This document shows positions 1 to 64,000 of a stretch of DNA of 64,000 bases, in pieces; the stretch's first letter is position 1; every line of letters begins with the position of its first letter. Made by a program: the position numbers and the translations under genes. This DNA comes from Pontibacillus halophilus JSM 076056 = DSM 19796 (GTDB taxonomy: Bacteria; Bacillota; Bacilli; Bacillales; BH030062). The notes under the pieces are model-generated. The model saw nothing but the letters and a program-made list of their open reading frames with translations, made no database searches and was not told the DNA's origin. The stretch covers positions 248,001 to 312,000 of the forward strand of contig NZ_AULI01000001.1 of the NCBI RefSeq assembly GCF_000425205.1. The letters are read 5' to 3'.

Positions 1-197
1 TCGACCGACGCAGTCTATTCTTGAATAAAGAAGTCAATACACTCATCTATGACGAACCTTTTATCCGAGATTTACGCGAAACATTTTTAGAAGACTTTGA
101 ATCCGGTCGCCCACTAACAGAGGAATGGATTCGAAATCGACCATTCATCACGAAAGTAAACAGTGGAATAGGATACTTGTTACGGCCGTTTTATTAA
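1..197 (+). CDS. Cardiolipin synthase-like phospholipase D family protein, C-terminal end only
   Basis: The first 197 bases hold the end of a gene entering from the left, open in the frame starting at base 3 and stopping with TAA at 195-197. The 64 visible residues read DRRSLFLNKEVNTLIYDEPF near the start and end in GYLLRPFY. The run of (D)xRSxFLNxEVNxxIYD followed by an acidic/aromatic helix resembles the segment after the second HKD motif of bacterial cardiolipin synthases, which join two phosphatidylglycerol molecules at the membrane. The catalytic motifs lie outside the window, so the family call is by C-terminal resemblance only. It ends 17 bases before the start of uvsE and could be co-transcribed with it. 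Confidence 0.6.
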   Translation, partial: DRRSLFLNKEVNTLIYDEPFIRDLRETFLEDFESGRPLTEEWIRNRPFITKVNSGIGYLLRPFY

Positions 198-214
198 GAA
201 AGGAGCATTCGCTA

Positions 215-1168
215 ATGCGTATTCGCTTCGGTTATGTCTCCCACTGCCTTACGCTATGGGAAGCGAAACCAGCACGAACACTCACCTTTAAGCGTTATAG
301 TCAAATGGATCAGATGGAGCGTTATGATAAATTGCTGCAAGTGACGAGAGAGAATTTGTACCAAACGAAGCGGGTACTCCAGTTTAATCTTGCGGCTGAA
401 ATTCCACTCTATCGATTCTCCTCCTCCATCGTTCCACTCGCTACACATCCAGAGGTAGACTGGGATTTTGTCACGCCTTTTCAGGAAGAGTGGCGAGAGC
501 TAGGAAAACTGGCTAAAGAAGGGGGATTGCGTACGAGCTTTCATCCTAACCAATTCACACTCTTCACGAGTACGAAGCCTCACATCACTGAAAATGCAGT
601 GAGGGATATGAATTATCACTACCGTATGCTCGAAGCAATGGGACTTGAAGAAGAAGGCTTTATTAACCTTCACGTTGGTGGAGCTTATGGGGATAAAGAG
701 GCTTCTCTCGACCGTTTTCATGAACAAATCTATCAAATGCCCGAGGCAGTTCGGTCACGAATGACAGTGGAGAACGACGATAAGACGTTTACAACAGAAG
801 AAACGCTTCGCGCTGCTGAGCGGGACCAACTTCCACTCATGTTCGACTACCATCACCACATGGCCAACCAAGGTGAAGAAACGTACGAAGAATACTTGCC
901 CCGGGTGTTCAAGACTTGGTCACACACAGGGTACCCACCTAAAGTGCACGTATCTTCTCCGAAATCTCCTGACAAGTATCGGAGTCATGCAGAGTATGTA
1001 GACATGGAGTTCGCCCTCCCCTTCCTGAAAGCGTGCAAAGAAGAAACCGATATCTTGGACGTGATGATTGAGGCGAAAGGGAAAGACCGAGCTCTGTTGA
1101 CACTCGTAGAAGAACTCTCATCCATACGAGGGGTACAGCGTCGCTCAGGAGGAGAAATAGAATTATAA
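215..1168 (+). CDS. uvsE: UV damage endonuclease UvsE (UvdE family)
   Basis: Predicted UV DNA damage endonuclease of 317 residues, an apurinic-endonuclease-like TIM-barrel metalloenzyme that nicks DNA 5' of UV photoproducts and starts excision repair independently of UvrABC. The start at 215 gives MRIRFGYVSHCL, the usual N-terminus, and is preceded by AAGAAAGGAG; the frame is open further upstream to 125, but that would overlap the previous gene. Metal-site-like motifs are visible: SFHPNQFT, NLHVGGAYGDKE, VENDDKTFT and MFDYHHHMANQG, then KVHVSSPK. Length fits the family. It closes with a bidirectional terminator facing argS. With the photolyase and Ku-LigD genes in this window it forms part of a scattered UV and strand-break repair set. 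Confidence 0.93.
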   Translation: MRIRFGYVSHCLTLWEAKPARTLTFKRYSQMDQMERYDKLLQVTRENLYQTKRVLQFNLAAEIPLYRFSSSIVPLATHPEVDWDFVTPFQEEWRELGKLAKEGGLRTSFHPNQFTLFTSTKPHITENAVRDMNYHYRMLEAMGLEEEGFINLHVGGAYGDKEASLDRFHEQIYQMPEAVRSRMTVENDDKTFTTEETLRAAERDQLPLMFDYHHHMANQGEETYEEYLPRVFKTWSHTGYPPKVHVSSPKSPDKYRSHAEYVDMEFALPFLKACKEETDILDVMIEAKGKDRALLTLVEELSSIRGVQRRSGGEIEL

Positions 1169-1173
1169 AGAAA

Positions 1174-1201
1174 CCCCTTGCTCAAACGTTTGAGCAAGGG
1201 G
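1174..1201. terminator. Bidirectional intrinsic terminator between uvsE and argS
   Basis: Perfect 12-bp GC-rich stem (CCCCTTGCTCAA with its complement) with a 4-base loop, followed by TTTT on the + side and TTTCTTTA on the - side. It sits between convergent genes. Confidence 0.85.
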
Positions 1202-1212
1202 TTTTCAATTTG

Positions 1213-2883
1213 TTACATACGTTCTGGTGCTGATACACCGATTAGTTTCAATCCATTCTCAAGCGTCTGACGGACGGACTCAACAAGTGCCATACGAGCC
1301 TGAGTGCGTTCTACATACTCAGCATCCAGCACTTTCTCAGCGTTGTAGAAACTGTGCAACTTAGAAGCAAGATCAAATACGTACTGGGTAACACGGTGAG
1401 GGGTGCGTTTCTCTGCACTATCGGCTACAACCTGTGGGAAGTCACCAAGGTGCTTGAGAAGCTCAATTTCTTTCTCAGAGGAAAGATAAGACCCATCAAT
1501 ATCTGTCGTAAATTCAAAGCCTTTCTCTTTCGCTCCTCTCAGCATGCTGCAAATACGAGCGTGTGCATACTGCACATAGTAGACAGGATTATCATTCGAC
1601 TCGGACGTCGCAAGGTCCATATCGAAATCAAGGTGTGAATCACTTGAACGCATGACGAAGAAATAACGCATAGCATCAACGCCCACTTCTTCCATAAGCT
1701 CACGAAGTGTCACAGCTTTCCCTGTTCGTTTACTCATCTTCACTTTTTCACCGTTCTGGTAGAGACTCACCATTTGGATAATCTCAGCTTCGAGTGTATC
1801 TACATTGTATCCAAGAGACTGAATCGCTGCTTTCATACGAGGAACGTAACCGTGGTGGTCGGCTCCAAGTACATCAATCAACGTGTCATGTCCACGCTCA
1901 AGTTTATTTAAGTGGTAAGCAATATCTGGTGTTAGATACGTGTAGCTACCATCTTGTTTAATTAATACACGGTCCTTATCGTCACCAAAGTCGGTTGAGC
2001 GAAGCCAAGTTGCTCCATCTGCTTCAAACACATACCCTTTCTCTCTTAACGTCTCAAGAGCATGTTCAATGCTACCTTCTTTATATAAAGAAGATTCTGA
2101 GAACCAACGATCGAAGTGCACGCGGTATTGACCCAAGTCTTCTTCAATCTTCTTCAACTCATACTTCAATCCATAATCACGGAAGAAGGCAAGACGTTCT
2201 TCAGAAGGCTTCTCTTTCCACTCAGAGCCATATTGTTCTGCAAGCTTCTTGCCAATTTCAATAAGGTCTTTACCGTGATAACCGTCCTCAGGCATTGGGA
2301 AATCTTCCCCAAGGGCCTGCATATAACGCGCTTCTACTGAATACATTAGGTTGTTAATCTGATTCCCAGCGTCATTAATGTAGTATTCACGAGCAACATT
2401 GTAGCCAGCCTTTTGCATAATATTGCTGATTGCATCTCCAACAGAGGCACCACGGGCGTGTCCAAGGTGCAAGTCACCAGTAGGGTTCGCAGATACGAAT
2501 TCGATCAGTACACTATGCCCCTTACCATTATCGCTTTCACCGTACGCATCTTTCGCCTGAAGGATTGTAGGTACAAGGTCTGTTAAATACTGATTGTTCA
2601 TCTTAAAGTTGATAAATCCAGGGCCTGCAATTTCAATTGACTCTATAGAAGCCTTTGTCGTATCGAAATGAGCAACTAGATCCTCTGCAATGGCACGAGG
2701 GGCTTTCTTCGCAATACGCGCCAGTTGCATAGCCATATTTGTAGCATAATCACCGTGCGTTTTATCTTTTGGCTGCTCAAGGACAACCTCTGGGATTTCG
2801 TCTTCTTTAGCAAGCTCAGCCTTCACTACAGCTTGAATAATTTCCTGCTTCAGCTTCTGTTCGGTTTGTTCAACAATGTTCAT
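1213..2883 (-). CDS. argS: Arginyl-tRNA synthetase
   Basis: Class I aminoacyl-tRNA synthetase of 556 residues that charges tRNA-Arg. Domain order is typical: an N-terminal Add1 tRNA-binding domain (about 1-110), the Rossmann catalytic core with the HIGH-type motif HLGH at residues 139-142 inside [12 protein letters not shown], the KMSKR signature at 382-386, and a C-terminal DALR anticodon-binding domain ending in the usual ...[10 protein letters not shown]. The gene overlaps the upstream ywiB-like gene by 4 bases (ATGA type), indicating translational coupling; the same argS-ywiB order occurs in Bacillus. I saw no T-box leader in front of the pair. Confidence 0.98.
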
Positions 2884-3317
2884 GAACGTTTGTCCTCCTT
2901 ATACTGTAAGAAGAGCTGGTGAGGCTGTTTCTCTTGACCGTTGACACTGAGGTCATACTTTATTTCAAGCGTGCCGTCCGTCTCCTCTTCGTTCGTGAAA
3001 TGGGTAAGGTCATTTGTATCTGCTTCAAGATGAAATTTACCGTACGGATGATGATAAATGTTCTCTGTACGCTTTCCTTCTCGGAAAGTTTGAGTCATTT
3101 GTATCGGACCCGTACGACGAATTATCGTCTTATGTTGTTGAATCGTTACAAGTGTATCGACAACGCCTTCTTCATTCGTCTCTTGAAAGCGAAGAATATG
3201 AGCATCGCCCTTCTTTACGTAATCGCCAGGTTCTTCGACGATTATACGTTCCTGGTTATCTTTCTCACCTATGAGCGTCTCTAGGCGTACTTGTACAGGT
3301 TTGCGTTCATCTGCCAT
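2880..3317 (-). CDS. ywiB: YwiB-like DUF1934 family protein
   Basis: Small soluble protein of 145 residues, rich in beta strands, matching the DUF1934 (calycin-like beta-barrel) family represented by YwiB of B. subtilis. Family features visible are the early VQVRLETLI strand, the internal [11 protein letters not shown] segment, and the late G..H.E.DT..LTHF / [12 protein letters not shown] strands. Its function is unknown. The assignment is strengthened by its position directly upstream of argS with a 4-base overlap, as in Bacillus. The start at 3317 has AGAGGTGA upstream. About 180 bases separate it from the terminator of the AimR-like gene, so it probably has its own promoter. Confidence 0.85.
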
Positions 3318-3460
3318 GACGAGATCACCTCTTACTATGATAAATACGAATCATTACGTTCCTCTTAACTTATCCATTATAAGAATTTACGAGGAAAAAC
3401 TCAATAGATGGAATAAAGAGTAGGAAATAACGCCTTGAATACGTAGTGAATAAAAAAAGA

Positions 3461-3482
3461 AACGTCCTTCAAATTGGACGTT
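3461..3482 (-). terminator. Intrinsic terminator of the AimR-like gene
   Basis: Stem AACGTCC/GGACGTT with an 8-base loop, followed on the minus strand by TTCTTTTTTT. It begins only about 15 bases after the stop codon, leaving no room for a downstream peptide gene on the same transcript. Confidence 0.8.
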
Positions 3483-3497
3483 ACAGTGGACCTCACT

Positions 3498-4586
3498 CTA
3501 TTGTAGTTTCTTTAGTTCCTGCACAGGGAGCTGCGCAAAATAATAATGACCCCATTCATTCTTGAAGCGATGGTAAGATTCCCACAATAGCTTTTGGTCT
3601 TTCAGAGCCTTACCAAGGTAATATTGTTGAAACGGAGTCGGGCTCTCGATTGGCAGGAGAATCTCTAGTGCTTCCTCAATGTTTCCTTTAGCGATATGAA
3701 GATGCGCTTGTTCAATTTCATCTGTCGTCTCAATCCCATCCGCTTGCCCATGGTAGGCTGCGATAAACGGAATATCGTTGTTGCATAGTACAGAAAGACG
3801 AGTGTGATAACGGTGCTGCTCTGCCATTTTCTTGGCTTCATGAATGTGATACATAGCTTGCTCGTAAGATTCTAGCAGATAAGACAAGGCTAAGTTCTCG
3901 TGGGTCTGCACTTTCTTGTAAGAGCTTTGGGAATGATTCAACGTCCAATAACCGTGCTTACGCGCCAGTACGAGCTCGTTCCGACGCCAATGATAATGAA
4001 ACATGAAGTCATTCATCTTCATCTCAATGAAGGAAAGAAGCATAGGGTCTTCAATGTCATCACGCTGTTTCGATAAACGGCTATAATAGTTACCCATTAC
4101 CCCGTATCTTCTCATGTCTCCGTAGGAAGCCCCTACAAAGTATGTGACGACAAACGTCAATTCTTTACTCATTAGACGAATGCCATTCAATCCGTCAAGA
4201 AAAGCGTGAGATCCCACTCTGCCGAGCATTCGGTCTAAAATGAGCTCATAGAGTCTTCCCCACTGCTGGTTCTCCTCATTGTCACTTTCCTTGTTCCGTC
4301 GAATAAGGACTGTTAATTCATTGAAATAGGCATTCATATATAAATATTCTAACCCTAATCGCATGTTCCAGTCGTTCTCCGTCAGCAAACAGTACTCTTT
4401 CAACAATCCCATCGTTTCTTCTGTATTATAAGTCATCGATAGTTTTAACTGAATGAGGTGAAGCGGTAGCTCTTCGTCCTTCCCTCTTGATGTAAATTCA
4501 TTTAACACAGAACCAGATGGATGGGTTCGATTATACAGTCCAGTGTAGTCATAGGTGGCTTTTTGTCTCTTTGATTTTTCCCTCAT
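3498..4586 (-). CDS. AimR-like (arbitrium receptor family) TPR regulator, no adjacent aimP
   Basis: Helical-repeat protein of 362 residues. From memory it aligns along most of its length with the phage phi3T arbitrium receptor AimR: LNEF near residue 30 (AimR FNEF), LKEYCL (MKDYCL), LEYLYMNAYFNELTVLI (LEYADANMFFEIEDVLI), WGRLYEL (YGKIYKI), and a C-terminus QYYLGKAL...SYHRFK...QLPVQELKKL that matches the AimR C-terminal TPRs. AimR binds a secreted hexapeptide and controls phage lysis-lysogeny. Here the N-terminus is shorter than AimR, so the DNA-binding helix-turn-helix may be incomplete. The chosen start has AGGATGG 6 bases upstream; the frame is open to 4646. No phage genes surround it, and a terminator follows at once. 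It may be a domesticated regulator; other Rap-like TPR regulators are the alternative. Confidence 0.7.
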   Translation of the reverse strand: MREKSKRQKATYDYTGLYNRTHPSGSVLNEFTSRGKDEELPLHLIQLKLSMTYNTEETMGLLKEYCLLTENDWNMRLGLEYLYMNAYFNELTVLIRRNKESDNEENQQWGRLYELILDRMLGRVGSHAFLDGLNGIRLMSKELTFVVTYFVGASYGDMRRYGVMGNYYSRLSKQRDDIEDPMLLSFIEMKMNDFMFHYHWRRNELVLARKHGYWTLNHSQSSYKKVQTHENLALSYLLESYEQAMYHIHEAKKMAEQHRYHTRLSVLCNNDIPFIAAYHGQADGIETTDEIEQAHLHIAKGNIEEALEILLPIESPTPFQQYYLGKALKDQKLLWESYHRFKNEWGHYYFAQLPVQELKKLQ

Positions 4587-4689
4587 CTCAATCCATCCTA
4601 AATTGTGTATTTTAAAGTCGTATAAACAACATGCCACACCATACATTATTTTACAAGGATTATCTATAACTTTCGAACAGATACAAAAA

Positions 4690-4716
4690 GAGCCCCCTTA
4701 TGTACTAAGGAAGCTC
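4690..4716 (-). terminator. Intrinsic terminator downstream of speB
   Basis: Imperfect stem GAGC-TT-CCTTA / TAAGG-GG-GCTC followed by TTTTTG on the minus strand, 12 bases after the speB stop. Confidence 0.75.
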
Positions 4717-4728
4717 TTCACTCATTTA

Positions 4729-5604
4729 TTAAGATTTTATCCACCCAAGTAGAATTTCACGAATAAATTTACTAGCAGCAATTTGAGTTTGTTCCGTTGG
4801 GTCGTAAGCTGGAGCAACCTCGACTAGATCCGCTCCCACGACATTCACTTCTGAAGCAGCAATGGCATGGATTGCTTCAAGCAGTTCTTTAGAAGAAATA
4901 CCTCCAGCCTCAGCCGTACCAGTACCCGGTGCAAAAGCTGGGTCTAATACGTCGATGTCAATTGTGACATAGACGTTACGCCCAGCTAGCGTTGGAAGAA
5001 TTTCTTTCAAAGGCTCGACGACTTCAAATTTGGACATATGCATGCCGCTTTCCTCTGCGTACTGAAACTCTTCTCTCATTCCTGACCGTATACCAAAGGA
5101 GTAGACGTTCTTAGGTCCAATTCGTTCGCAAATCTTACGGATTGGTGTGGAGTGAGATAGCGCTTCCCCTTCATATTCCACTCGCAAATCAGCATGTGCA
5201 TCAATATGAATTACCGCTAAATCATCATACTTCTCATGAACAGCTTGAATGACTGGCCAAGTCACAAGGTGTTCTCCCCCCATACCTAGAGGGAATTTCC
5301 CTTGCTCAAGTATCTTCTCGACGTAATCACGTATGAGATTCAAGCTTCTTTCTGGGTTTCCAAAAGGCAAAGGGATATCTCCGGCATCAAAGTAATTGAC
5401 CTCTTCTAAATGACGGTCGAGATAGGGACTATATTCTTCAAGTCCAAGTGAAGCTTCTCTGATACGGTTTGGACCGAATCGAGACCCTGGGCGAAAGCTT
5501 ACGGTCCAATCCATTGGCATGCCGTATAGGATAACGTCCGCCTCCTCATGAGAAGGGCGACTCATAATAAATACTTTTCCTGAGTAACTTTCATCGAATC
5601 GCAT
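4729..5604 (-). CDS. speB: Agmatinase
   Basis: Ureohydrolase of 291 residues that hydrolyses agmatine to putrescine and urea in polyamine synthesis. The binuclear manganese site is visible: GGEH, then IHIDAHADLR (three ligands) and TIDIDVLDPAFAPGTGT (two ligands), the last being the agmatinase/arginase signature. Length and N-terminus fit the B. subtilis enzyme. It lies 12 bases downstream of speE in the same direction, reproducing the conserved speE-speB operon; putrescine made here is the substrate of SpeE. No arginine decarboxylase gene is in the window. Confidence 0.95.
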   Translation of the reverse strand: MRFDESYSGKVFIMSRPSHEEADVILYGMPMDWTVSFRPGSRFGPNRIREASLGLEEYSPYLDRHLEEVNYFDAGDIPLPFGNPERSLNLIRDYVEKILEQGKFPLGMGGEHLVTWPVIQAVHEKYDDLAVIHIDAHADLRVEYEGEALSHSTPIRKICERIGPKNVYSFGIRSGMREEFQYAEESGMHMSKFEVVEPLKEILPTLAGRNVYVTIDIDVLDPAFAPGTGTAEAGGISSKELLEAIHAIAASEVNVVGADLVEVAPAYDPTEQTQIAASKFIREILLGWIKS

Positions 5605-5616
5605 GGCAGCGCCCCC

Positions 5617-6444
5617 TTACTCCGTTAGATCCTTCACAAATTTCGGCAATGCAAAGGAAGCCTTGTGGAGTTCTTTCGTGTAGTACTTTGTGTCAATCTC
5701 ATGGAAACGCTGGTCACTCACTTCAAGCGGGTCATGCTTCTTACTTCCAATCGTAAATGTCCATAACCCACTCGGATAGGTTGGGATATTTGCTGTATAC
5801 AAGCGGGTAATTGGGAAGATTTCTTTCACATCACCCATCACTTGCTTAATTAAATCAGCTTTAAACCAAGGATTATCGGTTTGAGCTACGAAGATGCCAT
5901 CCTCTTTCAATGCTTTAGCTATTCCTGCATAAAAGCCTTTCGTAAACAGATTTACAGCTGGTCCTACGGGCTCAGTGGAATCGACCATAATAACGTCATA
6001 TTCTTGTTCGCTTTCGGCAATATGCATAAACCCATCACCAATTTCTACAGAGACGCGCTCATCCTCTAAATCTCCTGCGATTGTCGGTAGATATTTCTTA
6101 GAGTATTCCACTACTTTCCCATCAATTTCAGCCAATACGGCTTTTTCAACGCTCGGGTGTTTCAGAACTTCTCGAATGACTCCTCCGTCTCCACCTCCGA
6201 CAACAAGTACATGTTTAGGATTCGGATGAGTAAACAATGGGATATGTGCCACCATTTCATGATAGACGAATTCGTCACGTTCCGTTGTCATTACCATTCC
6301 ATCTAGCGTCAACATGTTGCCCCATTCTTCTGTCTCAATCATGTCCAATTTCTGAAATTCCGTTTGTTCCGTATGATGAGTACGTTTTACTTTCGCTGTA
6401 ATCCCGAATGAATCCGTTTGTTTTTCTGTATACCAAAGCTCCAT
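5617..6444 (-). CDS. speE: Spermidine synthase
   Basis: Aminopropyltransferase of 275 residues that transfers an aminopropyl group from decarboxylated S-adenosylmethionine to putrescine. The N-terminal beta domain ([28 protein letters not shown]) is followed by the Rossmann methyltransferase-like fold with the nucleotide-binding loop [10 protein letters not shown] and acidic AEID, then VDSTEPVGP and QTDNPW. First gene of the speE-speB pair, divergent from pbpG across a 198-bp spacer; the same three genes neighbour each other in B. subtilis. Confidence 0.96.
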
Positions 6445-6579
6445 CTAGGCAAGCCCCTCTCTTATGTAAATCATTGCTACTGTTTATCATAACACGCTTC
6501 TATTTTCTTCAAACAATCAAATTATAGAGAAAACTCGTGAAAAAGCAAGTACATTTCCCGCCATGATGGGACTCCACAC

Positions 6580-6609
6580 GTTTAAAAAGGGTGGATCACC
6601 CCCATACTG
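6580..6609 (+). promoter_or_regulatory. Possible forespore (sigma-G/F-like) promoter of pbpG
   Basis: GTTTA(A) at 6580-6585 and CATACTG at 6603-6609, 17 bases apart, resemble sigma-F/sigma-G elements (GYWTA or GHATR; CATXHTA). pbpG of B. subtilis is known to be expressed in the forespore. The last base of the -10 box and one base of the -35 box deviate, so this is tentative. The spacer contains the small dyad GGGTGGATCACCC. Confidence 0.35.
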
Positions 6610-6642
6610 TAAGCAACGAAGAACGGATATGGGGTGAGTTGT

Positions 6643-8679
6643 GTGAAGAAACGAGTACGTAAACGGTTGATGATAGGCAGTATCGGCATTGCAGGCAGCG
6701 TGCTCCTTTCCACGCTCCTTGTGCTCCTCTACTGCTACGTTAAAGGAGCTCCTCCACTTGCCATCGATCAGAACACGCATGTATATAGCGTGGCAGAAGA
6801 GGTCATTGGGGTTGAACGCGGAAGTGAAAATCGCTATTGGGTGGAATTAGAGGAAATCTCGCCACACGTTATAGAAAGCACATTAACGACTGAGGACAAA
6901 CGCTTCTATGACCACCTAGGCTTTGACATGAAGCGTATGGCTTCTGCAGCCATGAAAGACTTGAAACACATGGCGATGGTAGAAGGCGCGAGCACCATCA
7001 CCCAACAATACGCCCGAAATCTCTATCTTTCTCACGAGAAAACGTGGACACGAAAATGGAATGAAGCCCTTTATGCCTTACGCCTCGAGATGTTCTACGA
7101 CAAAGATACGATACTCGAAGGCTATTTAAATACCATCTATTACGGACATGGAATGTATGGAATCGAAGCAGCCAGTCGGTATTATTTCGACAAGCATGCA
7201 AGTGAACTTTCATTGGCAGAGGCAGCCACTTTAGCCGCAGTTCCTAAAGGTCCAACTTACTATTCACCTTACACACAATACGAAAATGCGAAACAACGCC
7301 AAGAACTCATCCTGTCGAACATGAAGAAACAAGGGGTGATCTCAGAGCAAGCGTATACGCTTGCAATCGCTGAGCCACTTGAATTAACAGAACATAACGA
7401 AGAACGAGCGAAACGGATGGCGCCATACTTCCAAGATACAGTACTCGTTGAAGCCGCTCGTCATTTAGATACCGACTTAGAATCGATTCGTTCTGGAGGC
7501 TACCATATCTATACCACTCTAGATGTCTCGAAACAAGAAGAACTGGAGCAAGCTGTGAACGAACATATGCCCCCAAGTTCCCTAGAAGTAGGCGCGATGA
7601 GTATGCACCCCGATACAGGAGCAGTCGTAGCCATGGTAGGTGGAACAGATTATGAACGAAGTCAGTACAACCGAGCGGTCTCATCGAAACGTATGGCCGG
7701 TTCGACGTTTAAACCGTTTCTTTACTACGCAGCACTTGAACATGGATACACTCCATCCACCACGTTAATGAGTGAACAAACGACGTTTGAATTGAAAGAT
7801 GGGACAGCCTATGCACCTTCCAACTTTCACGGATATTACGCAGATGCTCCCATAACCTTAGCCCAAGCCATTGCGCTATCCGATAATATTTACGCGGTTA
7901 AGACGAACTTATTTATGGGAACAGAGGAACTGGTTGATGTTGCACGACAATTTGGTATTAAGAGTAAACTGCCTTCCGTCCCATCGTTAGCGCTTGGTAC
8001 GGCTTCTGTGTCGGTGTCAGAAATGACCGAAGGCTACAGTTTAATTGCCAATAATGGAAAGGAATCCCCCGCTCACACAATTGTTAGAATTACAGACCGA
8101 CACAACCACGTCGTCTATGAACGCACAGAAGACGAACCTAAACAAAAGCTTGATGAAAGTAAAGCGTTCGTGCTTGCTCATCTAATGACCGGGATGTTTG
8201 ACGAGTCCTTAAATGACTATATGCGTGTAACAGGGGCTTCTGTCTCCCCTAAGTTAACTCGCCCCTACGCTGGTAAATCTGGCACGACGGAAACAGATAG
8301 TTGGATGATTGGCTTTACACCTTCACTTGTTACAGGAATATGGACAGGCTATGACGACAACAAGGAATTAACGCTTGGTGACCAAACCGTCTCCAAGCAA
8401 ATCTGGACCTCCTACATGGAAGATGCTCATAAGAAGGAAACCATTGAGACCTTTAACCCTACTGGGGATGTGGTTGGTGTGTATGTCGATCCGGATACAG
8501 GCAAGCTTGCCACTCCGTATTGTGTATCACCTAGACTCACTTACTTCGAATCAGGAACGGAGCCAACCGAATATTGCCACGACCATATGCCAAGTGAGGA
8601 AGAACTTCCAGAACAATCTCCATCCCAACCTACCCCTGAGAAGAAAGGGGTAAGAAAATGGTTTGATTGGTTGTTTTAG
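6643..8679 (+). CDS. pbpG: Class A penicillin-binding protein (PbpG/PBP2d-like)
   Basis: Bifunctional peptidoglycan synthase of 678 residues. An N-terminal basic stretch and one membrane anchor (about residues 10-32) precede the glycosyltransferase domain, with TEDKRFYDHLGFD carrying the catalytic Glu near residue 84 and GASTITQQYARN. The transpeptidase domain has SxxK as GSTFK near residue 353, SDN, and KSGTTETDS near 545. A short cytoplasm-distal tail is rich in Pro, Glu and Gln. I chose GTG at 6643 because GGGGTGA lies just upstream; GTG at 6634 has no ribosome binding site. Position beside speE and ywhD matches B. subtilis pbpG, which acts in spore peptidoglycan synthesis. Confidence 0.92.
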   Translation: MKKRVRKRLMIGSIGIAGSVLLSTLLVLLYCYVKGAPPLAIDQNTHVYSVAEEVIGVERGSENRYWVELEEISPHVIESTLTTEDKRFYDHLGFDMKRMASAAMKDLKHMAMVEGASTITQQYARNLYLSHEKTWTRKWNEALYALRLEMFYDKDTILEGYLNTIYYGHGMYGIEAASRYYFDKHASELSLAEAATLAAVPKGPTYYSPYTQYENAKQRQELILSNMKKQGVISEQAYTLAIAEPLELTEHNEERAKRMAPYFQDTVLVEAARHLDTDLESIRSGGYHIYTTLDVSKQEELEQAVNEHMPPSSLEVGAMSMHPDTGAVVAMVGGTDYERSQYNRAVSSKRMAGSTFKPFLYYAALEHGYTPSTTLMSEQTTFELKDGTAYAPSNFHGYYADAPITLAQAIALSDNIYAVKTNLFMGTEELVDVARQFGIKSKLPSVPSLALGTASVSVSEMTEGYSLIANNGKESPAHTIVRITDRHNHVVYERTEDEPKQKLDESKAFVLAHLMTGMFDESLNDYMRVTGASVSPKLTRPYAGKSGTTETDSWMIGFTPSLVTGIWTGYDDNKELTLGDQTVSKQIWTSYMEDAHKKETIETFNPTGDVVGVYVDPDTGKLATPYCVSPRLTYFESGTEPTEYCHDHMPSEEELPEQSPSQPTPEKKGVRKWFDWLF

Positions 8680-8748
8680 AAAGACCACTAGCTCTTACAC
8701 CATTTAATGCTGCCCTAACTAGCATCACGTTTCACCAATACAAAAAAA

Positions 8749-8780
8749 GAAAGAGGTCGGCACCCCTGCCGACCTCTTTC
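8749..8780. terminator. Terminator between pbpG and ywhD
   Basis: Perfect 13-bp stem GAAAGAGGTCGGC with its complement and a 6-base loop. The minus side is followed by TTTTTTT, so it best serves the ywhD-like gene about 100 bases away and may also stop pbpG transcripts. Confidence 0.8.
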
Positions 8781-8878
8781 TGTGTCCTAGTAAACGTGTG
8801 TAACCCACGTGGTTTAATTTTACAAATTAACACTCAAAACCTCAAGTCGTACCCCATCTGTTCACAAATCAGACACAT

Positions 8879-9424
8879 TTACGCGGTCTCAAGGGCGTCC
8901 TTCAACTCCGAGCTCGAATTCTCCCAAAGTTCTGGCTTAAATTCGATTAGAAAGTCACGTAATAACCCTTTCGAATAGTCATCCATATGTTCAACAATCA
9001 CTTTACCTTTCATGGATTTATCCATGTTATTTACGTGCTCTGGCATTGATTTGTAGCCGCGTTTAATTTCTCGGTCGACACGAATCTCACATGCGCCTAC
9101 GCCGTAGTAACCTGCGCCCGCTCCCTGGTTCTCAACTGTGACCCAGACAATCCAGTATAACTTTCCGTTAGGTACCTGGTCACGGTCCTTCAACCACTTA
9201 GTTCGCTTCTCTACCGCACTTCTAGCGTGCATGGCCCCCATGTCGATAAACGCTTTCCCCTCATTCGGGTCAACGATAACAGGAGTAATATTTTCTAGAC
9301 TAACCGAGCCAACGCCATAACCGCCATGACCATCTGTAGAATCATCTTTCATGATCGTGAACTGTTGCGTTTTCTTCTTATTCTCGTTGTCATTGTTTGA
9401 ATTAAACTGGTCAAATGACTTCAT
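8879..9424 (-). CDS. ywhD: YwhD family protein
   Basis: Soluble protein of 181 residues matching the YwhD family of Bacillaceae, whose function is not established. A hydrophilic Asn/Lys-rich N-terminus (residues 1-22) leads into a compact domain with HGGYGVGSVSLENITPVIVDPNEG, LYWIVWVTVENQ and GAGYYGVGACEIRVDREI. The C-terminal part (HMDDYSKGLLRDFLIEFKPELW) is helical. The gene lies between pbpG and the ywgA-ywfO pair as in B. subtilis, though here it is convergent with pbpG. Start at 9424 has AGAGGAGGAG upstream. Confidence 0.85.
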   Translation of the reverse strand: MKSFDQFNSNNDNENKKKTQQFTIMKDDSTDGHGGYGVGSVSLENITPVIVDPNEGKAFIDMGAMHARSAVEKRTKWLKDRDQVPNGKLYWIVWVTVENQGAGAGYYGVGACEIRVDREIKRGYKSMPEHVNNMDKSMKGKVIVEHMDDYSKGLLRDFLIEFKPELWENSSSELKDALETA

Positions 9425-9511
9425 ATGTACTCCTCCTCTAGATCTTAGTCCTATGTTTCCTTATTCTAACACAGGCCTAACTCGCGACACCAAGTTCCCG
9501 CAACAAAAAAA

Positions 9512-9538
9512 ATCTCTCTAGAACGCATCTAGAGAGAT
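9512..9538 (-). terminator. Intrinsic terminator of the ywfO-ywgA operon
   Basis: Perfect 11-bp stem ATCTCTCTAGA with its complement and a 5-base loop, followed on the minus strand by TTTTTTTT, 5 bases after the ywgA-like stop. Confidence 0.85.
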
Positions 9539-9542
9539 CATC

Positions 9543-10052
9543 TTAATGGCTTGTCTTTTCTTTCATATCATCAATGAATTGCCAAGCCTCATCGATTTCT
9601 TCAGTTGTATAGTTGAGCTTTCCTTTCACTTGGTGAATCTTGTCGTTCACTTCTTCCTTCGTCAAATGATCGAAGTACACCATTGTGGAAACAAGCTCTA
9701 GAAAACGTGAACTGCGGCCATTCATCGCCTCAATTAACGCGTCCATCGGAGGCATAGATAAGTCATCATAATGACCTAGAAATTCTTTCCCATCAGGCGT
9801 AAGGGTATAACGATATTGGTGGTACCCGCTTTTCTTTTCTTTCATTTCCTCTAGAAAGCCAAGATTGCATAGCTCTTCTACACGTAGCGTCAACTCTTCT
9901 GAATAAGGCCCGTAGAAATGAAACTGATAGCGTTCCTCAAATGGCAACCCGCATTTCTTCATTATATAAATCATTTTCTGAAGCTTCTTACGACCAACGA
10001 CTTCCTCACACTGAGAGAAAAATTGAACTAATTTGGCGTGATCTCTCAACAA
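9543..10052 (-). CDS. ywgA: YwgA family protein
   Basis: Protein of 169 residues resembling YwgA of B. subtilis. The N-terminal half, FFSQCEEVVGRKKLQKMIYIMKKCGLPF then YQFHFYGPYSEELTLRVEEL, has the look of a winged-helix or SocA-like antitoxin-type fold (KLQKMIY...YGPYS); the C-terminal half is acidic and helical. Function is unknown. It follows the HD-domain gene ywfO by 13 bases in the same direction, so the two form an operon, as their homologues do. The GPYS motif resembles those of DUF4065/Panacea-type domains; that similarity is an observation, not an assignment. Confidence 0.75.
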   Translation of the reverse strand: MLRDHAKLVQFFSQCEEVVGRKKLQKMIYIMKKCGLPFEERYQFHFYGPYSEELTLRVEELCNLGFLEEMKEKKSGYHQYRYTLTPDGKEFLGHYDDLSMPPMDALIEAMNGRSSRFLELVSTMVYFDHLTKEEVNDKIHQVKGKLNYTTEEIDEAWQFIDDMKEKTSH

Positions 10053-10065
10053 ATCCGTTCATCTC

Positions 10066-11361
10066 CTATTCGTACAGTATTTCCAAAATCCGCTTCTTCG
10101 TCTTACTTCGATTGGACAATCCTTCAATGAGGTCCTTAGGAAAATACAATTTATGGTCTGTCCGTTTCTTTCCTGAAATGGCTTCAACAATTTCAGATTG
10201 TCTCGACAATTCCTTTAACTCCCCATTTGGAAGCAACAGGTGAATCGGTAACCGTTCGCCCTCTTCTCCTGGTCGATAGAAGTCATAAGGTAAGTCCGAA
10301 GACGAATCAACCACTAGGTAGTAATCTGGGTCAATTCCTGCCTTTTGGAACAACTTATGCAGTTCCATCCATTCACTCATTTGTAAATTCGGGTTAAATT
10401 CTACATATTTAAATAAATGGCGATTGATGAATCGCTCACACAAGTCGCTAAGAATCCGGTCTTCTTCCTCTTTCCAAGTTTGAAAGTAGAAGAGTGTAAC
10501 AGACTCATCAAGCTTCAAGTAATCCTGTAAGTCTACATTCCCTTCAAAGAACGAAACAAAATGGTTTGGAGGAAACTTAAAGACATAACCTGATTCGTAC
10601 AAGTCCTTCGCACGGTGTAGAATTTTCGTCAGAATGACTTCCGCACTTCTTGTAACTGGGTGGAAGTAAACTTGCCAATACATTTGGTAACGACTCATGA
10701 TGTAATCTTCAACAGCATGCATCCCACTTTCTTTCACAGCCACTTGGTCTTCCATTGGACGCATCACACGAAGTATACGTTCCATATCAAAGTGACCATA
10801 GCTCACTCCAGTAAAGTAGGCGTCTCGCTGTAAGTAGTCCATACGGTCTGCATCAATCTGTGATGAAATTAGGCTAACCACAAGCTTATCCTCGTACGTT
10901 TTGTTAATGACATCAGCCACTTTCTGAGGGAAGTCATCATCTACTCGACGCAAGATGTGATTCACATTCGTGTCTCCGAGTATAATGGCACGTGTATAAT
11001 CTTCGTGGTCTAATTTGAACACTTTCTCAAACGAATGCGAGAAAGGTCCGTGTCCGAGGTCATGTAGCAAAGCAGCAGTTAAGCATAAGATCCGTTGCTC
11101 TTTATTCCAGTTCGGTCGATCTTTAAAGTTGTCCAAGATGCGACGAACGATTTCATACACACCCAAGGAATGATTGAAACGGCTATGCTCTGCTCCGTGG
11201 AAAGTTAAATAAGAGGTACCGAGCTGTCTAACACGGCGTAAACGTTGAAATTCAGGGGTTCCAACCAAATCCCAGATGATACGATCTCGTACATGTACAT
11301 AACGATGGACGGGGTCTTTAAACACTTTTTCTTCGTTTAATTGCTCATTTTCGTACGACAT
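10066..11361 (-). CDS. ywfO: HD-domain phosphohydrolase, YwfO family
   Basis: HD-superfamily metal-dependent phosphohydrolase of 431 residues, of the dNTPase/SAMHD1-like type. Visible motifs are the early VFKDPVHRYV, FQRLRRVRQLGTSYLTFHGAEHSRFNHSLG with the metal-binding His, LTAALLHDLGHGPFSHSFE with the HD doublet, and SSQIDADRMDYLQRDAYFTGVSYG with the last metal Asp. The C-terminal 150 residues vary in the family. Likely substrate is a nucleoside triphosphate, but the physiological role is not known. First gene of a two-gene operon with ywgA. Divergent from lipL across 283 bases in which I see nothing beyond a possible TATAAT at 11602-11607 facing lipL. Confidence 0.9.
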   Translation of the reverse strand: MSYENEQLNEEKVFKDPVHRYVHVRDRIIWDLVGTPEFQRLRRVRQLGTSYLTFHGAEHSRFNHSLGVYEIVRRILDNFKDRPNWNKEQRILCLTAALLHDLGHGPFSHSFEKVFKLDHEDYTRAIILGDTNVNHILRRVDDDFPQKVADVINKTYEDKLVVSLISSQIDADRMDYLQRDAYFTGVSYGHFDMERILRVMRPMEDQVAVKESGMHAVEDYIMSRYQMYWQVYFHPVTRSAEVILTKILHRAKDLYESGYVFKFPPNHFVSFFEGNVDLQDYLKLDESVTLFYFQTWKEEEDRILSDLCERFINRHLFKYVEFNPNLQMSEWMELHKLFQKAGIDPDYYLVVDSSSDLPYDFYRPGEEGERLPIHLLLPNGELKELSRQSEIVEAISGKKRTDHKLYFPKDLIEGLSNRSKTKKRILEILYE

Positions 11362-11644
11362 AATTCTACCCTTCCCATTTTGTTACAGGTAATTTGTTCC
11401 ATTATATCCGATTTAACTCCTAAAAGGAATGCTTGTTAAACGTCATGCTTCTAATTGTAAAAGAGTTTGTCGAAGAATGAAACTCCTTGATACTCTTTAT
11501 AACGTTGGTCGTACCCATTAGCAAGTTAAACAGCTCTCAATTTTTACAACTTATGTATTGTACAAAATTTCTGCCCGAAGATGCAACCGTGAATCATCTG
11601 CTATAATAGACAGATGAATTGCTAGATAAAGGAGAAGCACGACG

Positions 11645-12484
11645 ATGAAATCAACAAACGAAATCCTTAAGCCCACTCAATTTCGCTTTATTAACCAATC
11701 TGAATACGGTCCGCAATTTTCTGCTATGCAATCGTTCGCAACGGATGATGCGCTTGCCATTTCTGTAGGAGAGCATAAATCGCCCCCTACTGCGCGACTA
11801 TGGGTTCATCATAACACCATTGTTATGGGAATTGCGGATGCGAAACTTCCTTATTTCAATGAAGGAGTTGCGCACTTAAACGACCAAGGTTATCGAGTCG
11901 TTGTCCGGAATTCAGGTGGTTTGGCCGTCGTACTTGATGAAGGGGTTATGAACATATCGCTCATTTTCCCTGACGCGAAATCATTAGACATTCACGACGG
12001 GTATGAAGCCATGGTTGAATTTACGAAACAACTATTCAAAGAAGAAGGCAAAGAGATTGAAGCCTATGAGATTACAGGTTCTTATTGCCCTGGAACCTAT
12101 GACTTAAGCATTGATGGAAAGAAATTCGCTGGAATCTCCCAACGCCGAGTTAAGAACGGAACAGCCGTCCAAATTTACCTATGTGTAAACGGAAGCGGCT
12201 CAGAACGAGCGAAACTTATTCGAGACTTCTACGAAATCGGATTAAAGGGAGAAGAAACACGCTTCACCTATCCAACGATTAAACCAAATACAATGGCTTC
12301 TCTTTCCGAACTATTCGGAAAGGAACTTCACATGGAAGATGTAAGAAACAGAATCCTATACTTATTGCATGGTTTATCAGGATCTGTCATGAATGATCCT
12401 CTTTCAGATGAAGAAATGGCTTCATTCGATGTAAGATACGACCAAATGGTAGCAAGAAATAAAAAAGCACTGGAATCCGAGTAA
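11645..12484 (+). CDS. lipL: Octanoyl-[GcvH]:protein N-octanoyltransferase LipL
   Basis: Lipoate-assembly amidotransferase of 279 residues in the biotin/lipoate ligase (BPL/LplA) fold. In Bacillus LipL moves the octanoyl group from GcvH to the E2 subunits of 2-oxoacid dehydrogenases through a Cys thioester. The acceptor Cys is residue 148 in GSYCPGTYDLSIDGKKFAG, and RNSGGLAVVLDEGVMNISL is the family's substrate-binding loop. Length equals the B. subtilis protein within a few residues, and the neighbours pta and hemQ are the same. RBS AAAGGAGAAG lies upstream. Its stop codon is inside the loop of the shared terminator. Confidence 0.94.
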   Translation: MKSTNEILKPTQFRFINQSEYGPQFSAMQSFATDDALAISVGEHKSPPTARLWVHHNTIVMGIADAKLPYFNEGVAHLNDQGYRVVVRNSGGLAVVLDEGVMNISLIFPDAKSLDIHDGYEAMVEFTKQLFKEEGKEIEAYEITGSYCPGTYDLSIDGKKFAGISQRRVKNGTAVQIYLCVNGSGSERAKLIRDFYEIGLKGEETRFTYPTIKPNTMASLSELFGKELHMEDVRNRILYLLHGLSGSVMNDPLSDEEMASFDVRYDQMVARNKKALESE

Positions 12485-12501
12485 CGGAAACCAGTGCTTT
12501 T
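12463..12501. terminator. Bidirectional terminator between lipL and pta
   Basis: Stem AAAAGCACTGG / CCAGTGCTTTT with a 17-base loop containing the lipL stop codon; U-tract-like bases on both sides serve convergent lipL and pta. Confidence 0.75.
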
Positions 12502-12528
12502 TCTTGCTTTAGTTAATCTCTGCCGTCC

Positions 12529-13500
12529 TTATAAAGACTGAGCTGCAGTAATGATGGAAAGCTTGTATACATCGTCTGCACTACAACCACGAGAAAGGTC
12601 GTTTACAGGCGCATTTAGTCCTTGAAGAACTGGACCAACTGCATCAAAGTTTCCTAAGCGTTGAGCAATCTTGTATCCGATGTTTCCAGCCTCTAGACTT
12701 GGGAATACGAACACATTCGCATCACCTTTAATTTCAGAATCTGGAGCTTTCTTCTCAGCAACAGATGGGACAAAGGCTGCATCAAATTGGAATTCTCCAT
12801 CAAGTGTTAACTCAGGGTTTTGCTCTTTCGCAATTTGTACAGCGTCTGCTACTTTTTCCGTTTCAGGAGACTTGGCAGAACCTTTTGTAGAGAAGCTCAA
12901 CATCGCTACGCGAGGATCTACGCCAAATAGCTCTGCTGTTTTCGCACTTTCTTGTGCAATCTCTGCAAGGTCTTGGCTGTCTGGATTCATGTTGATGGCA
13001 CAGTCTGCAAATACATATTTCTCTTCATCACGAACCATAATGAAGACGCCAGACGTTTTCTTCACACCAGGCTTCGTTTTAATAATTTGAAGCGCTGGAC
13101 GTACCGTATCTGCTGTGGAATGTGCAGCACCACTTACAAGGCCGTCCGCTTTGCCCATGTAGACAAGCATCGTGCCGAAGTAGTTTCCATCCTTAAGGAC
13201 CTCACGTGCTTGTTCTTCTGTAGCCTTCCCTTTACGGCGTTCAACGAAGCTTGCAACCATTGCATCAAATTCTTCATACGTATCAGGGTCAAGGATGTGA
13301 ACGCCCTCGACAGATACACCGATTTCAGCGGCTTTCTGTGTTACTTTCTCTTCATTCCCGACTAGTACAGGTTGTACATGGTCTTCTTGGGCTAGCTTAC
13401 TAGCCGCCTCTAGAATTCGTTCGTCTGTACCTTCTGGAAGTACGATTTTCTTGTTAGAACCGGATAACTTGCCTTTAAGTGTCGTAAACAAATCGCTCAT
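12529..13500 (-). CDS. pta: Phosphate acetyltransferase
   Basis: Enzyme of 323 residues that interconverts acetyl-CoA and acetyl phosphate, the first step of overflow acetate production. Recognised by KIVLPEGTDERILEAA at the N-terminus, LVSGAAHSTADTVRPALQIIKTKPG in the middle and the C-terminal ANVFVFPSLEAGNIGYKIAQRLG and GLNAPVNDLSRGCSADDVYKL. Length is exactly that of B. subtilis Pta, which has the short single-domain form. It has a good upstream sigma-A promoter (13528-13555). No acetate kinase gene is in the window. Confidence 0.97.
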   Translation of the reverse strand: MSDLFTTLKGKLSGSNKKIVLPEGTDERILEAASKLAQEDHVQPVLVGNEEKVTQKAAEIGVSVEGVHILDPDTYEEFDAMVASFVERRKGKATEEQAREVLKDGNYFGTMLVYMGKADGLVSGAAHSTADTVRPALQIIKTKPGVKKTSGVFIMVRDEEKYVFADCAINMNPDSQDLAEIAQESAKTAELFGVDPRVAMLSFSTKGSAKSPETEKVADAVQIAKEQNPELTLDGEFQFDAAFVPSVAEKKAPDSEIKGDANVFVFPSLEAGNIGYKIAQRLGNFDAVGPVLQGLNAPVNDLSRGCSADDVYKLSIITAAQSL

Positions 13501-13527
13501 ACATGTATCCCTCCAAGTAATATCTGT

Positions 13528-13555
13528 ATTATATGATATCGCTTTTTGTGTTCAA
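13528..13555 (-). promoter_or_regulatory. Sigma-A promoter of pta
   Basis: On the minus strand TTGAAC and TATAAT are separated by 16 bases, 28 bases upstream of the pta start. Confidence 0.65.
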
Positions 13556-13725
13556 ACGAAAGAAGAAGACCCTCTCTTAATAAAATTTTTATTTATTCCG
13601 TGTGATCATTCACGGGATGTTCACGCCCCTTAATGTTAAGGGTTTCCTAATGAAAACCGAGTTATGTTATAGTGGGATTAAATGTTCGATTGAAGAGTTA
13701 AATCCGATGAAAAGGAGCGAGACGA

Positions 13726-14475
13726 ATGCCTGAAGCAGTAACAACACTTGATGGCTGGTATTGCCTACACGATTTGCGTAAGATAGATTGGACCGCTTGG
13801 AAGAAGGCGAGCAGCGACGAAAGAGAAACCGCATTAGCGGAATTAAATCAACTGCTCGACAAGTGGAATCTAACTGAACAAAACAAAGAAGGCAGCCATG
13901 CTTTATATACAATTGTTGGCCAAAAAGCCGATTTAATCATGATGATTCTTCGCCCTACTATGGATGAACTAAATGAAGTGGAGACTGAGCTGAACAAAAC
14001 GAAGTTCGCTGAATTCACAGTTCCCGCTTACTCCTACGTATCTGTTGTAGAATTATCAAGCTACCTGGCCAAAGGCAAAGACCCGGATACAGACCCTGAA
14101 TTGCAGGCACGCTTAAAGCCTACTCTACCGAAATGGGACTATATCTGCTTCTATCCGATGGACAAGCGCCGCCAAGGTAACGACAACTGGTACACGCTCC
14201 CAATGGAAGAGCGCGGAAAGCTGATGTATTCTCACGGCATGATTGGACGTAAGTATGCAGGTAAAGTTCGCCAAATCATCACAGGCTCCGTAGGCTTTGA
14301 TGATTGGGAATGGGGCGTTACGCTATTCGCTCATGATGTACTTCAGTTCAAGAAACTTGTTTACGAAATGCGCTTCGACGAAGTGAGTGCTCGTTATGGC
14401 GAGTTCGGCTCTTTCTATGTAGGAAATCTACTGAAGCAAGAAGAATTACCAAAGTTCTTGCACGTAAACGAATAA
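13726..14475 (+). CDS. hemQ: Coproheme decarboxylase HemQ
   Basis: Chlorite-dismutase-fold enzyme of 249 residues that makes heme b from coproheme III in the Gram-positive coproporphyrin-dependent pathway by two peroxide-driven decarboxylations. Key features are [14 protein letters not shown] at the start, the [11 protein letters not shown] stretch with the catalytic Tyr, [35 protein letters not shown] with the proximal His region, and [18 protein letters not shown]. The distal Arg of true chlorite dismutases is not at the expected place (Q in VRQIITGS region), as in HemQ proteins. Divergent from pta as in related genomes; closed by a strong terminator. Confidence 0.95.
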
Positions 14476-14519
14476 ACCTTTACGATAGATAACTAAGCAT
14501 ATAGACAATATTCGACCCT

Positions 14520-14552
14520 AAGCCTCCCTTTGCAACTTGCAAAGGGAGGCTT
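14520..14552 (+). terminator. Intrinsic terminator of hemQ
   Basis: Stem AAGCCTCCCTTTGCAA with its complement around a short loop, followed by TTTTTTTT. Confidence 0.9.
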
Positions 14553-14717
14553 TTTTTTATATCTACAGAGGCCGTTACAACTAAGCATATCTCACTCGTT
14601 CAATACATAAGTATGTGACAGGGGTTGTTTGGAACTTATCTATCTTCTCTTACGTGGAACTAAGAAAGACATAAGCTCATACGTTAGGTGTAGATGCCTA
14701 CAGATGGGGTGGTAAAG

Positions 14718-15140
14718 ATGGCTGTTGTTCCGTATAACCAATCTGATTTGAAGTTGTTGGCACGATTAATGCGAGCGGAGGCTGAGGGTGACGGGAAGCT
14801 AGGCATGTTGATGGTAGGAAATACCGGAGTAAACCGTGTCCGAGTGAACTGTCTAGACTTTAAGGATATCGACCGGCTAGACAAAATGGTGTATCAAAGT
14901 CCAGGAGGGTTTGAAGCTACACAGAAGGGTTATTTCTATCAGCGTGCACGGGAGAAAGATAAGAAATTGGCGAAAAAGGTGATTGATGGCATGCGTTACG
15001 ACCCTGCAACAAATTCGCTGTGGTTCTTCAGACCTGAAGGGAGCTGTCCCGCCCAGTGGTTCGGCCAGTATAACATCGGCCGTTACAAGTCACACTGCTT
15101 CTTCAATCCATTACAGTCCGAATGTCCGAAAGCATATTAA
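14718..15140 (+). CDS. cwlJ: Spore cortex-lytic / cell wall hydrolase CwlJ
   Basis: Germination-specific cortex hydrolase of 140 residues (Hydrolase_2/SleB catalytic fold). It aligns with B. subtilis CwlJ: LLARLMRAEAEGDGKLGMLMVGNTGVNRV with the catalytic Glu, VYQSPGGFEAT, GYFYQRAREK, NSLWFFRPEGSCPAQWFGQ and RYKSHCF. No signal peptide, consistent with mother-cell synthesis and deposition in the spore coat. CwlJ cuts modified cortex peptidoglycan during germination, including in response to Ca-dipicolinate. I chose ATG at 14718, with GGGGTGG just upstream, over ATG at 14694. It is followed after 20 bases by gerQ, whose product is needed for CwlJ to localise. Confidence 0.93.
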   Translation: MAVVPYNQSDLKLLARLMRAEAEGDGKLGMLMVGNTGVNRVRVNCLDFKDIDRLDKMVYQSPGGFEATQKGYFYQRAREKDKKLAKKVIDGMRYDPATNSLWFFRPEGSCPAQWFGQYNIGRYKSHCFFNPLQSECPKAY

Positions 15141-15160
15141 TGAGGGGAGTGCTGTTTGAC

Positions 15161-15661
15161 ATGAGTCAACAGAATCAAAATAACTCATATGGCTATCCAT
15201 ACTATGCACAGAATGTGTATCGGAATGGTAGCCAACAACCCATGATGTATCCTTACTCACAAGGTCAACAAGGGGGGCAGGGTCAGATGCAGCCTCAAGG
15301 GCAAGGCCAACTTCAGGTTCCCATGTTCCCATCTCAACAAAATCCAGGATTCACCAATAACGTCCAGGGGATGTTGCCAGAGGAAGAGTCCTATATTGAA
15401 AACATATTGCGGTTAAATAAAGGGAAAACAGCAACAGTTTACATGACGTTTGAGAATAATGATGAATGGAACGCGAAAGTCTTTAAAGGGCGTATTGAGG
15501 CAGCTGGCCGCGACCACATTATTTTGAGCGATCAAGAAACAGGCACTCGTTATTTGTTGTTAATGGTGTACTTAGACTATATTACGTTTGATGAAGAATT
15601 AAACTATGCGTATCCATACGGTGGCAACACCTCGAACATGGTCAAATACAATCCTCGCTAG
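15161..15661 (+). CDS. gerQ: Spore coat protein GerQ
   Basis: Spore coat protein of 166 residues required in B. subtilis for CwlJ localisation and cross-linked by transglutaminase Tgl. The N-terminal 70 residues are low complexity, rich in Gln, Gly, Tyr and Pro, a good transglutaminase substrate. The C-terminal conserved domain begins at LPEEESYIENILRLNKGK and includes VYMTFENN, FKGRIEAAGRDHIILSD and RYLLLMVYLDYITFDEELNYAYPY. I start it at ATG 15161, with GAGGGGAG about 10 bases upstream. The cwlJ-gerQ order suggests a sporulation operon expressed in the mother cell; I could not identify a convincing sigma-E promoter. Confidence 0.93.
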   Translation: MSQQNQNNSYGYPYYAQNVYRNGSQQPMMYPYSQGQQGGQGQMQPQGQGQLQVPMFPSQQNPGFTNNVQGMLPEEESYIENILRLNKGKTATVYMTFENNDEWNAKVFKGRIEAAGRDHIILSDQETGTRYLLLMVYLDYITFDEELNYAYPYGGNTSNMVKYNPR

Positions 15662-15676
15662 GCAACGACATAGAAA

Positions 15677-15710
15677 AAACCTTGCTGCCTATAGGCTTCA
15701 GCAAGGTTTT
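15677..15710 (+). terminator. Intrinsic terminator of cwlJ-gerQ
   Basis: Stem AAACCTTGCTG / CAGCAAGGTTT with a 9-11-base loop followed by TTTTTC. Confidence 0.8.
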
Positions 15711-15735
15711 TCTTTGTTCGGAAAGGAGACTAGCC

Positions 15736-15987
15736 ATGAAGCGCCATCCAGCCGTTAAGTTTATGCAACTACAACTCGCTTGTGTTGGCTTCGCCCTATT
15801 CCTCGGGGTGCTTTATCTTTTCTTTCGTTCGTATAACTTCTTGTTGCTATTCATCCTGATAGCTTTAGCAGGAAGTTTAGCCTCGGAAGCGTTGATACAC
15901 CTTAGTCAAAACGATCGATTAAACGTTGGCATTAAAGCGTTGCAAACCTTTTTGCTTCTACTATTCTCGGTTCTACTGTTCTTCTAG
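15736..15987 (+). CDS. Small membrane protein of unknown function
   Basis: Protein of 83 residues with a short basic N-terminus (MKRHPAVK) and three hydrophobic stretches at about residues 10-28, 33-50 and 66-83. I do not recognise a family. ATG 15736 has GAAAGGAGA upstream at good distance, and the reading frame is clean between the gerQ terminator and the convergent ywdK-like gene, whose stop overlaps its own by 4 bases. The nearest upstream promoter would have to lie within or beyond the gerQ terminator. Confidence 0.65.
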   Translation: MKRHPAVKFMQLQLACVGFALFLGVLYLFFRSYNFLLLFILIALAGSLASEALIHLSQNDRLNVGIKALQTFLLLLFSVLLFF

Positions 15988-16352
15988 ACGAATTTCAGAA
16001 CAGAATAGCCAAGTAGAACCCATCCAACAAGGAAGGCAACTCCACCAAGCGGTGTAATCATCGCAAACGTCTTCACTTGGGTAACGCTATACAAATACAG
16101 ACTGCCTGAGAACAGAATGATCCCTATTAGGAACGACCATCCGGCACCTGTGAAACTAATATTCTTCATCATTCCTGCTAAAATCCCAACAGCCAACAGG
16201 GCCGTTGTATGAAACATTTGATAATCAACCGCTTTCTCCCAAGTTGACAAATACTTCTCAGGAATCTTTCCTTCTAAACCATGAGCACCAAATGCACCTA
16301 GCGCCACAGCAATAAATCCGTTCACAATTCCAAGCAGTAGAAATAGCTTCAT
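15984..16352 (-). CDS. ywdK: YwdK-like DUF423 membrane protein
   Basis: Integral membrane protein of 122 residues with four predicted helices (about 3-22, 46-64, 71-90, 97-118), matching the DUF423 family. The family signature GAFGAHGLE near residue 20 and the YQMFHTTALLAVG segment are present, as is the ITPLGGVAFLVGW motif near the end. Function unknown. It lies 20 bases downstream of the ywdI-like gene in the same direction; both, with gerQ (ywdL), are neighbours in B. subtilis. Confidence 0.88.
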   Translation of the reverse strand: MKLFLLLGIVNGFIAVALGAFGAHGLEGKIPEKYLSTWEKAVDYQMFHTTALLAVGILAGMMKNISFTGAGWSFLIGIILFSGSLYLYSVTQVKTFAMITPLGGVAFLVGWVLLGYSVLKFV

Positions 16353-16372
16353 CTAACGTATGTCCCCTCTCA

Positions 16373-16687
16373 TTAGAAATCAAATAATGAAGAACCATTT
16401 GCTTCTTCATGATTAATCTTGTCTTCCTTTGCAGCCGGCTCTGCTATTGGCACAGAGTTTGACTGCGGCGTGAAGACAGTTGGGTTCTGAACAGATGACC
16501 TTAGCGGCTGGGAATTTGGCACCTGCTGCGCGGCCTCGACAGAACCCGCTTCACCTAATATTAAGTCCCCGAGCAACCTCGCTGCACGTACGTGCTGGCG
16601 AACTTCGGCTTCTTCATTCGGATGAGCTTGAGCTTGTTGAAGCTCGCCCATCATCTTCTTTAAAATTGTATCGTAGGAAACAGACAT
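16373..16687 (-). CDS. ywdI: YwdI family protein (DUF5327-like)
   Basis: Small hydrophilic protein of 104 residues. The N-terminal half is helical (MSVSYDTILKKMMGELQQA, then EEAEVRQHVRAARLLGDLILG), and the C-terminal half is low complexity, rich in Gln, Asn, Pro and Glu, ending in SSLFDF. This arrangement matches YwdI-type proteins; function is unknown. The start at 16687 has AAGGAGG 8 bases upstream and is preferred over the longer frame to 16723. It precedes the DUF423 gene by 20 bases. Confidence 0.75.
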   Translation of the reverse strand: MSVSYDTILKKMMGELQQAQAHPNEEAEVRQHVRAARLLGDLILGEAGSVEAAQQVPNSQPLRSSVQNPTVFTPQSNSVPIAEPAAKEDKINHEEANGSSLFDF

Positions 16688-16777
16688 GCTTGGTTCCTCC
16701 TTGTACGTTCTAGTTGATTGCATTCTATGTAAGAGTATAACACGAACAATTCAATCTTATCGGTGACAAAATGATAA

Positions 16778-16805
16778 AACCTTGTCACCAAAAGGCAACA
16801 AGGCT
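16778..16805 (-). terminator. Terminator downstream of the SNF symporter gene
   Basis: Stem around CCTTGT/ACAAGG with flanking AA/TT pairs and a 12-base loop; TTTTATC follows on the minus strand. Confidence 0.6.
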
Positions 16806-16812
16806 TAATGAG

Positions 16813-18156
16813 TTAAATAAGTCCAATTGAACTTAAAAAGATAATAACAATCAAGATTGGCGCTACATATTTGACCAATCCATACCACGCCATTCGCACA
16901 AACCGGTTCACATGAACCATATCCGTTGAACGAAGCGCCTCATTCTTCTTCCATTGCCATCCGACAAATAAAGCGACTGCTAGCCCACCTATCGGAAGTA
17001 GAATATTAGACGAGAGATAATCCATCGAATCCATAATGTTGTAGTCACCAATTGGTGTTACACCAGCCCATCTACCCATTCCGAGCGAGGCGACTACACC
17101 AAGCACATACATCACCACTCCAATTACAACACTCGCAAACGCTCTCGACCAACCAAACTTTCGCTTCACAAAGGATACCGGAACTTCAAGCAGCGAAATT
17201 GCAGAAGACAGGGACGCTACAACGAGTAACAAGAAGAATACAAAACCAACGATGGCGCCACCAGCCATCTCCTGGAAGATGCCAGGCATTGTGATAAAGA
17301 CAAGCTCAGCGCCCGCTGTCGGCTCAATCCCAAACGCAAATACCGCCGGAAAGATCATGACCCCTGCGATCACGGCAAATAAAGTATCCATAATGCCAAC
17401 ACCAACTGTGGCAGACGGAAGGGAATCCCGTTTAGAAAGATAGCCCCCATACGTCATCATGATACCCACGCCAATGCTTAAGGAGAAGAAGGCCTGCCCC
17501 AACGCAGCTAGGTAAACAGATGGTTCCGTTAAGCTAGACCAGTCAGGTTGGAACAAGAACGCCAAACCTTCACGCCCTCCCTCTAACGTCACACTATAGA
17601 CCGCAAGCGCAATCAACATCAGCGCTAATGCCGGCATAAAGATTCGACTAGCTTTCTCGATTCCTTTCTTCACACCTGTCAGCACCACGGCTATGGTTAA
17701 GACAAGAAACAACGCGTGCCAGAACAAGGGTTGGACCGGATGTTGCGTAAAGGAAGCAAAGGTCTCAGCGTACCCTCCAGGCGGCGTATCCCATAGCGCA
17801 CCCGTCACATATTGAGACATGTAATAAAGTGCCCATCCAGCTATAACGCCGTAAAATCCAAGAATTAAAAAGGTGGAAAGGATTGCTAGTCCTCCCGCGA
17901 TATACCACGGGCGTTTGGGGGCAAGCTTACGATAGGACCCAACGACATCGCTACTGGCTTCACGACCGATCGAGAATTCAGCCAATAGGACCGGTATTCC
18001 GATGATAAACACGAATAATAGATATAAGAGCAAGAACGCTCCCCCACCGTTTTCTCCAGCAACGTAAGAGAAACGCCATATATTCCCGAGGCCTACAGCA
18101 CTCCCCATTGAAGCAAGCATGAAGCCAAGCTTTGACCCCCATTTCTCTCTAGCCAT
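16813..18156 (-). CDS. Sodium-dependent transporter, neurotransmitter:sodium symporter (SNF/LeuT) family
   Basis: Membrane carrier of 447 residues with about 11-12 helices in the LeuT fold. The family signature GSAVGLGNIWRFSYVAGENGGGAF is in helix 1 and carries Na+ and substrate backbone contacts; helix 6 region AFFSLSIGVGIMMTYGGY and helix 8 region ASLSSAISLLEVPVSF supply further Na+ contacts. The bacterial members import amino acids; substrate cannot be read from sequence. I chose ATG 18156 with AAGGAGAG upstream rather than the frame start at 18249. Stand-alone transcription unit with its own terminator. Confidence 0.9.
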   Translation of the reverse strand: MAREKWGSKLGFMLASMGSAVGLGNIWRFSYVAGENGGGAFLLLYLLFVFIIGIPVLLAEFSIGREASSDVVGSYRKLAPKRPWYIAGGLAILSTFLILGFYGVIAGWALYYMSQYVTGALWDTPPGGYAETFASFTQHPVQPLFWHALFLVLTIAVVLTGVKKGIEKASRIFMPALALMLIALAVYSVTLEGGREGLAFLFQPDWSSLTEPSVYLAALGQAFFSLSIGVGIMMTYGGYLSKRDSLPSATVGVGIMDTLFAVIAGVMIFPAVFAFGIEPTAGAELVFITMPGIFQEMAGGAIVGFVFFLLLVVASLSSAISLLEVPVSFVKRKFGWSRAFASVVIGVVMYVLGVVASLGMGRWAGVTPIGDYNIMDSMDYLSSNILLPIGGLAVALFVGWQWKKNEALRSTDMVHVNRFVRMAWYGLVKYVAPILIVIIFLSSIGLI

Positions 18157-18312
18157 ACATTCACTCTCCTTTTCAGAAAAATATGAATTAACATACCATA
18201 CGGAAGCGTTGTCAACAAAGGTTTTTTCTGAAATTTCGACATTTACCAACTTTTATCACAGTTTTACACCAACGACTTACACATAAACGACTCCCCTATA
18301 CACAGCAGTCGT

Positions 18313-18540
18313 CTATAACCGGAAATCAAATGATGATGTTCTTCCGCCTTTCTCCTGCACTGAGCCAGAAGCTTTCCCCTTCACTTCAAACGCCTTACAA
18401 GGTTCCCCTGTGGCGTGATGCACGACTACGGACGGAAGTTCACGACCCTTAAAGCCATATGCCTTACACCCTCTAGGAAAGGCCGGGTTCCATGTCGTGT
18501 AGAAATGCTTACATTGAAAGCAATTACGCCTCTCCATCAT
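18313..18540 (-). CDS. Small four-cysteine protein of unknown function
   Basis: Protein of 75 residues with CFQCKHFYTTWNPAFPRGCKAYGF near the N-terminus and GEPCKAFEVK further on, giving a CxxC...C...C arrangement that could bind zinc or an Fe-S cluster. Similar small proteins are common in Bacillaceae and are sometimes labelled uracil-DNA glycosylase; I see nothing of a glycosylase fold and do not support that name. AGGAGGGG precedes two adjacent ATG codons (18540 and 18537); either could start it. Encoded alone between the SNF symporter and amt. Confidence 0.7.
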   Translation of the reverse strand: MMERRNCFQCKHFYTTWNPAFPRGCKAYGFKGRELPSVVVHHATGEPCKAFEVKGKASGSVQEKGGRTSSFDFRL

Positions 18541-18598
18541 GTCCCCTCCTGTATTACCTAATTCTTTAGACTTTCCCTTATTGTAGAATTGAGCACAC

Positions 18599-18627
18599 AA
18601 AAAAGCCAGCGCTCATCCGGCGCTGGC
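18599..18627 (-). terminator. Intrinsic terminator of amt
   Basis: Perfect 8-bp stem GCCAGCGC with its complement and a 7-base loop, followed by TTTTTT on the minus strand. Confidence 0.85.
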
Positions 18628-18636
18628 ACTTCAGTA

Positions 18637-19914
18637 TTAATTCGCTTTTGATTGTTCTACAGTTCTCCCGTTGAACACTTCAGGGTATCCATAAGAACCA
18701 TGCTCACTCATATCAAGACCAAGCAACTCTTCCTCTTTCGATACGCGCATTCCTCCAAGCGCTTTATTGATGATCCAAAGGAAGCCGTAGGATAAGACGA
18801 ATGCGTATAAACCACTCGCTCCAACACCTAACGCTTGAACACCTAACTGTTGGAATCCTCCACCATAGAATAGACCTGGCAAACCACCATTCGCAGCTGC
18901 GAGTTCAGGTGTAGCGAAGAAGCCTGTTGATAACGTTCCGAGCACCCCAGCCGTTCCATGAACACTCAGCGCAAAGATTGGGTCATCGATATTGCGCTTC
19001 TCAAAGAACTGAATGCTGTAATGGACAAGAATTCCTGCCGCTAACCCTATAACAACCGCCGCCCAAGGCGCAACGAATGCACACGATGCGGTAATAGCAA
19101 CAAGTCCGGCTAAGGCTCCATTCAACATTGTTGAAATGTTCGCTTTACCTGTAACAAGTAAGGCGATGAACATCGCAGCTACCGCTCCAGCTGCCGCAGC
19201 TAGATTTGTGTTCAAAGCTACATATCCGAAGAACGCCCCATCTACAGAAACCGTACTTCCTGCATTAAATCCAAACCACCCCACCCACAATAGCAGGACA
19301 GCTAGAGATGTATACACTTGGTTGTGACCTTCTATTTCATTGACACTACCGTCACGATTGTATTTGCCAATACGAGGTTTAAGAATTAAAGTTGCCGCCA
19401 GCGCAGCCATGGCTCCTGTCAGGTGTACAACGGTAGAACCAGCAAAGTCTTGCTTGCCATGACCTGCTAACCAACCACCACCCCAAATCCAATGCGCAAC
19501 AACTGGGTATATGAAGACAGAGAATAAGATTGCGAAGATAATATATGAGGCTAACTTAGCGCGTTCGGCGAAACCTCCGAAGGCAATGGTAATCGAAATT
19601 CCAGCAAAAGCGAGCTGGAAGAAGAAAAAGACGGACTCGGCTAGATCTGAGGATGCTTCGACTTCACCACCGTAGAAGAATTTCGATAATCCTATAAATG
19701 CGTTCCCTTCACCGAAGATTAATCCATATCCAACCGCCCAGAAGACGAGTGAAGCAATGCCAAATGTGAAGATTGTCTTACCTGCAATGTGGCCTGCATT
19801 CTTCATTCGAGTTGAACCAGCTTCAAGAAGAATAAACCCACCCACCATTAAAATGACTAACACCGCCGCCACCATTGTCCACATACTGTTCATTAAAGCT
19901 GTTACGTCCGTCAA
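18637..19914 (-). CDS. amt: Ammonium transporter Amt
   Basis: Ammonium channel of 425 residues with 11 helices. Seen are LLEAGSTRMKNAGHIAGKT in the first helices, the family block DFAGSTVVHLTGAMAALAA with the first pore His, and ALSVHGTAGVLGTLSTGFFA with the second. The cytoplasmic tail (EEELLGLDMSEHGSYGYPEV) matches Amt proteins controlled by PII. Unlike B. subtilis nrgAB there is no glnK/nrgB gene beside it; a terminator follows directly. The promoter and a perfect GlnR/TnrA-type box lie upstream, so expression is probably nitrogen controlled. Confidence 0.96.
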   Translation of the reverse strand: MTDVTALMNSMWTMVAAVLVILMVGGFILLEAGSTRMKNAGHIAGKTIFTFGIASLVFWAVGYGLIFGEGNAFIGLSKFFYGGEVEASSDLAESVFFFFQLAFAGISITIAFGGFAERAKLASYIIFAILFSVFIYPVVAHWIWGGGWLAGHGKQDFAGSTVVHLTGAMAALAATLILKPRIGKYNRDGSVNEIEGHNQVYTSLAVLLLWVGWFGFNAGSTVSVDGAFFGYVALNTNLAAAAGAVAAMFIALLVTGKANISTMLNGALAGLVAITASCAFVAPWAAVVIGLAAGILVHYSIQFFEKRNIDDPIFALSVHGTAGVLGTLSTGFFATPELAAANGGLPGLFYGGGFQQLGVQALGVGASGLYAFVLSYGFLWIINKALGGMRVSKEEELLGLDMSEHGSYGYPEVFNGRTVEQSKAN

Positions 19915-19937
19915 TGTAATTCCCCCTTAACATGTTA

Positions 19938-19954
19938 TGTTAGGTTTCCTAACA
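19938..19954 (-). promoter_or_regulatory. GlnR/TnrA box upstream of amt
   Basis: TGTTAGGTTTCCTAACA is a perfect match to the TGTNA-N7-TNACA consensus bound by GlnR and TnrA. It lies between the -10 box and the amt start, centred near +16 of the predicted transcript, a position better suited to repression than activation. Confidence 0.8.
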
Positions 19955-19968
19955 TGAAGTATATTCCT

Positions 19969-19996
19969 ATCATATAAGAATTCTGAAAATTGTCAA
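19969..19996 (-). promoter_or_regulatory. Sigma-A promoter of amt
   Basis: Minus strand TTGACA (19991-19996) and TATGAT (19969-19974), spaced 16 bases, 55 bases upstream of the amt start codon. Confidence 0.7.
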
Positions 19997-20060
19997 CAAT
20001 AACGGTGGAATTTTATAAAGTTAGGCTTGTATTTCTTCTTGTAAGGGTTTCCAAAACAAA

Positions 20061-20082
20061 AAAACGCCTCAACGGGCGTTTT
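20061..20082 (-). terminator. Terminator overlapping the stop of the amino acid oxidase-like gene
   Basis: Stem AAAACGCC/GGCGTTTT with a 6-base loop followed on the minus strand by TTTTTTTG; the stop codon at 20069-20071 lies inside the hairpin. Confidence 0.8.
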
Positions 20083-21286
20083 GACGGTAAAACGAAAAGA
20101 GTGTTGCATCTGGATGGTCTCCCTTCGTAATAAAGGAAACTATGAGATCAGCCGCAATCGTGGCATACACCGTCCCATTTCCTCCATATCCAAGGGCAAA
20201 GAAAGAACGCGGAAATTCTGGCTGAGGGCCAACAAGAGGAAAGCCATCGTGTGTGCTACCGAAAGTTGCCCCCCATGCATATTCTGCTCTCACACCTTGA
20301 AGCTTCGGAAACAACGTTGTTAATTCCTTAAGCAACGCATCTCGTTTTCCGAGCAAATGTCGCTCACGATATTCGGCATGTGGATTCTGGTCATCCTTCC
20401 CACCCACGATAATTCGGTTGTCAGCTGTAGTTCGTAGATATAAATAGGGCCTGGCTGTCTCCCAAATTAATGTTCGCTCGTACCACCCTGGAAAGTGACG
20501 AACAGGATAGGTCGCAATGGCATACGTGCTTTGTAAGTAGGCATTTGCATTGCGTTTAATCTCCTGTGCTTCATACCCCGTTGTATACACTACATAGCCT
20601 GCATGTATCCTTTGTTCCGTTGATACTATAACTACAACACCATCAGACGATTCGTCTACATGACGAACTTCTGTGTGTTCATAAACACGCAACCCTTCCC
20701 GCACTCCTTGTTGTACAAGGCCAATTGCTAGTTTATATGGATTTACTTCAGCATCCTGTCTCGCATAAATAGCCAGTTCTTTCGAGAAGGAGTAACGACG
20801 CTCAATTTGATGCTTCTCTAACAACCGCACGGGAAATCCATAGCTGTATAGGTTCCGGTATTCCTCCTCAAGCATCTCTACATCTTCTATAGAACTAGCC
20901 ATATAAAGACTGTCCCGCTTCTGAAATTCCGGGTCAATTGCACTTTCAAAGGATAATCGTTCAAGTTCTTCAATCCCCCTTAAACAGAGTTCGTAATAGC
21001 GAGCTCCAGCTTGTTCCCCATAGGTATTCATACAAGAAGTGAGCGTTTTGTCATTTGAGAACTGCAATAGACCCGTATTCGCAGCCGTTGCCCCGTGGCC
21101 AATACGATTCTGCTCTACAAGAACCACATCTAACCCGGTTCGCTTAAGCTTATGCGCCATAATCGCTCCTGAAATTCCTCCGCCTACAACAATGACATCG
21201 CACGTGACATCTTCTTTTAACGGAGGGTAAGAAGGAGGATTGGAGTAGGTGGACGTCCAAAGTAACGACCCATTTGTTAGTTGCAC
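20069..21286 (-). CDS. FAD-dependent oxidoreductase, D-amino acid/glycine oxidase-like (DAO family)
   Basis: Flavoprotein of 405 residues in the DAO/GlcD-like family. The FAD dinucleotide fold is clear: DVIVVGGGISGAIMAHKL with GxGxxG near residue 35, then VVLVEQNRIGHGATAANTGLLQ; the C-terminal FAD closing motif is FALGYGGNGTVYATIAADLI. An internal RTTADNRIIVGGKDDQ motif is typical of the amine oxidase branch. The substrate is likely an amino acid or N-methylated amine such as sarcosine, by family. It follows an NhaC-like carrier gene after 14 bases and shares its transcript, which suggests uptake and oxidation of one compound; that link is inference. Confidence 0.85.
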   Translation of the reverse strand: MQLTNGSLLWTSTYSNPPSYPPLKEDVTCDVIVVGGGISGAIMAHKLKRTGLDVVLVEQNRIGHGATAANTGLLQFSNDKTLTSCMNTYGEQAGARYYELCLRGIEELERLSFESAIDPEFQKRDSLYMASSIEDVEMLEEEYRNLYSYGFPVRLLEKHQIERRYSFSKELAIYARQDAEVNPYKLAIGLVQQGVREGLRVYEHTEVRHVDESSDGVVVIVSTEQRIHAGYVVYTTGYEAQEIKRNANAYLQSTYAIATYPVRHFPGWYERTLIWETARPYLYLRTTADNRIIVGGKDDQNPHAEYRERHLLGKRDALLKELTTLFPKLQGVRAEYAWGATFGSTHDGFPLVGPQPEFPRSFFALGYGGNGTVYATIAADLIVSFITKGDHPDATLFSFYRQNAR

Positions 21287-21300
21287 AATATAGCCCCCTC

Positions 21301-22716
21301 TTACAGAATAAATGGCAATGCGATATAAAGAACAAGGGCCACCCCTGCTGAGATAAGTGCAGGCTTTAACTTAAACTTCGCATAACTGACGGCATTTAGA
21401 CCAAGGATGCCTGCCGTCGTGTTGGTGTTATCACTGAGCGGGGACGAAAATGCCCCAAATGCCCCACTTGCAAAGACTGCACCAATGACAATGGAAAGGT
21501 CGCTTCCCGATACAGTAGCAATCGAGACACCAACTGGCATTAGAATCCCCCAAGTCCCCCATGAGGAACCGATAAAATAAGAAAGTAAGCACCCAATGAT
21601 AAACACAATTCCTGCTACATAGGCAGGCGGGATCCAATTGAGAGACGAGGCAATTGTGTCAGAGAAATGGAGCGTCTCAGACGCTTGACTCAGCCCCCAA
21701 ACAAATGCAAGAAGCAAAATGACATTCATCATTTCATTCCCACCCGCTACCGTTTCATTCATGAGCGTTCGTAACGCATGCCCAGACCACTTTAAATAAA
21801 GGACAAACCCGATTAAAGTAGCAGCAACTGCGAGCACCATGGCATCTAACACATAATCATTAATGAGTGCCTGGAAGCCCGACTTCTCCCCTTTAACGAC
21901 CCCTAACGTATACATAAAGAAGAAGGTAAGACTAATGACCAAAGCTAACGGCACCAGTAAGTTCCAAGGCTTAGCGGGTAATTCCTTCCTAACCGCCTCA
22001 TGGCAATCCTCCCATTTGTCATCCTCTTCCTCTTTATTATCGCTTTTTGATTGTTCAGCATCTGTGGCTGACTTTTTATTCCGATGGAAGAAGCTAAGGT
22101 AAATCCCTACTAGGATCATAATAATGGCGAAGAAATTGAACGGGATGCTAGATAGGAACAACGAATAGCCATCCCCCTCTACATTAGCCTGTGAGAGTGA
22201 AAGCTCAATGACTGAACTCATATACCCGACGAAGGCGGTTGCGACAGGGATGAGGACAATAAGAGGAGAAGCCGTAGTTTCAATGACAAAGCCAAGTTCC
22301 TGCTTTGACATAGGGACTTTCCGAATCATTGCTTTCATTACGGGAGCAATGGTGACAATTCGAAAACTCGGAGCGCTAAATGTCCCGATTGCGGAAATAT
22401 AAGTTAGTATTAGGGCTCCACGTTTCGTTTGAATGCGTTTCGTTGCTGATTGAACAAACCCCTTAATCCCGCCTGAAATACGTATAAGTCCTATTAGTGC
22501 AGAAAATCCATAGAGAAATACAATAATCTTTAAATTGTTGCGGTCCGTTAACCCTTCTATAACAAAGCCAAGGCTAGTCGTCATGCCTGACAGCCAATGT
22601 GGGTCTGCAAGAAATCCAGCCACAATGACAGCAAGAAGTAAACTAGGAATTACCTGCTTCGTCCAGATGGCAGCTGCCACGACTACAAGAAACGGTATAA
22701 TCGAAATCCAATTCAT
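21301..22716 (-). CDS. NhaC-family antiporter / organic-acid or amino-acid exchanger
   Basis: Membrane carrier of 471 residues with about 11-12 helices in the ion transporter superfamily of NhaC antiporters. Seen are SAPSFRIVTIAPVM, ETTASPLIVLIPVATAFVG, GGNEMMNVILLLAFVWGL, GSSWGTWGILMPVGVSI and the highly conserved SPLSDNTNTTAGILG. A charged cytoplasmic loop rich in Asp and Glu lies near residues 218-245. Family members exchange Na+ and H+, or organic substrates such as malate and lactate. Because an amino acid oxidase-like gene follows after 14 bases, this one may carry the oxidase's substrate rather than serve only in Na+ homeostasis. Confidence 0.82.
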   Translation of the reverse strand: MNWISIIPFLVVVAAAIWTKQVIPSLLLAVIVAGFLADPHWLSGMTTSLGFVIEGLTDRNNLKIIVFLYGFSALIGLIRISGGIKGFVQSATKRIQTKRGALILTYISAIGTFSAPSFRIVTIAPVMKAMIRKVPMSKQELGFVIETTASPLIVLIPVATAFVGYMSSVIELSLSQANVEGDGYSLFLSSIPFNFFAIIMILVGIYLSFFHRNKKSATDAEQSKSDNKEEEDDKWEDCHEAVRKELPAKPWNLLVPLALVISLTFFFMYTLGVVKGEKSGFQALINDYVLDAMVLAVAATLIGFVLYLKWSGHALRTLMNETVAGGNEMMNVILLLAFVWGLSQASETLHFSDTIASSLNWIPPAYVAGIVFIIGCLLSYFIGSSWGTWGILMPVGVSIATVSGSDLSIVIGAVFASGAFGAFSSPLSDNTNTTAGILGLNAVSYAKFKLKPALISAGVALVLYIALPFIL

Positions 22717-22895
22717 TGCGTTCCCCTCTTTTCTTTCGTTACCTTTATCCTGTAATGAAAGATGCCTTTTTATGCTTAGAATTGAATTCGACTTTTTACC
22801 TCATACTTAGTAAGGATAAGCGATTTAATTGACCGATTGTGTAGAACGCGCAACAATGGAAAGGCACGTATGAATATGTGAAAGGTGGATTCAAC

Positions 22896-23186
22896 ATGGT
22901 AAAAGAAGTAGCAATTTTCACCGTACTAGATGGTAAACATGAAGAGTTTGAGAAGGCAGTAGGAGAAGCAGGCCATCTTCTAGAAACTTCAGAAGGGTAC
23001 ATCTCCCACTCTCTTAATCGCGGAATTGAACATGAGAACCAGTATTTATTATTAGTGGAATGGGATTCTAAAGAGGCTCATATCAAGAACTTTGTTGAAA
23101 CTGAAAAGTATAACGAATGGCGTGGGAAAATCGGTCATTTAATTGATGGAGAAGCAACTAAAGTTGCCCACTACAAACACGTATAA
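22896..23186 (+). CDS. Antibiotic biosynthesis monooxygenase (ABM) domain protein
   Basis: Protein of 96 residues with a dimeric ferredoxin-like ABM fold: VKEVAIFTVLDGKHEEFEKAV, GYISHSLNRGIE, YLLLVEWDSKEAHIKNFVE and KYNEWRGKIGHLID. Relatives include quinol or heme-degrading monooxygenases and proteins of unknown function. The heme-ligand pattern of IsdG-type enzymes cannot be confirmed. ATG 22896 is preceded by AAAGGTGG; the longer frame from 22878 lacks a site. Stand-alone gene with its own terminator. Confidence 0.82.
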   Translation: MVKEVAIFTVLDGKHEEFEKAVGEAGHLLETSEGYISHSLNRGIEHENQYLLLVEWDSKEAHIKNFVETEKYNEWRGKIGHLIDGEATKVAHYKHV

Positions 23187-23194
23187 GCACAACA

Positions 23195-23222
23195 AAAGCA
23201 AGCCATATTTATGGCTTGCTTT
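23195..23222. terminator. Bidirectional terminator after the ABM gene
   Basis: Stem AAAGCAAGCCATA with its complement and a short loop, flanked by A and T runs; shared with the small convergent gene on the minus strand. Confidence 0.75.
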
Positions 23223-23225
23223 CGT

Positions 23226-23378
23226 TTATCGCTTGGAACGTTTAGACAAATAGGGATTCGCCGCCTGCTTCTGGAGTCGCAAGTTCAACCAGCCAATAAA
23301 CTCCATTTCCTTGTCATCTAACGAACGCTGTAACAGTTGTTCAAACCTGTATATAAGTTCATCAACAGGCATACTCAT
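23226..23378 (-). CDS. Small hypothetical protein (50 residues)
   Basis: Short reading frame beginning MSMPVDELIYRFEQLLQRSL and ending in the basic tail NPYLSKRSKR. It is predicted to be one or two amphipathic helices with a basic C-terminus. A strong GGGGG-type ribosome binding site (GTAGGGGGATTTCG) precedes the ATG, and the frame ends at a shared terminator, both of which support it being real. I do not recognise a family; short helical proteins of this kind in Bacillaceae are often regulators, but nothing here shows it. Confidence 0.6.
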   Translation of the reverse strand: MSMPVDELIYRFEQLLQRSLDDKEMEFIGWLNLRLQKQAANPYLSKRSKR

Positions 23379-23444
23379 CGAAATCCCCCTACCTACCTAT
23401 GACGTACAACCTAAATATAACAATATTTGTCGAATTTTTCTATA

Positions 23445-23461
23445 TGTATCGAAGTGATACA
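23445..23461. promoter_or_regulatory. Inverted repeat in the spacer between the small gene and the RsbR-like gene
   Basis: TGTATC-N5-GATACA, a perfect 6-bp dyad with 5-base spacing, lies in the 283-base gap between divergent genes; it could be an operator. Nothing else is evident in the gap. Confidence 0.35.
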
Positions 23462-23661
23462 AATTCTTCTGTTTGTAAAGTTAAAGCGTATACACCCTAT
23501 TAGGCTAGCTAATACTACGTACGACAGTCCTCCACAACCCCTAGCAAATCCCCGAAATGGCGCTTCAAGTATATTCCATCATTCTGTTAATTTACTTACA
23601 AAGTTCACATTTGATATAGTTAGGAAGGAAAATGGAAACGTGAAATGTGAGGTTGATCAAG

Positions 23662-24501
23662 ATGGAACCGAATCCTACTACATTCTTTCAAGCGACTCTG
23701 ACAAATCGAACCGAACAACTGAAAGACCAAATGCTCGAATTACTAGTAAAGCAGTGTTCTCTCCAACAAAATGATGAAAATCATTCTTTAGAAGAAGCTA
23801 TGGAACAGCTCACTCAATTTATCGGCCATCATTATGGAAATGAAGATGTCGTGTTTACAATGGATTGGGGAAAGAAATTCGGGAAAACATTTATGCATTT
23901 ATTCGGGAACGGCCAGCAATATGTCTCTACCATTATGTCTTTGAAGGAGATTATTTGGGCAAGTCTAGAAGAAGCGTACCAGTCCACTTCGTACTCATCT
24001 AAAGAATTGCTCCAAGCCATTCAACACGTCGATCGGTTATTTGGCTATTTGGTCGAAGGAATTAACCAAGCTGTAATGGAAGTAGAGCGAAAGAAAACCA
24101 ACACCATTCGCTCTAAATATTTGAAATTATCGACACCCATCGTCCCCATTATGGACCATGTCGCCGTATTTCCGATCATTGGAGAACTTGATGAAATGCG
24201 TTCTGAAATTATTATTGAAGAGACACTTAAACAGACAAGCAATCTTGACATAGAGTGGTTGATTATTGATTTATCAGGTGTATACGACGTGGATGATTTA
24301 TTTATCCAATCCTTTAATCGGTTACTAGAATCACTGAAGATTCTTGGGGTGAGTCCTGTCTTAACTGGCATGCGCCCTGACTTGAGTATGAGAGCGGTTA
24401 AAATGGGTATGACAAACGTTACGAATCAAGAATATCAGACGAAATCTAGTTTAAAGCAGGCCGTCGAAATGTTCTTGCGTGACCAGCATAATCATAAATA
24501 A
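23662..24501 (+). CDS. RsbR-like STAS domain protein (stressosome-type)
   Basis: Protein of 279 residues: an N-terminal helical, RsbR-N-like region (about 1-150) and a C-terminal STAS domain (about 158-275). The STAS core is clear: PIMDHVAVFPIIGELDEMRSE, WLIIDLSGVYDVDD, and LLESLKILGVSPVLTGMRPDLSMRAVKMGM. RsbR proteins sequester the kinase RsbT in the stressosome and are phosphorylated on two STAS threonines. Here the first site is Ser (S205 in DLSGV) and the second is Arg (R244), so signalling by phosphorylation is likely altered. No RsbS, RsbT or sigB genes are adjacent. ATG 23662 is chosen for the GAGG upstream. Confidence 0.85.
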   Translation: MEPNPTTFFQATLTNRTEQLKDQMLELLVKQCSLQQNDENHSLEEAMEQLTQFIGHHYGNEDVVFTMDWGKKFGKTFMHLFGNGQQYVSTIMSLKEIIWASLEEAYQSTSYSSKELLQAIQHVDRLFGYLVEGINQAVMEVERKKTNTIRSKYLKLSTPIVPIMDHVAVFPIIGELDEMRSEIIIEETLKQTSNLDIEWLIIDLSGVYDVDDLFIQSFNRLLESLKILGVSPVLTGMRPDLSMRAVKMGMTNVTNQEYQTKSSLKQAVEMFLRDQHNHK

Positions 24502-24526
24502 AGCCAAGGTCTGCACCTTGGCTTTT
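24500..24526. terminator. Bidirectional terminator between the RsbR-like and phasin-like genes
   Basis: Stem AAAGCCAAGGT / ACCTTGGCTTT with a short loop; flanking A/T runs on both sides; convergent genes. Confidence 0.8.
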
Positions 24527-24528
24527 GC

Positions 24529-24828
24529 TTATCGCTCTCTTCCTTTTTCCTCCAAATGACGGATACGCTTTTCTAATTCTGCAACCTCTTCTTTATGGAC
24601 GAAGCCAAGCTGAGAAAGCCATGTTCTCATTTGCTCTCTTTGCTTTTGGTCCCACTCCCCTTTGGCGTTCTCCCCCTTTGCTTTCCACGCTTCAAACATT
24701 TCCTTGGCTTGATGAGGCGTCACTTGACCTTTCGCAATCATGTCGTCCATCATCTTCTCAACACGTTCTTTTCCGTTTACCGCAGCACCCAATCCAATTA
24801 AAAAGCCTCGTTTCAACAAATCACTCAT
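24529..24828 (-). CDS. Phasin-like coiled-coil protein
   Basis: Protein of 99 residues. An N-terminal GFLIGLGAAVNGKERVEKMMDDMIAKGQVT segment is followed by a long charged helix ending in KKEEVAELEKRIRHLEEK, a heptad-like coiled coil. This is the layout of the PhaI/phasin-like family (formerly polyhydroxyalkanoate granule-associated). Its ATGA overlap of 4 bases with the end of the UbiB-like kinase gene shows translational coupling, and the two families are frequent partners; the role is unknown, possibly linked to membrane lipid or quinone metabolism. No polyhydroxyalkanoate genes are nearby. Confidence 0.8.
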   Translation of the reverse strand: MSDLLKRGFLIGLGAAVNGKERVEKMMDDMIAKGQVTPHQAKEMFEAWKAKGENAKGEWDQKQREQMRTWLSQLGFVHKEEVAELEKRIRHLEEKGRER

Positions 24829-26471
24829 CTTTTTAATCCCCTTTCGCGTTGAATCATATTGAAATGACTTCGAGCAATAACAAGTAACATCAAGAATCCA
24901 ATTCCGAAAGCACCGCTACTTACAAATGTGACCCATACTACTTCCCACATCAGCAAGTTCATCAATAGAGTCATACATGCTCCTATCGTCACTAAGCTCG
25001 TGAAGAGTCCATACATGACATAATACTGGTGTAAGAATCCGACCGCTTGTGATTGTTGCTGGAATTCACGCTGCTTCTGTCCATCCGTCAAATACTCGTT
25101 CAACGACCGTGGCAAGGACAGAATTGGTCGAGCGGATTCTTTTAGGACCTGTTTATAAATAGAGGCGTTTGATTCTCCTCCCCCGACCCATCTTTGTATG
25201 ACCGGCTTCCCCCACTCTAGGAGGTCTACATTAGGAAATACTGTAGTGACCACGCCTACTACAATGGAAACCGCTCTTCCGAGAAACGCGTAATCAGCTG
25301 GCAATTGAATCGGTTGGTCTTTCACGAATTCTTGTAGGTCCTCAAACACCTGATTGACGACCTCCTGGTCAAAGGAAGTGAAATCGCCTTGAACATACAT
25401 ATGGATGGTGTCTCTTAATAGACGCTTCACTTTCCCTTCATCCGCATTCTCTAATAGAAAGTCCATGCTCTTAAGCGCTCTAATCACTTGATCATAATCT
25501 TCTAATAGAATCCCTTGAACAATATTTTGGATATCCGTTGCGTCTTCTTGCTTGATCTCCCCGACCATACCAAAATCAATCATGACAAGCGTCCCATCTG
25601 ATTGAACCATTAAATTGCCTGTATGAGGGTCCGCGTGAAACATACCTGCTGACAGTAGCTGGTCAATAAATAGGTCAAACACACGTTTAGCAAGTGATTC
25701 CTCATCAAGCTCATGTTTCTTAAGAAACTCTGTATCTGTCACTTTCTCTCCTTCAATCCACTCCATGACAAGCACTCGTCTCGTTGATAGCTCTTCATAA
25801 TACGTTGGGATATAAACCCCTTTAGATTCTTCATAACGCTCTTGAAAGTACTGAGCATGCTTTAATTCCTTCTTAAAGTCGAGCTCTTTACTCATGACGT
25901 GAACAAGTTCCCGGTATAGAGCAGGGAAATCGGCCTGGGCGCGAACTGACTTTATCCGATTCAACATCCAGAACACGATGCGAAGTGCCCTAAAATCAGT
26001 ATAGAAAATCTTCTCTACTTTGTGACGCTGCACTTTAACGGCGACAGGTGTTCCGTTATGTAAATAGCCTTTGAACACCTCTCCAATCGAAGCGGATGCA
26101 ACAGGTTCACCACCGAACCAACTCAACTGGTCTTCAATGCGACAACCCCATTCTCGTTCAATTGTGGCACGAGAATATTCAGGAGGCACAGGTTCTACAC
26201 GATCTACCAGACCTTCCATCTCTCGTAGAAAGGCAGGAGGTAGCAAATCTGCTCGCGTACTTAAGAACTGACCAAATTTAATAAGTAACCCTTCAAGCTC
26301 CAACGCCTTCTGTCGGTACTCTTTCGCTTGACGTTCTAATAACGCTTCCCACTTGTGCGCAGTCCGTTCGTCCCACACACGACGGAATCGCTGGAACCAG
26401 TATATTTGCCAGAAGAATTTCATCGCCATAAACACAATGACAAACATTCGATAGGAAGTTCTATATTTCAT
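24825..26471 (-). CDS. AarF/UbiB (ABC1/ADCK) family kinase-like protein
   Basis: Protein of 548 residues in the atypical kinase family tied to quinone and lipid metabolism. After an N-terminal hydrophobic stretch come the family-specific KxGQ motif in LIKFGQFLSTRADLLPPAFLREM, the Ala-rich nucleotide loop ASASIGEVFKG, VAVKVQRHKVEKIF, the catalytic MFHADPHTGNLMV and the metal-binding VMIDFGMVGEI. Two C-terminal membrane helices (about 495-540) anchor it. ATG 26471 is preferred because AGGGGGATTCAT precedes it; the frame is open to 26615 with nothing typical of the family. It is co-transcribed with the phasin-like gene. Confidence 0.9.
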   Translation of the reverse strand: MKYRTSYRMFVIVFMAMKFFWQIYWFQRFRRVWDERTAHKWEALLERQAKEYRQKALELEGLLIKFGQFLSTRADLLPPAFLREMEGLVDRVEPVPPEYSRATIEREWGCRIEDQLSWFGGEPVASASIGEVFKGYLHNGTPVAVKVQRHKVEKIFYTDFRALRIVFWMLNRIKSVRAQADFPALYRELVHVMSKELDFKKELKHAQYFQERYEESKGVYIPTYYEELSTRRVLVMEWIEGEKVTDTEFLKKHELDEESLAKRVFDLFIDQLLSAGMFHADPHTGNLMVQSDGTLVMIDFGMVGEIKQEDATDIQNIVQGILLEDYDQVIRALKSMDFLLENADEGKVKRLLRDTIHMYVQGDFTSFDQEVVNQVFEDLQEFVKDQPIQLPADYAFLGRAVSIVVGVVTTVFPNVDLLEWGKPVIQRWVGGGESNASIYKQVLKESARPILSLPRSLNEYLTDGQKQREFQQQSQAVGFLHQYYVMYGLFTSLVTIGACMTLLMNLLMWEVVWVTFVSSGAFGIGFLMLLVIARSHFNMIQRERGLKR

Positions 26472-26667
26472 ATGAATCCCCCTGTTTTCAAACTCTAACC
26501 TACTTGTACCCGTTTTTGATATCAACAACCCTATCAAGATGAAATGAAAACAGGTTAGTAATATTTTTTCTTCTCTTTCGGCATATCGAAGGAGGCGCAC
26601 TGTGGAACCACACATCCATAGTCAACCAATTTATTACCATGAATTTCAATTTATTTGCTTCTATCTC

Positions 26668-26695
26668 TTGATTTTGTATAGTAATCGCTTACAAT
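26668..26695 (+). promoter_or_regulatory. Sigma-A promoter of the AraC-type gene
   Basis: TTGATT and TACAAT separated by 16 bases, 47 bases upstream of the ATG. Confidence 0.5.
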
Positions 26696-26742
26696 AGTAT
26701 TAAATTGGGATTTTTCAAAATATTAAGTTTGCGGGTGACAAA

Positions 26743-27678
26743 ATGAGCACTTCTGTAAATGAAAAACCATTATTAAACCAGTTTCGTAGACTGCAGCAAG
26801 ACAATCAAAAGAATGGGTTTCTGCATCCTTCTTACTTACTCGAAAAGCAACTTCTAATCGCTATTTCAGAGGGTGATGAGAAAAAAGGAAGAATGATCTT
26901 AGACACAATCCATCAGGATAAACGACCTTGGTTAGCAGGCGACCCTGTACGCTCACTGAAAAATTCCCTTATTGCCTCTTGTACCTTGTTTACGAGAGCG
27001 TTAATTAAGGGAGGGATTGACCCAGAAGTGGCGTTTAACTTAAGTGACGCCTATATTCTTCATATCGAGAAGCTGGATGATACATCCCTACTTGAGACGC
27101 TTGAGTACGACATGCTTCGCGACTTTATCCTCGTTCTTAAAGAAGAAGATCAGCTGAAGTACAGTAAGATCGTAAATCGAGCCATTTCCTACATCAATGA
27201 ACACCTCATTGACGATTTATCCCTTGAGGTCATTGCACACCACAGCTTTGTGAGCCCGAGTTACTTATCACACCTGTTTAAGAAAGAAGCTGGAATTTCG
27301 ATTATTCAATTCATCAATCAGAAACGAATTGAAGAGTCTAAGTACTTCCTTCTACACACAGAAACTCCAATATCAGAAATCTCAACGATGTTTCAATTCT
27401 GTAACCAAAGTTACTTTACGTCTCTCTTCAAGAAGTACACAGGCGTTACGCCGAAAGAGTTCCGTGAAGACCTAGAAAAGCCAAACAAAAAAAGCTTGTA
27501 CTTGTTACAAGCTTTTTTTGTTTGGCTTTTTGAACGAGCTTCCCGCCTACAAATCTATGAATCTTTCGAACGAAGTTTCACTTTCTACATACAGTCTGTT
27601 TTAGTTTGTTTCATAAACGGTTATAAGGTAAATATAGGGAATCAACTTGGGAAAGAGGTGATGTCATGGAACGCGTAA
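26743..27678 (+). CDS. AraC-family regulator whose frame runs through an intrinsic terminator
   Basis: Reading frame of 311 codons. Residues 1-140 form a helical sensory region (EKQLLIAISEGDEKKGRMILDTI, LKNSLIASCTLFTRALIKGG). Residues about 145-245 are a complete AraC double helix-turn-helix: DLSLEVIAHHSFVSPSYLSHLFKKEAG, then ISEISTMFQFCNQSYFTSLFKKYTGVTPKEFR. AraC proteins normally end within a few residues of this point, but here the frame continues about 65 codons, first through a perfect hairpin with a T7 tract (27477-27529), and ends 13 bases inside the next gene. The tail has no recognisable domain. Either the stop codon was lost, or transcripts end before any stop and the protein is made from stop-less mRNA. 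RBS GCGGGTGA precedes the ATG. Target genes unknown; the downstream fructosamine kinase is the obvious candidate. Confidence 0.8.
   Translation: MSTSVNEKPLLNQFRRLQQDNQKNGFLHPSYLLEKQLLIAISEGDEKKGRMILDTIHQDKRPWLAGDPVRSLKNSLIASCTLFTRALIKGGIDPEVAFNLSDAYILHIEKLDDTSLLETLEYDMLRDFILVLKEEDQLKYSKIVNRAISYINEHLIDDLSLEVIAHHSFVSPSYLSHLFKKEAGISIIQFINQKRIEESKYFLLHTETPISEISTMFQFCNQSYFTSLFKKYTGVTPKEFREDLEKPNKKSLYLLQAFFVWLFERASRLQIYESFERSFTFYIQSVLVCFINGYKVNIGNQLGKEVMSWNA
27477..27529 (+). terminator. Intrinsic terminator located inside the AraC reading frame
   Basis: A 24-bp perfect inverted repeat with a 5-base loop; its inner part AAAAAAAGCTTGTA-loop-TACAAGCTTTTTTT is a classical A-tract/stem/U-tract terminator. 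No in-frame stop precedes it. Confidence 0.8.
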
Positions 27679-28535
27679 TCCAGCACGCCCTGCTACAGCT
27701 GGGAGACTCATCTAATTTACGCTCCATCCGCTCTGTAGAAGGCGGAGATATTAATCAAGCAGCTTATGTTGAAACAGAAGAAAATGCGTATTTTGTAAAG
27801 ACCAATCAGAATGTTCCAAGACATTTCTTCCGCGTAGAAGCAAAGGGATTGAAGGAAATTGAGGCTTCACAATCTATTGCTGTCCCTAAAGTGTATTATT
27901 ACGATGAACCAGTTCGCGGAAGCAAAGGAGCACTCGTAATGGAATGGATTGAGGGTGCGTCTACGAAAGATACAAAGCGACGTTTAGGAGAGCAGGTAGC
28001 ACTCCTTCACTCATCTTATGGAGACAAATTCGGGTATGAAGAAGACTCCTTTATGGGACTACTCCCTCAACCAAATGATTGGTATGAAGATTGGATTGAT
28101 TATTACCATGACGGGAGACTCGTACCACAATTTAATATGGCGAAAGAACGTCATTACTTACCAGAAGACCGAAAGCAGCGCTTGTTAAAACTAATGGAAC
28201 GATTGCCTAATTGGATTGACTCATCCGTTCAACCCTCCTTGTTACACGGTGACTTATGGGGTGGAAATTGGATGGCTGGTCCTGAAGGAAAACCTTATTT
28301 AATTGACCCATCCGTTCTTTATGGTGACCGATGCTTCGAGCTTGCATTTACTGAATTATTTGGCGGCTTTTCGAAGGAATTCTATGAAGGGTATAAAGAG
28401 ATCCTTCCGATTCCGGACCACTACTCGGAATCAAAAGCCGTGTACCAGTTGTTCTATTTACTCGCTCACCTCAATTTATTCGGTGAAATGTACGGTACAC
28501 ATGTAGATCGAATTCTTAAACGATATGTAGATTAG
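27666..28535 (+). CDS. Fructosamine kinase family protein
   Basis: Protein of 289 residues in the fructosamine-3-kinase/APH-like family, which phosphorylates sugar-amine adducts so they decompose, a protein-deglycation repair function. Motifs are the N-terminal GGDINQAAYVE loop, YFVKTN with the ATP Lys, ALVMEWIEG hinge, LLHGDLWGGNWM with the catalytic Asp, and LIDPSVLYGDRCFELAFTELFGGF. RBS AGAGGTGA lies upstream. Its first 13 bases overlap the end of the extended AraC frame; because a terminator separates the genes it probably uses its own promoter, which I could not place with confidence. Confidence 0.9.
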   Translation: MERVIQHALLQLGDSSNLRSIRSVEGGDINQAAYVETEENAYFVKTNQNVPRHFFRVEAKGLKEIEASQSIAVPKVYYYDEPVRGSKGALVMEWIEGASTKDTKRRLGEQVALLHSSYGDKFGYEEDSFMGLLPQPNDWYEDWIDYYHDGRLVPQFNMAKERHYLPEDRKQRLLKLMERLPNWIDSSVQPSLLHGDLWGGNWMAGPEGKPYLIDPSVLYGDRCFELAFTELFGGFSKEFYEGYKEILPIPDHYSESKAVYQLFYLLAHLNLFGEMYGTHVDRILKRYVD

Positions 28536-28559
28536 CAATCATAAACATCTATTCTTATA

Positions 28560-28585
28560 AACACGCCTACTCTAACAGGCGTGTT
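28560..28585 (+). terminator. Terminator of the fructosamine kinase gene
   Basis: Stem AACACGCCT / AGGCGTGTT with an 8-base loop, then TTGCTTTG. Confidence 0.7.
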
Positions 28586-28619
28586 TTGCTTTGTTCGGGT
28601 GGTATGTGTACATACGAAA

Positions 28620-28642
28620 GGCCGGGGAACGAGTCCCCGGCC
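28620..28642 (-). terminator. Hairpin downstream of the MFS gene
   Basis: Perfect 10-bp GC-rich stem GGCCGGGGAC / GTCCCCGGCC variant with a short loop; the T tract on the minus strand is only CTTTCG, so it may be a weak terminator or an RNA stabiliser. Confidence 0.5.
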
Positions 28643-28652
28643 TGATTCATAC

Positions 28653-29840
28653 TTATGCTTCTGCATCTTTTGCTTGTTGTTGTGAAGATTTATTCGAATT
28701 CATTAGCAATGCGGTTATGAACATAAGCACAAGGAAAATGAAGACGATAAAGAATCCGCCTGCCATACCAAATTGTTCTGAGAAGAATCCTACGATATAG
28801 CCGGCAAGTCCACCGCCGATTCCGGCTGCAATGTAAATGAGTCCAAGCGCAGCCCCGCCTGTTTTAGACAGCTGCGTACCGAAAGCAGTCGCTGTCGGGA
28901 ATAGTGTGGAGAAGAAGAACCCAGCTGCAGCGAATAGATACGGTATACTTGTTGCAAAGATGAAGCTGATTCCAATCATAATGACTGAACCTAACGAGAA
29001 GAAGATCAAAATGGATCTCTCATTTAGATACCTCGTTAAGTAGCCCGCAAGCAGTCGTCCGATCATAAAGAAGATGGAGAAAATAGAGAGGATATTCGCG
29101 ACCAAGTCCTCTTTGCTTGCTTCTGACATTCCTCCTAAGTCAAGTGACTTCAGATAGGATGGGAAGAAGTTCGTAAAGGCTACTTCCGCAGAGACTTCAA
29201 AGATTAAGAAGAACATGAGGAAGATAAACTGAATGTCTTTCAACATTGGAATAAACGCCTTTAAATTCATTCCTTCTGAACGACCATCAGGGAAATTAAC
29301 GGTTGTCACATAGAAAATGACTAAGATCAGTACAACCCCGATTGCTGCGTAGAAATAACGCCATGATGCGAATTGGAACATATAGTTTAGAATTTGTGGG
29401 AAGAGAACCATCCCGAGACCATATACCCCCATCGCATAGTTGAACATCTTACCTTGGATGTTCGGATAGGCAATCGGTACAATAGCATTCGATGTGACAC
29501 CTACTGCACCTAGTCCAAAGCCTACAATCATATAGAACCCTAGAAAGAACGTAATATTAGGCGCGAACCCGGTACCGAAGAAGCCTAGGCCCATAATGAT
29601 TGCGCCAATAATCGTCATCGTTCTTAACCCTTTTTTATCCGTATAGTAACCAATAAAGACACTGGCTAATGTGAAACCAAGTTGATAAATCAAGACAACA
29701 AGCCCGAATTGGCTTAAATCAAGCCCTAAGTCTTGCTCCACTTGGTCAAGCACAATCCCTTTCGTGTTCGTGACACCACCAGAAATAAATTGTGTGAACA
29801 TGAGTATGATTAAAGCGTGTATACTTTTCCCCTTCGACAT
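28653..29840 (-). CDS. Major facilitator superfamily transporter
   Basis: Membrane carrier of 395 residues with 12 helices. The MFS loop 2-3 motif is present as GYYTDKKGLRTM, and the second half has the related GYLTRYLNERS. The N-terminus MSKGKSIHALIILMFTQFISGG and the even distribution of hydrophobic segments support a sugar- or organic-anion-type MFS carrier, but the substrate cannot be read. The 23-residue tail is hydrophilic. Upstream lie TATAAT and the 12-bp palindrome AATACGCGTATT, implying regulated single-gene transcription. Confidence 0.88.
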   Translation of the reverse strand: MSKGKSIHALIILMFTQFISGGVTNTKGIVLDQVEQDLGLDLSQFGLVVLIYQLGFTLASVFIGYYTDKKGLRTMTIIGAIIMGLGFFGTGFAPNITFFLGFYMIVGFGLGAVGVTSNAIVPIAYPNIQGKMFNYAMGVYGLGMVLFPQILNYMFQFASWRYFYAAIGVVLILVIFYVTTVNFPDGRSEGMNLKAFIPMLKDIQFIFLMFFLIFEVSAEVAFTNFFPSYLKSLDLGGMSEASKEDLVANILSIFSIFFMIGRLLAGYLTRYLNERSILIFFSLGSVIMIGISFIFATSIPYLFAAAGFFFSTLFPTATAFGTQLSKTGGAALGLIYIAAGIGGGLAGYIVGFFSEQFGMAGGFFIVFIFLVLMFITALLMNSNKSSQQQAKDAEA

Positions 29841-29871
29841 CGTCGTTCCTCCTACATTATATAAAAATATT

Positions 29872-29883
29872 AATACGCGTATT
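29872..29883 (-). promoter_or_regulatory. Candidate operator in the MFS promoter
   Basis: AATACGCGTATT is a perfect 12-bp palindrome situated at about the -35 position of a TATAAT box (minus strand) that precedes the MFS gene by about 25 bases. Confidence 0.4.
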
Positions 29884-29978
29884 TTTTCATTCCAGTCGTA
29901 GGGCTTCCCCTTGATTCGAAAGGGTAAACTGGGTAATCTTGTAATTAACCGCTTACATGTTAAAAAATTTATAAAAAA

Positions 29979-30003
29979 AAGCCCACTCGCTTGGAGTGAG
30001 CTT
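29979..30003 (-). terminator. Intrinsic terminator after the DUF523/DUF1722 gene
   Basis: Stem AAGC-CACTC / GAGTG-GCTT with one mismatch, followed on the minus strand by TTTTTTTTAT. Confidence 0.8.
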
Positions 30004-30004
30004 C

Positions 30005-30982
30005 TTAACTATAGGCTCTGCCTTTTCCTGAATCACTAATTTCAATTAGGTCCTCTGGGTATGGTTGAAAGTAGCTTTGCTGTTCTAGATAACTGTCATT
30101 AAAGCGGACAACCCAAGATTGTAAGATGGATAGCAACGCGCTTAAAGGGATGCGCTCTTCTTCGTACTTGACTAACTCAGATTGGAAGAACTCCTTCTCG
30201 CTCGTCGTTAAATCATACTTGAAATAGCCAACAATGTGCTGACAGACGTTAATGTTAGATCGACGACTTGGAGCTCGTCGGAACATCCAGTGGAGCTTCT
30301 CTTCGTAAGCCTCATACACCTCTTCGACACTGGCATGATCATGATTCGCTACAATACGCCCCATTTCCTTTTGGGCAGTCTGATTGTAGGCCATGAATAA
30401 GTATTTGTTTTCTGCCTGGAAGTTCACGAGGTTTTTCATGCTTTTCTGTTGTTTCATTTCACGAAATTTAGCAAGGGTGAACAATTTAGTAAGATAATGT
30501 TCTCTAATCTTATAATTCTTAAGACGCCCTTCTTCTTCAATGGCAAGACCACTATGCTCTTCTAAAATCTCACGAGCAAAGAATCCCTTTGTCTTGCCAA
30601 TGACAGGAGATTTCTCTATCTTTCCATACATTTTCACATCTTGTGTCCCACAAGTTGGAGAACGGTTCTTTAGGAGAAATCCATCCACCTCAGGTAATGC
30701 AGCTAAGAATCCCTTCGTGAACGAGTCCATCTTCTCAGTTAAATCTTCTCCCGTTTTCGGTTGAACAAGCTTTTCTTCATCCTCCGTTTTTACAATTCGA
30801 ATGACATCACGGGGGACGCCAAGACCGATTTCAACTTCCGGACAGACGGGAATGAAGGTGACGTGTGGCTGTAGTCGTTGAACGACTTTATCCGGTAGCA
30901 CTTCTCCGTTGTAGCGGACTTCATCAAACTCTAAACACCGGCTGACTACAACTTTAGGCGTTGCATATGTTTTCACATTCAT
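30005..30982 (-). CDS. DUF523-DUF1722 fusion protein (YbgA-like)
   Basis: Protein of 325 residues with an N-terminal DUF523 domain (about 1-150) and a C-terminal DUF1722/YbgA domain (about 185-300). DUF523 shows its conserved cysteines and loops: VVVSRCLEFDEVRYNG, FIPVCPEVEIGLGVPRD, KNRSPTCG; the Cys set could hold an Fe-S cluster. DUF1722 shows KYLFMAYNQ and FRRAPSRRSNINVCQHIVGYFK. This fusion is often found next to photolyase genes in bacteria and is suspected to act in repair or photoprotection; function is unproven. Here the photolyase gene is in the same window but 11 kb away. Confidence 0.87.
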   Translation of the reverse strand: MNVKTYATPKVVVSRCLEFDEVRYNGEVLPDKVVQRLQPHVTFIPVCPEVEIGLGVPRDVIRIVKTEDEEKLVQPKTGEDLTEKMDSFTKGFLAALPEVDGFLLKNRSPTCGTQDVKMYGKIEKSPVIGKTKGFFAREILEEHSGLAIEEEGRLKNYKIREHYLTKLFTLAKFREMKQQKSMKNLVNFQAENKYLFMAYNQTAQKEMGRIVANHDHASVEEVYEAYEEKLHWMFRRAPSRRSNINVCQHIVGYFKYDLTTSEKEFFQSELVKYEEERIPLSALLSILQSWVVRFNDSYLEQQSYFQPYPEDLIEISDSGKGRAYS

Positions 30983-31124
30983 CCCTCACTAACATGTAAG
31001 CTATCCTTATTCTAAGGACGGACGTATGACACGAACAAGTTTCAATCGTTTATAAGAACCGATTACACTTCTTACTTCTTTACCCTAATCGTGACTCTCT
31101 CATGTGTAGAACACGCTGAAAGCA

Positions 31125-31155
31125 TTGTACATCTCTCTCTCTCTTTCTTTATAAT
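31125..31155 (+). promoter_or_regulatory. Putative promoter of nos with TC-repeat spacer
   Basis: TTGTAC (31125-31130) and TATAAT (31150-31155) are separated by 19 bases, two longer than optimal; the spacer contains (TC)6T at 31132-31144. Start codon lies 43 bases downstream. Confidence 0.5.
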
Positions 31156-31197
31156 GAACCTAGACAGAATCTTTATGAGATTGGAGTAGTAAAATCT

Positions 31198-32286
31198 ATG
31201 ACACAACAGTTAAAAGAACAAGCTCAAGAGTTTGTCCTTCTTTGTTACAGAGAGCTTGGGAAGACAGAAGCCGAAGCAAAAAGCAGGATTGAAAGCGTTT
31301 TTCTAGAAATAGATGATACAGGTACGTACGAACATACGTATGAGGAATTAGCGCATGGTGCCCGGATGGCATGGAGGAATAGCAACCGTTGTATAGGTAG
31401 ACTCTTCTGGAATTCGTTATCCGTCTTCGATGAAAGAGGAGCAACGAATGAAACCGATGTGTATCAGGCGCTGTATCGCCATGTTCACTACGCGACAAAT
31501 GAAGGCAATATCCGTCCAAGTATTACGATATTCAAACCAGACCGCGGAGAATCAGACAGAGTGAGGATTTGGAATCATCAACTCATTCGCTATGCAGGCT
31601 ATGAACATGAAGGGAGGATTATTGGAGACCCTGCTTCTACTGAATTCACTCGCATCTGTGAGCAACTTGGATGGATTGGAGCAAAAGGCGATTTCGATGT
31701 GCTCCCACTTGTATTCGAGATTGATGGACAAGGACCTGTCTATTATTCATTTCCGGAAGAATTGTTAGTAGAAGTTCCTATACGACATCCTCAATACCGA
31801 GCGATTGCAGATTTACATATGAAATGGTATGGAGTTCCCATCATTTCTGATATGCGCCTTGAAATTGGCGGTCTGAACTACGTTGCTGCACCGTTTAACG
31901 GTTGGTATATGGAAACCGAGATTGGTGCACGAAACTTAGCCGATGACTTCCGCTACAACTATTTGCCAACAGTTGCGAAAGCTCTTGAACTAGATATGTC
32001 ATCAACTAGCACGCTTTGGAAAGATGAAGCCCTTCTTCATTTGAATAAAGCAGTCAATTATTCCTTTAAACAAGACGGAGTTTCCATTGTGGACCACCAC
32101 ACAGCTGCTCAGCAGTTTCGTATTTTCGAGAAGCAGGAGAGTAAGCAAGGGCGTGATCTCACGGGAGATTGGACTTGGTTGATTCCACCCATGTCACCGG
32201 CGACGACACATATTTTCCACCATCAATATGACGATACGTACCATACTCCAAACTACTTTTACCAGGATACGCCGTACACGTCCTAA
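31198..32286 (+). CDS. nos: Bacterial nitric oxide synthase (oxygenase domain only)
   Basis: Heme enzyme of 362 residues that oxidises arginine to citrulline and nitric oxide. The whole protein is the NOS oxygenase domain. The proximal heme Cys is residue 65 in [13 protein letters not shown]; the arginine-binding Glu is in [23 protein letters not shown]-like [18 protein letters not shown] and the late [17 protein letters not shown] segment belong to the pterin and dimer region. No reductase domain is attached, so electrons come from other flavoproteins, as in Bacillus. bNOS protects against oxidative stress and antibiotics in Bacillus. It is followed 98 bases later by yjiH without a clear terminator. 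Confidence 0.96.
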
Positions 32287-32288
32287 TA

Positions 32289-32302
32289 TGTATAACTATA
32301 CA
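32289..32302. repeat. Short inverted repeat after nos
   Basis: TGTATA-AC-TATACA, a 6-bp dyad, directly after the nos stop; together with an imperfect repeat at about 32334-32372 it could fold the nos-yjiH spacer. Significance uncertain. Confidence 0.35.
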
Positions 32303-32384
32303 AACATTTAAATACTTATAGATTTCTAGTTGGAGATGTATTAAAATAAACGATGTTGATTTTTTATTACATCTAAGGGGGAGC

Positions 32385-33737
32385 ATGATGAAACCTAAAC
32401 AACCCTTTCGACTACGCGATCATTATAAATTTATCCTGCCATCCTTGCTAGGAATCCTACTCTTCATGATTCCCATGCCTTTGGGTGGGAGTGTCACGAT
32501 TCCCATTGCATACTTGTCCAATGTGGTTGAGAGCTACTTAGCTCCTTATCTATCTTGGATTATGGCGTTTATTATTACGATTACAGCTTTATTAACCCTA
32601 TTCGCCAAAGTGATTCCTGATAAAACGCTAGAACCCTATCCATTCATGAATAAATTACTCAATGTGAGCTGGTTCTGGGTCATCACTCGCTTTATAGGAT
32701 TTGTATTTGTCGTTTTAACTTTATTTAAGATTGGTCCGTCCATCGTCTATTCTGACAACACGGGTGGCCTGCTCTTAAACGATTTATTGCATGTCTTGTT
32801 TACCGTATTTTTATTCGCAGGATTCTTCTTGCCTTTACTCTTAAACTACGGGCTGCTTGAGTTGTTCGGGACGCTCCTTTCAAAGATTATGCGTCCATTA
32901 TTCCGCCTACCAGGTCGTTCATCTATCGATGCCATCGCTTCATGGCTCGGAGACGGAACAATTGGTGTCTTATTAACGAGTAAGCAATATGAAGAAGGCT
33001 ATTATACGAAACGTGAAGCTGCTGTCATAGGAACAACCTTCTCTGTTGTATCCATTACGTTCAGTCTTGTCGTCATCGACCAAGTTGAACTTGAGCATAT
33101 GTTTGTTCCATTCTATGCAACCGTCTTACTTGCCGGAGTGGTGGCAGCGATTATTATGCCTCGTATTCCTCCTTTGTCACGTAAAGAAGACACCTACGTT
33201 TCTGGGGAGAAACAAGAAGGAGACCCAGGCATCCCTGAAGGATACAATGCGCTCACTTGGGGGTACTATTTGTCTGTTCAACATGCAAGTAAGCAGACGA
33301 GTGTTAAGACCTATGTGAAACAAGGGGCTCAGAATGTTCTAGACATGTGGATGGGTGTAGCTCCAATCGTGATGGCGTTCGGTACAATCGCCCTCATGAT
33401 TTCTGAAACTCCCTTCTTTGCTTGGATTGGAGCACCGTTTATCCCATTGCTAGAATGGATGAACGTTCCTTTCGCCAAAGAAGCATCCGAGACGATGCTC
33501 ATTGGATTCGCAGATATGTTCTTACCTTCCATTATCGCTGCAGATATTCCTAGCGAGATGACTCGATTCATTGTGGCTACGCTGTCTGTAACACAGCTTA
33601 TTTATTTATCCGAAGTTGGCGGACTCATTTTAGGGTCTAAAATTCCGGTAAGCTTTGTGCAGCTCTTTATTATTTTCTTACAGCGTACACTTATTACCCT
33701 TCCTGTTATTGTGGGAATGGCTCATTTACTGTTTTAA
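32385..33737 (+). CDS. yjiH: YjiH family membrane protein (nucleoside-transporter gate domain)
   Basis: Integral membrane protein of 450 residues with about 10 helices, of the YjiH family containing a Gate/nucleoside recognition domain. Recognisable are the N-terminal FILPSLLGILLFMIPMP, the central RLPGRSSIDAIASWLGDGTIGVLLTSKQYEEGYYTKREAAVIGTTFSVVSITFSLV, and the C-terminal ETMLIGFADMFLPSIIAADIPSEMTRFIVATLSVTQLIYLSEVGG pieces typical of the family. Substrate unknown. GGGGGAG precedes two in-phase ATG codons (32385, 32388). It may be expressed from the nos promoter; a terminator follows. Confidence 0.88.
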   Translation: MMKPKQPFRLRDHYKFILPSLLGILLFMIPMPLGGSVTIPIAYLSNVVESYLAPYLSWIMAFIITITALLTLFAKVIPDKTLEPYPFMNKLLNVSWFWVITRFIGFVFVVLTLFKIGPSIVYSDNTGGLLLNDLLHVLFTVFLFAGFFLPLLLNYGLLELFGTLLSKIMRPLFRLPGRSSIDAIASWLGDGTIGVLLTSKQYEEGYYTKREAAVIGTTFSVVSITFSLVVIDQVELEHMFVPFYATVLLAGVVAAIIMPRIPPLSRKEDTYVSGEKQEGDPGIPEGYNALTWGYYLSVQHASKQTSVKTYVKQGAQNVLDMWMGVAPIVMAFGTIALMISETPFFAWIGAPFIPLLEWMNVPFAKEASETMLIGFADMFLPSIIAADIPSEMTRFIVATLSVTQLIYLSEVGGLILGSKIPVSFVQLFIIFLQRTLITLPVIVGMAHLLF

Positions 33738-33748
33738 GTCCATGAAAG

Positions 33749-33780
33749 AAAGGCCAGAACCCTAACAGGTTCTGGCCTTT
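33749..33780. terminator. Bidirectional terminator between yjiH and the PfpI-like gene
   Basis: Stem AAAGGCCAGAACC / GGTTCTGGCCTTT with a short loop; A and T runs on both sides; convergent genes. Confidence 0.85.
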
Positions 33781-33782
33781 TC

Positions 33783-34442
33783 TTATGAGGATAGTTTCTG
33801 TAAGAACTTACGGGCAGCGGCTAAGCTTGATTGCGGATTTTGACCTGTAACAAGGTTTCCATCTGCTTCTACATGCTCCGTACCAGGGTCCTCTCCTATA
33901 AAGGAGGCACCCAGTTCCTTAAGTCGAGTCTCAAGTAAAAATGGAACTTTCTCATCTAAGCCTGCTCCACGTTCTTCTTCATCCGTAAATGACGTCAACC
34001 GCTTCCCTTCAACAAACGGCTTCCCATCTACTTCAACTCCAGAGAAAGCGGCAGGTCCATGGCATACCGATCCAATGATCTTGTTCTCTTTCGCCATAGG
34101 TTCTAGAATATGCTTAATCGCTTCATTGTCCGGAAAGTCGACCATGGTTCCATGTCCACCTGGTAAGAACACCCCTACATATTCATCAGGATCGATTTCC
34201 CCTAGTGGCGTTGTCTGCTTCAAGGGTTCCATTACACCTTCCCATTCGTCTGGCTCTTCACCAGAGATACTGTTCGGGTCGATAGGGATTTCCCCTCCTG
34301 CAACGGAAGCTACCGTCACTTCGTAGTTCTCCTGAGTGAACTGCATGTACGGTTCAGCAAATTCAGATAGCCAAAGCCCCGTGCGATGGTCCTCATCTAA
34401 CCAACCAGCGTTCGTTACAATCATTACTATACGTTTGGACAT
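33783..34442 (-). CDS. DJ-1/PfpI superfamily protein (Hsp31-like class I glutamine amidotransferase fold)
   Basis: Protein of 219 residues in the Hsp31/GATase1-like branch. The nucleophile elbow is IGSVCHGPAAF with Cys and adjacent His; the Glu of the triad region is in VASVAGGEIPIDPNS and LWLSEFAEPY, and FLPGGHGTMVDFP is the oxyanion-type loop. Members act as chaperones, glyoxalase III or deglycases. With the fructosamine kinase in this window it would suit protein or carbonyl damage control, but they are not co-transcribed. Stand-alone gene. Confidence 0.87.
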   Translation of the reverse strand: MSKRIVMIVTNAGWLDEDHRTGLWLSEFAEPYMQFTQENYEVTVASVAGGEIPIDPNSISGEEPDEWEGVMEPLKQTTPLGEIDPDEYVGVFLPGGHGTMVDFPDNEAIKHILEPMAKENKIIGSVCHGPAAFSGVEVDGKPFVEGKRLTSFTDEEERGAGLDEKVPFLLETRLKELGASFIGEDPGTEHVEADGNLVTGQNPQSSLAAARKFLQKLSS

Positions 34443-34605
34443 CCAACCACTCCTTCTTTGCTTGGCGATTTAGTACACCATAACCGACAATCTACCTTCC
34501 TAAACCAAAACGAATGACGAACGAACGTTTAGTGCTTGCAAGATAAAGGAACTATTCCCATACCGCCCTTTCCTTGTTAGTAAATTTAAAGATGGAGTGA
34601 AGTCC

Positions 34606-34815
34606 ATGCCTGAATCATTTCGTTCTAGTAAGCAACATCAACTCATTTACGGATATACAGTCCGTGTTTTAGGGTTTATTCAACATCAGAAGCCTACCGT
34701 TCGTCACCTGTCCGTTCTGACCGGTTTCTCAGAAGAATCGATTCTAGAGGCCTCTGAATTCTGTCCTAATCAGGATCTTAAACATAATCAACAACGGCAG
34801 TCCATTGAATTGTGA
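34606..34815 (+). CDS. Free-standing sigma-factor region 3-like small protein
   Basis: Protein of 69 residues. Its middle, QKPTVRHLSVLTGFSEESILEASEF followed by ...QRQSIEL, resembles region 3 of SigB/SigF-type sigma factors (SPKVEEIAEFLDVSEEEVLETMEM...DHSIE in SigB, from memory), including the upstream helix. It lacks regions 2 and 4 and cannot be a working sigma factor. It could be a regulator that borrows the fold, or a remnant. ATG 34606 is preceded by GATGGAGTGA; GTG 34597 is the alternative. Flanked by unrelated genes, with a terminator for the opposite strand just beyond. Confidence 0.6.
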   Translation: MPESFRSSKQHQLIYGYTVRVLGFIQHQKPTVRHLSVLTGFSEESILEASEFCPNQDLKHNQQRQSIEL

Positions 34816-34840
34816 GTACACTTGGAAAGGGCAAAAAAAA

Positions 34841-34869
34841 AATCGCTCCCCTCTATAGAGGGAGCGATT
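34841..34869 (-). terminator. Intrinsic terminator of the acyltransferase gene
   Basis: Stem AATCGCTCCCTCT-type with complement AGAGGGAGCGATT and short loop; on the minus strand it is followed by nine T. The + side has only CTTTAAA. Confidence 0.85.
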
Positions 34870-34871
34870 CT

Positions 34872-35873
34872 TTAAATCGAAGCTGGATGTCTTCTCGTCC
34901 AGTAGTGATAGAGATAGAACGGAAACTGTATGATTTGTTTAAAGACCTGTGCCATCCATGGAGTGGACAATACAAACGTCAGTCCCGTAGCTAGAAGAAA
35001 GATAGCAAAGAAATTTAATGCCGTCATCTCGTCTAAGAGCGGATTCTCACGCATGTATTGAATGACGAAACCATGTAGGAGATAAACAGGTAGCGTGTTC
35101 GCTCCGTAAGAGCTCCATTTCATATCTCTTGTAGGTACCCAGGCCAACACACTCCCTACCATAATAAAGCTCGCTACGTAGATAAGCGTACGAGCAACTC
35201 CGCCTAGCTGTGGAAGACCTAACTCCACATATGATTTTGAACCAAACCACCAGTCAGCGCCGAATTGAGGTACGAAGGTTAGCGTGATGAGTGCAATTAA
35301 CATCACAAGAAAGCCACCTGCCTTCACCTCTTTACGCTTCACGAAGGAAGTAACGAACCCTTTCGAATAATAGCCGGCAAGGAAGAATGGAAAGAAGACA
35401 AAGGTTCTAGAAAGACTGAACATATGCCCAATCGGTTCCATATAGCCGACGATAATCCCTACTTGAACCGCAACAAAAAGTGCCATCCATCTCGGGAAAC
35501 GATGAAACCACACGAGCAGAATGTGCCAACTGAACAAGCTCAGCAGGAACCATAAAGCCCAATGAGGCTCAAATACGTGGTGCATCCAGTCCTCTTTCCC
35601 AATCCCATAATAATAGAGAGAGTAGAGAAGTTGGAACATCAGGTAAGGAACGAGTAGCTTCTTCGCTAGACTCTTCCATTCACGCTTGGTTTGAAGTACT
35701 TTAGCAAAATGACCAGATATAAATATAAATGCAGGCATGTGGAACATATAAATCCACTGATACAATACATAGAGCATATCGCTCTCACTCGTAAATGGCT
35801 GAATGATATGCCCAAACACTACAAAAAAGATGAGTAAATATTTAGCGTTATCAAAATAGGCTTCTCTGTTCAT
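34872..35873 (-). CDS. Acyltransferase 3 (AT3) family membrane protein
   Basis: Membrane acyltransferase of 333 residues with about 10 helices. The AT3 signature is REAYFDNAKYLLIFFVVFGHIIQPF (FDNAK with the conserved His), followed by MFHMPAFIFISGHFAK; the C-terminal helices include TLPVYLLHGFVIQYMREN. Family members O-acetylate cell-surface polysaccharides or peptidoglycan, or other exported glycans. The target is unknown and no polysaccharide cluster is near. Translation is unusual: the only Shine-Dalgarno (AAGAAAGGA) lies in the 3' arm of a terminator-like hairpin and the eight-T tract forms the spacer to the ATG, so expression is probably attenuated. Confidence 0.88.
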   Translation of the reverse strand: MNREAYFDNAKYLLIFFVVFGHIIQPFTSESDMLYVLYQWIYMFHMPAFIFISGHFAKVLQTKREWKSLAKKLLVPYLMFQLLYSLYYYGIGKEDWMHHVFEPHWALWFLLSLFSWHILLVWFHRFPRWMALFVAVQVGIIVGYMEPIGHMFSLSRTFVFFPFFLAGYYSKGFVTSFVKRKEVKAGGFLVMLIALITLTFVPQFGADWWFGSKSYVELGLPQLGGVARTLIYVASFIMVGSVLAWVPTRDMKWSSYGANTLPVYLLHGFVIQYMRENPLLDEMTALNFFAIFLLATGLTFVLSTPWMAQVFKQIIQFPFYLYHYWTRRHPASI

Positions 35874-35912
35874 AAAAAAAATCCTTTCTTATGGATTCTT
35901 CAAGAAAGGATT
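35874..35912 (-). promoter_or_regulatory. Attenuator-like hairpin overlapping the acyltransferase ribosome binding site
   Basis: Minus-strand order is AATCCTTTCTT, 11-base loop, AAGAAAGGATT, then a T tract and ATG. It is an 11-bp perfect stem ending in a terminator-like U tract, with the Shine-Dalgarno AAAGGA buried in the stem. It can also end Ku transcripts. Confidence 0.75.
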
Positions 35913-35927
35913 CGTGACCTTCCCCCT

Positions 35928-35957
35928 ACTATATGCCCGTTGTCATAGACATGTAAA
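35928..35957 (-). promoter_or_regulatory. Sigma-A promoter of the acyltransferase gene
   Basis: Minus strand TTTACA (35952-35957) and TATAGT (35928-35933), spaced 18 bases, about 9 bases before the attenuator hairpin would begin in the RNA. Confidence 0.6.
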
Positions 35958-35984
35958 ACATCTATAACGTCTCTGTAACAACGT

Positions 35985-36854
35985 TTAGGAGGTTTTTTTC
36001 TCTTTTGGCTGATTTGCTTTTGAAGTACTTTTCTTTTTTGTTGTAGATTTTGTCGTCTTTTTCTTTGTTCCGCCCTTTTGTCCTTTAGTCCGTTCGAGGG
36101 ATTTCTCTAGTGCATCCATTAAGTTCGTGACATTATCAGGTGCCGGCTGTTCTTTCGCCGTCGTAATTTCTTCATCATTTTTCTTCGCTTCAATGAGCTC
36201 CATTAGTGCTGTACGATACTCGTCCTTGTATTGGTTTGGCTCAAATTCAGTAGTCAGCTGATCGACAAGAGAAACGGCAGTCTTTAATTCTTTATCCCCA
36301 ACCTCTTCCTCCTCCGGAACATTCGGCACATCCCGAACGTCTCTTACTTCATCAGGAAAATGGATGGTCTCCATTAACAAGGTATTCTCATAAATCCGTA
36401 CGATGGCAAGCTGCTCCTTTGAGCGAATGATAATCTTCGCAATGCCAATCTTCCCTGTATCTTTCAACGCCCGTCTTAATAATGCATACGCCTTTGACCC
36501 ACTCTCATCCGGAGACATGTAGTAACTCTTCTCGAAATAAATAGGATCAATCTCTTCTAACTTAACAAAGTCAATGATTTCAACAGCTTTATCTTCTTGC
36601 TCCTTCTTTAATTGTTGCAGCTCTTCCTCGTCTAGAACGACGAATTTGTTCTTGGCATACTCGTACGCTTTCACAATTTCTTCGTTCTCAATTTCACGCT
36701 CACAATGAGGGCATGTCCGCTCGTATTGAATCGGGGTGTGACACTCATTGTGTAATTGCCGTAGCTTTATGTCTTTATTCTCCGTAGCGGAGTGAAGCTT
36801 AATAGGAATGTTAACAAGTCCAAAGCTAATCGTCCCTTTCCACATTGTATGCAC
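35985..36854 (-). CDS. ku: Non-homologous end joining protein Ku
   Basis: Bacterial Ku of 289 residues, a homodimeric ring that loads on DNA ends and recruits LigD. The N-terminus MHTMWKGTISFGLVNIPIKLHSAT, the HNECHTPIQYERTCPHCEREIENEEIVKAYEY segment (with a CxxC pair, as in many bacterial Ku) and the IVRIYENTLLMETIHFPDEVRD strand are typical. After about residue 255 comes a Lys/Thr/Ser-rich basic tail that would bind DNA or LigD. I chose GTG 36854 because it yields the canonical MHTMWKG and has AGGAG 10 bases upstream; TTG 36860 is too near the site. Divergent from ligD across 105 bases. Confidence 0.95.
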   Translation of the reverse strand: MHTMWKGTISFGLVNIPIKLHSATENKDIKLRQLHNECHTPIQYERTCPHCEREIENEEIVKAYEYAKNKFVVLDEEELQQLKKEQEDKAVEIIDFVKLEEIDPIYFEKSYYMSPDESGSKAYALLRRALKDTGKIGIAKIIIRSKEQLAIVRIYENTLLMETIHFPDEVRDVRDVPNVPEEEEVGDKELKTAVSLVDQLTTEFEPNQYKDEYRTALMELIEAKKNDEEITTAKEQPAPDNVTNLMDALEKSLERTKGQKGGTKKKTTKSTTKKKSTSKANQPKEKKTS

Positions 36855-36959
36855 AAGCAATCAACTCCTTTTTTCTTTACTCTTTCACATATCCACAATA
36901 AATATGAGAAATCGTACACACTAATCACAACGAGCTGTGTACAAAAGGAGTTATGCACA

Positions 36960-38756
36960 ATGAACAAACCAATGAAGCTTACATTGACAGAAGAGTTACC
37001 CACAGGTAAGGATTGGGTCTATGAGTGTAAATATGATGGATTTAGAGGCGTTCTATCTTGTAACAAAGACAGCATCACATTAATGAGTCGGACCGGGAAA
37101 GACTTAACAAACCGCTTTCCTGAAATTCTCTCATGGTGGAGTTACTACAAGAAGGTTCTACAATCTGAGACCCCGTTTCTGTTAGATGGAGAAATTATCA
37201 TTTCAACCACAGCGTTTCGAACGAACTTTGAAGCGTTGCAACAACGAGGACGAATGAAGAACAAAGAAACCATTCAACAAGCTGCACATACTAGACCGGC
37301 AACGTTCATGGCATTTGATTTACTTGAACGTAAAGGCAAAGACCTACGCCACTCCCCACTGTCTAAGCGGAAGGAAGAGTTACATCAACTCCTGTCTTCG
37401 AACCCTGGATGTGTACAAGCAACCCCTGTGTATAACTCGTTAGATGACCTAACAGAGCTAGTCGTCTCTCATTTAGCAGAAGGAATTGTCGCAAAGCATA
37501 AGAACAGTACATACGAAGATGGGAAACGAAATCATAGCTGGTTTAAATGGAAGTATTGGCGGACCGTCAAGGGAGCTGTCACAGCCTTCACCCCATCAAA
37601 CGGTTATTATGAACTGTCCCTATATGAAGATGGTAATCCGATCCCCCTTGGGCAGGTTAAGCATGGTTTCAATCAAGAACAGACAAGCACCTTACAAGAC
37701 TTCTTTAAGAAGCATGGTCATACAACTGGTCATCAGTATCAGCTACCACCAAGCGTATGTCTCGCCGTGAACTGCCTTCACGCCAAGGATACGGAGCTAA
37801 GAGAACCCATGTTCAACGCGTTTCGCTTCGATTTGACGCCAGAAGATTGCAACAGTCGACTAAAGCAATGGGATTTGTCTAATATGCCTGAAGAACTTAC
37901 ATTTACAAATTTAGATAAACCGTTTTGGGAGATGTCGGATTTAACGAAACAAGATCTATTGGTCTATTTAAGAATGATGGCCCCACTTCTATTGCCACAT
38001 CTAGACAAGAAGAAGCTAACTATCATTCGCTTTCCAGATGGAATTCATGGGGAATCCTTCTTCCAAAAGCATTATCCAGACCATAGCCCTGACGTACTTA
38101 CTAGGTGGACAGAGGGGGGAGAATCCTTTATGATTTGCGATAATTGGCGAGGGGTATTATGGCTTGGAAATCAAGGTACCATTGAGTTCCATATTCCATT
38201 TAACACTGTGAATGAGGAAGATCCAAATGAGATTGTTATTGATCTAGACCCTGCCTCCGAAGATGACTTTCAAGATGCTGTGTTCGCTGCAAATTGGTTT
38301 AAACATGCCTTCGATGACCTGAATGTGACAAGCTTCGTTAAGACTTCAGGCGGCAAAGGGATACAGATTCATGTACCACTTCCATCAGGTGCTTTACGAT
38401 ACAAAGAGACTCGTGCATTAACAGAAAGCTTGAGCCACCTACTCGTAAAGCAAGACAAAGAGCGCTTTACAACAGAACGATTAAAAAAGAAACGTGCTGG
38501 ACGCCTCTATATTGACTACGTCCAACACGCTGTGGATAAAACCATTATAGCTCCTTACTCCCCTCGCGGACGTGAACATGCAACTGTTGCTTGTCCACTA
38601 TTCTGGGAAGAAGTGAACGAGTCGTTGCATCCTAGTCAATTTACGATTACAACTGTTCCTCACCGCGTGGCAACCCACGGATGTCCGTGGGCGCAGTATG
38701 AATATAGTCGACAACATCAAGATCTCTCAAACCTATTGAGCCTCGTCAGACATTAG
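36960..38756 (+). CDS. ligD: ATP-dependent DNA ligase D (ligase-polymerase)
   Basis: End-joining ligase of 598 residues with the Bacillus-type order: N-terminal ligase domain (about 1-290) and C-terminal primase-like polymerase domain (about 310-598), no phosphoesterase domain. The adenylated Lys is K24 in ECKYDGFRG; further ligase motifs are LLDGEIII, FMAFDLLE, AEGIVAKHKNSTYEDGKRN and SWFKWK. The polymerase part has VIDLDPASEDDF with metal Asp residues, FVKTSGGKGIQIHVPL and VDKTIIAPYSPRGREHATVACPLFW. ATG 36960 has AAAGGAG upstream and avoids the untypical upstream stretch of the open frame. Works with the divergent ku gene. Its end overlaps the convergent hydrolase by 4 bases. Confidence 0.96.
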   Translation: MNKPMKLTLTEELPTGKDWVYECKYDGFRGVLSCNKDSITLMSRTGKDLTNRFPEILSWWSYYKKVLQSETPFLLDGEIIISTTAFRTNFEALQQRGRMKNKETIQQAAHTRPATFMAFDLLERKGKDLRHSPLSKRKEELHQLLSSNPGCVQATPVYNSLDDLTELVVSHLAEGIVAKHKNSTYEDGKRNHSWFKWKYWRTVKGAVTAFTPSNGYYELSLYEDGNPIPLGQVKHGFNQEQTSTLQDFFKKHGHTTGHQYQLPPSVCLAVNCLHAKDTELREPMFNAFRFDLTPEDCNSRLKQWDLSNMPEELTFTNLDKPFWEMSDLTKQDLLVYLRMMAPLLLPHLDKKKLTIIRFPDGIHGESFFQKHYPDHSPDVLTRWTEGGESFMICDNWRGVLWLGNQGTIEFHIPFNTVNEEDPNEIVIDLDPASEDDFQDAVFAANWFKHAFDDLNVTSFVKTSGGKGIQIHVPLPSGALRYKETRALTESLSHLLVKQDKERFTTERLKKKRAGRLYIDYVQHAVDKTIIAPYSPRGREHATVACPLFWEEVNESLHPSQFTITTVPHRVATHGCPWAQYEYSRQHQDLSNLLSLVRH

Positions 38757-39490
38757 TCACGAACCGTCTCAATCAATTCATTTGTCTCTTCAATTAGAAT
38801 CTGTTGCTGTTGCAGCACGTCAATCGTAGCTGTACCGTCTCCCCTTTGTTCGCCATACATGCCAAATTGAGCATGATTACCACCCTGAATGGAGACAAAT
38901 TCGGTATGGGCCGGGAGGAGGTCACGACTGATATCGATTTCGTCTTTCGTTGTGAGGCCATCCTCCGTTGCCCATACGGAGAGGACAGGAAGCTCCTCAT
39001 CCCGTAAGTTGCTTCCTTCCATCGGATAAGAAGCGAACAGAATAAGTCCTTCTATATGAGAGGACCGACCAACGACATCAGATGCAGCCACACCCCCTAA
39101 GGAGTGGCCACCTACAATCCACTTATCCACATCTGGATAACGTTCGATAATCTCTATTGCCCGGTTACGGTCTAATAAAGCAATATTAAATCGCACACTC
39201 GGGACGATGACAGTGACATCTTTATTCGATTGAACAAGTTGCTGTGCATAATACGCATAACTTTCAGGCTCAACTTTAGCACCTGGGTAAAGGATGTATC
39301 CAATTTCTGCAGACTTAGACCCAAACCGATACCAGTTCTCTTCTTCTCGTACATAGGAATTCCGTTCGACTTGTTGATTCATAAGGTCAGACGGAGAATA
39401 TGTAAAGGAAGACCATATGTAGAAACCGCCAAAGGCTATTCCTAGAATCACTAGAAGCACGATTGCTCCCCTTCTCACCCATTTCTTCAT
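38753..39490 (-). CDS. Alpha/beta hydrolase with N-terminal membrane anchor
   Basis: Protein of 245 residues. A basic start MKKWVRRGAIVLL and one hydrophobic helix (about 7-27) suggest a membrane anchor or signal peptide, placing the domain outside. The hydrolase part has WIVGGHSLGGVAASD with the nucleophile Ser, SVWATEDGLTT (acid) and IQGGNHAQFG (His), completing a triad. Resembles the PF12695-type Abhydrolase_5 proteins of Gram-positive bacteria; substrate unknown. A 16-bp palindrome lies upstream at 39539-39554. Confidence 0.85.
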   Translation of the reverse strand: MKKWVRRGAIVLLVILGIAFGGFYIWSSFTYSPSDLMNQQVERNSYVREEENWYRFGSKSAEIGYILYPGAKVEPESYAYYAQQLVQSNKDVTVIVPSVRFNIALLDRNRAIEIIERYPDVDKWIVGGHSLGGVAASDVVGRSSHIEGLILFASYPMEGSNLRDEELPVLSVWATEDGLTTKDEIDISRDLLPAHTEFVSIQGGNHAQFGMYGEQRGDGTATIDVLQQQQILIEETNELIETVRD

Positions 39491-39538
39491 CCCGTATTCT
39501 CCCTTCTATTACTTGCTTTAAGCGTACGGGAGGGATGC

Positions 39539-39554
39539 AATAGTTGCAACTATT
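39539..39554. promoter_or_regulatory. 16-bp perfect palindrome upstream of the hydrolase gene
   Basis: AATAGTTGCAACTATT lies 49 bases before the hydrolase start, between it and the glutamate dehydrogenase stop; a candidate operator. No terminator is evident for the dehydrogenase gene. Confidence 0.35.
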
Positions 39555-39589
39555 AAGAAAGAGACTGTTATGTATACAGGAGAAGGGAA

Positions 39590-40840
39590 TTACCCTTCAA
39601 CCCAACCTCGCTCATACATGGCATCCGAAAGTCGGTTAACCGCCACTTGGTAAGCAGCCTTTCTCATGGCGATGTTCTTCTCCTGTGAAATCTTATACAC
39701 TTCTCGAAATGCTTCTGATAAATCTTTATCCAACCGCTGAACAACGAAGTCTTTCTCCCAATGGTCGTGTGAATCATTCTGCATCCATTCGAAAGCAGAT
39801 ACCATCACACCACCCGAATTACACAGAATATCCGGAATGACGAAGATGTCTCTTTCCTTTAGAATATGGTCTCCGTCTCCTGTAGTCGGTCCGTTCGCAG
39901 CTTCTGCTACTATGCTTGCTTTCAGCTTAGGAGCAGTCTCACTTGTAATCACATTCTCTAATGCGGCAGGAATGAAAATATCACAGTCCGTTTCAAAGAT
40001 GCCGTCAGAAGGCTTTAGTTCTTGATTTTGGAATCCTTCTATGGAACCGTTCTCTTCTACATACTCACACAATTCAAGTACGTCGATCCCTTCTTCGTCA
40101 TACAACATGCCATTGACGTCTGCCACTGCAACGACCTTCAAACCTTCTTCATTAAGTCGTTTGGCCGTAACGGAGCCAACGTTTCCAAACCCTTGTATGG
40201 CAACTTTCGCCCCCTTTTTCTCCATGTCCATTTTCTCAAGGGCGCGTAGGATTGTGACGACGACTCCACGGCCCGTTGCTTCTACCCGGCCTTCAGAACC
40301 ACCTATAACAGGAGGCTTTCCTGTTATAAATCCCGGAACGTTTCGGCCACGTAAACGGGTAAATTCATCGAGCATCCACCCCATAATACGACCATTCGTA
40401 TTGACATCTGGTGCAGGAATATCCTTCTGAGGTCCAATTACATGCTCAAGCATGCGAATGTATTGACGACTTAATTCTTGAAGTTCTCGTTTGGAAAGGT
40501 CGTTCGGGTCTACTTGAATCCCACCTTTCGCACCTCCAAATGGCAACTTCAATATGGCTGTCTTCATAGTCATCCAAACGGATAAGGCCATGACCTCGTC
40601 TTCGTTCACATTAGGATGAAAGCGAATCCCACCCTTACCAGGCCCAAGTAAATCACTATGCAACGAGCGATAACCTGTATACGTTTCAACGGTTCCATCA
40701 TCTCGCTGGAGAGGAATTGAAATCCGCACTACATGCTTCGGTTCTTTAAGAATTTGAAATACTGAAGGGGTAATTTCGAGTTCTTCAACGACCTGCTCTA
40801 ATTGATTCTGCAATTGCTGATAGGGACTATTTTGACTCAT
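39590..40840 (-). CDS. NAD-linked glutamate dehydrogenase
   Basis: Enzyme of 416 residues of the RocG/GudB type, interconverting glutamate and 2-oxoglutarate plus ammonium. Motifs are KGGIRFHPNV, PFGGAKGGIQVDP with the catalytic Lys, DIPAPDVNTNGRIMGWMLDEF with the catalytic Asp, GRVEATGRGVV, the NAD fold VAIQGFGNVGSVTAKRL, and AANGPTTGDGD. No insertion or duplication in the active-site helix like the cryptic GudB of B. subtilis is evident. I cannot tell rocG from gudB by sequence alone. Monocistronic by spacing. Confidence 0.95.
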   Translation of the reverse strand: MSQNSPYQQLQNQLEQVVEELEITPSVFQILKEPKHVVRISIPLQRDDGTVETYTGYRSLHSDLLGPGKGGIRFHPNVNEDEVMALSVWMTMKTAILKLPFGGAKGGIQVDPNDLSKRELQELSRQYIRMLEHVIGPQKDIPAPDVNTNGRIMGWMLDEFTRLRGRNVPGFITGKPPVIGGSEGRVEATGRGVVVTILRALEKMDMEKKGAKVAIQGFGNVGSVTAKRLNEEGLKVVAVADVNGMLYDEEGIDVLELCEYVEENGSIEGFQNQELKPSDGIFETDCDIFIPAALENVITSETAPKLKASIVAEAANGPTTGDGDHILKERDIFVIPDILCNSGGVMVSAFEWMQNDSHDHWEKDFVVQRLDKDLSEAFREVYKISQEKNIAMRKAAYQVAVNRLSDAMYERGWVEG

Positions 40841-40929
40841 GCTTCCACTTCCTTTCAGAGCGATTTGTGCGTCTATTACACCTCATTCCCAACCCCTTAC
40901 AGAACAAAACAAATTCTTACAGTAAAAAA

Positions 40930-40959
40930 GAAGACCTCCAATCATCTCTGGAGGTCTTC
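40930..40959 (-). terminator. Intrinsic terminator of the M29 aminopeptidase gene
   Basis: Stem GAAGACCTCCA-type / TGGAGGTCTTC with an 8-base loop, followed by TTTTTTAC on the minus strand, 4 bases after the stop. Confidence 0.85.
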
Positions 40960-40963
40960 CTTG

Positions 40964-42205
40964 TTAATCGAATGTGATTGCCCAATTTCCATTACGGAAA
41001 ATCGGCTCTGTTGTTCCGTCTTCCAATACACCGTCAATATCCATGTCTTTGCCACCCATCATGAAATCTTCATGCACAAGACTTTCATTGACTCCTGCTT
41101 TGTCTTTCTCTTCTTCATTGAGAGCGCTGCCCCCCTTAACGTTCGTTGGGTATGCCCCTCCTAAAGCTAGGTGACACGATGCATTCTCGTCATACAGAGT
41201 GTTGTAGAAAATAAGCTCCGATTTCGAAATAGGAGAATCATGAGGAACAAGTGCTACCTCTCCAAGATGACGCGCCCCTTCATCTGCATCCAACAAATGC
41301 CTAAGTGTTTCTTCACCTGACTCTGCACTGAAATCAACAACTTTCCCGTCTTTGAAAGTCAGCGTAAAATGGTCAATTAAATTCCCAGCATAGTTCAATG
41401 GCTTCGTGCTCGATACCGTGCCATTCACGCCATATTTATGTGGCATCGTAAAGACTTCTTCTGTTGGAATGTTTGGATTAAAGGTCACCCCATCTGTAGA
41501 AGTAGTAGAACCACCATGCCAAATGTGTTGGTCTACAAGTTGAATGGATAGGTCTGTTCCAGGCCCTTTATATCTTAATTCTTTATACTGCTTATGGTTT
41601 AAGTATTCACGTGCTTGGCGAAGCGTTTCATTGTGTTGTTCCCAAGCTTTGATTGGGTCTTGCTGGTCCACACGTGTGATAGAGAAGATCTTATCCCAAA
41701 GTTGTGAAATTGCATCTTCTACACTATCCTGTGGATAAACCTTAGTAGCTGAAGCAACGGTAGGTACCGTCACAATGGACCAAGTGATCTTGTCATTCAT
41801 AATATGCTCTCGGTATTCTTTCAGCGCTTTCCCAGATGCTTTCTGCGTTAAAGCAATTCTCTCTGAATCTACATCCTTCAACAAGTCTGCATTCGGAGCA
41901 TAAATCGTTAGAATAGACCCTCCGTCTTTCACATGACCAACGAGACGATCCGCTTCCCATTGTGGAAAGGAATCAAGCACTTCTGTAGGTGCGTGCATCA
42001 TCTTCAAATACGTAAGTTCATCGTCACTCCAACGAACTTGTACATCTTTCGCTCCCGCCTCGTAGGCGCGACGAGCTACAACGCGTACGAAAGGTGCCGT
42101 TTCAATTGAAGCATTTATAAGTAATGACTGGCCATGTTGCAGGTTCACACCTGTCTGGATGGCAAGGTCTGCATATTTTTCGAGTTGTTCCATAGTTGGT
42201 TGCAT
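40964..42205 (-). CDS. M29 family aminopeptidase (AmpS/thermophilic aminopeptidase type)
   Basis: Metallo-aminopeptidase of 413 residues. The N-terminal domain begins MEQLEKYADLAIQTGVNLQHGQSLLINA; the C-terminal domain has the metal ligands: TEEVFTMPHKYGVNG (Glu), HLGEVALVPHDSPI (Glu and His), NASCHLALGGAYP (His), and VNESLVHEDFMMGGKDMDIDG (Glu, His, Asp). These are the conserved M29 residues. Cytosolic, broad N-terminal peptide degradation supplying amino acids. Single gene, terminator on one side and the photolyase gene 62 bases upstream in the same direction. Confidence 0.95.
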   Translation of the reverse strand: MQPTMEQLEKYADLAIQTGVNLQHGQSLLINASIETAPFVRVVARRAYEAGAKDVQVRWSDDELTYLKMMHAPTEVLDSFPQWEADRLVGHVKDGGSILTIYAPNADLLKDVDSERIALTQKASGKALKEYREHIMNDKITWSIVTVPTVASATKVYPQDSVEDAISQLWDKIFSITRVDQQDPIKAWEQHNETLRQAREYLNHKQYKELRYKGPGTDLSIQLVDQHIWHGGSTTSTDGVTFNPNIPTEEVFTMPHKYGVNGTVSSTKPLNYAGNLIDHFTLTFKDGKVVDFSAESGEETLRHLLDADEGARHLGEVALVPHDSPISKSELIFYNTLYDENASCHLALGGAYPTNVKGGSALNEEEKDKAGVNESLVHEDFMMGGKDMDIDGVLEDGTTEPIFRNGNWAITFD

Positions 42206-42267
42206 AAATTCCCCTCCATAAATTCAGTTCATTCATATTATTTCACAAAGTTCTGACGATAGCCAGT

Positions 42268-43698
42268 TCAGTCCGATTCAAACATCGCAATCGCCTTTTT
42301 ACGCTGGGTCTTGTGGTCAACTGTCGGCTCTGGGTAATCCTTTCCGATTACGCATCCATACTTGTTCTGTTCCTCTTCTGACATTTTGTGCGGCTCATGA
42401 ATATATTTCTTCGGAACGTTCTTTAGCTCTTTCACATACGTGCGGATAAATTCGCCATCCGCATCAAATCGTTCTGATTGTCGGGTTGGATTAAACACTC
42501 TAAAGTAAGGCGCTGCATCCGTTCCTGTAGAAGAAGCCCATTGCCAACCCCCAATATTCGATGCCGCGTCATAATCAATGAGACGCTCCTGAAAGTAACG
42601 CTCTCCCTTTCTCCAATCGAGCAAATAATCCTTTGAAAGGAATGATGCTACAATCATTCGAAGCCTGTTATGCATCCAGCCAATCGAATTCAACTGGCGC
42701 ATCGCTGCGTCTACAATCGGGAAACCAGTCTCTCCGTTCTTCCACTTCAGAAAGCGTTCGTCATCGTCAATCCAATCACGCTGTCGCTTTGAAGAGTCGA
42801 TTTCCTTCGATTTAGCCTCTGGGTACATGTAATAAATCATGTTGTAATAATCGCGCCAGGCAATTTCAGATAGGTACGTATGAAGCCCCTTAGAATCGCC
42901 TTTCTTCTCCCGAACTTCTTCAATCTTATGATAAATAGTCCGTGGTGAGAGGACACCGTTCTTTAAATAAGGAGAAATCATGCTCGTAGCGTTGGCAGCC
43001 GGCAAGTTCCGCTTCTCCTCATATTCGTCCACTTTCTGATTCAAGAAGACTCCTAGTCGACGCGAGGCTGAATCTTCACCAATGTGCTTCCATTCCTTCT
43101 CGCACTGTGCCAACATCTTCTGAAAATGTTCCTGTCCTTCATGGAATTGCTCTGTATAATCCCGCCCATATTGCTTCAAATGTTCATGATCAATGGAGTA
43201 AAGGGGAGGCTTATTAAGCTTCTGCCACTTCTTAAAGTAAGGCGTGAACACCTTATAGTGGTCTCCATCATCCTTCTTCACCTCTGTTGCTCCATGAATG
43301 TGACGATCTTGAAACGAACGAACCTCGATTCCCTCTTCTTCAAACCAATTTACCGCTTCCAGATCTCGCTCTGCCCCAAACCCTACTTCATCTTTATTGA
43401 AATAGACCGAACTTAAATTCGGCACTTGTTCATTTAAGGTTGATAGTGCTTGAGAAAGTTCTCCATAAATAAAATGGATAGGCATCCCAAACGATTCAGC
43501 ACGATGGGCTAAGTCACGGAGCGTTTGAAAGAAATAATCGTGGCGAATCGTAAATGACTCCGTAAGCTCAGGATGGATATGGAAAAAAGCCACGAGATTT
43601 CCCTCATGCTTCTTAGCTGCTTCAATTGCTTCAAATAATGCTCGGTTGTCGTTTAATCTCAAGTCTTGTCTGAACCACACACCAAAGGTTGAACTCAT
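42268..43698 (-). CDS. phr: Deoxyribodipyrimidine photolyase (cryptochrome/photolyase family)
   Basis: Flavoenzyme of 476 residues that repairs cyclobutane pyrimidine dimers with light. The N-terminal antenna domain (1-130; GVWFRQDLRLNDNRAL) is followed by the FAD-binding helical domain with ATSMISPYLKNGVLSPRTI, SEIAWRDYYN, GFPIVDAAMRQLNSIGWMHNRLRMIVASFL, DWRKGERYFQERLIDYDAASNIGGWQWASSTGTDAAPYFRVFNP. Trp residues expected for electron transfer and substrate contact are present. A CPD class I photolyase is the best reading; cryptochrome cannot be excluded. With UvsE it covers light-dependent and light-independent UV repair. Confidence 0.95.
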   Translation of the reverse strand: MSSTFGVWFRQDLRLNDNRALFEAIEAAKKHEGNLVAFFHIHPELTESFTIRHDYFFQTLRDLAHRAESFGMPIHFIYGELSQALSTLNEQVPNLSSVYFNKDEVGFGAERDLEAVNWFEEEGIEVRSFQDRHIHGATEVKKDDGDHYKVFTPYFKKWQKLNKPPLYSIDHEHLKQYGRDYTEQFHEGQEHFQKMLAQCEKEWKHIGEDSASRRLGVFLNQKVDEYEEKRNLPAANATSMISPYLKNGVLSPRTIYHKIEEVREKKGDSKGLHTYLSEIAWRDYYNMIYYMYPEAKSKEIDSSKRQRDWIDDDERFLKWKNGETGFPIVDAAMRQLNSIGWMHNRLRMIVASFLSKDYLLDWRKGERYFQERLIDYDAASNIGGWQWASSTGTDAAPYFRVFNPTRQSERFDADGEFIRTYVKELKNVPKKYIHEPHKMSEEEQNKYGCVIGKDYPEPTVDHKTQRKKAIAMFESD

Positions 43699-43761
43699 TC
43701 ATTCCGCCTCCTTCTCAATCTACCGTTCATCATAACGACAATTTCTCTTCTAGGTAAATAT

Positions 43762-44655
43762 TTAATAGGTTGATGGAGGAATGACCTTCTCGAGTAACTC
43801 TCGGAAGATTTCCGTTGCTTTCGTGTGCATCGGTTTCTCACGTAACAGCAAGGAGAAGGAGCGATGAATCTCACCACTCGGAACATTTACTCGCTTCAGC
43901 GTACCCATTGAGAGTTCTTTCCGAATCGTCCATTGTGATAGTAAGGTAACACCCAATCCCGCTTCAACTGATTCTTTAATAAGCTGGGTACTCCCAAATT
44001 CCATTGTTTGAGGAGGATGAATTTGAAGTGTCTGAAACAACCTCTCCGTCGTTTCCCTTGTACCTGAACCTTCCTCTCGAATAATCCATGTTGTGTTCCA
44101 CAAGTCCTCCGTCGTTACAGACGATTGGTGAGCTAATGGATGATGACAGCCCACGACAATGACCATACAATCCTCAGCAATCGTCTCTACCTCTAAGTCG
44201 CGATGGTGTACTTCGCCTTCTACTATCCCAATATCTAGGTCCATCGTATGCACCCGTTCGGCAATTTCTTTCGTATTCCCAATTGTGATGGCAGGATGAA
44301 TAGCAGGGTATTGTTCACGCATCTTTGAGATGATGTGCGGAAGAATATACTCTCCATACGTATAGCTTGCTCCGATTGCAAGCTCCCCACTTGGCTCATG
44401 GAACAGGTCATGAACTAGCTCATGCATCGTCTCAACATGCCCAATAATCTGCTTCGCATGCTGATATACGATTTCACCTGCCTTTGTCATGTGTACCGTT
44501 CGATTTGCTCGTTCCAGCAACGTAGCCCCTACGTCTTCCTCCAGCATCTTCACGTATTGACTGACGGCTGGCTGAGTCATATACAAGTGCTCAGCGGCTC
44601 GAGAGAAATTCCCCCGCTCGACTACTTGGACGAAGACTTGCAACATTTGCTTCAT
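43762..44655 (-). CDS. LysR-type transcriptional regulator (CysL/YeiE-like)
   Basis: Regulator of 297 residues: N-terminal winged helix-turn-helix (1-60; FVQVVERGNFSRAAEHLYMTQPAVSQYVKMLEEDVG) and a C-terminal periplasmic-binding-like effector domain (about 90-290) with IREEGSGTRETTERLF, typical of the CysL/YwfK and YeiE branch that senses sulfur compounds. Divergent from the yeiH-like gene, which is its probable target. The spacer holds a 16-bp palindrome and overlapping TATAAT boxes for both directions, so autoregulation is likely. RBS TAGGAGGGG precedes the start. Confidence 0.9.
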   Translation of the reverse strand: MKQMLQVFVQVVERGNFSRAAEHLYMTQPAVSQYVKMLEEDVGATLLERANRTVHMTKAGEIVYQHAKQIIGHVETMHELVHDLFHEPSGELAIGASYTYGEYILPHIISKMREQYPAIHPAITIGNTKEIAERVHTMDLDIGIVEGEVHHRDLEVETIAEDCMVIVVGCHHPLAHQSSVTTEDLWNTTWIIREEGSGTRETTERLFQTLQIHPPQTMEFGSTQLIKESVEAGLGVTLLSQWTIRKELSMGTLKRVNVPSGEIHRSFSLLLREKPMHTKATEIFRELLEKVIPPSTY

Positions 44656-44668
44656 GTCTACCCCTCCT

Positions 44669-44684
44669 ATAAGTAATTACTTAT
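44669..44684. promoter_or_regulatory. Probable LysR operator in the divergent lysR-yeiH spacer
   Basis: ATAAGTAATTACTTAT is a perfect 16-bp palindrome containing T-N11-A, the LysR-type core. It overlaps the start of lysR transcription and the -35 region for yeiH; TATAAT at 44694-44699 serves yeiH and ATTATA at 44692-44697 serves lysR. Confidence 0.6.
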
Positions 44685-44764
44685 GACTAGTATTATAATG
44701 ATTTATTTCACTTATGACGAATCGTTCAGTAAAGTAGTGATTGCAGATAAAAGAGGTGACAATC

Positions 44765-45751
44765 ATGACACAACAACAATCTTGGTGGGGCGGAATCGGC
44801 TTTACCTTTCTGATTGCATTGCTTGGGGTACTCTTATCATTGATTCCAGGGTTTGCTCAGATTGGGTCACTTGCTTCCGCTATCCTTATTGCAGTCCTAT
44901 ATCGACAAAAATGGGGCTATCCTGAACCACTCAAAAGCGGAATTACGTTCTCCACGAAAAAGCTATTACGAGTAGCTATTATCTTATATGGATTAAAATT
45001 GAACTTATCGGTTGTGATGAATGAAGGAATTGGATTATTAGCGAAAGATGCATTTTCCATCATTCTCGCTATTGTCGTAACGATGCTCATCGCAAGGTGG
45101 TTAAAAGCCAATTGGACCATTTCTATGCTGTTAGCGGTTGGAACAGGTGTATGTGGTGCTGCAGCCATCGCAGCCGTATCTCCTATTCTAAAAGCAAAAG
45201 AAGAGGACACAGCTTTAAGTGTAGGCATTATTGCTTTAGTAGGGACAATCTTCGGAATTGGATACACGATTGTGCGCCCGTTCCTCCCTCTTGATGCTGA
45301 AGCTTACGGCATTTGGGCAGGGTTAAGCTTGCATGAAATTGCTCACGTTGCATTAGCAGGCGCACCAGCTGGAGATGATGGATTGGCTATGGCTCTTCTT
45401 GCCAAGTTAGGTCGCGTACTCTTACTTATTCCATTATCGTTTCTCCTTGTCTTCTATATGCGCAAGAAAGAAGGAAATCAAGGAGAGGCATCCATTGTGT
45501 TTCCATGGTTCCTACTCGGCTTTGTAGCCATGAGTTTCGTTGGGACATACGTAATTGGACCCGTCCTTACAGTCCCGACTTCTATTCTAGAAGGCATTGA
45601 TTATACAACAACATTCCTGTTAGCGATGGCCATGAGTGGACTTGGGTTAAATGTGGACCTTTCAAGCATTAAATCCAAAACCGCCCGTCCTCTAACAGCC
45701 ATGCTCGTCGCATCCGTTGTATTAACGGTTGTAACCTATGTGATGTTGTAA
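44765..45751 (+). CDS. YeiH family putative sulfate/sulfite exporter (UPF0324)
   Basis: Membrane protein of 328 residues with about 10 helices, matching the YeiH family. Characteristic pieces are LKSGITFSTKKLLRVAIILYGLKLNLS, ANWTISMLLAVGTGVCGAAAIAAVSPILKAKEEDTALSVGIIALVGTIF, GLSLHEIAHVALAGAP and MAMSGLGLNVDLSSIK. Family members paired with LysR regulators of the CysL/YeiE type are thought to export sulfite or related oxyanions. ATG 44765, preceded by AGAGGTGA, is preferred over ATG 44741. Convergent with ribH. Confidence 0.9.
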   Translation: MTQQQSWWGGIGFTFLIALLGVLLSLIPGFAQIGSLASAILIAVLYRQKWGYPEPLKSGITFSTKKLLRVAIILYGLKLNLSVVMNEGIGLLAKDAFSIILAIVVTMLIARWLKANWTISMLLAVGTGVCGAAAIAAVSPILKAKEEDTALSVGIIALVGTIFGIGYTIVRPFLPLDAEAYGIWAGLSLHEIAHVALAGAPAGDDGLAMALLAKLGRVLLLIPLSFLLVFYMRKKEGNQGEASIVFPWFLLGFVAMSFVGTYVIGPVLTVPTSILEGIDYTTTFLLAMAMSGLGLNVDLSSIKSKTARPLTAMLVASVVLTVVTYVML

Positions 45752-45772
45752 TCTACCCATATCGCAATAAAA

Positions 45773-45804
45773 AAAAGCTGTCGAGAACGATCTCGACAGC
45801 TTTT
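45773..45804. terminator. Bidirectional terminator between yeiH and ribH
   Basis: Perfect stem AAAAGCTGTCGAGA with its complement and a 4-base loop, flanked by A run and TTTTC; serves both genes. Confidence 0.9.
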
Positions 45805-45807
45805 CTC

Positions 45808-46275
45808 TTACATAAAGGATTTAGTTAAGTTTGCCATCTCGATGGCAGCTGTAGCAGCTTCCCATCCTTTGTTGCCGGCTTTCGTGCCCGCTCGTTCAAT
45901 GGCTTGCTCGATGGTTTCCGTTGTAATCACTCCAAATATAACTGGAATGCCAGATTGCATAGAAGCCTGCGATACGCCTTTTGCAGCTTCTCCACATACG
46001 TAGTCAAAGTGAGGCGTAGACCCACGAATGACCGCTCCTAGCGTAATGACTGCATCGTATTTACCTGTATCCGCCATTTTCTTCGCAATGAGTGGAATTT
46101 CATAAGCACCAGGTACGTAAGCAACATCCACCCCGTCATCTTCTACTCCATGACGCTTGAGCGCATCAACTGCTCCTTCATACAACTTGGATGTAATAAA
46201 GTCATTAAAGCGACCTACAACGATTCCTACTTTCAATCCTGTTCCGACTAAGTTTCCTTCAAATACATTTCCCAT
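45808..46275 (-). CDS. ribH: 6,7-dimethyl-8-ribityllumazine synthase
   Basis: Lumazine synthase of 155 residues that condenses dihydroxybutanone phosphate with the ribitylaminouracil intermediate; assembles as a 60-mer shell in Bacillus. Active-site pieces are [31 protein letters not shown] and [21 protein letters not shown] with the catalytic His. Start at 46275 has AGGAGG 8 bases upstream; the frame is open to 46320 within ribBA. Last gene of the rib operon, 22 bases after ribBA. Confidence 0.96.
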
Positions 46276-46297
46276 GTTTAATTCCTCCTCATATCGC

Positions 46298-47491
46298 TTA
46301 AAAGTGTAATAGATGTCCAAGCTTACTTTGTTTCGTTTTTAAATAGTGTTCATTCTCTCCGCGATGCTTCATCTGAATTCCAACCCGTTCCACGACTTCT
46401 AATCCATAACCAGACAGACCAGCAATCTTACGTGGATTGTTCGTTAGTAGCTTCATTTGTTGAACGCCTAAATCGCGTAAGATTTGAGCCCCTATCCCAT
46501 AATCTCGTAGGTCAGGTGCAAATCCTAACTTCTCATTCGCCTCAACTGTATCAAGTCCTTCCTCCTGCAACTTGTAGGCATGCATCTTATTCAATAATCC
46601 GATGCCACGCCCCTCCTGCCTCATATAAAGAAGTACTCCTTGACCCGCTTCTTCAATTTGTTGGAGAGCTGCATGAAGTTGTGGACCACAATCACAACGA
46701 TAGGAACCGAACACATCTCCTGTTAAGCATTCAGAGTGAACCCGGACGAGCGTTGGTTGCTCGGGATCAAGATCTCCTTTCACTAGTGCAATGTGTTCTT
46801 TCCCATCCACTTCATTCGTGTATCCAATCGCTCGGAAATCGCCATATTCGGTTGGCAGCGTAATTTCTACTTCACGATTTACAAGTTTCTCTTCGCGATT
46901 GCGATAGTGAATTAAGTCTTGAATTGTAATCATCTTAAGCCCATGTTCATCCGCCATCTTACGTAAGTCAGGGACACGTGCCATAGAACCATCTTCCTTG
47001 ATGATTTCACAAATTACACCAGCCGGCTGCCCACCAGCTAAGCGAGCTAAATCAACTGCCGCTTCTGTATGACCTGCCCGACGAAGAACTCCACCCTCTT
47101 TCGCTAACAGTGGAAATACGTGTCCAGGACGCTTAAAATCATGGCCTTGTGAAGCCGGATTCAGCATTTCGCGTATCGTTAACGAACGTTCTTGTGCGGA
47201 GATTCCCGTAGTTGAATATTTATGATCAATACTGACCGTAAAGGCCGTTTCGTGTGGATCTGTATTATGGTCGACCATCGGGAACAGCTGTAACCTGTTA
47301 GCGATTTGCTGGTCAACCGGTGTACAGACGAGTCCTTTCCCATGTGTAATCATAAAGTTAATAACTTCAGGCGTTGCGTAATCCGCAAGGGCCACCAAAT
47401 CCCCTTCATTTTCACGGTCTTCATCGTCACAAACGATGACGACTTTCCCTTGCTTCAACTCTTCTATTGCTTCTTTTATCGAGTCAAACAT
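46298..47491 (-). CDS. ribBA: Bifunctional 3,4-dihydroxy-2-butanone-4-phosphate synthase / GTP cyclohydrolase II
   Basis: Fusion enzyme of 397 residues feeding both branches of riboflavin synthesis. RibB part (about 1-200): [18 protein letters not shown] with acidic metal ligands, [17 protein letters not shown] and [17 protein letters not shown]. RibA part (about 205-397): [23 protein letters not shown] with three Zn Cys, [18 protein letters not shown] and [24 protein letters not shown]. Third gene of the operon, 15 bases after ribE. Confidence 0.97.
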
Positions 47492-47506
47492 CTTCGTCAG
47501 CTCCTT

Positions 47507-48154
47507 CTAGTAGAACCCATTGTCCTTTAAGAATTGTTCTGTTACGTTTGATTCTTTTCCGTGGGATGAATTTGAAAGTAGATTTACGACGTACTTCCCA
47601 ATTAAATCCGTCTCTATATTAACCGTGTCCCCTACTCCTTTATGACCAAGTACAGTATGCTCCATCGTATGTGGAATGAGAGAAATGGTAATCGTATTTG
47701 ATTTCACTCCAAATACGGTTAGACTTGTGCCATCTACAGCAACAGACCCTTTATAGACGAAATAAGACATCAACTCATCCGGTAGTCGAATGTCGTAATA
47801 AACCGCATTCGATTCACGTTCCTTCTGGACAATCGTCCCAACACCGTCGACATGACCAGTTACCATATGTCCACCAAAGCGACCACCAGCGGCCATGGAA
47901 CGTTCTAGATTAACCTCGCTCCCTTTCTTGAGTTCTCTCAAGCTTGTCGCTTTGTACGTTTCTGGCATCACATCAAAACGCGCTTCGTGTGAAGAGAAAT
48001 GAGTAACAGTCAGACATACCCCGTTTACAGCTATACTGTCTCCAAGAGACACGTCTTCTAACACGGTCGAAGCTTGAACGGTCAACTCTAGTGCTTCATT
48101 TCCTTCGCGTATCGATTCAACCTTACCTAATTCTTCTATAATTCCTGTAAACAA
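47507..48154 (-). CDS. ribE: Riboflavin synthase alpha chain
   Basis: Enzyme of 215 residues that dismutates two ribityllumazines to riboflavin. Two tandem barrel domains are visible: first MFTGIIEELGKVESI...GVCLTVTHFSSHEARFDVMPET...LERSM...GGHMVTGHVDGVG, then the repeat with VDGTSLTVFGVKSNTITISLIPHTMEHT and NIETDLIGKYV. It follows ribD by 3 bases and precedes ribBA by 15. Confidence 0.97.
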   Translation of the reverse strand: MFTGIIEELGKVESIREGNEALELTVQASTVLEDVSLGDSIAVNGVCLTVTHFSSHEARFDVMPETYKATSLRELKKGSEVNLERSMAAGGRFGGHMVTGHVDGVGTIVQKERESNAVYYDIRLPDELMSYFVYKGSVAVDGTSLTVFGVKSNTITISLIPHTMEHTVLGHKGVGDTVNIETDLIGKYVVNLLSNSSHGKESNVTEQFLKDNGFY

Positions 48155-48157
48155 CAG

Positions 48158-49255
48158 TTATTCCCTCCACTCTTCCGGTTTCATAATGACCTTTAAGTCG
48201 GGTCCAATTTGCTTAAACTCTGTAATCGTAAGTCGTAACGCTTCAGAAAGATGCCCAATACCTGTTCCTTCCACCGGCGTCAATGCTTCCTTCCCTCCAA
48301 TTAAGATAGGCGCAATATACTGAACGACTTCCTGAACCGCCTTCGCTCGCACGAAAGCATCGTGAATCGTTCCTCCGCCTTCAACAAACAAGGAGGTGAC
48401 GTCTCGCTCACCTAACACGGTAAGCAGTTCTTTAATTTCAATCGTATGGGTAGTTAAAGGTACAATTTGAACATGGGGGTAATCAGCAAAGGGGCGCATC
48501 AATGCTGATTCAACTTGGCTTCCTGTGATAATCCAAGTTGGTGCTTCGGGGTTTTGTATGAGAGAAGATGAGAGTGGTGTGCGTAAATGGGTATCTAGCA
48601 CAACACGAATTGGATGCTTCCCGCCTCCTGGGAGTCTCGTCGTCAGGCTTGGATTGTCAGAAAGAACCGTATTCACTCCAACAAGAATGGCATCATGCTT
48701 GTGTCGATAACGATGGACATCAAGGCGAGCCTCTTCGCTCGTAATCCATTGACTTTCTCCTGTGGCTGTTGCAATCTTCCCGTCCATGGACATTGCCGTT
48801 TTGAGGGTTACGTAAGGCGTTCCCGTTCTCATAGAATGATAGAAGAAGGGATTCAAGGTAGCTGCTTCAGCCTCACACACGCCGACCGCTACTTCAATGC
48901 CAGCTTCCTCCAATAAGCGAATGCCTCTCCCGCTTACCTGTGGATTCGGGTCCTGATTAGCTACAACCGCTCGTTTAATACCTGATTGAATGACAAGCTC
49001 TGCGCACGGCGGCGTCTTCCCATAGTGGCTGCACGGTTCAAGTGTCACATAAATCGTCGCACCCTTCGCCTTGTCACCAGCCATGGTCAATGCATGTACC
49101 TCAGCATGAGCCTCGCCAGCTTTAAGATGGGCACCCATACCGAGAACTTCATTGTCCTTTACGACGACTGCTCCGACAGATGGGTTCGGCGATGTCTGCC
49201 CTTTAGTCGCACGAGCCATTTCAATCGCTAGCTTCATATAATGTTGATCGTCCAT
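48158..49255 (-). CDS. ribD: Bifunctional diaminohydroxyphosphoribosylaminopyrimidine deaminase / reductase
   Basis: Fusion enzyme of 365 residues. The N-terminal cytidine-deaminase-like domain (1-145) has the Zn site AHLKAGEAHAEVHAL and TLEPCSHYGKTPPCAELV. The C-terminal DHFR-like reductase domain (146-365) has VTLKTAMSMDGKIATATGESQWIT, DAILVGVNTVLSDNPSLTTRL and LFVEGGGTIHDAFV. First gene of ribD-ribE-ribBA-ribH, preceded by the FMN riboswitch and its terminator. Confidence 0.97.
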   Translation of the reverse strand: MDDQHYMKLAIEMARATKGQTSPNPSVGAVVVKDNEVLGMGAHLKAGEAHAEVHALTMAGDKAKGATIYVTLEPCSHYGKTPPCAELVIQSGIKRAVVANQDPNPQVSGRGIRLLEEAGIEVAVGVCEAEAATLNPFFYHSMRTGTPYVTLKTAMSMDGKIATATGESQWITSEEARLDVHRYRHKHDAILVGVNTVLSDNPSLTTRLPGGGKHPIRVVLDTHLRTPLSSSLIQNPEAPTWIITGSQVESALMRPFADYPHVQIVPLTTHTIEIKELLTVLGERDVTSLFVEGGGTIHDAFVRAKAVQEVVQYIAPILIGGKEALTPVEGTGIGHLSEALRLTITEFKQIGPDLKVIMKPEEWRE

Positions 49256-49289
49256 ATTATTTCACCTCCTACGTAACATAAAAACAAAA

Positions 49290-49325
49290 AAGACCCCGGA
49301 AAACGATACACGATTCCCAGGGTCT
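49290..49325 (-). terminator. Riboswitch-controlled terminator before ribD
   Basis: Stem AAGACCC(T)GGGAA / TTTTCCGGGGTCTT followed by TTTTTTTG on the minus strand, between the FMN aptamer and ribD; the expression platform of the riboswitch. Confidence 0.85.
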
Positions 49326-49399
49326 TGTGACATACGTAACTGTTCGAATGTCTCTAAAATTGGATACACGTCCAGAATTTGATCTTTAGACGTTGCGCC

Positions 49400-49557
49400 A
49401 TTTCCTTCTCCCATCCGGACTTTCACCGTCGGCTTTGGATTGGTACCAAATCAGCCATAGCTAGTAGGTAGCTACGGGTCGCGGGCTCGTAAGCGTGTAA
49501 GCTTCATCACCGCCGGTTGGGATTTTCACCCGACCCCGAAGGAAAACTTATTCAAAT
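49400..49557 (-). ncRNA. FMN riboswitch (RFN element)
   Basis: Minus-strand leader of the rib operon. The conserved RFN blocks are present in order: CTTCGGGGTCGGGTGAAAAT, CCCAACCGGCGGTGATG, AGCCCGCGACCCG, the CTGATTTGGT segment, AATCCAAAGCCGACGGTGAA and AGTCCGGATGGGAGAAGGAA, with closing P1 helix TTTCCTTC/GAAGGAAA. When FMN binds, the downstream terminator forms. The 417 bases between ribD and osmC hold this leader; about 110 bases toward osmC show nothing further except weak inverted repeats. Confidence 0.96.
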
Positions 49558-49672
49558 GTACATCATCATCTTATCACGATTATTGTAAAAATCACACAAA
49601 GAAAACTCGAGAAAAACCCATTTCTTGTTCATAGGCTTCTCTCGAGCTCGTTTCGGCACCGTTGCCGCAGGG

Positions 49673-50131
49673 TTATTCAGATGGAGGTAGAACACCTAAC
49701 GTCGGCTCTAACGTGAGCTTCACGTTTCCTTCAATAGCGCGAGAAATCATACACGTTTTCTCCGCTTTCTCAACGAGTGCCTGGAGCTTGTCCAGCTGTT
49801 CCTCTGTCGCATCTTCTTTCAATGTAACAGTTGGACGGTGGATGATCTCATCGTAATTGAAACGACCGTTCGTTACATCCACAATGCCTTCAGACGTCAT
49901 GCCCATTTCGTGAAGCGGCAGTTCAGCCCGTTCAATCATCGCACCAAGTGTAATGATGTAGCACGTCGCCGCAGCACCTAGTAACATTTCATCGGGATTC
50001 GTACCGACGTCTGGTCCGTCCATCTCTTTAGGTATAGAGATTTCTGTTTTCAGTTTATCAGCTTCAATGCGGCCAACAGTGTTACGGCCACCTGGCCATT
50101 CAGCATTTAAATGGAAGTGATGCTTTGCCAT
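49673..50131 (-). CDS. OsmC family protein (SACOL1771-type peroxiredoxin-like)
   Basis: Protein of 152 residues of the OsmC/Ohr superfamily. Two redox cysteines sit where expected: AAATCYIITLGAMIERAEL in the long central helix and EKAEKTCMISRAI downstream; the GTNPDEMLLGAAA motif precedes the first. Family members reduce organic hydroperoxides; this branch has unknown preferred substrate. ATG 50131 has AAAGGAGG upstream and gives MAKHHFHLNAEWPGGRNTVG. Divergent from the CrtN-like gene. No strong terminator follows. Confidence 0.87.
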   Translation of the reverse strand: MAKHHFHLNAEWPGGRNTVGRIEADKLKTEISIPKEMDGPDVGTNPDEMLLGAAATCYIITLGAMIERAELPLHEMGMTSEGIVDVTNGRFNYDEIIHRPTVTLKEDATEEQLDKLQALVEKAEKTCMISRAIEGNVKLTLEPTLGVLPPSE

Positions 50132-50294
50132 GCTGTATTCCTCCTTTAAACGTCGTTCTACCCCCATCATACTAAATCATTTCATCTTAATGCGAGTGTT
50201 GAGCTCTCTTTGGCCCAATGCGCTCCTTAAAGCATCAACACGTTCCGCTATGGGAATCGTATCGATATACTTATGGTTAAAGGAGGTAGGGACG

Positions 50295-51767
50295 ATGGAG
50301 CACTATGACACCCTCATTGTTGGAGCCGGTTTCGGAGGACTGAGTGCAGGAGCTGTCTTGGCGAAGGCCGGTTACAAGGTCGGGGTACTCGAAGCCTCGA
50401 ATGAACTTGGTGGTTCAGCAGGGAAATTTGACCGATTTGGCTATCGATTTCAAGCTGGCGCTACAGTAGGCATGGGCTTTGAAGAAGGTGGCGTCCTTCA
50501 ACAATTATTTCAACACCTCGAACTCACCCCTCCACCTATGCGACGGATGGATACGATTATGAACATCTACCTGCCAGATGAAACCATTCATTACTACCGA
50601 GATGCGCATAAATGGTTTACAGAGGCAGGCAGAGTGTTTCCTACTAAACAAGCACAAGTACAACGCTTCTTCCATGAGGTGTTTAGCGTTGGTCGAAAAC
50701 TCGATAGCATCTTAACAGACCTTCCTGTATTTCCACCGAGTCGTCCAAGAGACTGGGCGAATTTGCTAAAATACGTGAACTACCGAAACGTAACGTTACT
50801 CCCCTATTTCACGTCGACGGTAGCAGACCGGTTAAAGAAATACCATCTTGATCGAGATGAACGATTCATGACCTTCCTGAATGGACAGCTAATGGACAGT
50901 GTACAAACGACCGCTGACCAGTGCCCAGCATTTCTCGGTTATGCAGCCCTCCAAACGTTCCATAAAGGCGCTTATGCCGTTGAAGGCGGGTTAGCATCCA
51001 TCGCAGAGAAGCTAGGAGCATTCATTGAGGAACAAGGAGGTGCCGTTCACAAACGTAGACCTGCTCTAACCATTGAGCGTCAAGGCTCAGGGTTCCGTAT
51101 AAAGAGTCGCCGGGAGCGAACGTATGAGGCAGAACGAATCATCTTAAATCATTCCCTGCACAACTTTCATTCTACAGTTTCTCCTGAGTTGGCGAAGGCC
51201 TCGAATATCCCGAAAGAAACTGGTCAGGAGAATACATGGGGAGCGTTTATGATGTATTTCGGCGTGAAGGATGAGTTCCGAGATGATGTTCTCTACCATC
51301 AAATCGTGCAGGATCAAAATCTGCCATTAAGTGAAGGGAATCAATTTCTACTTTCCTTCTCAGCGAAAGACGACCTGACTATGGCCCCTATCGGGAAACG
51401 CTCTGTCACCGTATCCACCCATACAAAGGCAGACCCTTGGTGGAATCAAGAGCATTATGAAGAACGGAAGTCACACTATGAAGAAGTGGTGATGAACGGA
51501 ATACAGAAGCACTTCCCACAGTTTACGGAGTTAATTGATGTGCGCATGCCAGGTACTCCTGTCACCTTTGAGCGTTTTACTTCTAGACACAAAGGTCAAG
51601 TAGGTGGTTATGCGCCAACAGGAAAGTGGAGCTGGCTAAATAGCCAGTCCGTCTATACTGGTATCCCCAAGATGTATGTATGTGGAGATACGGTCTTCCC
51701 TGGAGCAGGTACGTTAGGTACTTCGCTGTCAGGATGGCTCGCAGCTGAAGAACTTATGAAGAGTTAG
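50295..51767 (+). CDS. FAD-dependent desaturase/oxidoreductase, CrtI/CrtN (phytoene desaturase) type
   Basis: Flavoprotein of 490 residues. N-terminal FAD fold HYDTLIVGAGFGGLSAGAVLAKAGYKVGVLEASNELGGSAGKFDRFGYRFQAGATV is cut here to its halves: GAGFGGLSAG and LEASNELGGSAG; the C-terminal FAD motif is YVCGDTVFPGAGTLGTSLSGW. This is the CrtI/CrtN/CrtD desaturase or isomerase-like layout used in carotenoid synthesis. No other carotenoid genes (crtM, crtB) are near, so the substrate is open. ATG 50295 has AAAGGAGG 9 bases upstream. Its last 14 bases overlap the convergent MFS gene. Confidence 0.8.
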   Translation: MEHYDTLIVGAGFGGLSAGAVLAKAGYKVGVLEASNELGGSAGKFDRFGYRFQAGATVGMGFEEGGVLQQLFQHLELTPPPMRRMDTIMNIYLPDETIHYYRDAHKWFTEAGRVFPTKQAQVQRFFHEVFSVGRKLDSILTDLPVFPPSRPRDWANLLKYVNYRNVTLLPYFTSTVADRLKKYHLDRDERFMTFLNGQLMDSVQTTADQCPAFLGYAALQTFHKGAYAVEGGLASIAEKLGAFIEEQGGAVHKRRPALTIERQGSGFRIKSRRERTYEAERIILNHSLHNFHSTVSPELAKASNIPKETGQENTWGAFMMYFGVKDEFRDDVLYHQIVQDQNLPLSEGNQFLLSFSAKDDLTMAPIGKRSVTVSTHTKADPWWNQEHYEERKSHYEEVVMNGIQKHFPQFTELIDVRMPGTPVTFERFTSRHKGQVGGYAPTGKWSWLNSQSVYTGIPKMYVCGDTVFPGAGTLGTSLSGWLAAEELMKS

Positions 51768-53037
51768 ACGTTTGTGTGGGTTCTTGGACCGCCTTGGGGA
51801 GCGTCTCTTTCTCTTTCAATTTCTCATTTACGTGTAGGTACAAGAAGAGACCTGTAGCTCCAAAGAGCACATAGAGGATCCCCATGCCAAAGCTTGGAAT
51901 CACACTGCCTAGCATAATCCCAACTCCAGCCACGAACGTGGCACTATAGAATGTAAATTCGTACACCGCCATATAGGAACTTTTCGCATCGTCAGGAGGT
52001 AAATCGCCTAACATGCTTTGAGCGACTGGATAATACATCAGTTCGCCAAGTGTGACTAAGAGCATCATAACCATTAACAGCCATGGTGTATGCGTTAAGG
52101 TGAACACCGCATAACCAATCGTATAAATTGTAATGCCAACAATTAAGATGGACTTGTTCTCCCATTTACGAACCATCCATGTCACGAACGTAGCGATGAA
52201 CACGACAAGGACCGTATTTTCAGTACGTAAGATACCTAGCATCAGTGTCCCATCTACTCCTATGCCCCCATTCCCGAATGGGAGTAAAGGTTCTGCGCTC
52301 ATCACTTCGGAGAACCGAACTGCGAGATAATTCGTCAATTGTTCCTCTAACGCGAAGATCAACACTCCAGCTCCAAGAAAGGCGAGAAATGTTTTATTTT
52401 GAAAGACGGGTTTGTAATTGTTCCAAATAGACGTCTTTTCCTTCCCCTTACTTTGTTCGGGTCGTTTGTACGTTTCGATAATAAAGCGAGACGTGATCCA
52501 AGCTGACAAGATCGATAAGGCTGCTACCGCTAAGAACAGCTGAAATAAATAATTTGCGAATAGAAAGGCGCCTAGCATGCCAGCAAGCGCCATGGAGACA
52601 TTGTTGACCCAGTACATGAGTGTGAACACATAGCGACGATTCTCAGATGTTGTGACATCTAATACCATAGCTTGAGAAGTTGGACCTAACACACCTCCAA
52701 ACAACATGGACAAGAGCAACAGCCCAAATGTTCCGTACGTCTCGCTATACCATGGGGAATTGAGGAATGCAATAACTATGAAAACCATTCCAACCCCAAA
52801 CTCTGACCATACCATTAGTTGCTTTCGCCCAATCTGGTCAGATATAAATCCGCCTACAAGGCCCCCTACCAAACCACTCAAGACGACTGCCATTAGCATG
52901 AGGCCGGTCATCACTTCCCCCACTCGTCCTGCGAAATAAATAGCCAAATATGGAAAGACAGCCCCCATTGTGAAGCCAGTTAAAAACTGCATGCAGATTC
53001 GAATTTGTACGTTTCGATGTAAATCTTTGAATTTCAC
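51754..53037 (-). CDS. MFS transporter (multidrug efflux-type)
   Basis: Membrane carrier of 427 residues with 12 helices. Motif A is GGFISDQIGRKQLM between helices 2 and 3, and YFAGRVGEVMTG precedes it; the central loop (about 195-210, YKRPEQSKGKEKTS) is charged and the tail is hydrophilic, ending in many Thr and Ser. The layout resembles drug efflux MFS proteins of the DHA1 group (YfmO/MdtG-like), but substrate is unknown. Convergent overlap of 14 bases with the CrtN-like gene. Confidence 0.87.
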   Translation of the reverse strand: MKFKDLHRNVQIRICMQFLTGFTMGAVFPYLAIYFAGRVGEVMTGLMLMAVVLSGLVGGLVGGFISDQIGRKQLMVWSEFGVGMVFIVIAFLNSPWYSETYGTFGLLLLSMLFGGVLGPTSQAMVLDVTTSENRRYVFTLMYWVNNVSMALAGMLGAFLFANYLFQLFLAVAALSILSAWITSRFIIETYKRPEQSKGKEKTSIWNNYKPVFQNKTFLAFLGAGVLIFALEEQLTNYLAVRFSEVMSAEPLLPFGNGGIGVDGTLMLGILRTENTVLVVFIATFVTWMVRKWENKSILIVGITIYTIGYAVFTLTHTPWLLMVMMLLVTLGELMYYPVAQSMLGDLPPDDAKSSYMAVYEFTFYSATFVAGVGIMLGSVIPSFGMGILYVLFGATGLFLYLHVNEKLKEKETLPKAVQEPTQTSNSS

Positions 53038-53218
53038 ACTTTCTCCCCCTGTCTACTCTTTCTCTCTGTATCGGCTCGTTATATCTCTTTTCAACCATCC
53101 CATTAACTTCCATGTCTCAAATTCAAAACCCTTTCGCTTCCATAGGATTATTGAGACAATCAGTATAGAATGAACGTAACCGTTACATGCGTTATACATA
53201 GAATTGGAGGCGAAAGTA

Positions 53219-54133
53219 ATGAAACAATTATCTACCGGGGCGTTTCAATCCGCGCAGGACTGGGTGCTTACGTATGGACGCCCTTTGGAACAAGCTTTAT
53301 TCCGGCTTGCATTTGAAAACGGGAACAGAATGGAAGTATTTGCGGAGATTGAAAGGTATCAAAATGAAGACGGAGGATTTGGGAATGGTCTGGAACCAGA
53401 TTTTCTTACACCTGCCTCATCTTCTCTTGCGACCTCTGTTGCGCTTCAACGGTTGCTACCCTTTTATGATGACCGTGAGGCACAGCCAATCTTTCGTAAG
53501 GCGGTTCGTTATTTAGAGTCTACCTTTGATGAAGAACGTCGTGGCTGGTATGCTGTACCGAAAGAAGTGAACGATGCTCCACACGCCCCATGGTGGGCCG
53601 TAAATGATTCAGGACAATCTGGTATCGATGATACATGGGGCAATCCGAATGCAGAATTGATTGGATACATGACGCTTTTTGAGAGCTACTCCAAACGACT
53701 TAATATGGATTTCTTACTAGAAGTAGCCGTCCAGACTTTCTTGCAGAAAGAACAATTTGAATCTCATGAATTGTATAGCTATATGAGGTTATTTGCGACG
53801 ATTCCAGAGGTTCGGTCTGAGTCGGTGGAGGAGCAGCTTGTAAGAGGAGTTCAACAAACGGTTCACTTGTCTAAAGAAGACTGGAAGAACTACGTTCCGA
53901 CTCCACTACAATTTGTTCCAACCCCACAGTCATCGACATATGGAATACCAGAACGAGCCATTGAAGAGAATCTAGACCACCTTATCGAACAACTCGAATC
54001 AGAAGGAGTAATCCGACCGACTTGGAGTTGGGGGACGGATGAAGACGCCTGGGAGCAATCAAAGCAAGATTGGACTGGCATTCGAACGATTGAAGCCTTA
54101 TTCACACTACATCGCTATGGGCGAATCGCATAA
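53219..54133 (+). CDS. Uncharacterised protein with prenyltransferase/squalene-cyclase-like toroid repeats
   Basis: Soluble protein of 304 residues, mostly helical. RYQNEDGGFGNGLEPDFLTPASSS holds a QxxDGGFG motif typical of the alpha/alpha-toroid fold of terpenoid cyclases and prenyltransferase beta subunits, and further repeats may be RRGWYAVP, SGIDDTWGNPNAE, and RPTWSWGTDEDAWEQSKQDW. No DXDD or DCTAE catalytic motif is evident, so a cyclase activity is not supported. Function unknown. ATG 53219 has TTGGAGG upstream. Divergent from the MFS gene, followed by a terminator. Confidence 0.75.
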   Translation: MKQLSTGAFQSAQDWVLTYGRPLEQALFRLAFENGNRMEVFAEIERYQNEDGGFGNGLEPDFLTPASSSLATSVALQRLLPFYDDREAQPIFRKAVRYLESTFDEERRGWYAVPKEVNDAPHAPWWAVNDSGQSGIDDTWGNPNAELIGYMTLFESYSKRLNMDFLLEVAVQTFLQKEQFESHELYSYMRLFATIPEVRSESVEEQLVRGVQQTVHLSKEDWKNYVPTPLQFVPTPQSSTYGIPERAIEENLDHLIEQLESEGVIRPTWSWGTDEDAWEQSKQDWTGIRTIEALFTLHRYGRIA

Positions 54134-54146
54134 TACGTAGCCTTAC

Positions 54147-54174
54147 ACACCTGCTTTCTAACAGAAGCAGGTGT
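54147..54174 (+). terminator. Intrinsic terminator after the toroid-like gene
   Basis: Stem ACACCTGCTT / AAGCAGGTGT with an 8-base loop, followed by TTTTCAATTT. Confidence 0.8.
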
Positions 54175-54292
54175 TTTCAATTTATCTTTGTTTGGGGATT
54201 CATTCCTTTGCTCCCAATGATGCATAACCTTTCACAGATTAGGGATAAATAGGAGAGATACAACACGAATTCAAAAACAGGGGTGAATTGTC

Positions 54293-55612
54293 GTGGATGC
54301 GGTCGTACTCGCTCGAATCTTATTCGGTTCCACTTTAGGGTTTCACATTATCTATGCCACACTCGGCGTAGGAATTCCGCTTATCGTCATTATCGCAGAA
54401 GTCCTCTACGCTATTAAGAAAGATAAAGATTACGCACTGCTCTCTAAGCGTCTCGTTAAAGGGTTCGCCATCCTTTTGGCAGGCGCGATTGCAACAGGAA
54501 CCATTGTAGCCGTGCTATTAAATCTTTTATGGCCTGCATACATGGAAATTGTCGGTCAAGTTATTGCACTTCCGTTCCAAATTGAGATTTATGCCTTCTT
54601 AATTGAGGCCTTGTTCATGTCGATGTACTTATACGCAGCAGACCGTATGCCAAACTGGCTACGAATTCTAAGCATCATCTTTGTTGCGTTTGGAGCTTTG
54701 GCGTCTGCCATCTTAATTACGGATGCACATAGTTGGATGAACACTCCATCTGGATTTGAAATGACGGTAAATGGTGAAGTCATTAACGTCGATCCATGGA
54801 AGGCGTTCTTTAATCCAAGCTTCGGTGTGACTGCTGTTCACGTAGCTGTATCGGCGTATATGACAGTCGCCTTTATCATTGGCTCTATTGCAGCATTCAA
54901 ATTACTTAAGAAGAATATCAGCTCTCGTGAACGTACGTATCACCGGAAGAGCCTAACGATTGCTCTTTATGTTGGAGCGATTATGTCTCTTTCTACTGCG
55001 ATTAATGGACACGAGACAGCTCAAATGCTTCACGAATACATGCCACGTAAATTAGCAGGAGCAGAAGGCTTATTTGAAACCACTAAATATGCACCGTTAT
55101 CTATAGGTGGGTTCACAAGTCGTGAAGAAGAGGAAGTCTTATATGCAATTGAAGTGCCATACGCACTCAGCTTCTTAGCTGGGGACAGGTTCGATACGGA
55201 GGTACTTGGGCTTAATGAGTTTCCAGAGGAATTATGGCCTCCACTTTACATCCATACCCTCTTTAACGTCATGGTAGGGATTGGGAGCTTGCTTATTGTG
55301 TTGTCGTTCTTCGCTATCTTCTTAAGGTGGATTCGAAAGAAAGAATTGCCTGGGTGGATGCTCGCACTTCTCGTAGGAGCAGGGCCACTCGCCATGATTG
55401 GCATTGAGACCGGCTGGTGCTTTAGCTGTATCGGTCGACAACCGTGGACCATTAATGACGTATTAAAGACACACGAAGCGGCTACTCAAGCGAATCATGT
55501 CGGAGTCATGCTTTTCTTGTTCCTCGGTCTATATTTCATACTTGCCGTCGCAACAGTTGTCGTTTTAATCAGTTATTTCAAACGACAACCGCTCGATGAG
55601 GAAATGGTTTAA
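54293..55612 (+). CDS. cydA: Cytochrome bd-type oxidase subunit I (YthA-like), short Q-loop, Glu445-equivalent replaced by Cys
   Basis: Quinol oxidase subunit of 439 residues with nine helices. Expected residues are H18 (GFHIIYATLG; heme ligand equivalent to E. coli H19), E98 and E105 in IEIYAFLIEALF, the heme b558 ligands His in AVHVAVSAYMT and Met in LFNVMVGIG, and the quinol-loop residues NGHETAQ, PRKLAGAEGLFETT. The Q-loop is short, as in Bacillus enzymes. The GRQPW motif is normal, but the Glu four positions before GRQPW that ligates heme b595 (E. coli E445) is C379 in GWCFSCIGRQPW. Heme composition may therefore be unusual. GTG start with GGGGTGA upstream. Partner cydB follows after 12 bases; no cydCD present. 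Confidence 0.93.
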   Translation: MDAVVLARILFGSTLGFHIIYATLGVGIPLIVIIAEVLYAIKKDKDYALLSKRLVKGFAILLAGAIATGTIVAVLLNLLWPAYMEIVGQVIALPFQIEIYAFLIEALFMSMYLYAADRMPNWLRILSIIFVAFGALASAILITDAHSWMNTPSGFEMTVNGEVINVDPWKAFFNPSFGVTAVHVAVSAYMTVAFIIGSIAAFKLLKKNISSRERTYHRKSLTIALYVGAIMSLSTAINGHETAQMLHEYMPRKLAGAEGLFETTKYAPLSIGGFTSREEEEVLYAIEVPYALSFLAGDRFDTEVLGLNEFPEELWPPLYIHTLFNVMVGIGSLLIVLSFFAIFLRWIRKKELPGWMLALLVGAGPLAMIGIETGWCFSCIGRQPWTINDVLKTHEAATQANHVGVMLFLFLGLYFILAVATVVVLISYFKRQPLDEEMV

Positions 55613-55624
55613 GGGGGCCAATAC

Positions 55625-56650
55625 ATGCAAGAGTCTACAATTGCCGTTACAATCCTATGGAGCTTCTTATTTATTTACTCCATGCTCGGCTCCCTTGACT
55701 TCGGAGCAGGGTTCTGGGGAATGATTTATGGAAAGAACGCTAAAACAACCGCAGCTCGACTTGCGAACCGCTTTCTATCACCTACGTGGGAAGTTACCAA
55801 TGTATTCCTTGTCTTAATGGTCGTATCGTTGTACAGTTTCTTCCCGTTTGCTGCATCCTTGTTGGCCACGTTACTTCTCGTTCCTGTTGGATTAGGTGTC
55901 ATTCTATTAACCATTCGAACGACGTTTATGGTGTTTGCGGAGAAGGTCAATCGTTTCCAACGAACCTTTACAGTCATATCTGGACTAACAGGTGTGTTAA
56001 TTCCAGCGCTATTGATTTCAATCTTACCGATCACGCTTGGTGGATTTATTGACGATAGCGGAGATTTTCCTCAGCTCATGTTCGGCAAGCTCTTCACATC
56101 AACGACAGTGTATATGCACATCCTGTTCGGATTGAGCACAGAATTCTTCTTGTCCGCACTGTTTCTAAGTGACTATGCAATTGAGGCAAATGACAAGAAA
56201 GCTCACAATACCTATCGGAAGCTTTCCATATGGCTTGGCCCGTTGACGTTAATCTTAGCCGTGCTAACAACCATTACCATGAATGAGGAAGCCTCATGGA
56301 TTGTTGAGAACATCCAAGAGAACATGTACGGATTTCTCATGTCCTTCATCTTCTTCCTGATTGGATACACCCTGCTCTTTGTCAAACGTCCAAACGGAGA
56401 AAGGGGCTATACGAGACTTGCGATGATTTCAATCATCTTACAATATGCATTCGCGATTTATGCATACGGCGCAGCTCATATGCCTTACCTCGTCTATCCG
56501 TACTTGACAATAGAGGATGGATTCACGAACCCAGCGACGTTCTACCAAATCATGATTGCTTTCTCGATTGGAATGGCTATCCTCATACCTGGATTCATTC
56601 TATTCTGGCGTCTCTTCTTGAAAGACAAGCGTTACTTAGAGCAAGAATAA
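55625..56650 (+). CDS. cydB: Cytochrome bd-type oxidase subunit II
   Basis: Membrane protein of 341 residues with about eight helices, second subunit of the oxidase. The N-terminus SFLFIYSMLGSLDFGAGFWGMIYG, with the DFG motif, and the following NRFLSPTWEVTNVFLVLMVVSLYSFFPFA are typical of CydB. The rest includes FGLSTEFFLSALFLSDYAIEA and AAHMPYLVYPYLTIEDGFTNP. RBS AAGGGGGCC precedes the ATG. Co-transcribed with cydA; the hairpin at 56651-56692 closes the operon. Confidence 0.93.
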   Translation: MQESTIAVTILWSFLFIYSMLGSLDFGAGFWGMIYGKNAKTTAARLANRFLSPTWEVTNVFLVLMVVSLYSFFPFAASLLATLLLVPVGLGVILLTIRTTFMVFAEKVNRFQRTFTVISGLTGVLIPALLISILPITLGGFIDDSGDFPQLMFGKLFTSTTVYMHILFGLSTEFFLSALFLSDYAIEANDKKAHNTYRKLSIWLGPLTLILAVLTTITMNEEASWIVENIQENMYGFLMSFIFFLIGYTLLFVKRPNGERGYTRLAMISIILQYAFAIYAYGAAHMPYLVYPYLTIEDGFTNPATFYQIMIAFSIGMAILIPGFILFWRLFLKDKRYLEQE

Positions 56651-56692
56651 AAGAAGGTGAAGTCTACCGTAATCGGTGGACTTCACCTTCTT
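56651..56692. terminator. Bidirectional terminator after cydAB
   Basis: Long stem AAGAAGGTGAAGT with its complement plus an inner TACCG/CGGT(G) helix; overlaps the stop codon of cydB and the end of the convergent membrane protein gene. Confidence 0.8.
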
Positions 56693-57291
56693 CTCATTAC
56701 TTGACCAAGGTAGAGTAGTGGTCCAAATATAGGAAGCGCACCATACCAGAAACGCCCTCGCTTCTGTTGATTCGTCTCTTTCTCATGAAGGTCAATCACG
56801 TACATAGACAACCCTGTCAGTATAAGAAAGTCAACAGACATAACGTGAACAAAATTCGAGGTTCGAAAAGCTTCTTGATACACTTTAAGATCTCCAAAGA
56901 TAAATCCATATCCAACTAGAAAGGCAGATAGCAGGAATAGAGTAACGATTACCCCCGGCTTAAACAATGCATTCTGTACGGATTGAGATAGACGACGGGT
57001 TTGACGTCTCTTCCCTCTTCTTAAGATGAAATAGGGCAGCAAACCAAAAGCTCCGATAACAAATGAAGAAAATGCGAATGGCCAAGCCGGAACCTCGTCT
57101 CGGTCCATATCGGTTAGAAGTAGCGTATAAATAAATGGCCATACCCCTAACATGGAGAATACCGATACTAAGAGCGGGTCCGGGTCATTCAAGGTGAACA
57201 GATCTTTAAGAACACCACTATCTTCATTCGGAGCGAGGAAAACGGAATAGACGAGAAACGAAACCCATACGAACAGGAACACAAAGCGCAT
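56683..57291 (-). CDS. Membrane protein of unknown function
   Basis: Protein of 202 residues with about five hydrophobic segments (near 2-18, 43-62, 75-93, 110-130, 145-165) and a final one near 185. A basic loop, RRGKRRQTRRLSQSVQNALF, lies in the middle. No conserved family recognised; DUF2834-like proteins are a possible comparison but are not supported. ATG 57291 has AGAGGGG upstream. It lies 2 bases after the SE1561-type gene, so both form an operon. Confidence 0.7.
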   Translation of the reverse strand: MRFVFLFVWVSFLVYSVFLAPNEDSGVLKDLFTLNDPDPLLVSVFSMLGVWPFIYTLLLTDMDRDEVPAWPFAFSSFVIGAFGLLPYFILRRGKRRQTRRLSQSVQNALFKPGVIVTLFLLSAFLVGYGFIFGDLKVYQEAFRTSNFVHVMSVDFLILTGLSMYVIDLHEKETNQQKRGRFWYGALPIFGPLLYLGQVMRRR

Positions 57292-57293
57292 GC

Positions 57294-57488
57294 TTATCGC
57301 CCCTCTTCCCAATCTTGTTTAAAGCGGTTAATCTTAATCTCTAGCTCACTCATCATCGTAAGAAAGCGTTCTAAATCTTCTACGTCTACGCTCTCTGCAT
57401 CATAAGTAGCGACTACTTCGTGTAGCATTTGAACGCGGTTTTGGACATATCGTAGTTGAGAAGCTTTATCTTGGACTGATTTCCCCAT
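57294..57488 (-). CDS. SE1561 family protein
   Basis: Small acidic/helical protein of 64 residues, matching the SE1561 family found in Bacillaceae and staphylococci: MGKSVQDKASQLRYVQNRVQML, then DVEDLERFLTMMSELEIKINRFKQDW, a two-helix layout. Function unknown. ATG 57488 has AAGGAGGGGG upstream; a longer frame to 57533 would lack that site. Followed after 2 bases by the membrane protein gene. Confidence 0.8.
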   Translation of the reverse strand: MGKSVQDKASQLRYVQNRVQMLHEVVATYDAESVDVEDLERFLTMMSELEIKINRFKQDWEEGR

Positions 57489-57549
57489 GCTTTCACCCCC
57501 TCCTTCTCTTGTATATATCACTATTCTATACACGACCGCTACTAAAATG

Positions 57550-57585
57550 AAAGTAGACCGAACACTTCAATGTTCCGTCTACTTT
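57550..57585 (-). terminator. Terminator of the MHYT-GGDEF-EAL gene
   Basis: 15-bp stem with one mismatch (AAAGTAGACCGAACA against TGTTCCGTCTACTTT) and a 6-base loop; TTTCATTTTAG follows on the minus strand. Confidence 0.7.
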
Positions 57586-57595
57586 CTCTGTTTCT

Positions 57596-59635
57596 TTATG
57601 CAGTTGCAACGATGAGCTGGCGCTCCACTGATTCAGAGCACATAGGCTTGTAGTAATAGAACCCTTGTAAGTTGTCGCAACCTAACTCAACGAGCAGCTC
57701 CACTTGTTTCTCTGTCTCTACCCCTTCAGCCGTCACACTAAATCCTAAATCTTTAGCTAGTTGGATAATTGACTTCACAATTGATTGCTTTTTACGGTCT
57801 TGTTCAATTTCTTGGATGAACGACCGATCAATCTTCAATGTATCAATAGGTAATCGCTGTAAATAGTTCAGCGAGGAAAGGCCCGTACCAAAATCGTCTA
57901 GTGCAATTCGTACACCTAAATCTCTTAACATCTCAAGCGTTCGAACGGCTTCCTCAATATCTTTCATCACCGATGTTTCTGTTATCTCTAATTCAATGGA
58001 TTCTGGCTGAACATCGTATTCCATTAGTAACTTCTTCATCATGGAGTATACGTGGCCATATTGAAAATGAACAGGAGAGATATTAATCGCTAAATTTGAT
58101 AGTGGTATATGAAGCTGTTTCCACTCTTGTAGTTGTTGAAGTGCCTTTGCAATCACCCATTCTGTAATCTCCACAATCAATCCGTTTCGTTCTGCAATCG
58201 GGATAAATTCAGCAGGAGATACAGACCCAAGCTCGGAATTGTTCCACCTTAGCAACACTTCGGCTTGGTAAGGAACTCCATAGACAACATCCATCTTCGG
58301 TTGGTAATGAAGAAGGAATTCGTCTTTCTCCAAAGCATGTTGCAAGTGAGACAGAATTAAGTTCTCTCTCGCACGGTCATGCAACGTCTGATTATACACC
58401 TGTACGTTATTTCTACCATGAACTTTGGCATAATGAAGTGCTTGTTCAGCCTGCATAATTAAATTGTCCTCCACCCGTTTCTCAAAGGATAAGACACTTG
58501 CTCCTATAGATATTGTCGACTTAAATTGAAAACGTTCGTATTCAAATGGGATAGACTGAAACTGAATTTGCAAGCCACATAAATAGCCTTCTAACTCTTC
58601 GGCACATAGTTTAGAATGTGTGAGAACACCGAAGCGATTTCCGTCTAAGCGAGCCAATCGTTGATGTGGTTGCAAGTAGTTCTGAATTCGCTTTGCCACC
58701 TGTCTTAGAAATTCATCCCCCGCCTCGTATCCAAACGTGTCGTTCACCCACTTAAAATGGTCTACATCGATGAGCACACAAGCAAGGCACTCTTGTTGCT
58801 TCTTAGCCCGTTCCACCTCTTCCTCATTCACTTTAATAAAGTAACGTCGATTTGGCAGCGAAGTTAAATGGTCGTAATAAGCCATTTGGAGAGAGCTTCT
58901 AGATTCAACCCGTCCAAAGAGGACTACAATCGTCAGCATAATCATGAGCACAACGACTACAGTAATAATAAGCAATGTCTCATTACCAGGCGCCCTCTTT
59001 ATATCTTCTGTAACTCCTTGAATATCGTAGAAGCTAAGCGACTTAACTCCTAAATAATGTATGCCAATTGAGAGGATGACTAATACAAGCGAATAAAGAA
59101 CTTTATATTGAATATGGAATTTCAATTGAACACGCTTATAAATGTATAAGACAAGCCATGAGGCAAGCATAGAATAGATAAATGTGAAGAACAGCAACTC
59201 ATAATCAAATTCTACATGTACTCCTTCAATATGAACCGCCTTAAGCCCTAAGAGAACCATGGAACTAACTCCAGCTCCGATAACAACCGTTGAAAGGATA
59301 ATCCACCTTAGACGATCTCTCGTAACACTATAGAAAACAGTCCAAGAAGCTACCATCATTGGGACGATAGAGAAGAAGGTTAACGGCCAGCTATAATGGA
59401 TGGGTGCAGGCATCCGTAATGCAGCTAATGAAATATAGTGAAAGGCCCAGACAGTAAGTGCCATCACAAGGGATCCAATTAACATCCATACGCCCTTTGT
59501 CCCTGTCCGTGTTTTTACTAAATGTTGAGATATGTCGAGGGCTATGTAGGAGCCAAACAAAGATATCCCTATGGTTAAGGCTAATATCCCGTAATGATAA
59601 CTACCATAGATCTCATCCAAATGAACCACTCCCAC
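57596..59635 (-). CDS. MHYT-GGDEF-EAL domain protein, probable c-di-GMP phosphodiesterase
   Basis: Membrane protein of 679 residues. The N-terminal MHYT sensor (about 1-240) has seven helices with metal-type His-Tyr pairs FHYISLAAL (66-67) and IHYLGV (192-193). GGDEF (about 255-415) is degenerate: its active loop is DGNRF at 331-335 instead of GGDEF, so cyclase activity is unlikely. EAL (about 428-670) has the E459-V-L variant LLHYQPKMDV...AEVLLRW, NISPVHFQ, ELEITETSV, DDFGTGLSSLNYLQRLPIDTLKIDRSFI (cut: DDFGTGLSSL), TAEGVET and NLQGFYYYKP, so it likely degrades c-di-GMP. The exact start is unclear: GTG at 59635 has weak RBS; TTG at 59620 fits better with GGGAGTGG upstream. Confidence 0.86.
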   Translation of the reverse strand: MGVVHLDEIYGSYHYGILALTIGISLFGSYIALDISQHLVKTRTGTKGVWMLIGSLVMALTVWAFHYISLAALRMPAPIHYSWPLTFFSIVPMMVASWTVFYSVTRDRLRWIILSTVVIGAGVSSMVLLGLKAVHIEGVHVEFDYELLFFTFIYSMLASWLVLYIYKRVQLKFHIQYKVLYSLVLVILSIGIHYLGVKSLSFYDIQGVTEDIKRAPGNETLLIITVVVVLMIMLTIVVLFGRVESRSSLQMAYYDHLTSLPNRRYFIKVNEEEVERAKKQQECLACVLIDVDHFKWVNDTFGYEAGDEFLRQVAKRIQNYLQPHQRLARLDGNRFGVLTHSKLCAEELEGYLCGLQIQFQSIPFEYERFQFKSTISIGASVLSFEKRVEDNLIMQAEQALHYAKVHGRNNVQVYNQTLHDRARENLILSHLQHALEKDEFLLHYQPKMDVVYGVPYQAEVLLRWNNSELGSVSPAEFIPIAERNGLIVEITEWVIAKALQQLQEWKQLHIPLSNLAINISPVHFQYGHVYSMMKKLLMEYDVQPESIELEITETSVMKDIEEAVRTLEMLRDLGVRIALDDFGTGLSSLNYLQRLPIDTLKIDRSFIQEIEQDRKKQSIVKSIIQLAKDLGFSVTAEGVETEKQVELLVELGCDNLQGFYYYKPMCSESVERQLIVATA

Positions 59636-59747
59636 CCTAATTCAGGGTCTTTTTTCTTATTATTTTACATGTGATTTGGAATAATTGGAATCCTATCTCA
59701 GTTAAGACTTAGTAAATTTTTGCTCTACTTGTCATAAAAAATACAAA

Positions 59748-59780
59748 AACAGGCAAGCTGGTTCATCCAGCCTGCCTGTT
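59748..59780 (-). terminator. Intrinsic terminator of pgcA
   Basis: Stem AACAGGCA-GCTGG / CCAGC-TGCCTGTT with one bulge, followed by TTTTGTATTTTTTATG on the minus strand. Confidence 0.8.
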
Positions 59781-59782
59781 TC

Positions 59783-61522
59783 TTATTTTTCTTGATAAAG
59801 CACTTTGTTCATTTCGTTCATAAATGCTTCTTTCAATGACTTCAATTTCTTCTCGCTCTCTTCAACTGAAGGCGTATTGACACCGAAATAGCATTTTATC
59901 TTAGGCTCTGTTCCAGATGGACGTAAACAACACCAGCTTCCATCAGCCAAATGGAACTTAATGACGTCTGCTTTCGGAAGGTTAATCTCTTTAACTGAAC
60001 CAGAAGCTTGATTACGTTTCGTCTGCGCCTCGTAGTCTTCAACCGTAGCCACTTCAAACTCTCCAATCTGCTCATACTGAGTAGAACGGAAGTGGTTCAT
60101 TAAGGATTGAATCTTCTCTGACCCGTCTTTTCCTTTCAGCGTCGTAGACTCAAGGCCTTCCAAATAATACCCGAAGCGGTCAAATAAAGAATGAAGCGCC
60201 TCATGCAAGGACTTCCCTTCCCCTTTCCAGTAAGCAGCCATCTCAGCTGATAACATAGCCGCTTGTACAGCATCCTTATCACGGACAAAGTCGCCAACTA
60301 GATAACCATAACTTTCTTCGTAACCAAATAGGAAGGTTCCTTCACCTTGGTCATAGAATTCTTGTATTTTCTCACCAATGAACTTAAATCCTGTAAGCGT
60401 CTCAATCGTAGGGATATGGTAGTAATCTGCAATGGCTCGTCCTAATTCAGACGTTACAATCGTCTTAATCATGCGTCCGTCCTCAGGGAGTTCATCTGCT
60501 TGTGAGAGAATATAATCAAGCATAAGCGCACCTAATTGATTCCCTGTCAGCACCTCAAATTCGCCTTGGCCGTTGCGTACAGCAACACCCAAACGGTCCG
60601 CATCTGGGTCTGTCCCAATTAACATGTCCGCATCAACTTCTTCCCCAAGCTGAATGGCATGTTCGAAAGCTTGGTGTTCTTCGGGATTTGGAGATGCTAC
60701 TGTACTGAATTCAGGGTCTGGCTCCGCCTGTTCCTTCACTACGTATACCTGATTAAAGCCTAGCTGTTCAAGCCCTTCTTTAACTGGGAGATGTGCCGTA
60801 CCGTGAAGCGGAGTGAAGACCACCTTCACATCTTTCGCATGTTGCTTAATGGCTTCTTCGTTCTTTGTAATCGTCGCCAACTTCTGTAAGTACGCCTTGT
60901 CGACTGTGTCTCCAATCCATACGAGCTTTCCATCCGCTTCTGCTTGCTCTCTCGTAATCGTATCAATCTCGATCTCATCTTCAATTGCTTCTATTTGATG
61001 ATAGATTTTATCTGCCTGTTCTGGGGGCGTCTGTCCACCCAGGTCATTATATACTTTAAATCCATTGTATTCAGGAGGGTTGTGACTTGCTGTAATCATA
61101 ATTCCAGCCGCTGCGTGAAGATAGCGTACAGCAAACGATAGATATGGCGTAGGACGAAGAGATTCGAACACATAGGTCTGAATTCCCTTTGCTCCAAGCA
61201 CTCTAGCTGCTTCAATCGCAAACTCCCTCGAGTTATAGCGTGAATCATACCCAACCGCTACTCCACGCGACTGGTAGTGTTCTACATGGTTTTCTATGTA
61301 TGCCGCTAATCCGGCTACCGCTTTTCGAACGGTGTACGTATTCATTCGGTTCGTACCTGGACCCATTACCCCTCGTAATCCACCCGTACCGAAAGCCAAG
61401 TTCTGATAGAACGAATCCTCAAGCTCCGATTCGTTAGTCCCAATTTTCTCTAACTCTACCTTCATGTCCGCATCAAGCTTCGGATGATTGTACCATTTCT
61501 CATAAGTAGTCTTCCAATCCAT
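59783..61522 (-). CDS. pgcA: Alpha-phosphoglucomutase PgcA
   Basis: Phosphohexose mutase of 579 residues that interconverts glucose 6-phosphate and glucose 1-phosphate for UDP-glucose, cell wall and lipoteichoic acid synthesis. The active Ser is in AGIMITASHNPPEYNGFKVY; the metal loop is GTDPDADRLGVAV; the sugar loop is GYEESYGYLVGDFVRDKDA and the phosphate loop RPSGTEPKIKCYFG. N-terminus GYMDWKTTYEKWYNHPKLD. ATG 61522 has AGGAGGGG directly upstream and is preferred to 61558. Monocistronic. A family relative, phosphomannomutase, is less likely given these motifs. Confidence 0.95.
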   Translation of the reverse strand: MDWKTTYEKWYNHPKLDADMKVELEKIGTNESELEDSFYQNLAFGTGGLRGVMGPGTNRMNTYTVRKAVAGLAAYIENHVEHYQSRGVAVGYDSRYNSREFAIEAARVLGAKGIQTYVFESLRPTPYLSFAVRYLHAAAGIMITASHNPPEYNGFKVYNDLGGQTPPEQADKIYHQIEAIEDEIEIDTITREQAEADGKLVWIGDTVDKAYLQKLATITKNEEAIKQHAKDVKVVFTPLHGTAHLPVKEGLEQLGFNQVYVVKEQAEPDPEFSTVASPNPEEHQAFEHAIQLGEEVDADMLIGTDPDADRLGVAVRNGQGEFEVLTGNQLGALMLDYILSQADELPEDGRMIKTIVTSELGRAIADYYHIPTIETLTGFKFIGEKIQEFYDQGEGTFLFGYEESYGYLVGDFVRDKDAVQAAMLSAEMAAYWKGEGKSLHEALHSLFDRFGYYLEGLESTTLKGKDGSEKIQSLMNHFRSTQYEQIGEFEVATVEDYEAQTKRNQASGSVKEINLPKADVIKFHLADGSWCCLRPSGTEPKIKCYFGVNTPSVEESEKKLKSLKEAFMNEMNKVLYQEK

Positions 61523-61762
61523 ATAACCCCTCCTTAAAGATAGAGACTTTGCAAACAATCATGCCCAACTCTAAGCATGACGGCGTCACAAAGCCAGATA
61601 AAAAACAACTACTTTCAGTATACAATGAGATAGAGACTCATACTATAAAGATGGCAAACTCTTTTCATAAATTCACGTGATAAATTAAAAGGATATAGAA
61701 TTGTTATATGGTACACTATTTGGTAATAATAGATAGTAAGATTCTAAGTAGGTGGTGGTAGC

Positions 61763-62848
61763 GTGTCGACGCTTATACATAGAAAATGGTTTCAATCACT
61801 CATTGTAGCCATCCTTGTGTTTATTCTCATCTGGATGATTAGCCAAGTCAGCTTTATCTTTGGCCCACTAACGAAATATATCGGTGCCGTTGCTTTTCCC
61901 TTTATCGCAGCAGGAGTGCTGTACTATGTAACAAGACCCATCGTTCTGTTCCTGGAACGCTACAAAGTTCCTCGGTTTTTAGCGATTTTAACCGTGTTCG
62001 GAATCATCATCTTTGTAGTTTATTTAATTTCCACATTTATCGCACCAATCGCTCAAAGTCAGTTTACGAAGCTAATTGACAACTGGCCAGCAATGGTGCA
62101 GGAAGTTGAATATCTCGTTAGTATTTGGCAGAGCAACCAATCGATTCTTCCTGATCAAGTCACGACGACACTTGAAGATATGCAAGACAAGCTGTTTGCT
62201 AACTTACAAGACCTAGCGGTGAATGCAACATCCATCATCGTGACTGCCATCAGTTCCATCGTACAATTCTTGTTTCTGCTTGTACTTGTGCCGTTCTTCT
62301 TATTCTATATGTTGAAAGATGGAGAGAAGCTAAAGCCTTTCCTCATGCAATTCTTTAAGGAACGAAAGGCACAGAGCTTTGGTAGGTTATTAAATGGCAT
62401 TGATTCAACCTTATCCGCCTTTATCCAAGGTCAAATGCTTGTCAGTGTATGTGTTGGAATCTTGCTTTACATCGGTTATTTAATTGTGGGGCTCCCCTAC
62501 GCTCTTTCTCTGGCGTTATTCGGAATGATTACAAACGTCATACCGTTCGCAGGACCTTATCTTGCTGTTATTCCTGCGCTACTCGTCGCAATGTTCCAGA
62601 ATCCGCTCACCATTGTATGGGTGATTGTGATTATGATTATTGCTCAGCAAATTGAAGGAAACCTCATCTCGCCGAACGTCATGGGGAAAGCACTTAGTTT
62701 ACACCCATTAACCATTATTACGTTAATTCTAGCAGCAGGTAGCATTGCTGGATTTATCGGTTTGTTATTTGTCATCCCATTCTACGCTGTCGTGAAGACA
62801 ATCGTTGTACATTTCTACCGAGAATGGCTGAACGAACCAGAAATCTAA
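61763..62848 (+). CDS. AI-2E family transporter (PerM/TqsA-type)
   Basis: Membrane protein of 361 residues in the AI-2E/PerM superfamily, named after the E. coli AI-2 exporter TqsA. About seven helices with a soluble stretch in the middle (residues 95-150). The C-terminal conserved region has PYALSLALFGMITNVIPFAGPYLAVIPALLVAMF and QQIEGNLISPNVMGKALSLHPL. In Bacillus some members act as Na+/H+ antiporters or in other transport, so substrate is not assigned. GTG start with GGTGGTGG upstream. Terminator follows. Confidence 0.88.
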   Translation: MSTLIHRKWFQSLIVAILVFILIWMISQVSFIFGPLTKYIGAVAFPFIAAGVLYYVTRPIVLFLERYKVPRFLAILTVFGIIIFVVYLISTFIAPIAQSQFTKLIDNWPAMVQEVEYLVSIWQSNQSILPDQVTTTLEDMQDKLFANLQDLAVNATSIIVTAISSIVQFLFLLVLVPFFLFYMLKDGEKLKPFLMQFFKERKAQSFGRLLNGIDSTLSAFIQGQMLVSVCVGILLYIGYLIVGLPYALSLALFGMITNVIPFAGPYLAVIPALLVAMFQNPLTIVWVIVIMIIAQQIEGNLISPNVMGKALSLHPLTIITLILAAGSIAGFIGLLFVIPFYAVVKTIVVHFYREWLNEPEI

Positions 62849-62849
62849 T

Positions 62850-62888
62850 AAAAGCGTCCTAATCTTAATAGTAGATTAGGACGCTTTT
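62850..62888 (+). terminator. Intrinsic terminator of the AI-2E family gene
   Basis: Stem AAAAGCGTCCTAATC with its complement and a short loop, followed by ATTATTC after TTTT. Confidence 0.85.
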
Positions 62889-63036
62889 ATTATTCTCAAA
62901 CAATTCCAATGATTTTATCCTTTAAAAAAATTTATAGATGATTTATGCTAGTAAAGTTGTTTTTCTTAGGAGGATAATGAACTGGGATATAACCCAGATT
63001 TATCTATAATCTTCCATAATTTTATTGTTAATTCTA

Positions 63037-63051
63037 AATTTTTTGATAATT
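63037..63051 (+). promoter_or_regulatory. CodY box upstream of brnQ
   Basis: AATTTTTTGATAATT matches the CodY consensus AATTTTCWGAAAATT at 13 of 15 positions and lies immediately before the -35 element. A second, weaker site AATTGTTTGTCAATT (11 of 15) is at 63139-63153. Confidence 0.65.
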
Positions 63052-63053
63052 AA

Positions 63054-63083
63054 TTGACAAGATACGACAAACGTTGATAAGAT
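63054..63083 (+). promoter_or_regulatory. Sigma-A promoter of brnQ
   Basis: TTGACA (63054-63059) and TAAGAT (63078-63083) spaced 18 bases, about 157 bases upstream of the brnQ start. In the 351-base gap, the leader after it holds stem TCTTACCCCCCATAAGA and a T6 tract at 63116-63121, a possible attenuator. Confidence 0.55.
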
Positions 63084-63239
63084 AACCTCATCTTACCCCC
63101 CATAAGAGGGAAGACTTTTTTGTCTTATTAATTGTTAGAATTGTTTGTCAATTTGTTTACTAGAAAGTCTCGCCTATTGTTCTAGGTTGTTCGTTTTCCG
63201 ACCAATTGGATAGACTAACGATAGAAAGGAGCTTGGAAT

Positions 63240-64000
63240 ATGCGCACGAAAGATATATTCCTTATCGGGTTTATGTTGTTTGCCCTATTCTTTGGAGCCG
63301 GGAATCTAATTTACCCGCCTAGCCTCGGTATTCAAGCCGGAACTTCCTACTGGCTAGCTATAAGTGGATTTATTATTACAGGTGTTGGATTGCCTATATT
63401 AGGGGTGACTGCAATCGCCCTTGGTGGAACGGATGCAAGAGGATTCGCATCAAGGGTATCCCCACTCTTCGGGACCGTGTTCGCATCCGTCATTTATTTA
63501 GCTATTGCGCCCTTCTTTGGGATTCCAAGAGCGGCCAATGTAGCCTACGAAATGGGCGTTGAGCCTCTCTTTGGATCGGTTACGAGCGGATGGGTGCTAC
63601 CAGTCTTCTCTGTCTTATTCTTTGCACTTGTGTACTGGGTAAGTCTTAACCCTAGTAAGATTGTAGACCGGATTGGTCAATGGCTGACTCCTATTCTTCT
63701 CATTGCAATCGTAGGCCTCTGTATGGCAAGCTTCTTAGGCTTCGAAGCGCCAGCTCAGTCACCAAGTGGTGATTATACAGAAGGACCTTTCTTTAGCGGA
63801 TTTATCAATGGATATCTTACGATGGATGCCATTGCGGGACTTGCATTCGGTATTATTGTTGTGAAGGCATTAAAAGACAGAGGCGTCGCTCAAAAAAGAA
63901 CGTTGATTAAGCAGACGTTAAAAGCTGGGGCTGTCACAGCAGCCGGTCTTATTTTCGTTTATACGTCTATTGGGTGGATTGGTACCAAGATGGCAAGCGA
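63240..64000 (+). CDS. brnQ: Branched-chain amino acid transport protein BrnQ, 5' part
   Basis: Membrane carrier running off the right edge; 253 residues are visible. The N-terminus KDIFLIGFMLFALFFGAGNLIYPPSLG is the strongly conserved BrnQ start, followed by the FGIPRAANVAYEMGV and SLNPSKIVDRIGQWLTPILL segments. BrnQ is an Na+-coupled or H+-coupled importer of leucine, isoleucine and valine. AAAGGAG lies 8 bases upstream of ATG 63240. Upstream CodY-like boxes imply repression when branched-chain amino acids and GTP are abundant, as in B. subtilis. Confidence 0.93.
   Translation, partial: MRTKDIFLIGFMLFALFFGAGNLIYPPSLGIQAGTSYWLAISGFIITGVGLPILGVTAIALGGTDARGFASRVSPLFGTVFASVIYLAIAPFFGIPRAANVAYEMGVEPLFGSVTSGWVLPVFSVLFFALVYWVSLNPSKIVDRIGQWLTPILLIAIVGLCMASFLGFEAPAQSPSGDYTEGPFFSGFINGYLTMDAIAGLAFGIIVVKALKDRGVAQKRTLIKQTLKAGAVTAAGLIFVYTSIGWIGTKMAS

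Follow-up and report, generated by a model that had tools for sequence, protein, structure and literature searches.

The gene at 3498–4586 of the window (by which is meant the whole 64,000-nucleotide stretch of Pontibacillus halophilus DNA analysed here) raises the question of what a relative of AimR, known as a viral DNA-binding switch, is doing among the housekeeping genes of a bacterium. An earlier note on this DNA had read its product as an AimR-like homologue with neither peptide gene nor phage context, being either a chromosomal, domesticated receptor that may sense peptides made elsewhere or a TPR regulator that had lost its DNA-binding role. What becomes evident from the analysis is that the gene is a variant of the AimR kind, neither an AimR in the strict sense nor a stray phage gene. 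The features of the locus are as follows.

1213–2883, minus strand: argS, a common flank of site A (annotation match and synteny).
2880–3317, minus strand: a DUF1934 gene, a common flank of site A (annotation match and synteny), which we take to be the ywiB of the earlier note.
3461–3482, minus strand: a terminator-like stem just 3′ of the receptor gene, 15 bases past its stop.
3498–4586, minus strand: the receptor gene, of the Pfam AimR family and without the helix-turn-helix (HTH), 362 amino acids, an orphan (without a propeptide gene) at site A (open reading frame, profiles, fold and propeptide test).
3711–3713, minus strand: the codon of E292, by alignment the equivalent of SPbeta E300, which holds the peptide N-terminus.
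4467–4586, minus strand: codons 1–40, the location of the HTH in phage AimR; residues 1–25 have a pLDDT below 50 and there is no HTH-profile match (profile and AF2).
4687–4719, minus strand: a terminator-like stem after speB, between speB and the receptor gene.
4729–5604, minus strand: speB (agmatinase), a common flank of site A (annotation match and synteny).
5617–6444, minus strand: speE (spermidine synthase), a common flank of site A (annotation match and synteny).

The similarity of the gene product to AimR is far above chance. An intact open reading frame of 362 codons (1089 bases) runs on the minus strand from an ATG at 4586 to a stop at 3498; of this ATG and a second in-frame one upstream at 4646, the former has the better ribosome site, a ribosome-site-like AGGATGG six bases before it. 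The protein matches PF22871, the Pfam AimR family for the TPR region, at 317.7 bits (E 9.6e-95, cut-off 26.7), NF038310 at 181.3 bits (cut-off 70), phrog_1728 with E 1.1e-52 and the sequence of the PDB AimR entry 5zvv with E 1.6e-8. PF22871 is its sole Pfam match at E values up to 10, the Rap N-terminal domain giving none. An AF2 model, made from a seven-row alignment that includes two phage sequences (mean pLDDT 79.9), predicts a TPR solenoid of the AimR type. Foldseek finds 16 matches to this model at E ≤ 0.001, 15 of them titled AimR or arbitrium receptor and one titled ‘apo form transcription factor’ (6ipx). Ranked by Z, the leading 13 entries (26.5–28.4) are twelve titled AimR or arbitrium receptor together with 6ipx, and below AimR rank several Rap entries (best Z 18.2), then MalT (15.6), PlcR (15.0) and NprR (14.4). 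Profile and structure comparison with AimR, set beforehand as a test, places the protein in the AimR family, and an unrelated TPR family is ruled out by the profile scores and the fold comparison (Z 26–28 for AimR against 18 for the best Rap). In this regard the earlier proposal of an AimR-like homologue is confirmed by PF22871, NF038310, phrog_1728, the PDB sequence match and the predicted fold. Most of the landmark segments on which it was founded do align with phage AimR, but LNEF and the phage FNEF occupy different places in the alignment.

The surroundings, too, are largely as had been described. The housekeeping flanks are identified as argS, the DUF1934 gene, speB and speE, and the terminator expected within about 15 bases of the stop is present as the stem at 3482–3461, 15 bases past it. 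With these genes on either side, and a PBP1A-type gene also among the flanks, the location is not that of a phage or prophage. The two terminator-like stems at 3461–3482 and 4687–4719 suggest, as far as the letters can tell, that the receptor gene is a transcription unit of its own. Elsewhere in the window, an FMN riboswitch lies on the minus strand at 49399–49547 (Rfam RF00050, 110.9 bits).

Where the protein departs from phage AimR is at its N-terminus. In SPbeta AimR the HTH comprises residues 1–59, with N30, N32 and Y35 as recognition residues (PMC6458997, cited, as are the other papers below, from the accessible part of its text). The stretch before the first TPR motif was measured in 116 aligned receptors; in those of sites A, B and C (described below) and of families f2 and f7 it is mostly 34–58 residues long, a few stretches being longer where the start chosen lay further upstream in the frame, and the starts of these receptors often have a good ribosome site. 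HTH-bearing seed receptors have at least 61 residues there, and the window protein, counted from ATG 4586, has 61. A profile of the HTH region, with seeds hand-picked by length and locus and with leave-one-out scoring, gives 5.3–32.8 bits in 22 of 22 seed rows, each left out in turn, and 31–40 bits in five of five phage AimRs, against 2.6 bits or less in every row from A, B, C, f2 and f7 among the 100. The window protein does not match this profile even when the upstream frame is added, and in the AF2 model the solenoid begins near residue 42, after the low-scoring residues 1–25. Counting against HTH loss, NF038310 aligns with the window protein from profile position 9, nominally inside the HTH region (the corresponding positions are 44 in the site C paralogue and 32 in that of site B); phrog_1728 aligns from its position 17. 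The window receptor is without a detectable HTH, and it has probably lost DNA binding. The earlier note had called the HTH shortened, and a change at the N-terminus there is, but the HTH is not detectable at all by profile and is unfolded in the model; the lost DNA-binding role that it offered as an inference becomes probable from this profile result and the disordered N-terminus of the model. Among other receptors, four AimR-like proteins (at L095, L103, L104 and L105) have 17–24 residues before TPR1; L095, L103 and L105 lie inside the phage-side tree group, L104 being absent from the tree, and a second, independent loss of the HTH is possible in these four.

Genome searches show that the window's genome has three AimR genes, one at each of sites A, B and C. 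Eight other genomes of its family were sampled, of which seven have three to six AimR genes and one (G005) has none, and the three sites are common to all eight AimR-bearing genomes of the family, that is, the window's genome and the seven relatives. Site A has the order argS, ywiB, one to four receptors, speB and speE, only the speB–speE side being kept in G006. Site B, with gene names by NCBIfam, has the order mbl, spoIIID, receptor, spoIIQ, spoIID and murA, the first of these being a MreB-type gene and presumably mbl. At site C the neighbours are a gene for an MscS-type channel on one side and one for a Na+/H+ antiporter (PF03553) on the other, and they give no functional hint. Another family, f14, has site B in 13 genomes; the receptor adjoins spoIIQ in all 13 (with a short unlabelled ORF between in one), and in 9 the far side of the receptor carries a labelled spoIIID; one of the other four is cut by a contig end. 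Site A occurs in four f14 genomes, one of which has argS–ywiB but no spe genes. The flanks are kept also where the receptor is missing, with argS–ywiB–speB–speE in G005, G332 and G009 and spoIIID–spoIIQ in G005; in G014, again without a receptor, argS and speB have unlabelled ORFs between them. Two genomes stand outside the coverage of site A, G021 having no speB match and G372 only distant matches. The 92 neighbourhoods were chosen from listed AimR matches, not at random; in the site maps, which were labelled mostly by homology among themselves and not exhaustively, no phage gene is recognised, and among the matches listed no site A receptor has an inner stop. The best reading of the site A gene is that it is not a stray, but a vertically inherited, host-owned receptor at a stable chromosome site.

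Receptor arrays and small ORFs were seen at several of these loci. Four relatives have arrays of three to four receptors at site A; at L034 (G006) and L037 (G008) four receptors stand there head-to-tail, 50–144 bases apart, none with a propeptide. In a different family, HTH-type AimR genes form an array of seven (L123, in G013) and one of five plus a fragment (L125, in G123), with a propeptide-like ORF, by a loose test, after the last AimR gene only. Between receptor and spoIIID at site B, L047:7139-7435 and L053:4330-4581 are mutually related same-strand ORFs of 98 and 83 amino acids, neither of which is signal-like by the propeptide test.

To keep the HTH from influencing the grouping, the trees were built from the TPR region only, and 21 of the 116 receptors (near-duplicates, array copies and truncated ones) were dropped before the 100-row tree. 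The receptors of A, B, C, f2 and f7 form one clade of 63 of the 100 rows (SH-aLRT 100), which recurs in a careful tree as 55 of 62 chosen rows (support 100/99). Within it the window gene groups with the site A genes of its own family (98/91), and the five phage AimRs fall outside, in a group of 20 rows (support 95). The HTH state changes at least six times across the 100-row tree, at an 8-bit threshold that counted one seed (5.3 bits) as lacking the HTH. Being unrooted, the trees alone tell neither gain of the HTH from its loss nor which way any host–phage exchange ran. Sites A and B as two ancestral clades were considered and set aside, free trees grouping mostly by family; the tree test does not reject a single clade of A receptors (p 0.26) or of B receptors (p 0.29). 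In phage and viral collections no HTH-less member was found at the sensitivity used, short peptide patterns on viral_contigs being able to miss distant members. A tblastn search with the site C receptor returns four phage and six plasmid records at 21–27% identity; the phage records (21–25%) are two of SPbeta type with HTH-bearing AimRs and two whose annotation is that of an XRE-type HTH protein or regulator. Of the domesticated chromosomal receptor of the earlier note, what survives is its chromosomal nature; recent capture from a phage is not supported, given the HTH-less clade (100/99), host sites common to two families and no HTH-less phage member found at the sensitivity used. The prophage and peptide gene at site A of relatives, which the same note had named as evidence against itself, did not appear (no downstream propeptide at any of 22 receptors, no phage gene recognised in maps labelled mostly by homology among themselves).

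Propeptide genes were sought downstream of receptors as ORFs of 30–110 codons with a basic and hydrophobic N-terminus and [DN]P later on. By this test none of the 22 site A receptors, the window gene included, has one, while they are present for 5 of 21 receptors at B, all 8 at C, 1 of 3 in f2, 9 of 16 in f7 and 17 of the 46 remaining receptors; among the other genes of these regions, taken as a control, 3 of 763 have one. Nor does any ORF upstream of the window gene or antisense to it pass, and the adjacent aimP of arbitrium is absent here, just as had been claimed. Two upstream or antisense ORFs pass among the 22 site A receptors, neither at the window gene and neither signal-like by eye.

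Site C of the window's genome, by comparison, is a complete receptor–propeptide pair, the propeptide ending ...QDPTVGGVG. The C propeptide ORFs overlap or abut the receptor stop, and their tails are DPTVGGVG (twice), DPDINPGIG, DPNITVVG, NPYISVVG, DPDIKGMG, DPHVVGIG and DPYIDGMG. Searched as DNA over eight genomes, the pattern DPxxxG[VIM]G-stop recovers five of the eight C propeptides and also falls on two second ORFs at site B and in two places elsewhere; in the window's genome it has a single site, at C, and the reversed control has no match there. A second pattern, run over 18 genomes and insensitive (two of eight C propeptides), gives the same single site C, and at such pattern sensitivity the genome could hold further signals of different form. 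The peptide made elsewhere that the earlier note envisaged has a possible source in this pair, the one place in the window's genome to which the whole-genome search for AimP-like peptides leads. The same genome has five binding proteins of the SBP_bac_5 family over the cut-off. The site C signal is not general, since four f14 genomes have receptors at A and B that both lack a propeptide, and a search of these genomes with the second, insensitive pattern (two of eight) finds nothing.

Propeptides of other forms were also observed. At site B of G008 (L038:7152-7397) and G006 (L035, ~6800-7045) an 81-residue propeptide has four DPVEPPIK- or DPVEPPLP-like units, and a further small ORF after it ends in DPDIGGMG or DPDTGGMG, making two different candidate signals. 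In f7, the HTH-less receptors of L058, L059, L129, L134, L137, L139 and L142 have propeptides holding DPGDPGMG, DPGDSGVG and the like; several of these loci have neighbours in common, and they may be a host quorum-sensing family of their own.

The residues that contact the peptide in SPbeta AimR (PMC6458997) were mapped onto the receptor alignment. The equivalents of E300 and F276, which are E292 and F274 in the window protein, are identical in all 48 printed rows, which cover site A in both families, site B in the window's own family, site C and f7. The window protein also keeps W200, R201 and D193 (similarly W, K and E in the paralogue of site C) and has Y223 in place of R228 and H347 in place of D360; with some groove residues kept and others changed, peptide binding itself is a prediction. 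Among the site A receptors of the same family, the equivalents of W205 and K/R206 are both lost in 7 of 14 (four of G008 and one each of G001, G003 and G007), which disfavours one common ligand at A. The pocket columns there are more variable than the rest (entropy 1.70 against 1.41, with a value no higher than theirs in 4792 of 5000 random draws); those of site C are not specially conserved (1.11 against 1.18; 1619 of 5000 draws), and in f7 they are far better conserved than the other columns (8 of 5000 draws as low). The pattern favours a functional groove in the clade, with ligand choice at A diversified or relaxed. The site A receptors may have no single common ligand, or the site may be in the course of being lost.

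PF22871 has a match in 85 of 397 genomes. It has none in the 18 genomes without spoIIID, for which the hand-computed chance is ~0.01, a figure that ignores kinship, several of the 18 being small or incomplete and some related to each other. Within families, an AimR match occurs in 14 of 14 spoIIID-bearing genomes and neither of two without spoIIID in f7, in 13 of 15 and not in the single one without it in f14, and in 8 of 9 in f1. From these 18 genomes, together with the position of site B between spoIIID and spoIIQ, we infer a weak tie of AimR-like receptors to sporulation; the f1 exception, G005, which has spoIIID, spoIIQ and spoIID, speaks against a strict link. The Rap N-domain has one match in the window's genome, under the cut-off.

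The reading for which we see an even chance is that of a host-owned, vertically inherited, HTH-less receptor of the AimR family with a protein-contact output, probably set by a peptide from a paralogous locus. It starts from an AimR-family orphan without a detectable HTH at a common host site and from a signal gene in the same genome, and it would work as follows. The site C propeptide would be secreted and trimmed to a short C-terminal peptide, which would be re-imported through a peptide permease and, on binding, close the AimR-type TPR solenoid of the receptors, the orphan in the window among them, as AimP does in phage AimR. Without an HTH, the orphan would relay the signal by binding or releasing a protein partner, following a Rap-like logic, and not at an operator. 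With a protein partner as output instead of an operator, one peptide could set several receptors, much as PhrC, the peptide of RapC, sets both RapC and the orphan RapB (PMC9765709).

The orphan might alternatively sense the arbitrium peptides of infecting or resident phages and warn the host, a role proposed in print for chromosomal orphan AimRs (PMC9765709); the variable pocket of site A would fit the tracking of changing foreign peptides, and the arrays of three to four receptors in four relatives point the same way. Such eavesdropping is unlikely, however, for a receptor whose own genome has a signal gene at site C, whose clade counts complete host pairs among its members (all 8 receptors at C and 9 of 16 in f7) and has no HTH-less phage relative at the sensitivity used, and which lacks an HTH to turn on a gene directly. 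The same variable pocket, more so than the average column, would with the missing HTH and propeptide also suit a sink or spare copy, that is, an orphan that titrates the peptide or dimerises with the site C receptor and has no partner of its own. This we regard as distinctly unlikely, since the listed site A matches are free of inner stops, terminator-like stems suggest a separate transcription unit, and 8 of 9 genomes of its family, with four of another, have retained the gene at one site.

Continued DNA binding is improbable. Degenerate residues 1–40 could still touch DNA, or the TPR domain could contact its backbone as in SPbeta AimR, whose TPR residues contact the operator spacer (PMC6458997), and the alignments of NF038310 and phrog_1728 from positions 9 and 17 lend this some colour. 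The HTH profile nevertheless has no match, upstream frame included, the N-terminus is predicted to be disordered despite two phage HTHs in the alignment, and the other A and B receptors have just 34–58 residues before TPR1. Very improbable indeed is a recently domesticated phage gene, the remnant of a prophage that has lost its integrase, aimP and aimX. The AimRs of the structural papers do come from phages (PMC6458997), but the site is common to two families, its flanks are kept in relatives without the gene, no phage gene is recognised in the maps (not exhaustively annotated) and the clade is separate from the phage AimRs.

Beyond the host-owned receptor with a protein-contact output lies a wider proposition, possible but somewhat doubtful: that a whole bacterial, vertically inherited class of the AimR family lost its HTH at the base, uses chromosomal DP...G peptides of its own, represents a second route to the Rap design and feeds a host decision such as sporulation, being a host property before or independently of phage arbitrium. 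If true, ordinary quorum sensing in bacteria would also make use of the arbitrium receptor fold, with protein contacts as the means of signalling, and a host HTH-less clade with its own peptides departs from the viral role for which AimR is known. The puzzle of orphan chromosomal AimRs, already published (mBio 2022), becomes a testable model with a candidate ligand gene at site C of the same genome, and genes of this kind can be misrepresented by automatic names such as ‘lysis-lysogeny pheromone receptor’.

With the phage AimRs of SPbeta, phi3T and Katmira, the window protein has in common PF22871 and NF038310 scores over the cut-off, a solenoid of AimR type (Z 26–28) and the E300 anchor; it differs in having no detectable HTH and no adjacent aimP, in its host site and in an identity of 16–21% over the fold alignment. 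The orphan chromosomal AimRs described as eavesdroppers (PMC9765709) are likewise AimR homologues outside prophages without a propeptide gene, but that survey describes AimR as carrying an HTH, and its accessible part does not mention an HTH-less clade, the argS/speB or spoIIID/spoIIQ sites or a paired paralogue in the same genome. The accessible literature, to which most subscription papers and all supplements do not belong, yielded no account of an HTH-less AimR clade or of AimRs at these sites; receptor clusters are listed in PMC10075063. AimR has been placed with Paenibacillaceae receptors in PMC12700828, where DPG peptides are noted and chromosomal systems of Alkalihalobacilli branch within AimR; this ‘subfamily 21’ and the DPG-peptide systems resemble the present case, by description only, in being chromosomal, in branching with AimR in a sequence tree and in the DPG motif. 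Rap phosphatases, and the orphan RapB in particular, are similar in being HTH-less TPR peptide receptors of which an orphan can use the peptide of a paralogue, and they differ in that the window protein has no match to the Rap N-terminal domain and in fold lies much closer to AimR (Z 27) than to Rap (Z 18).
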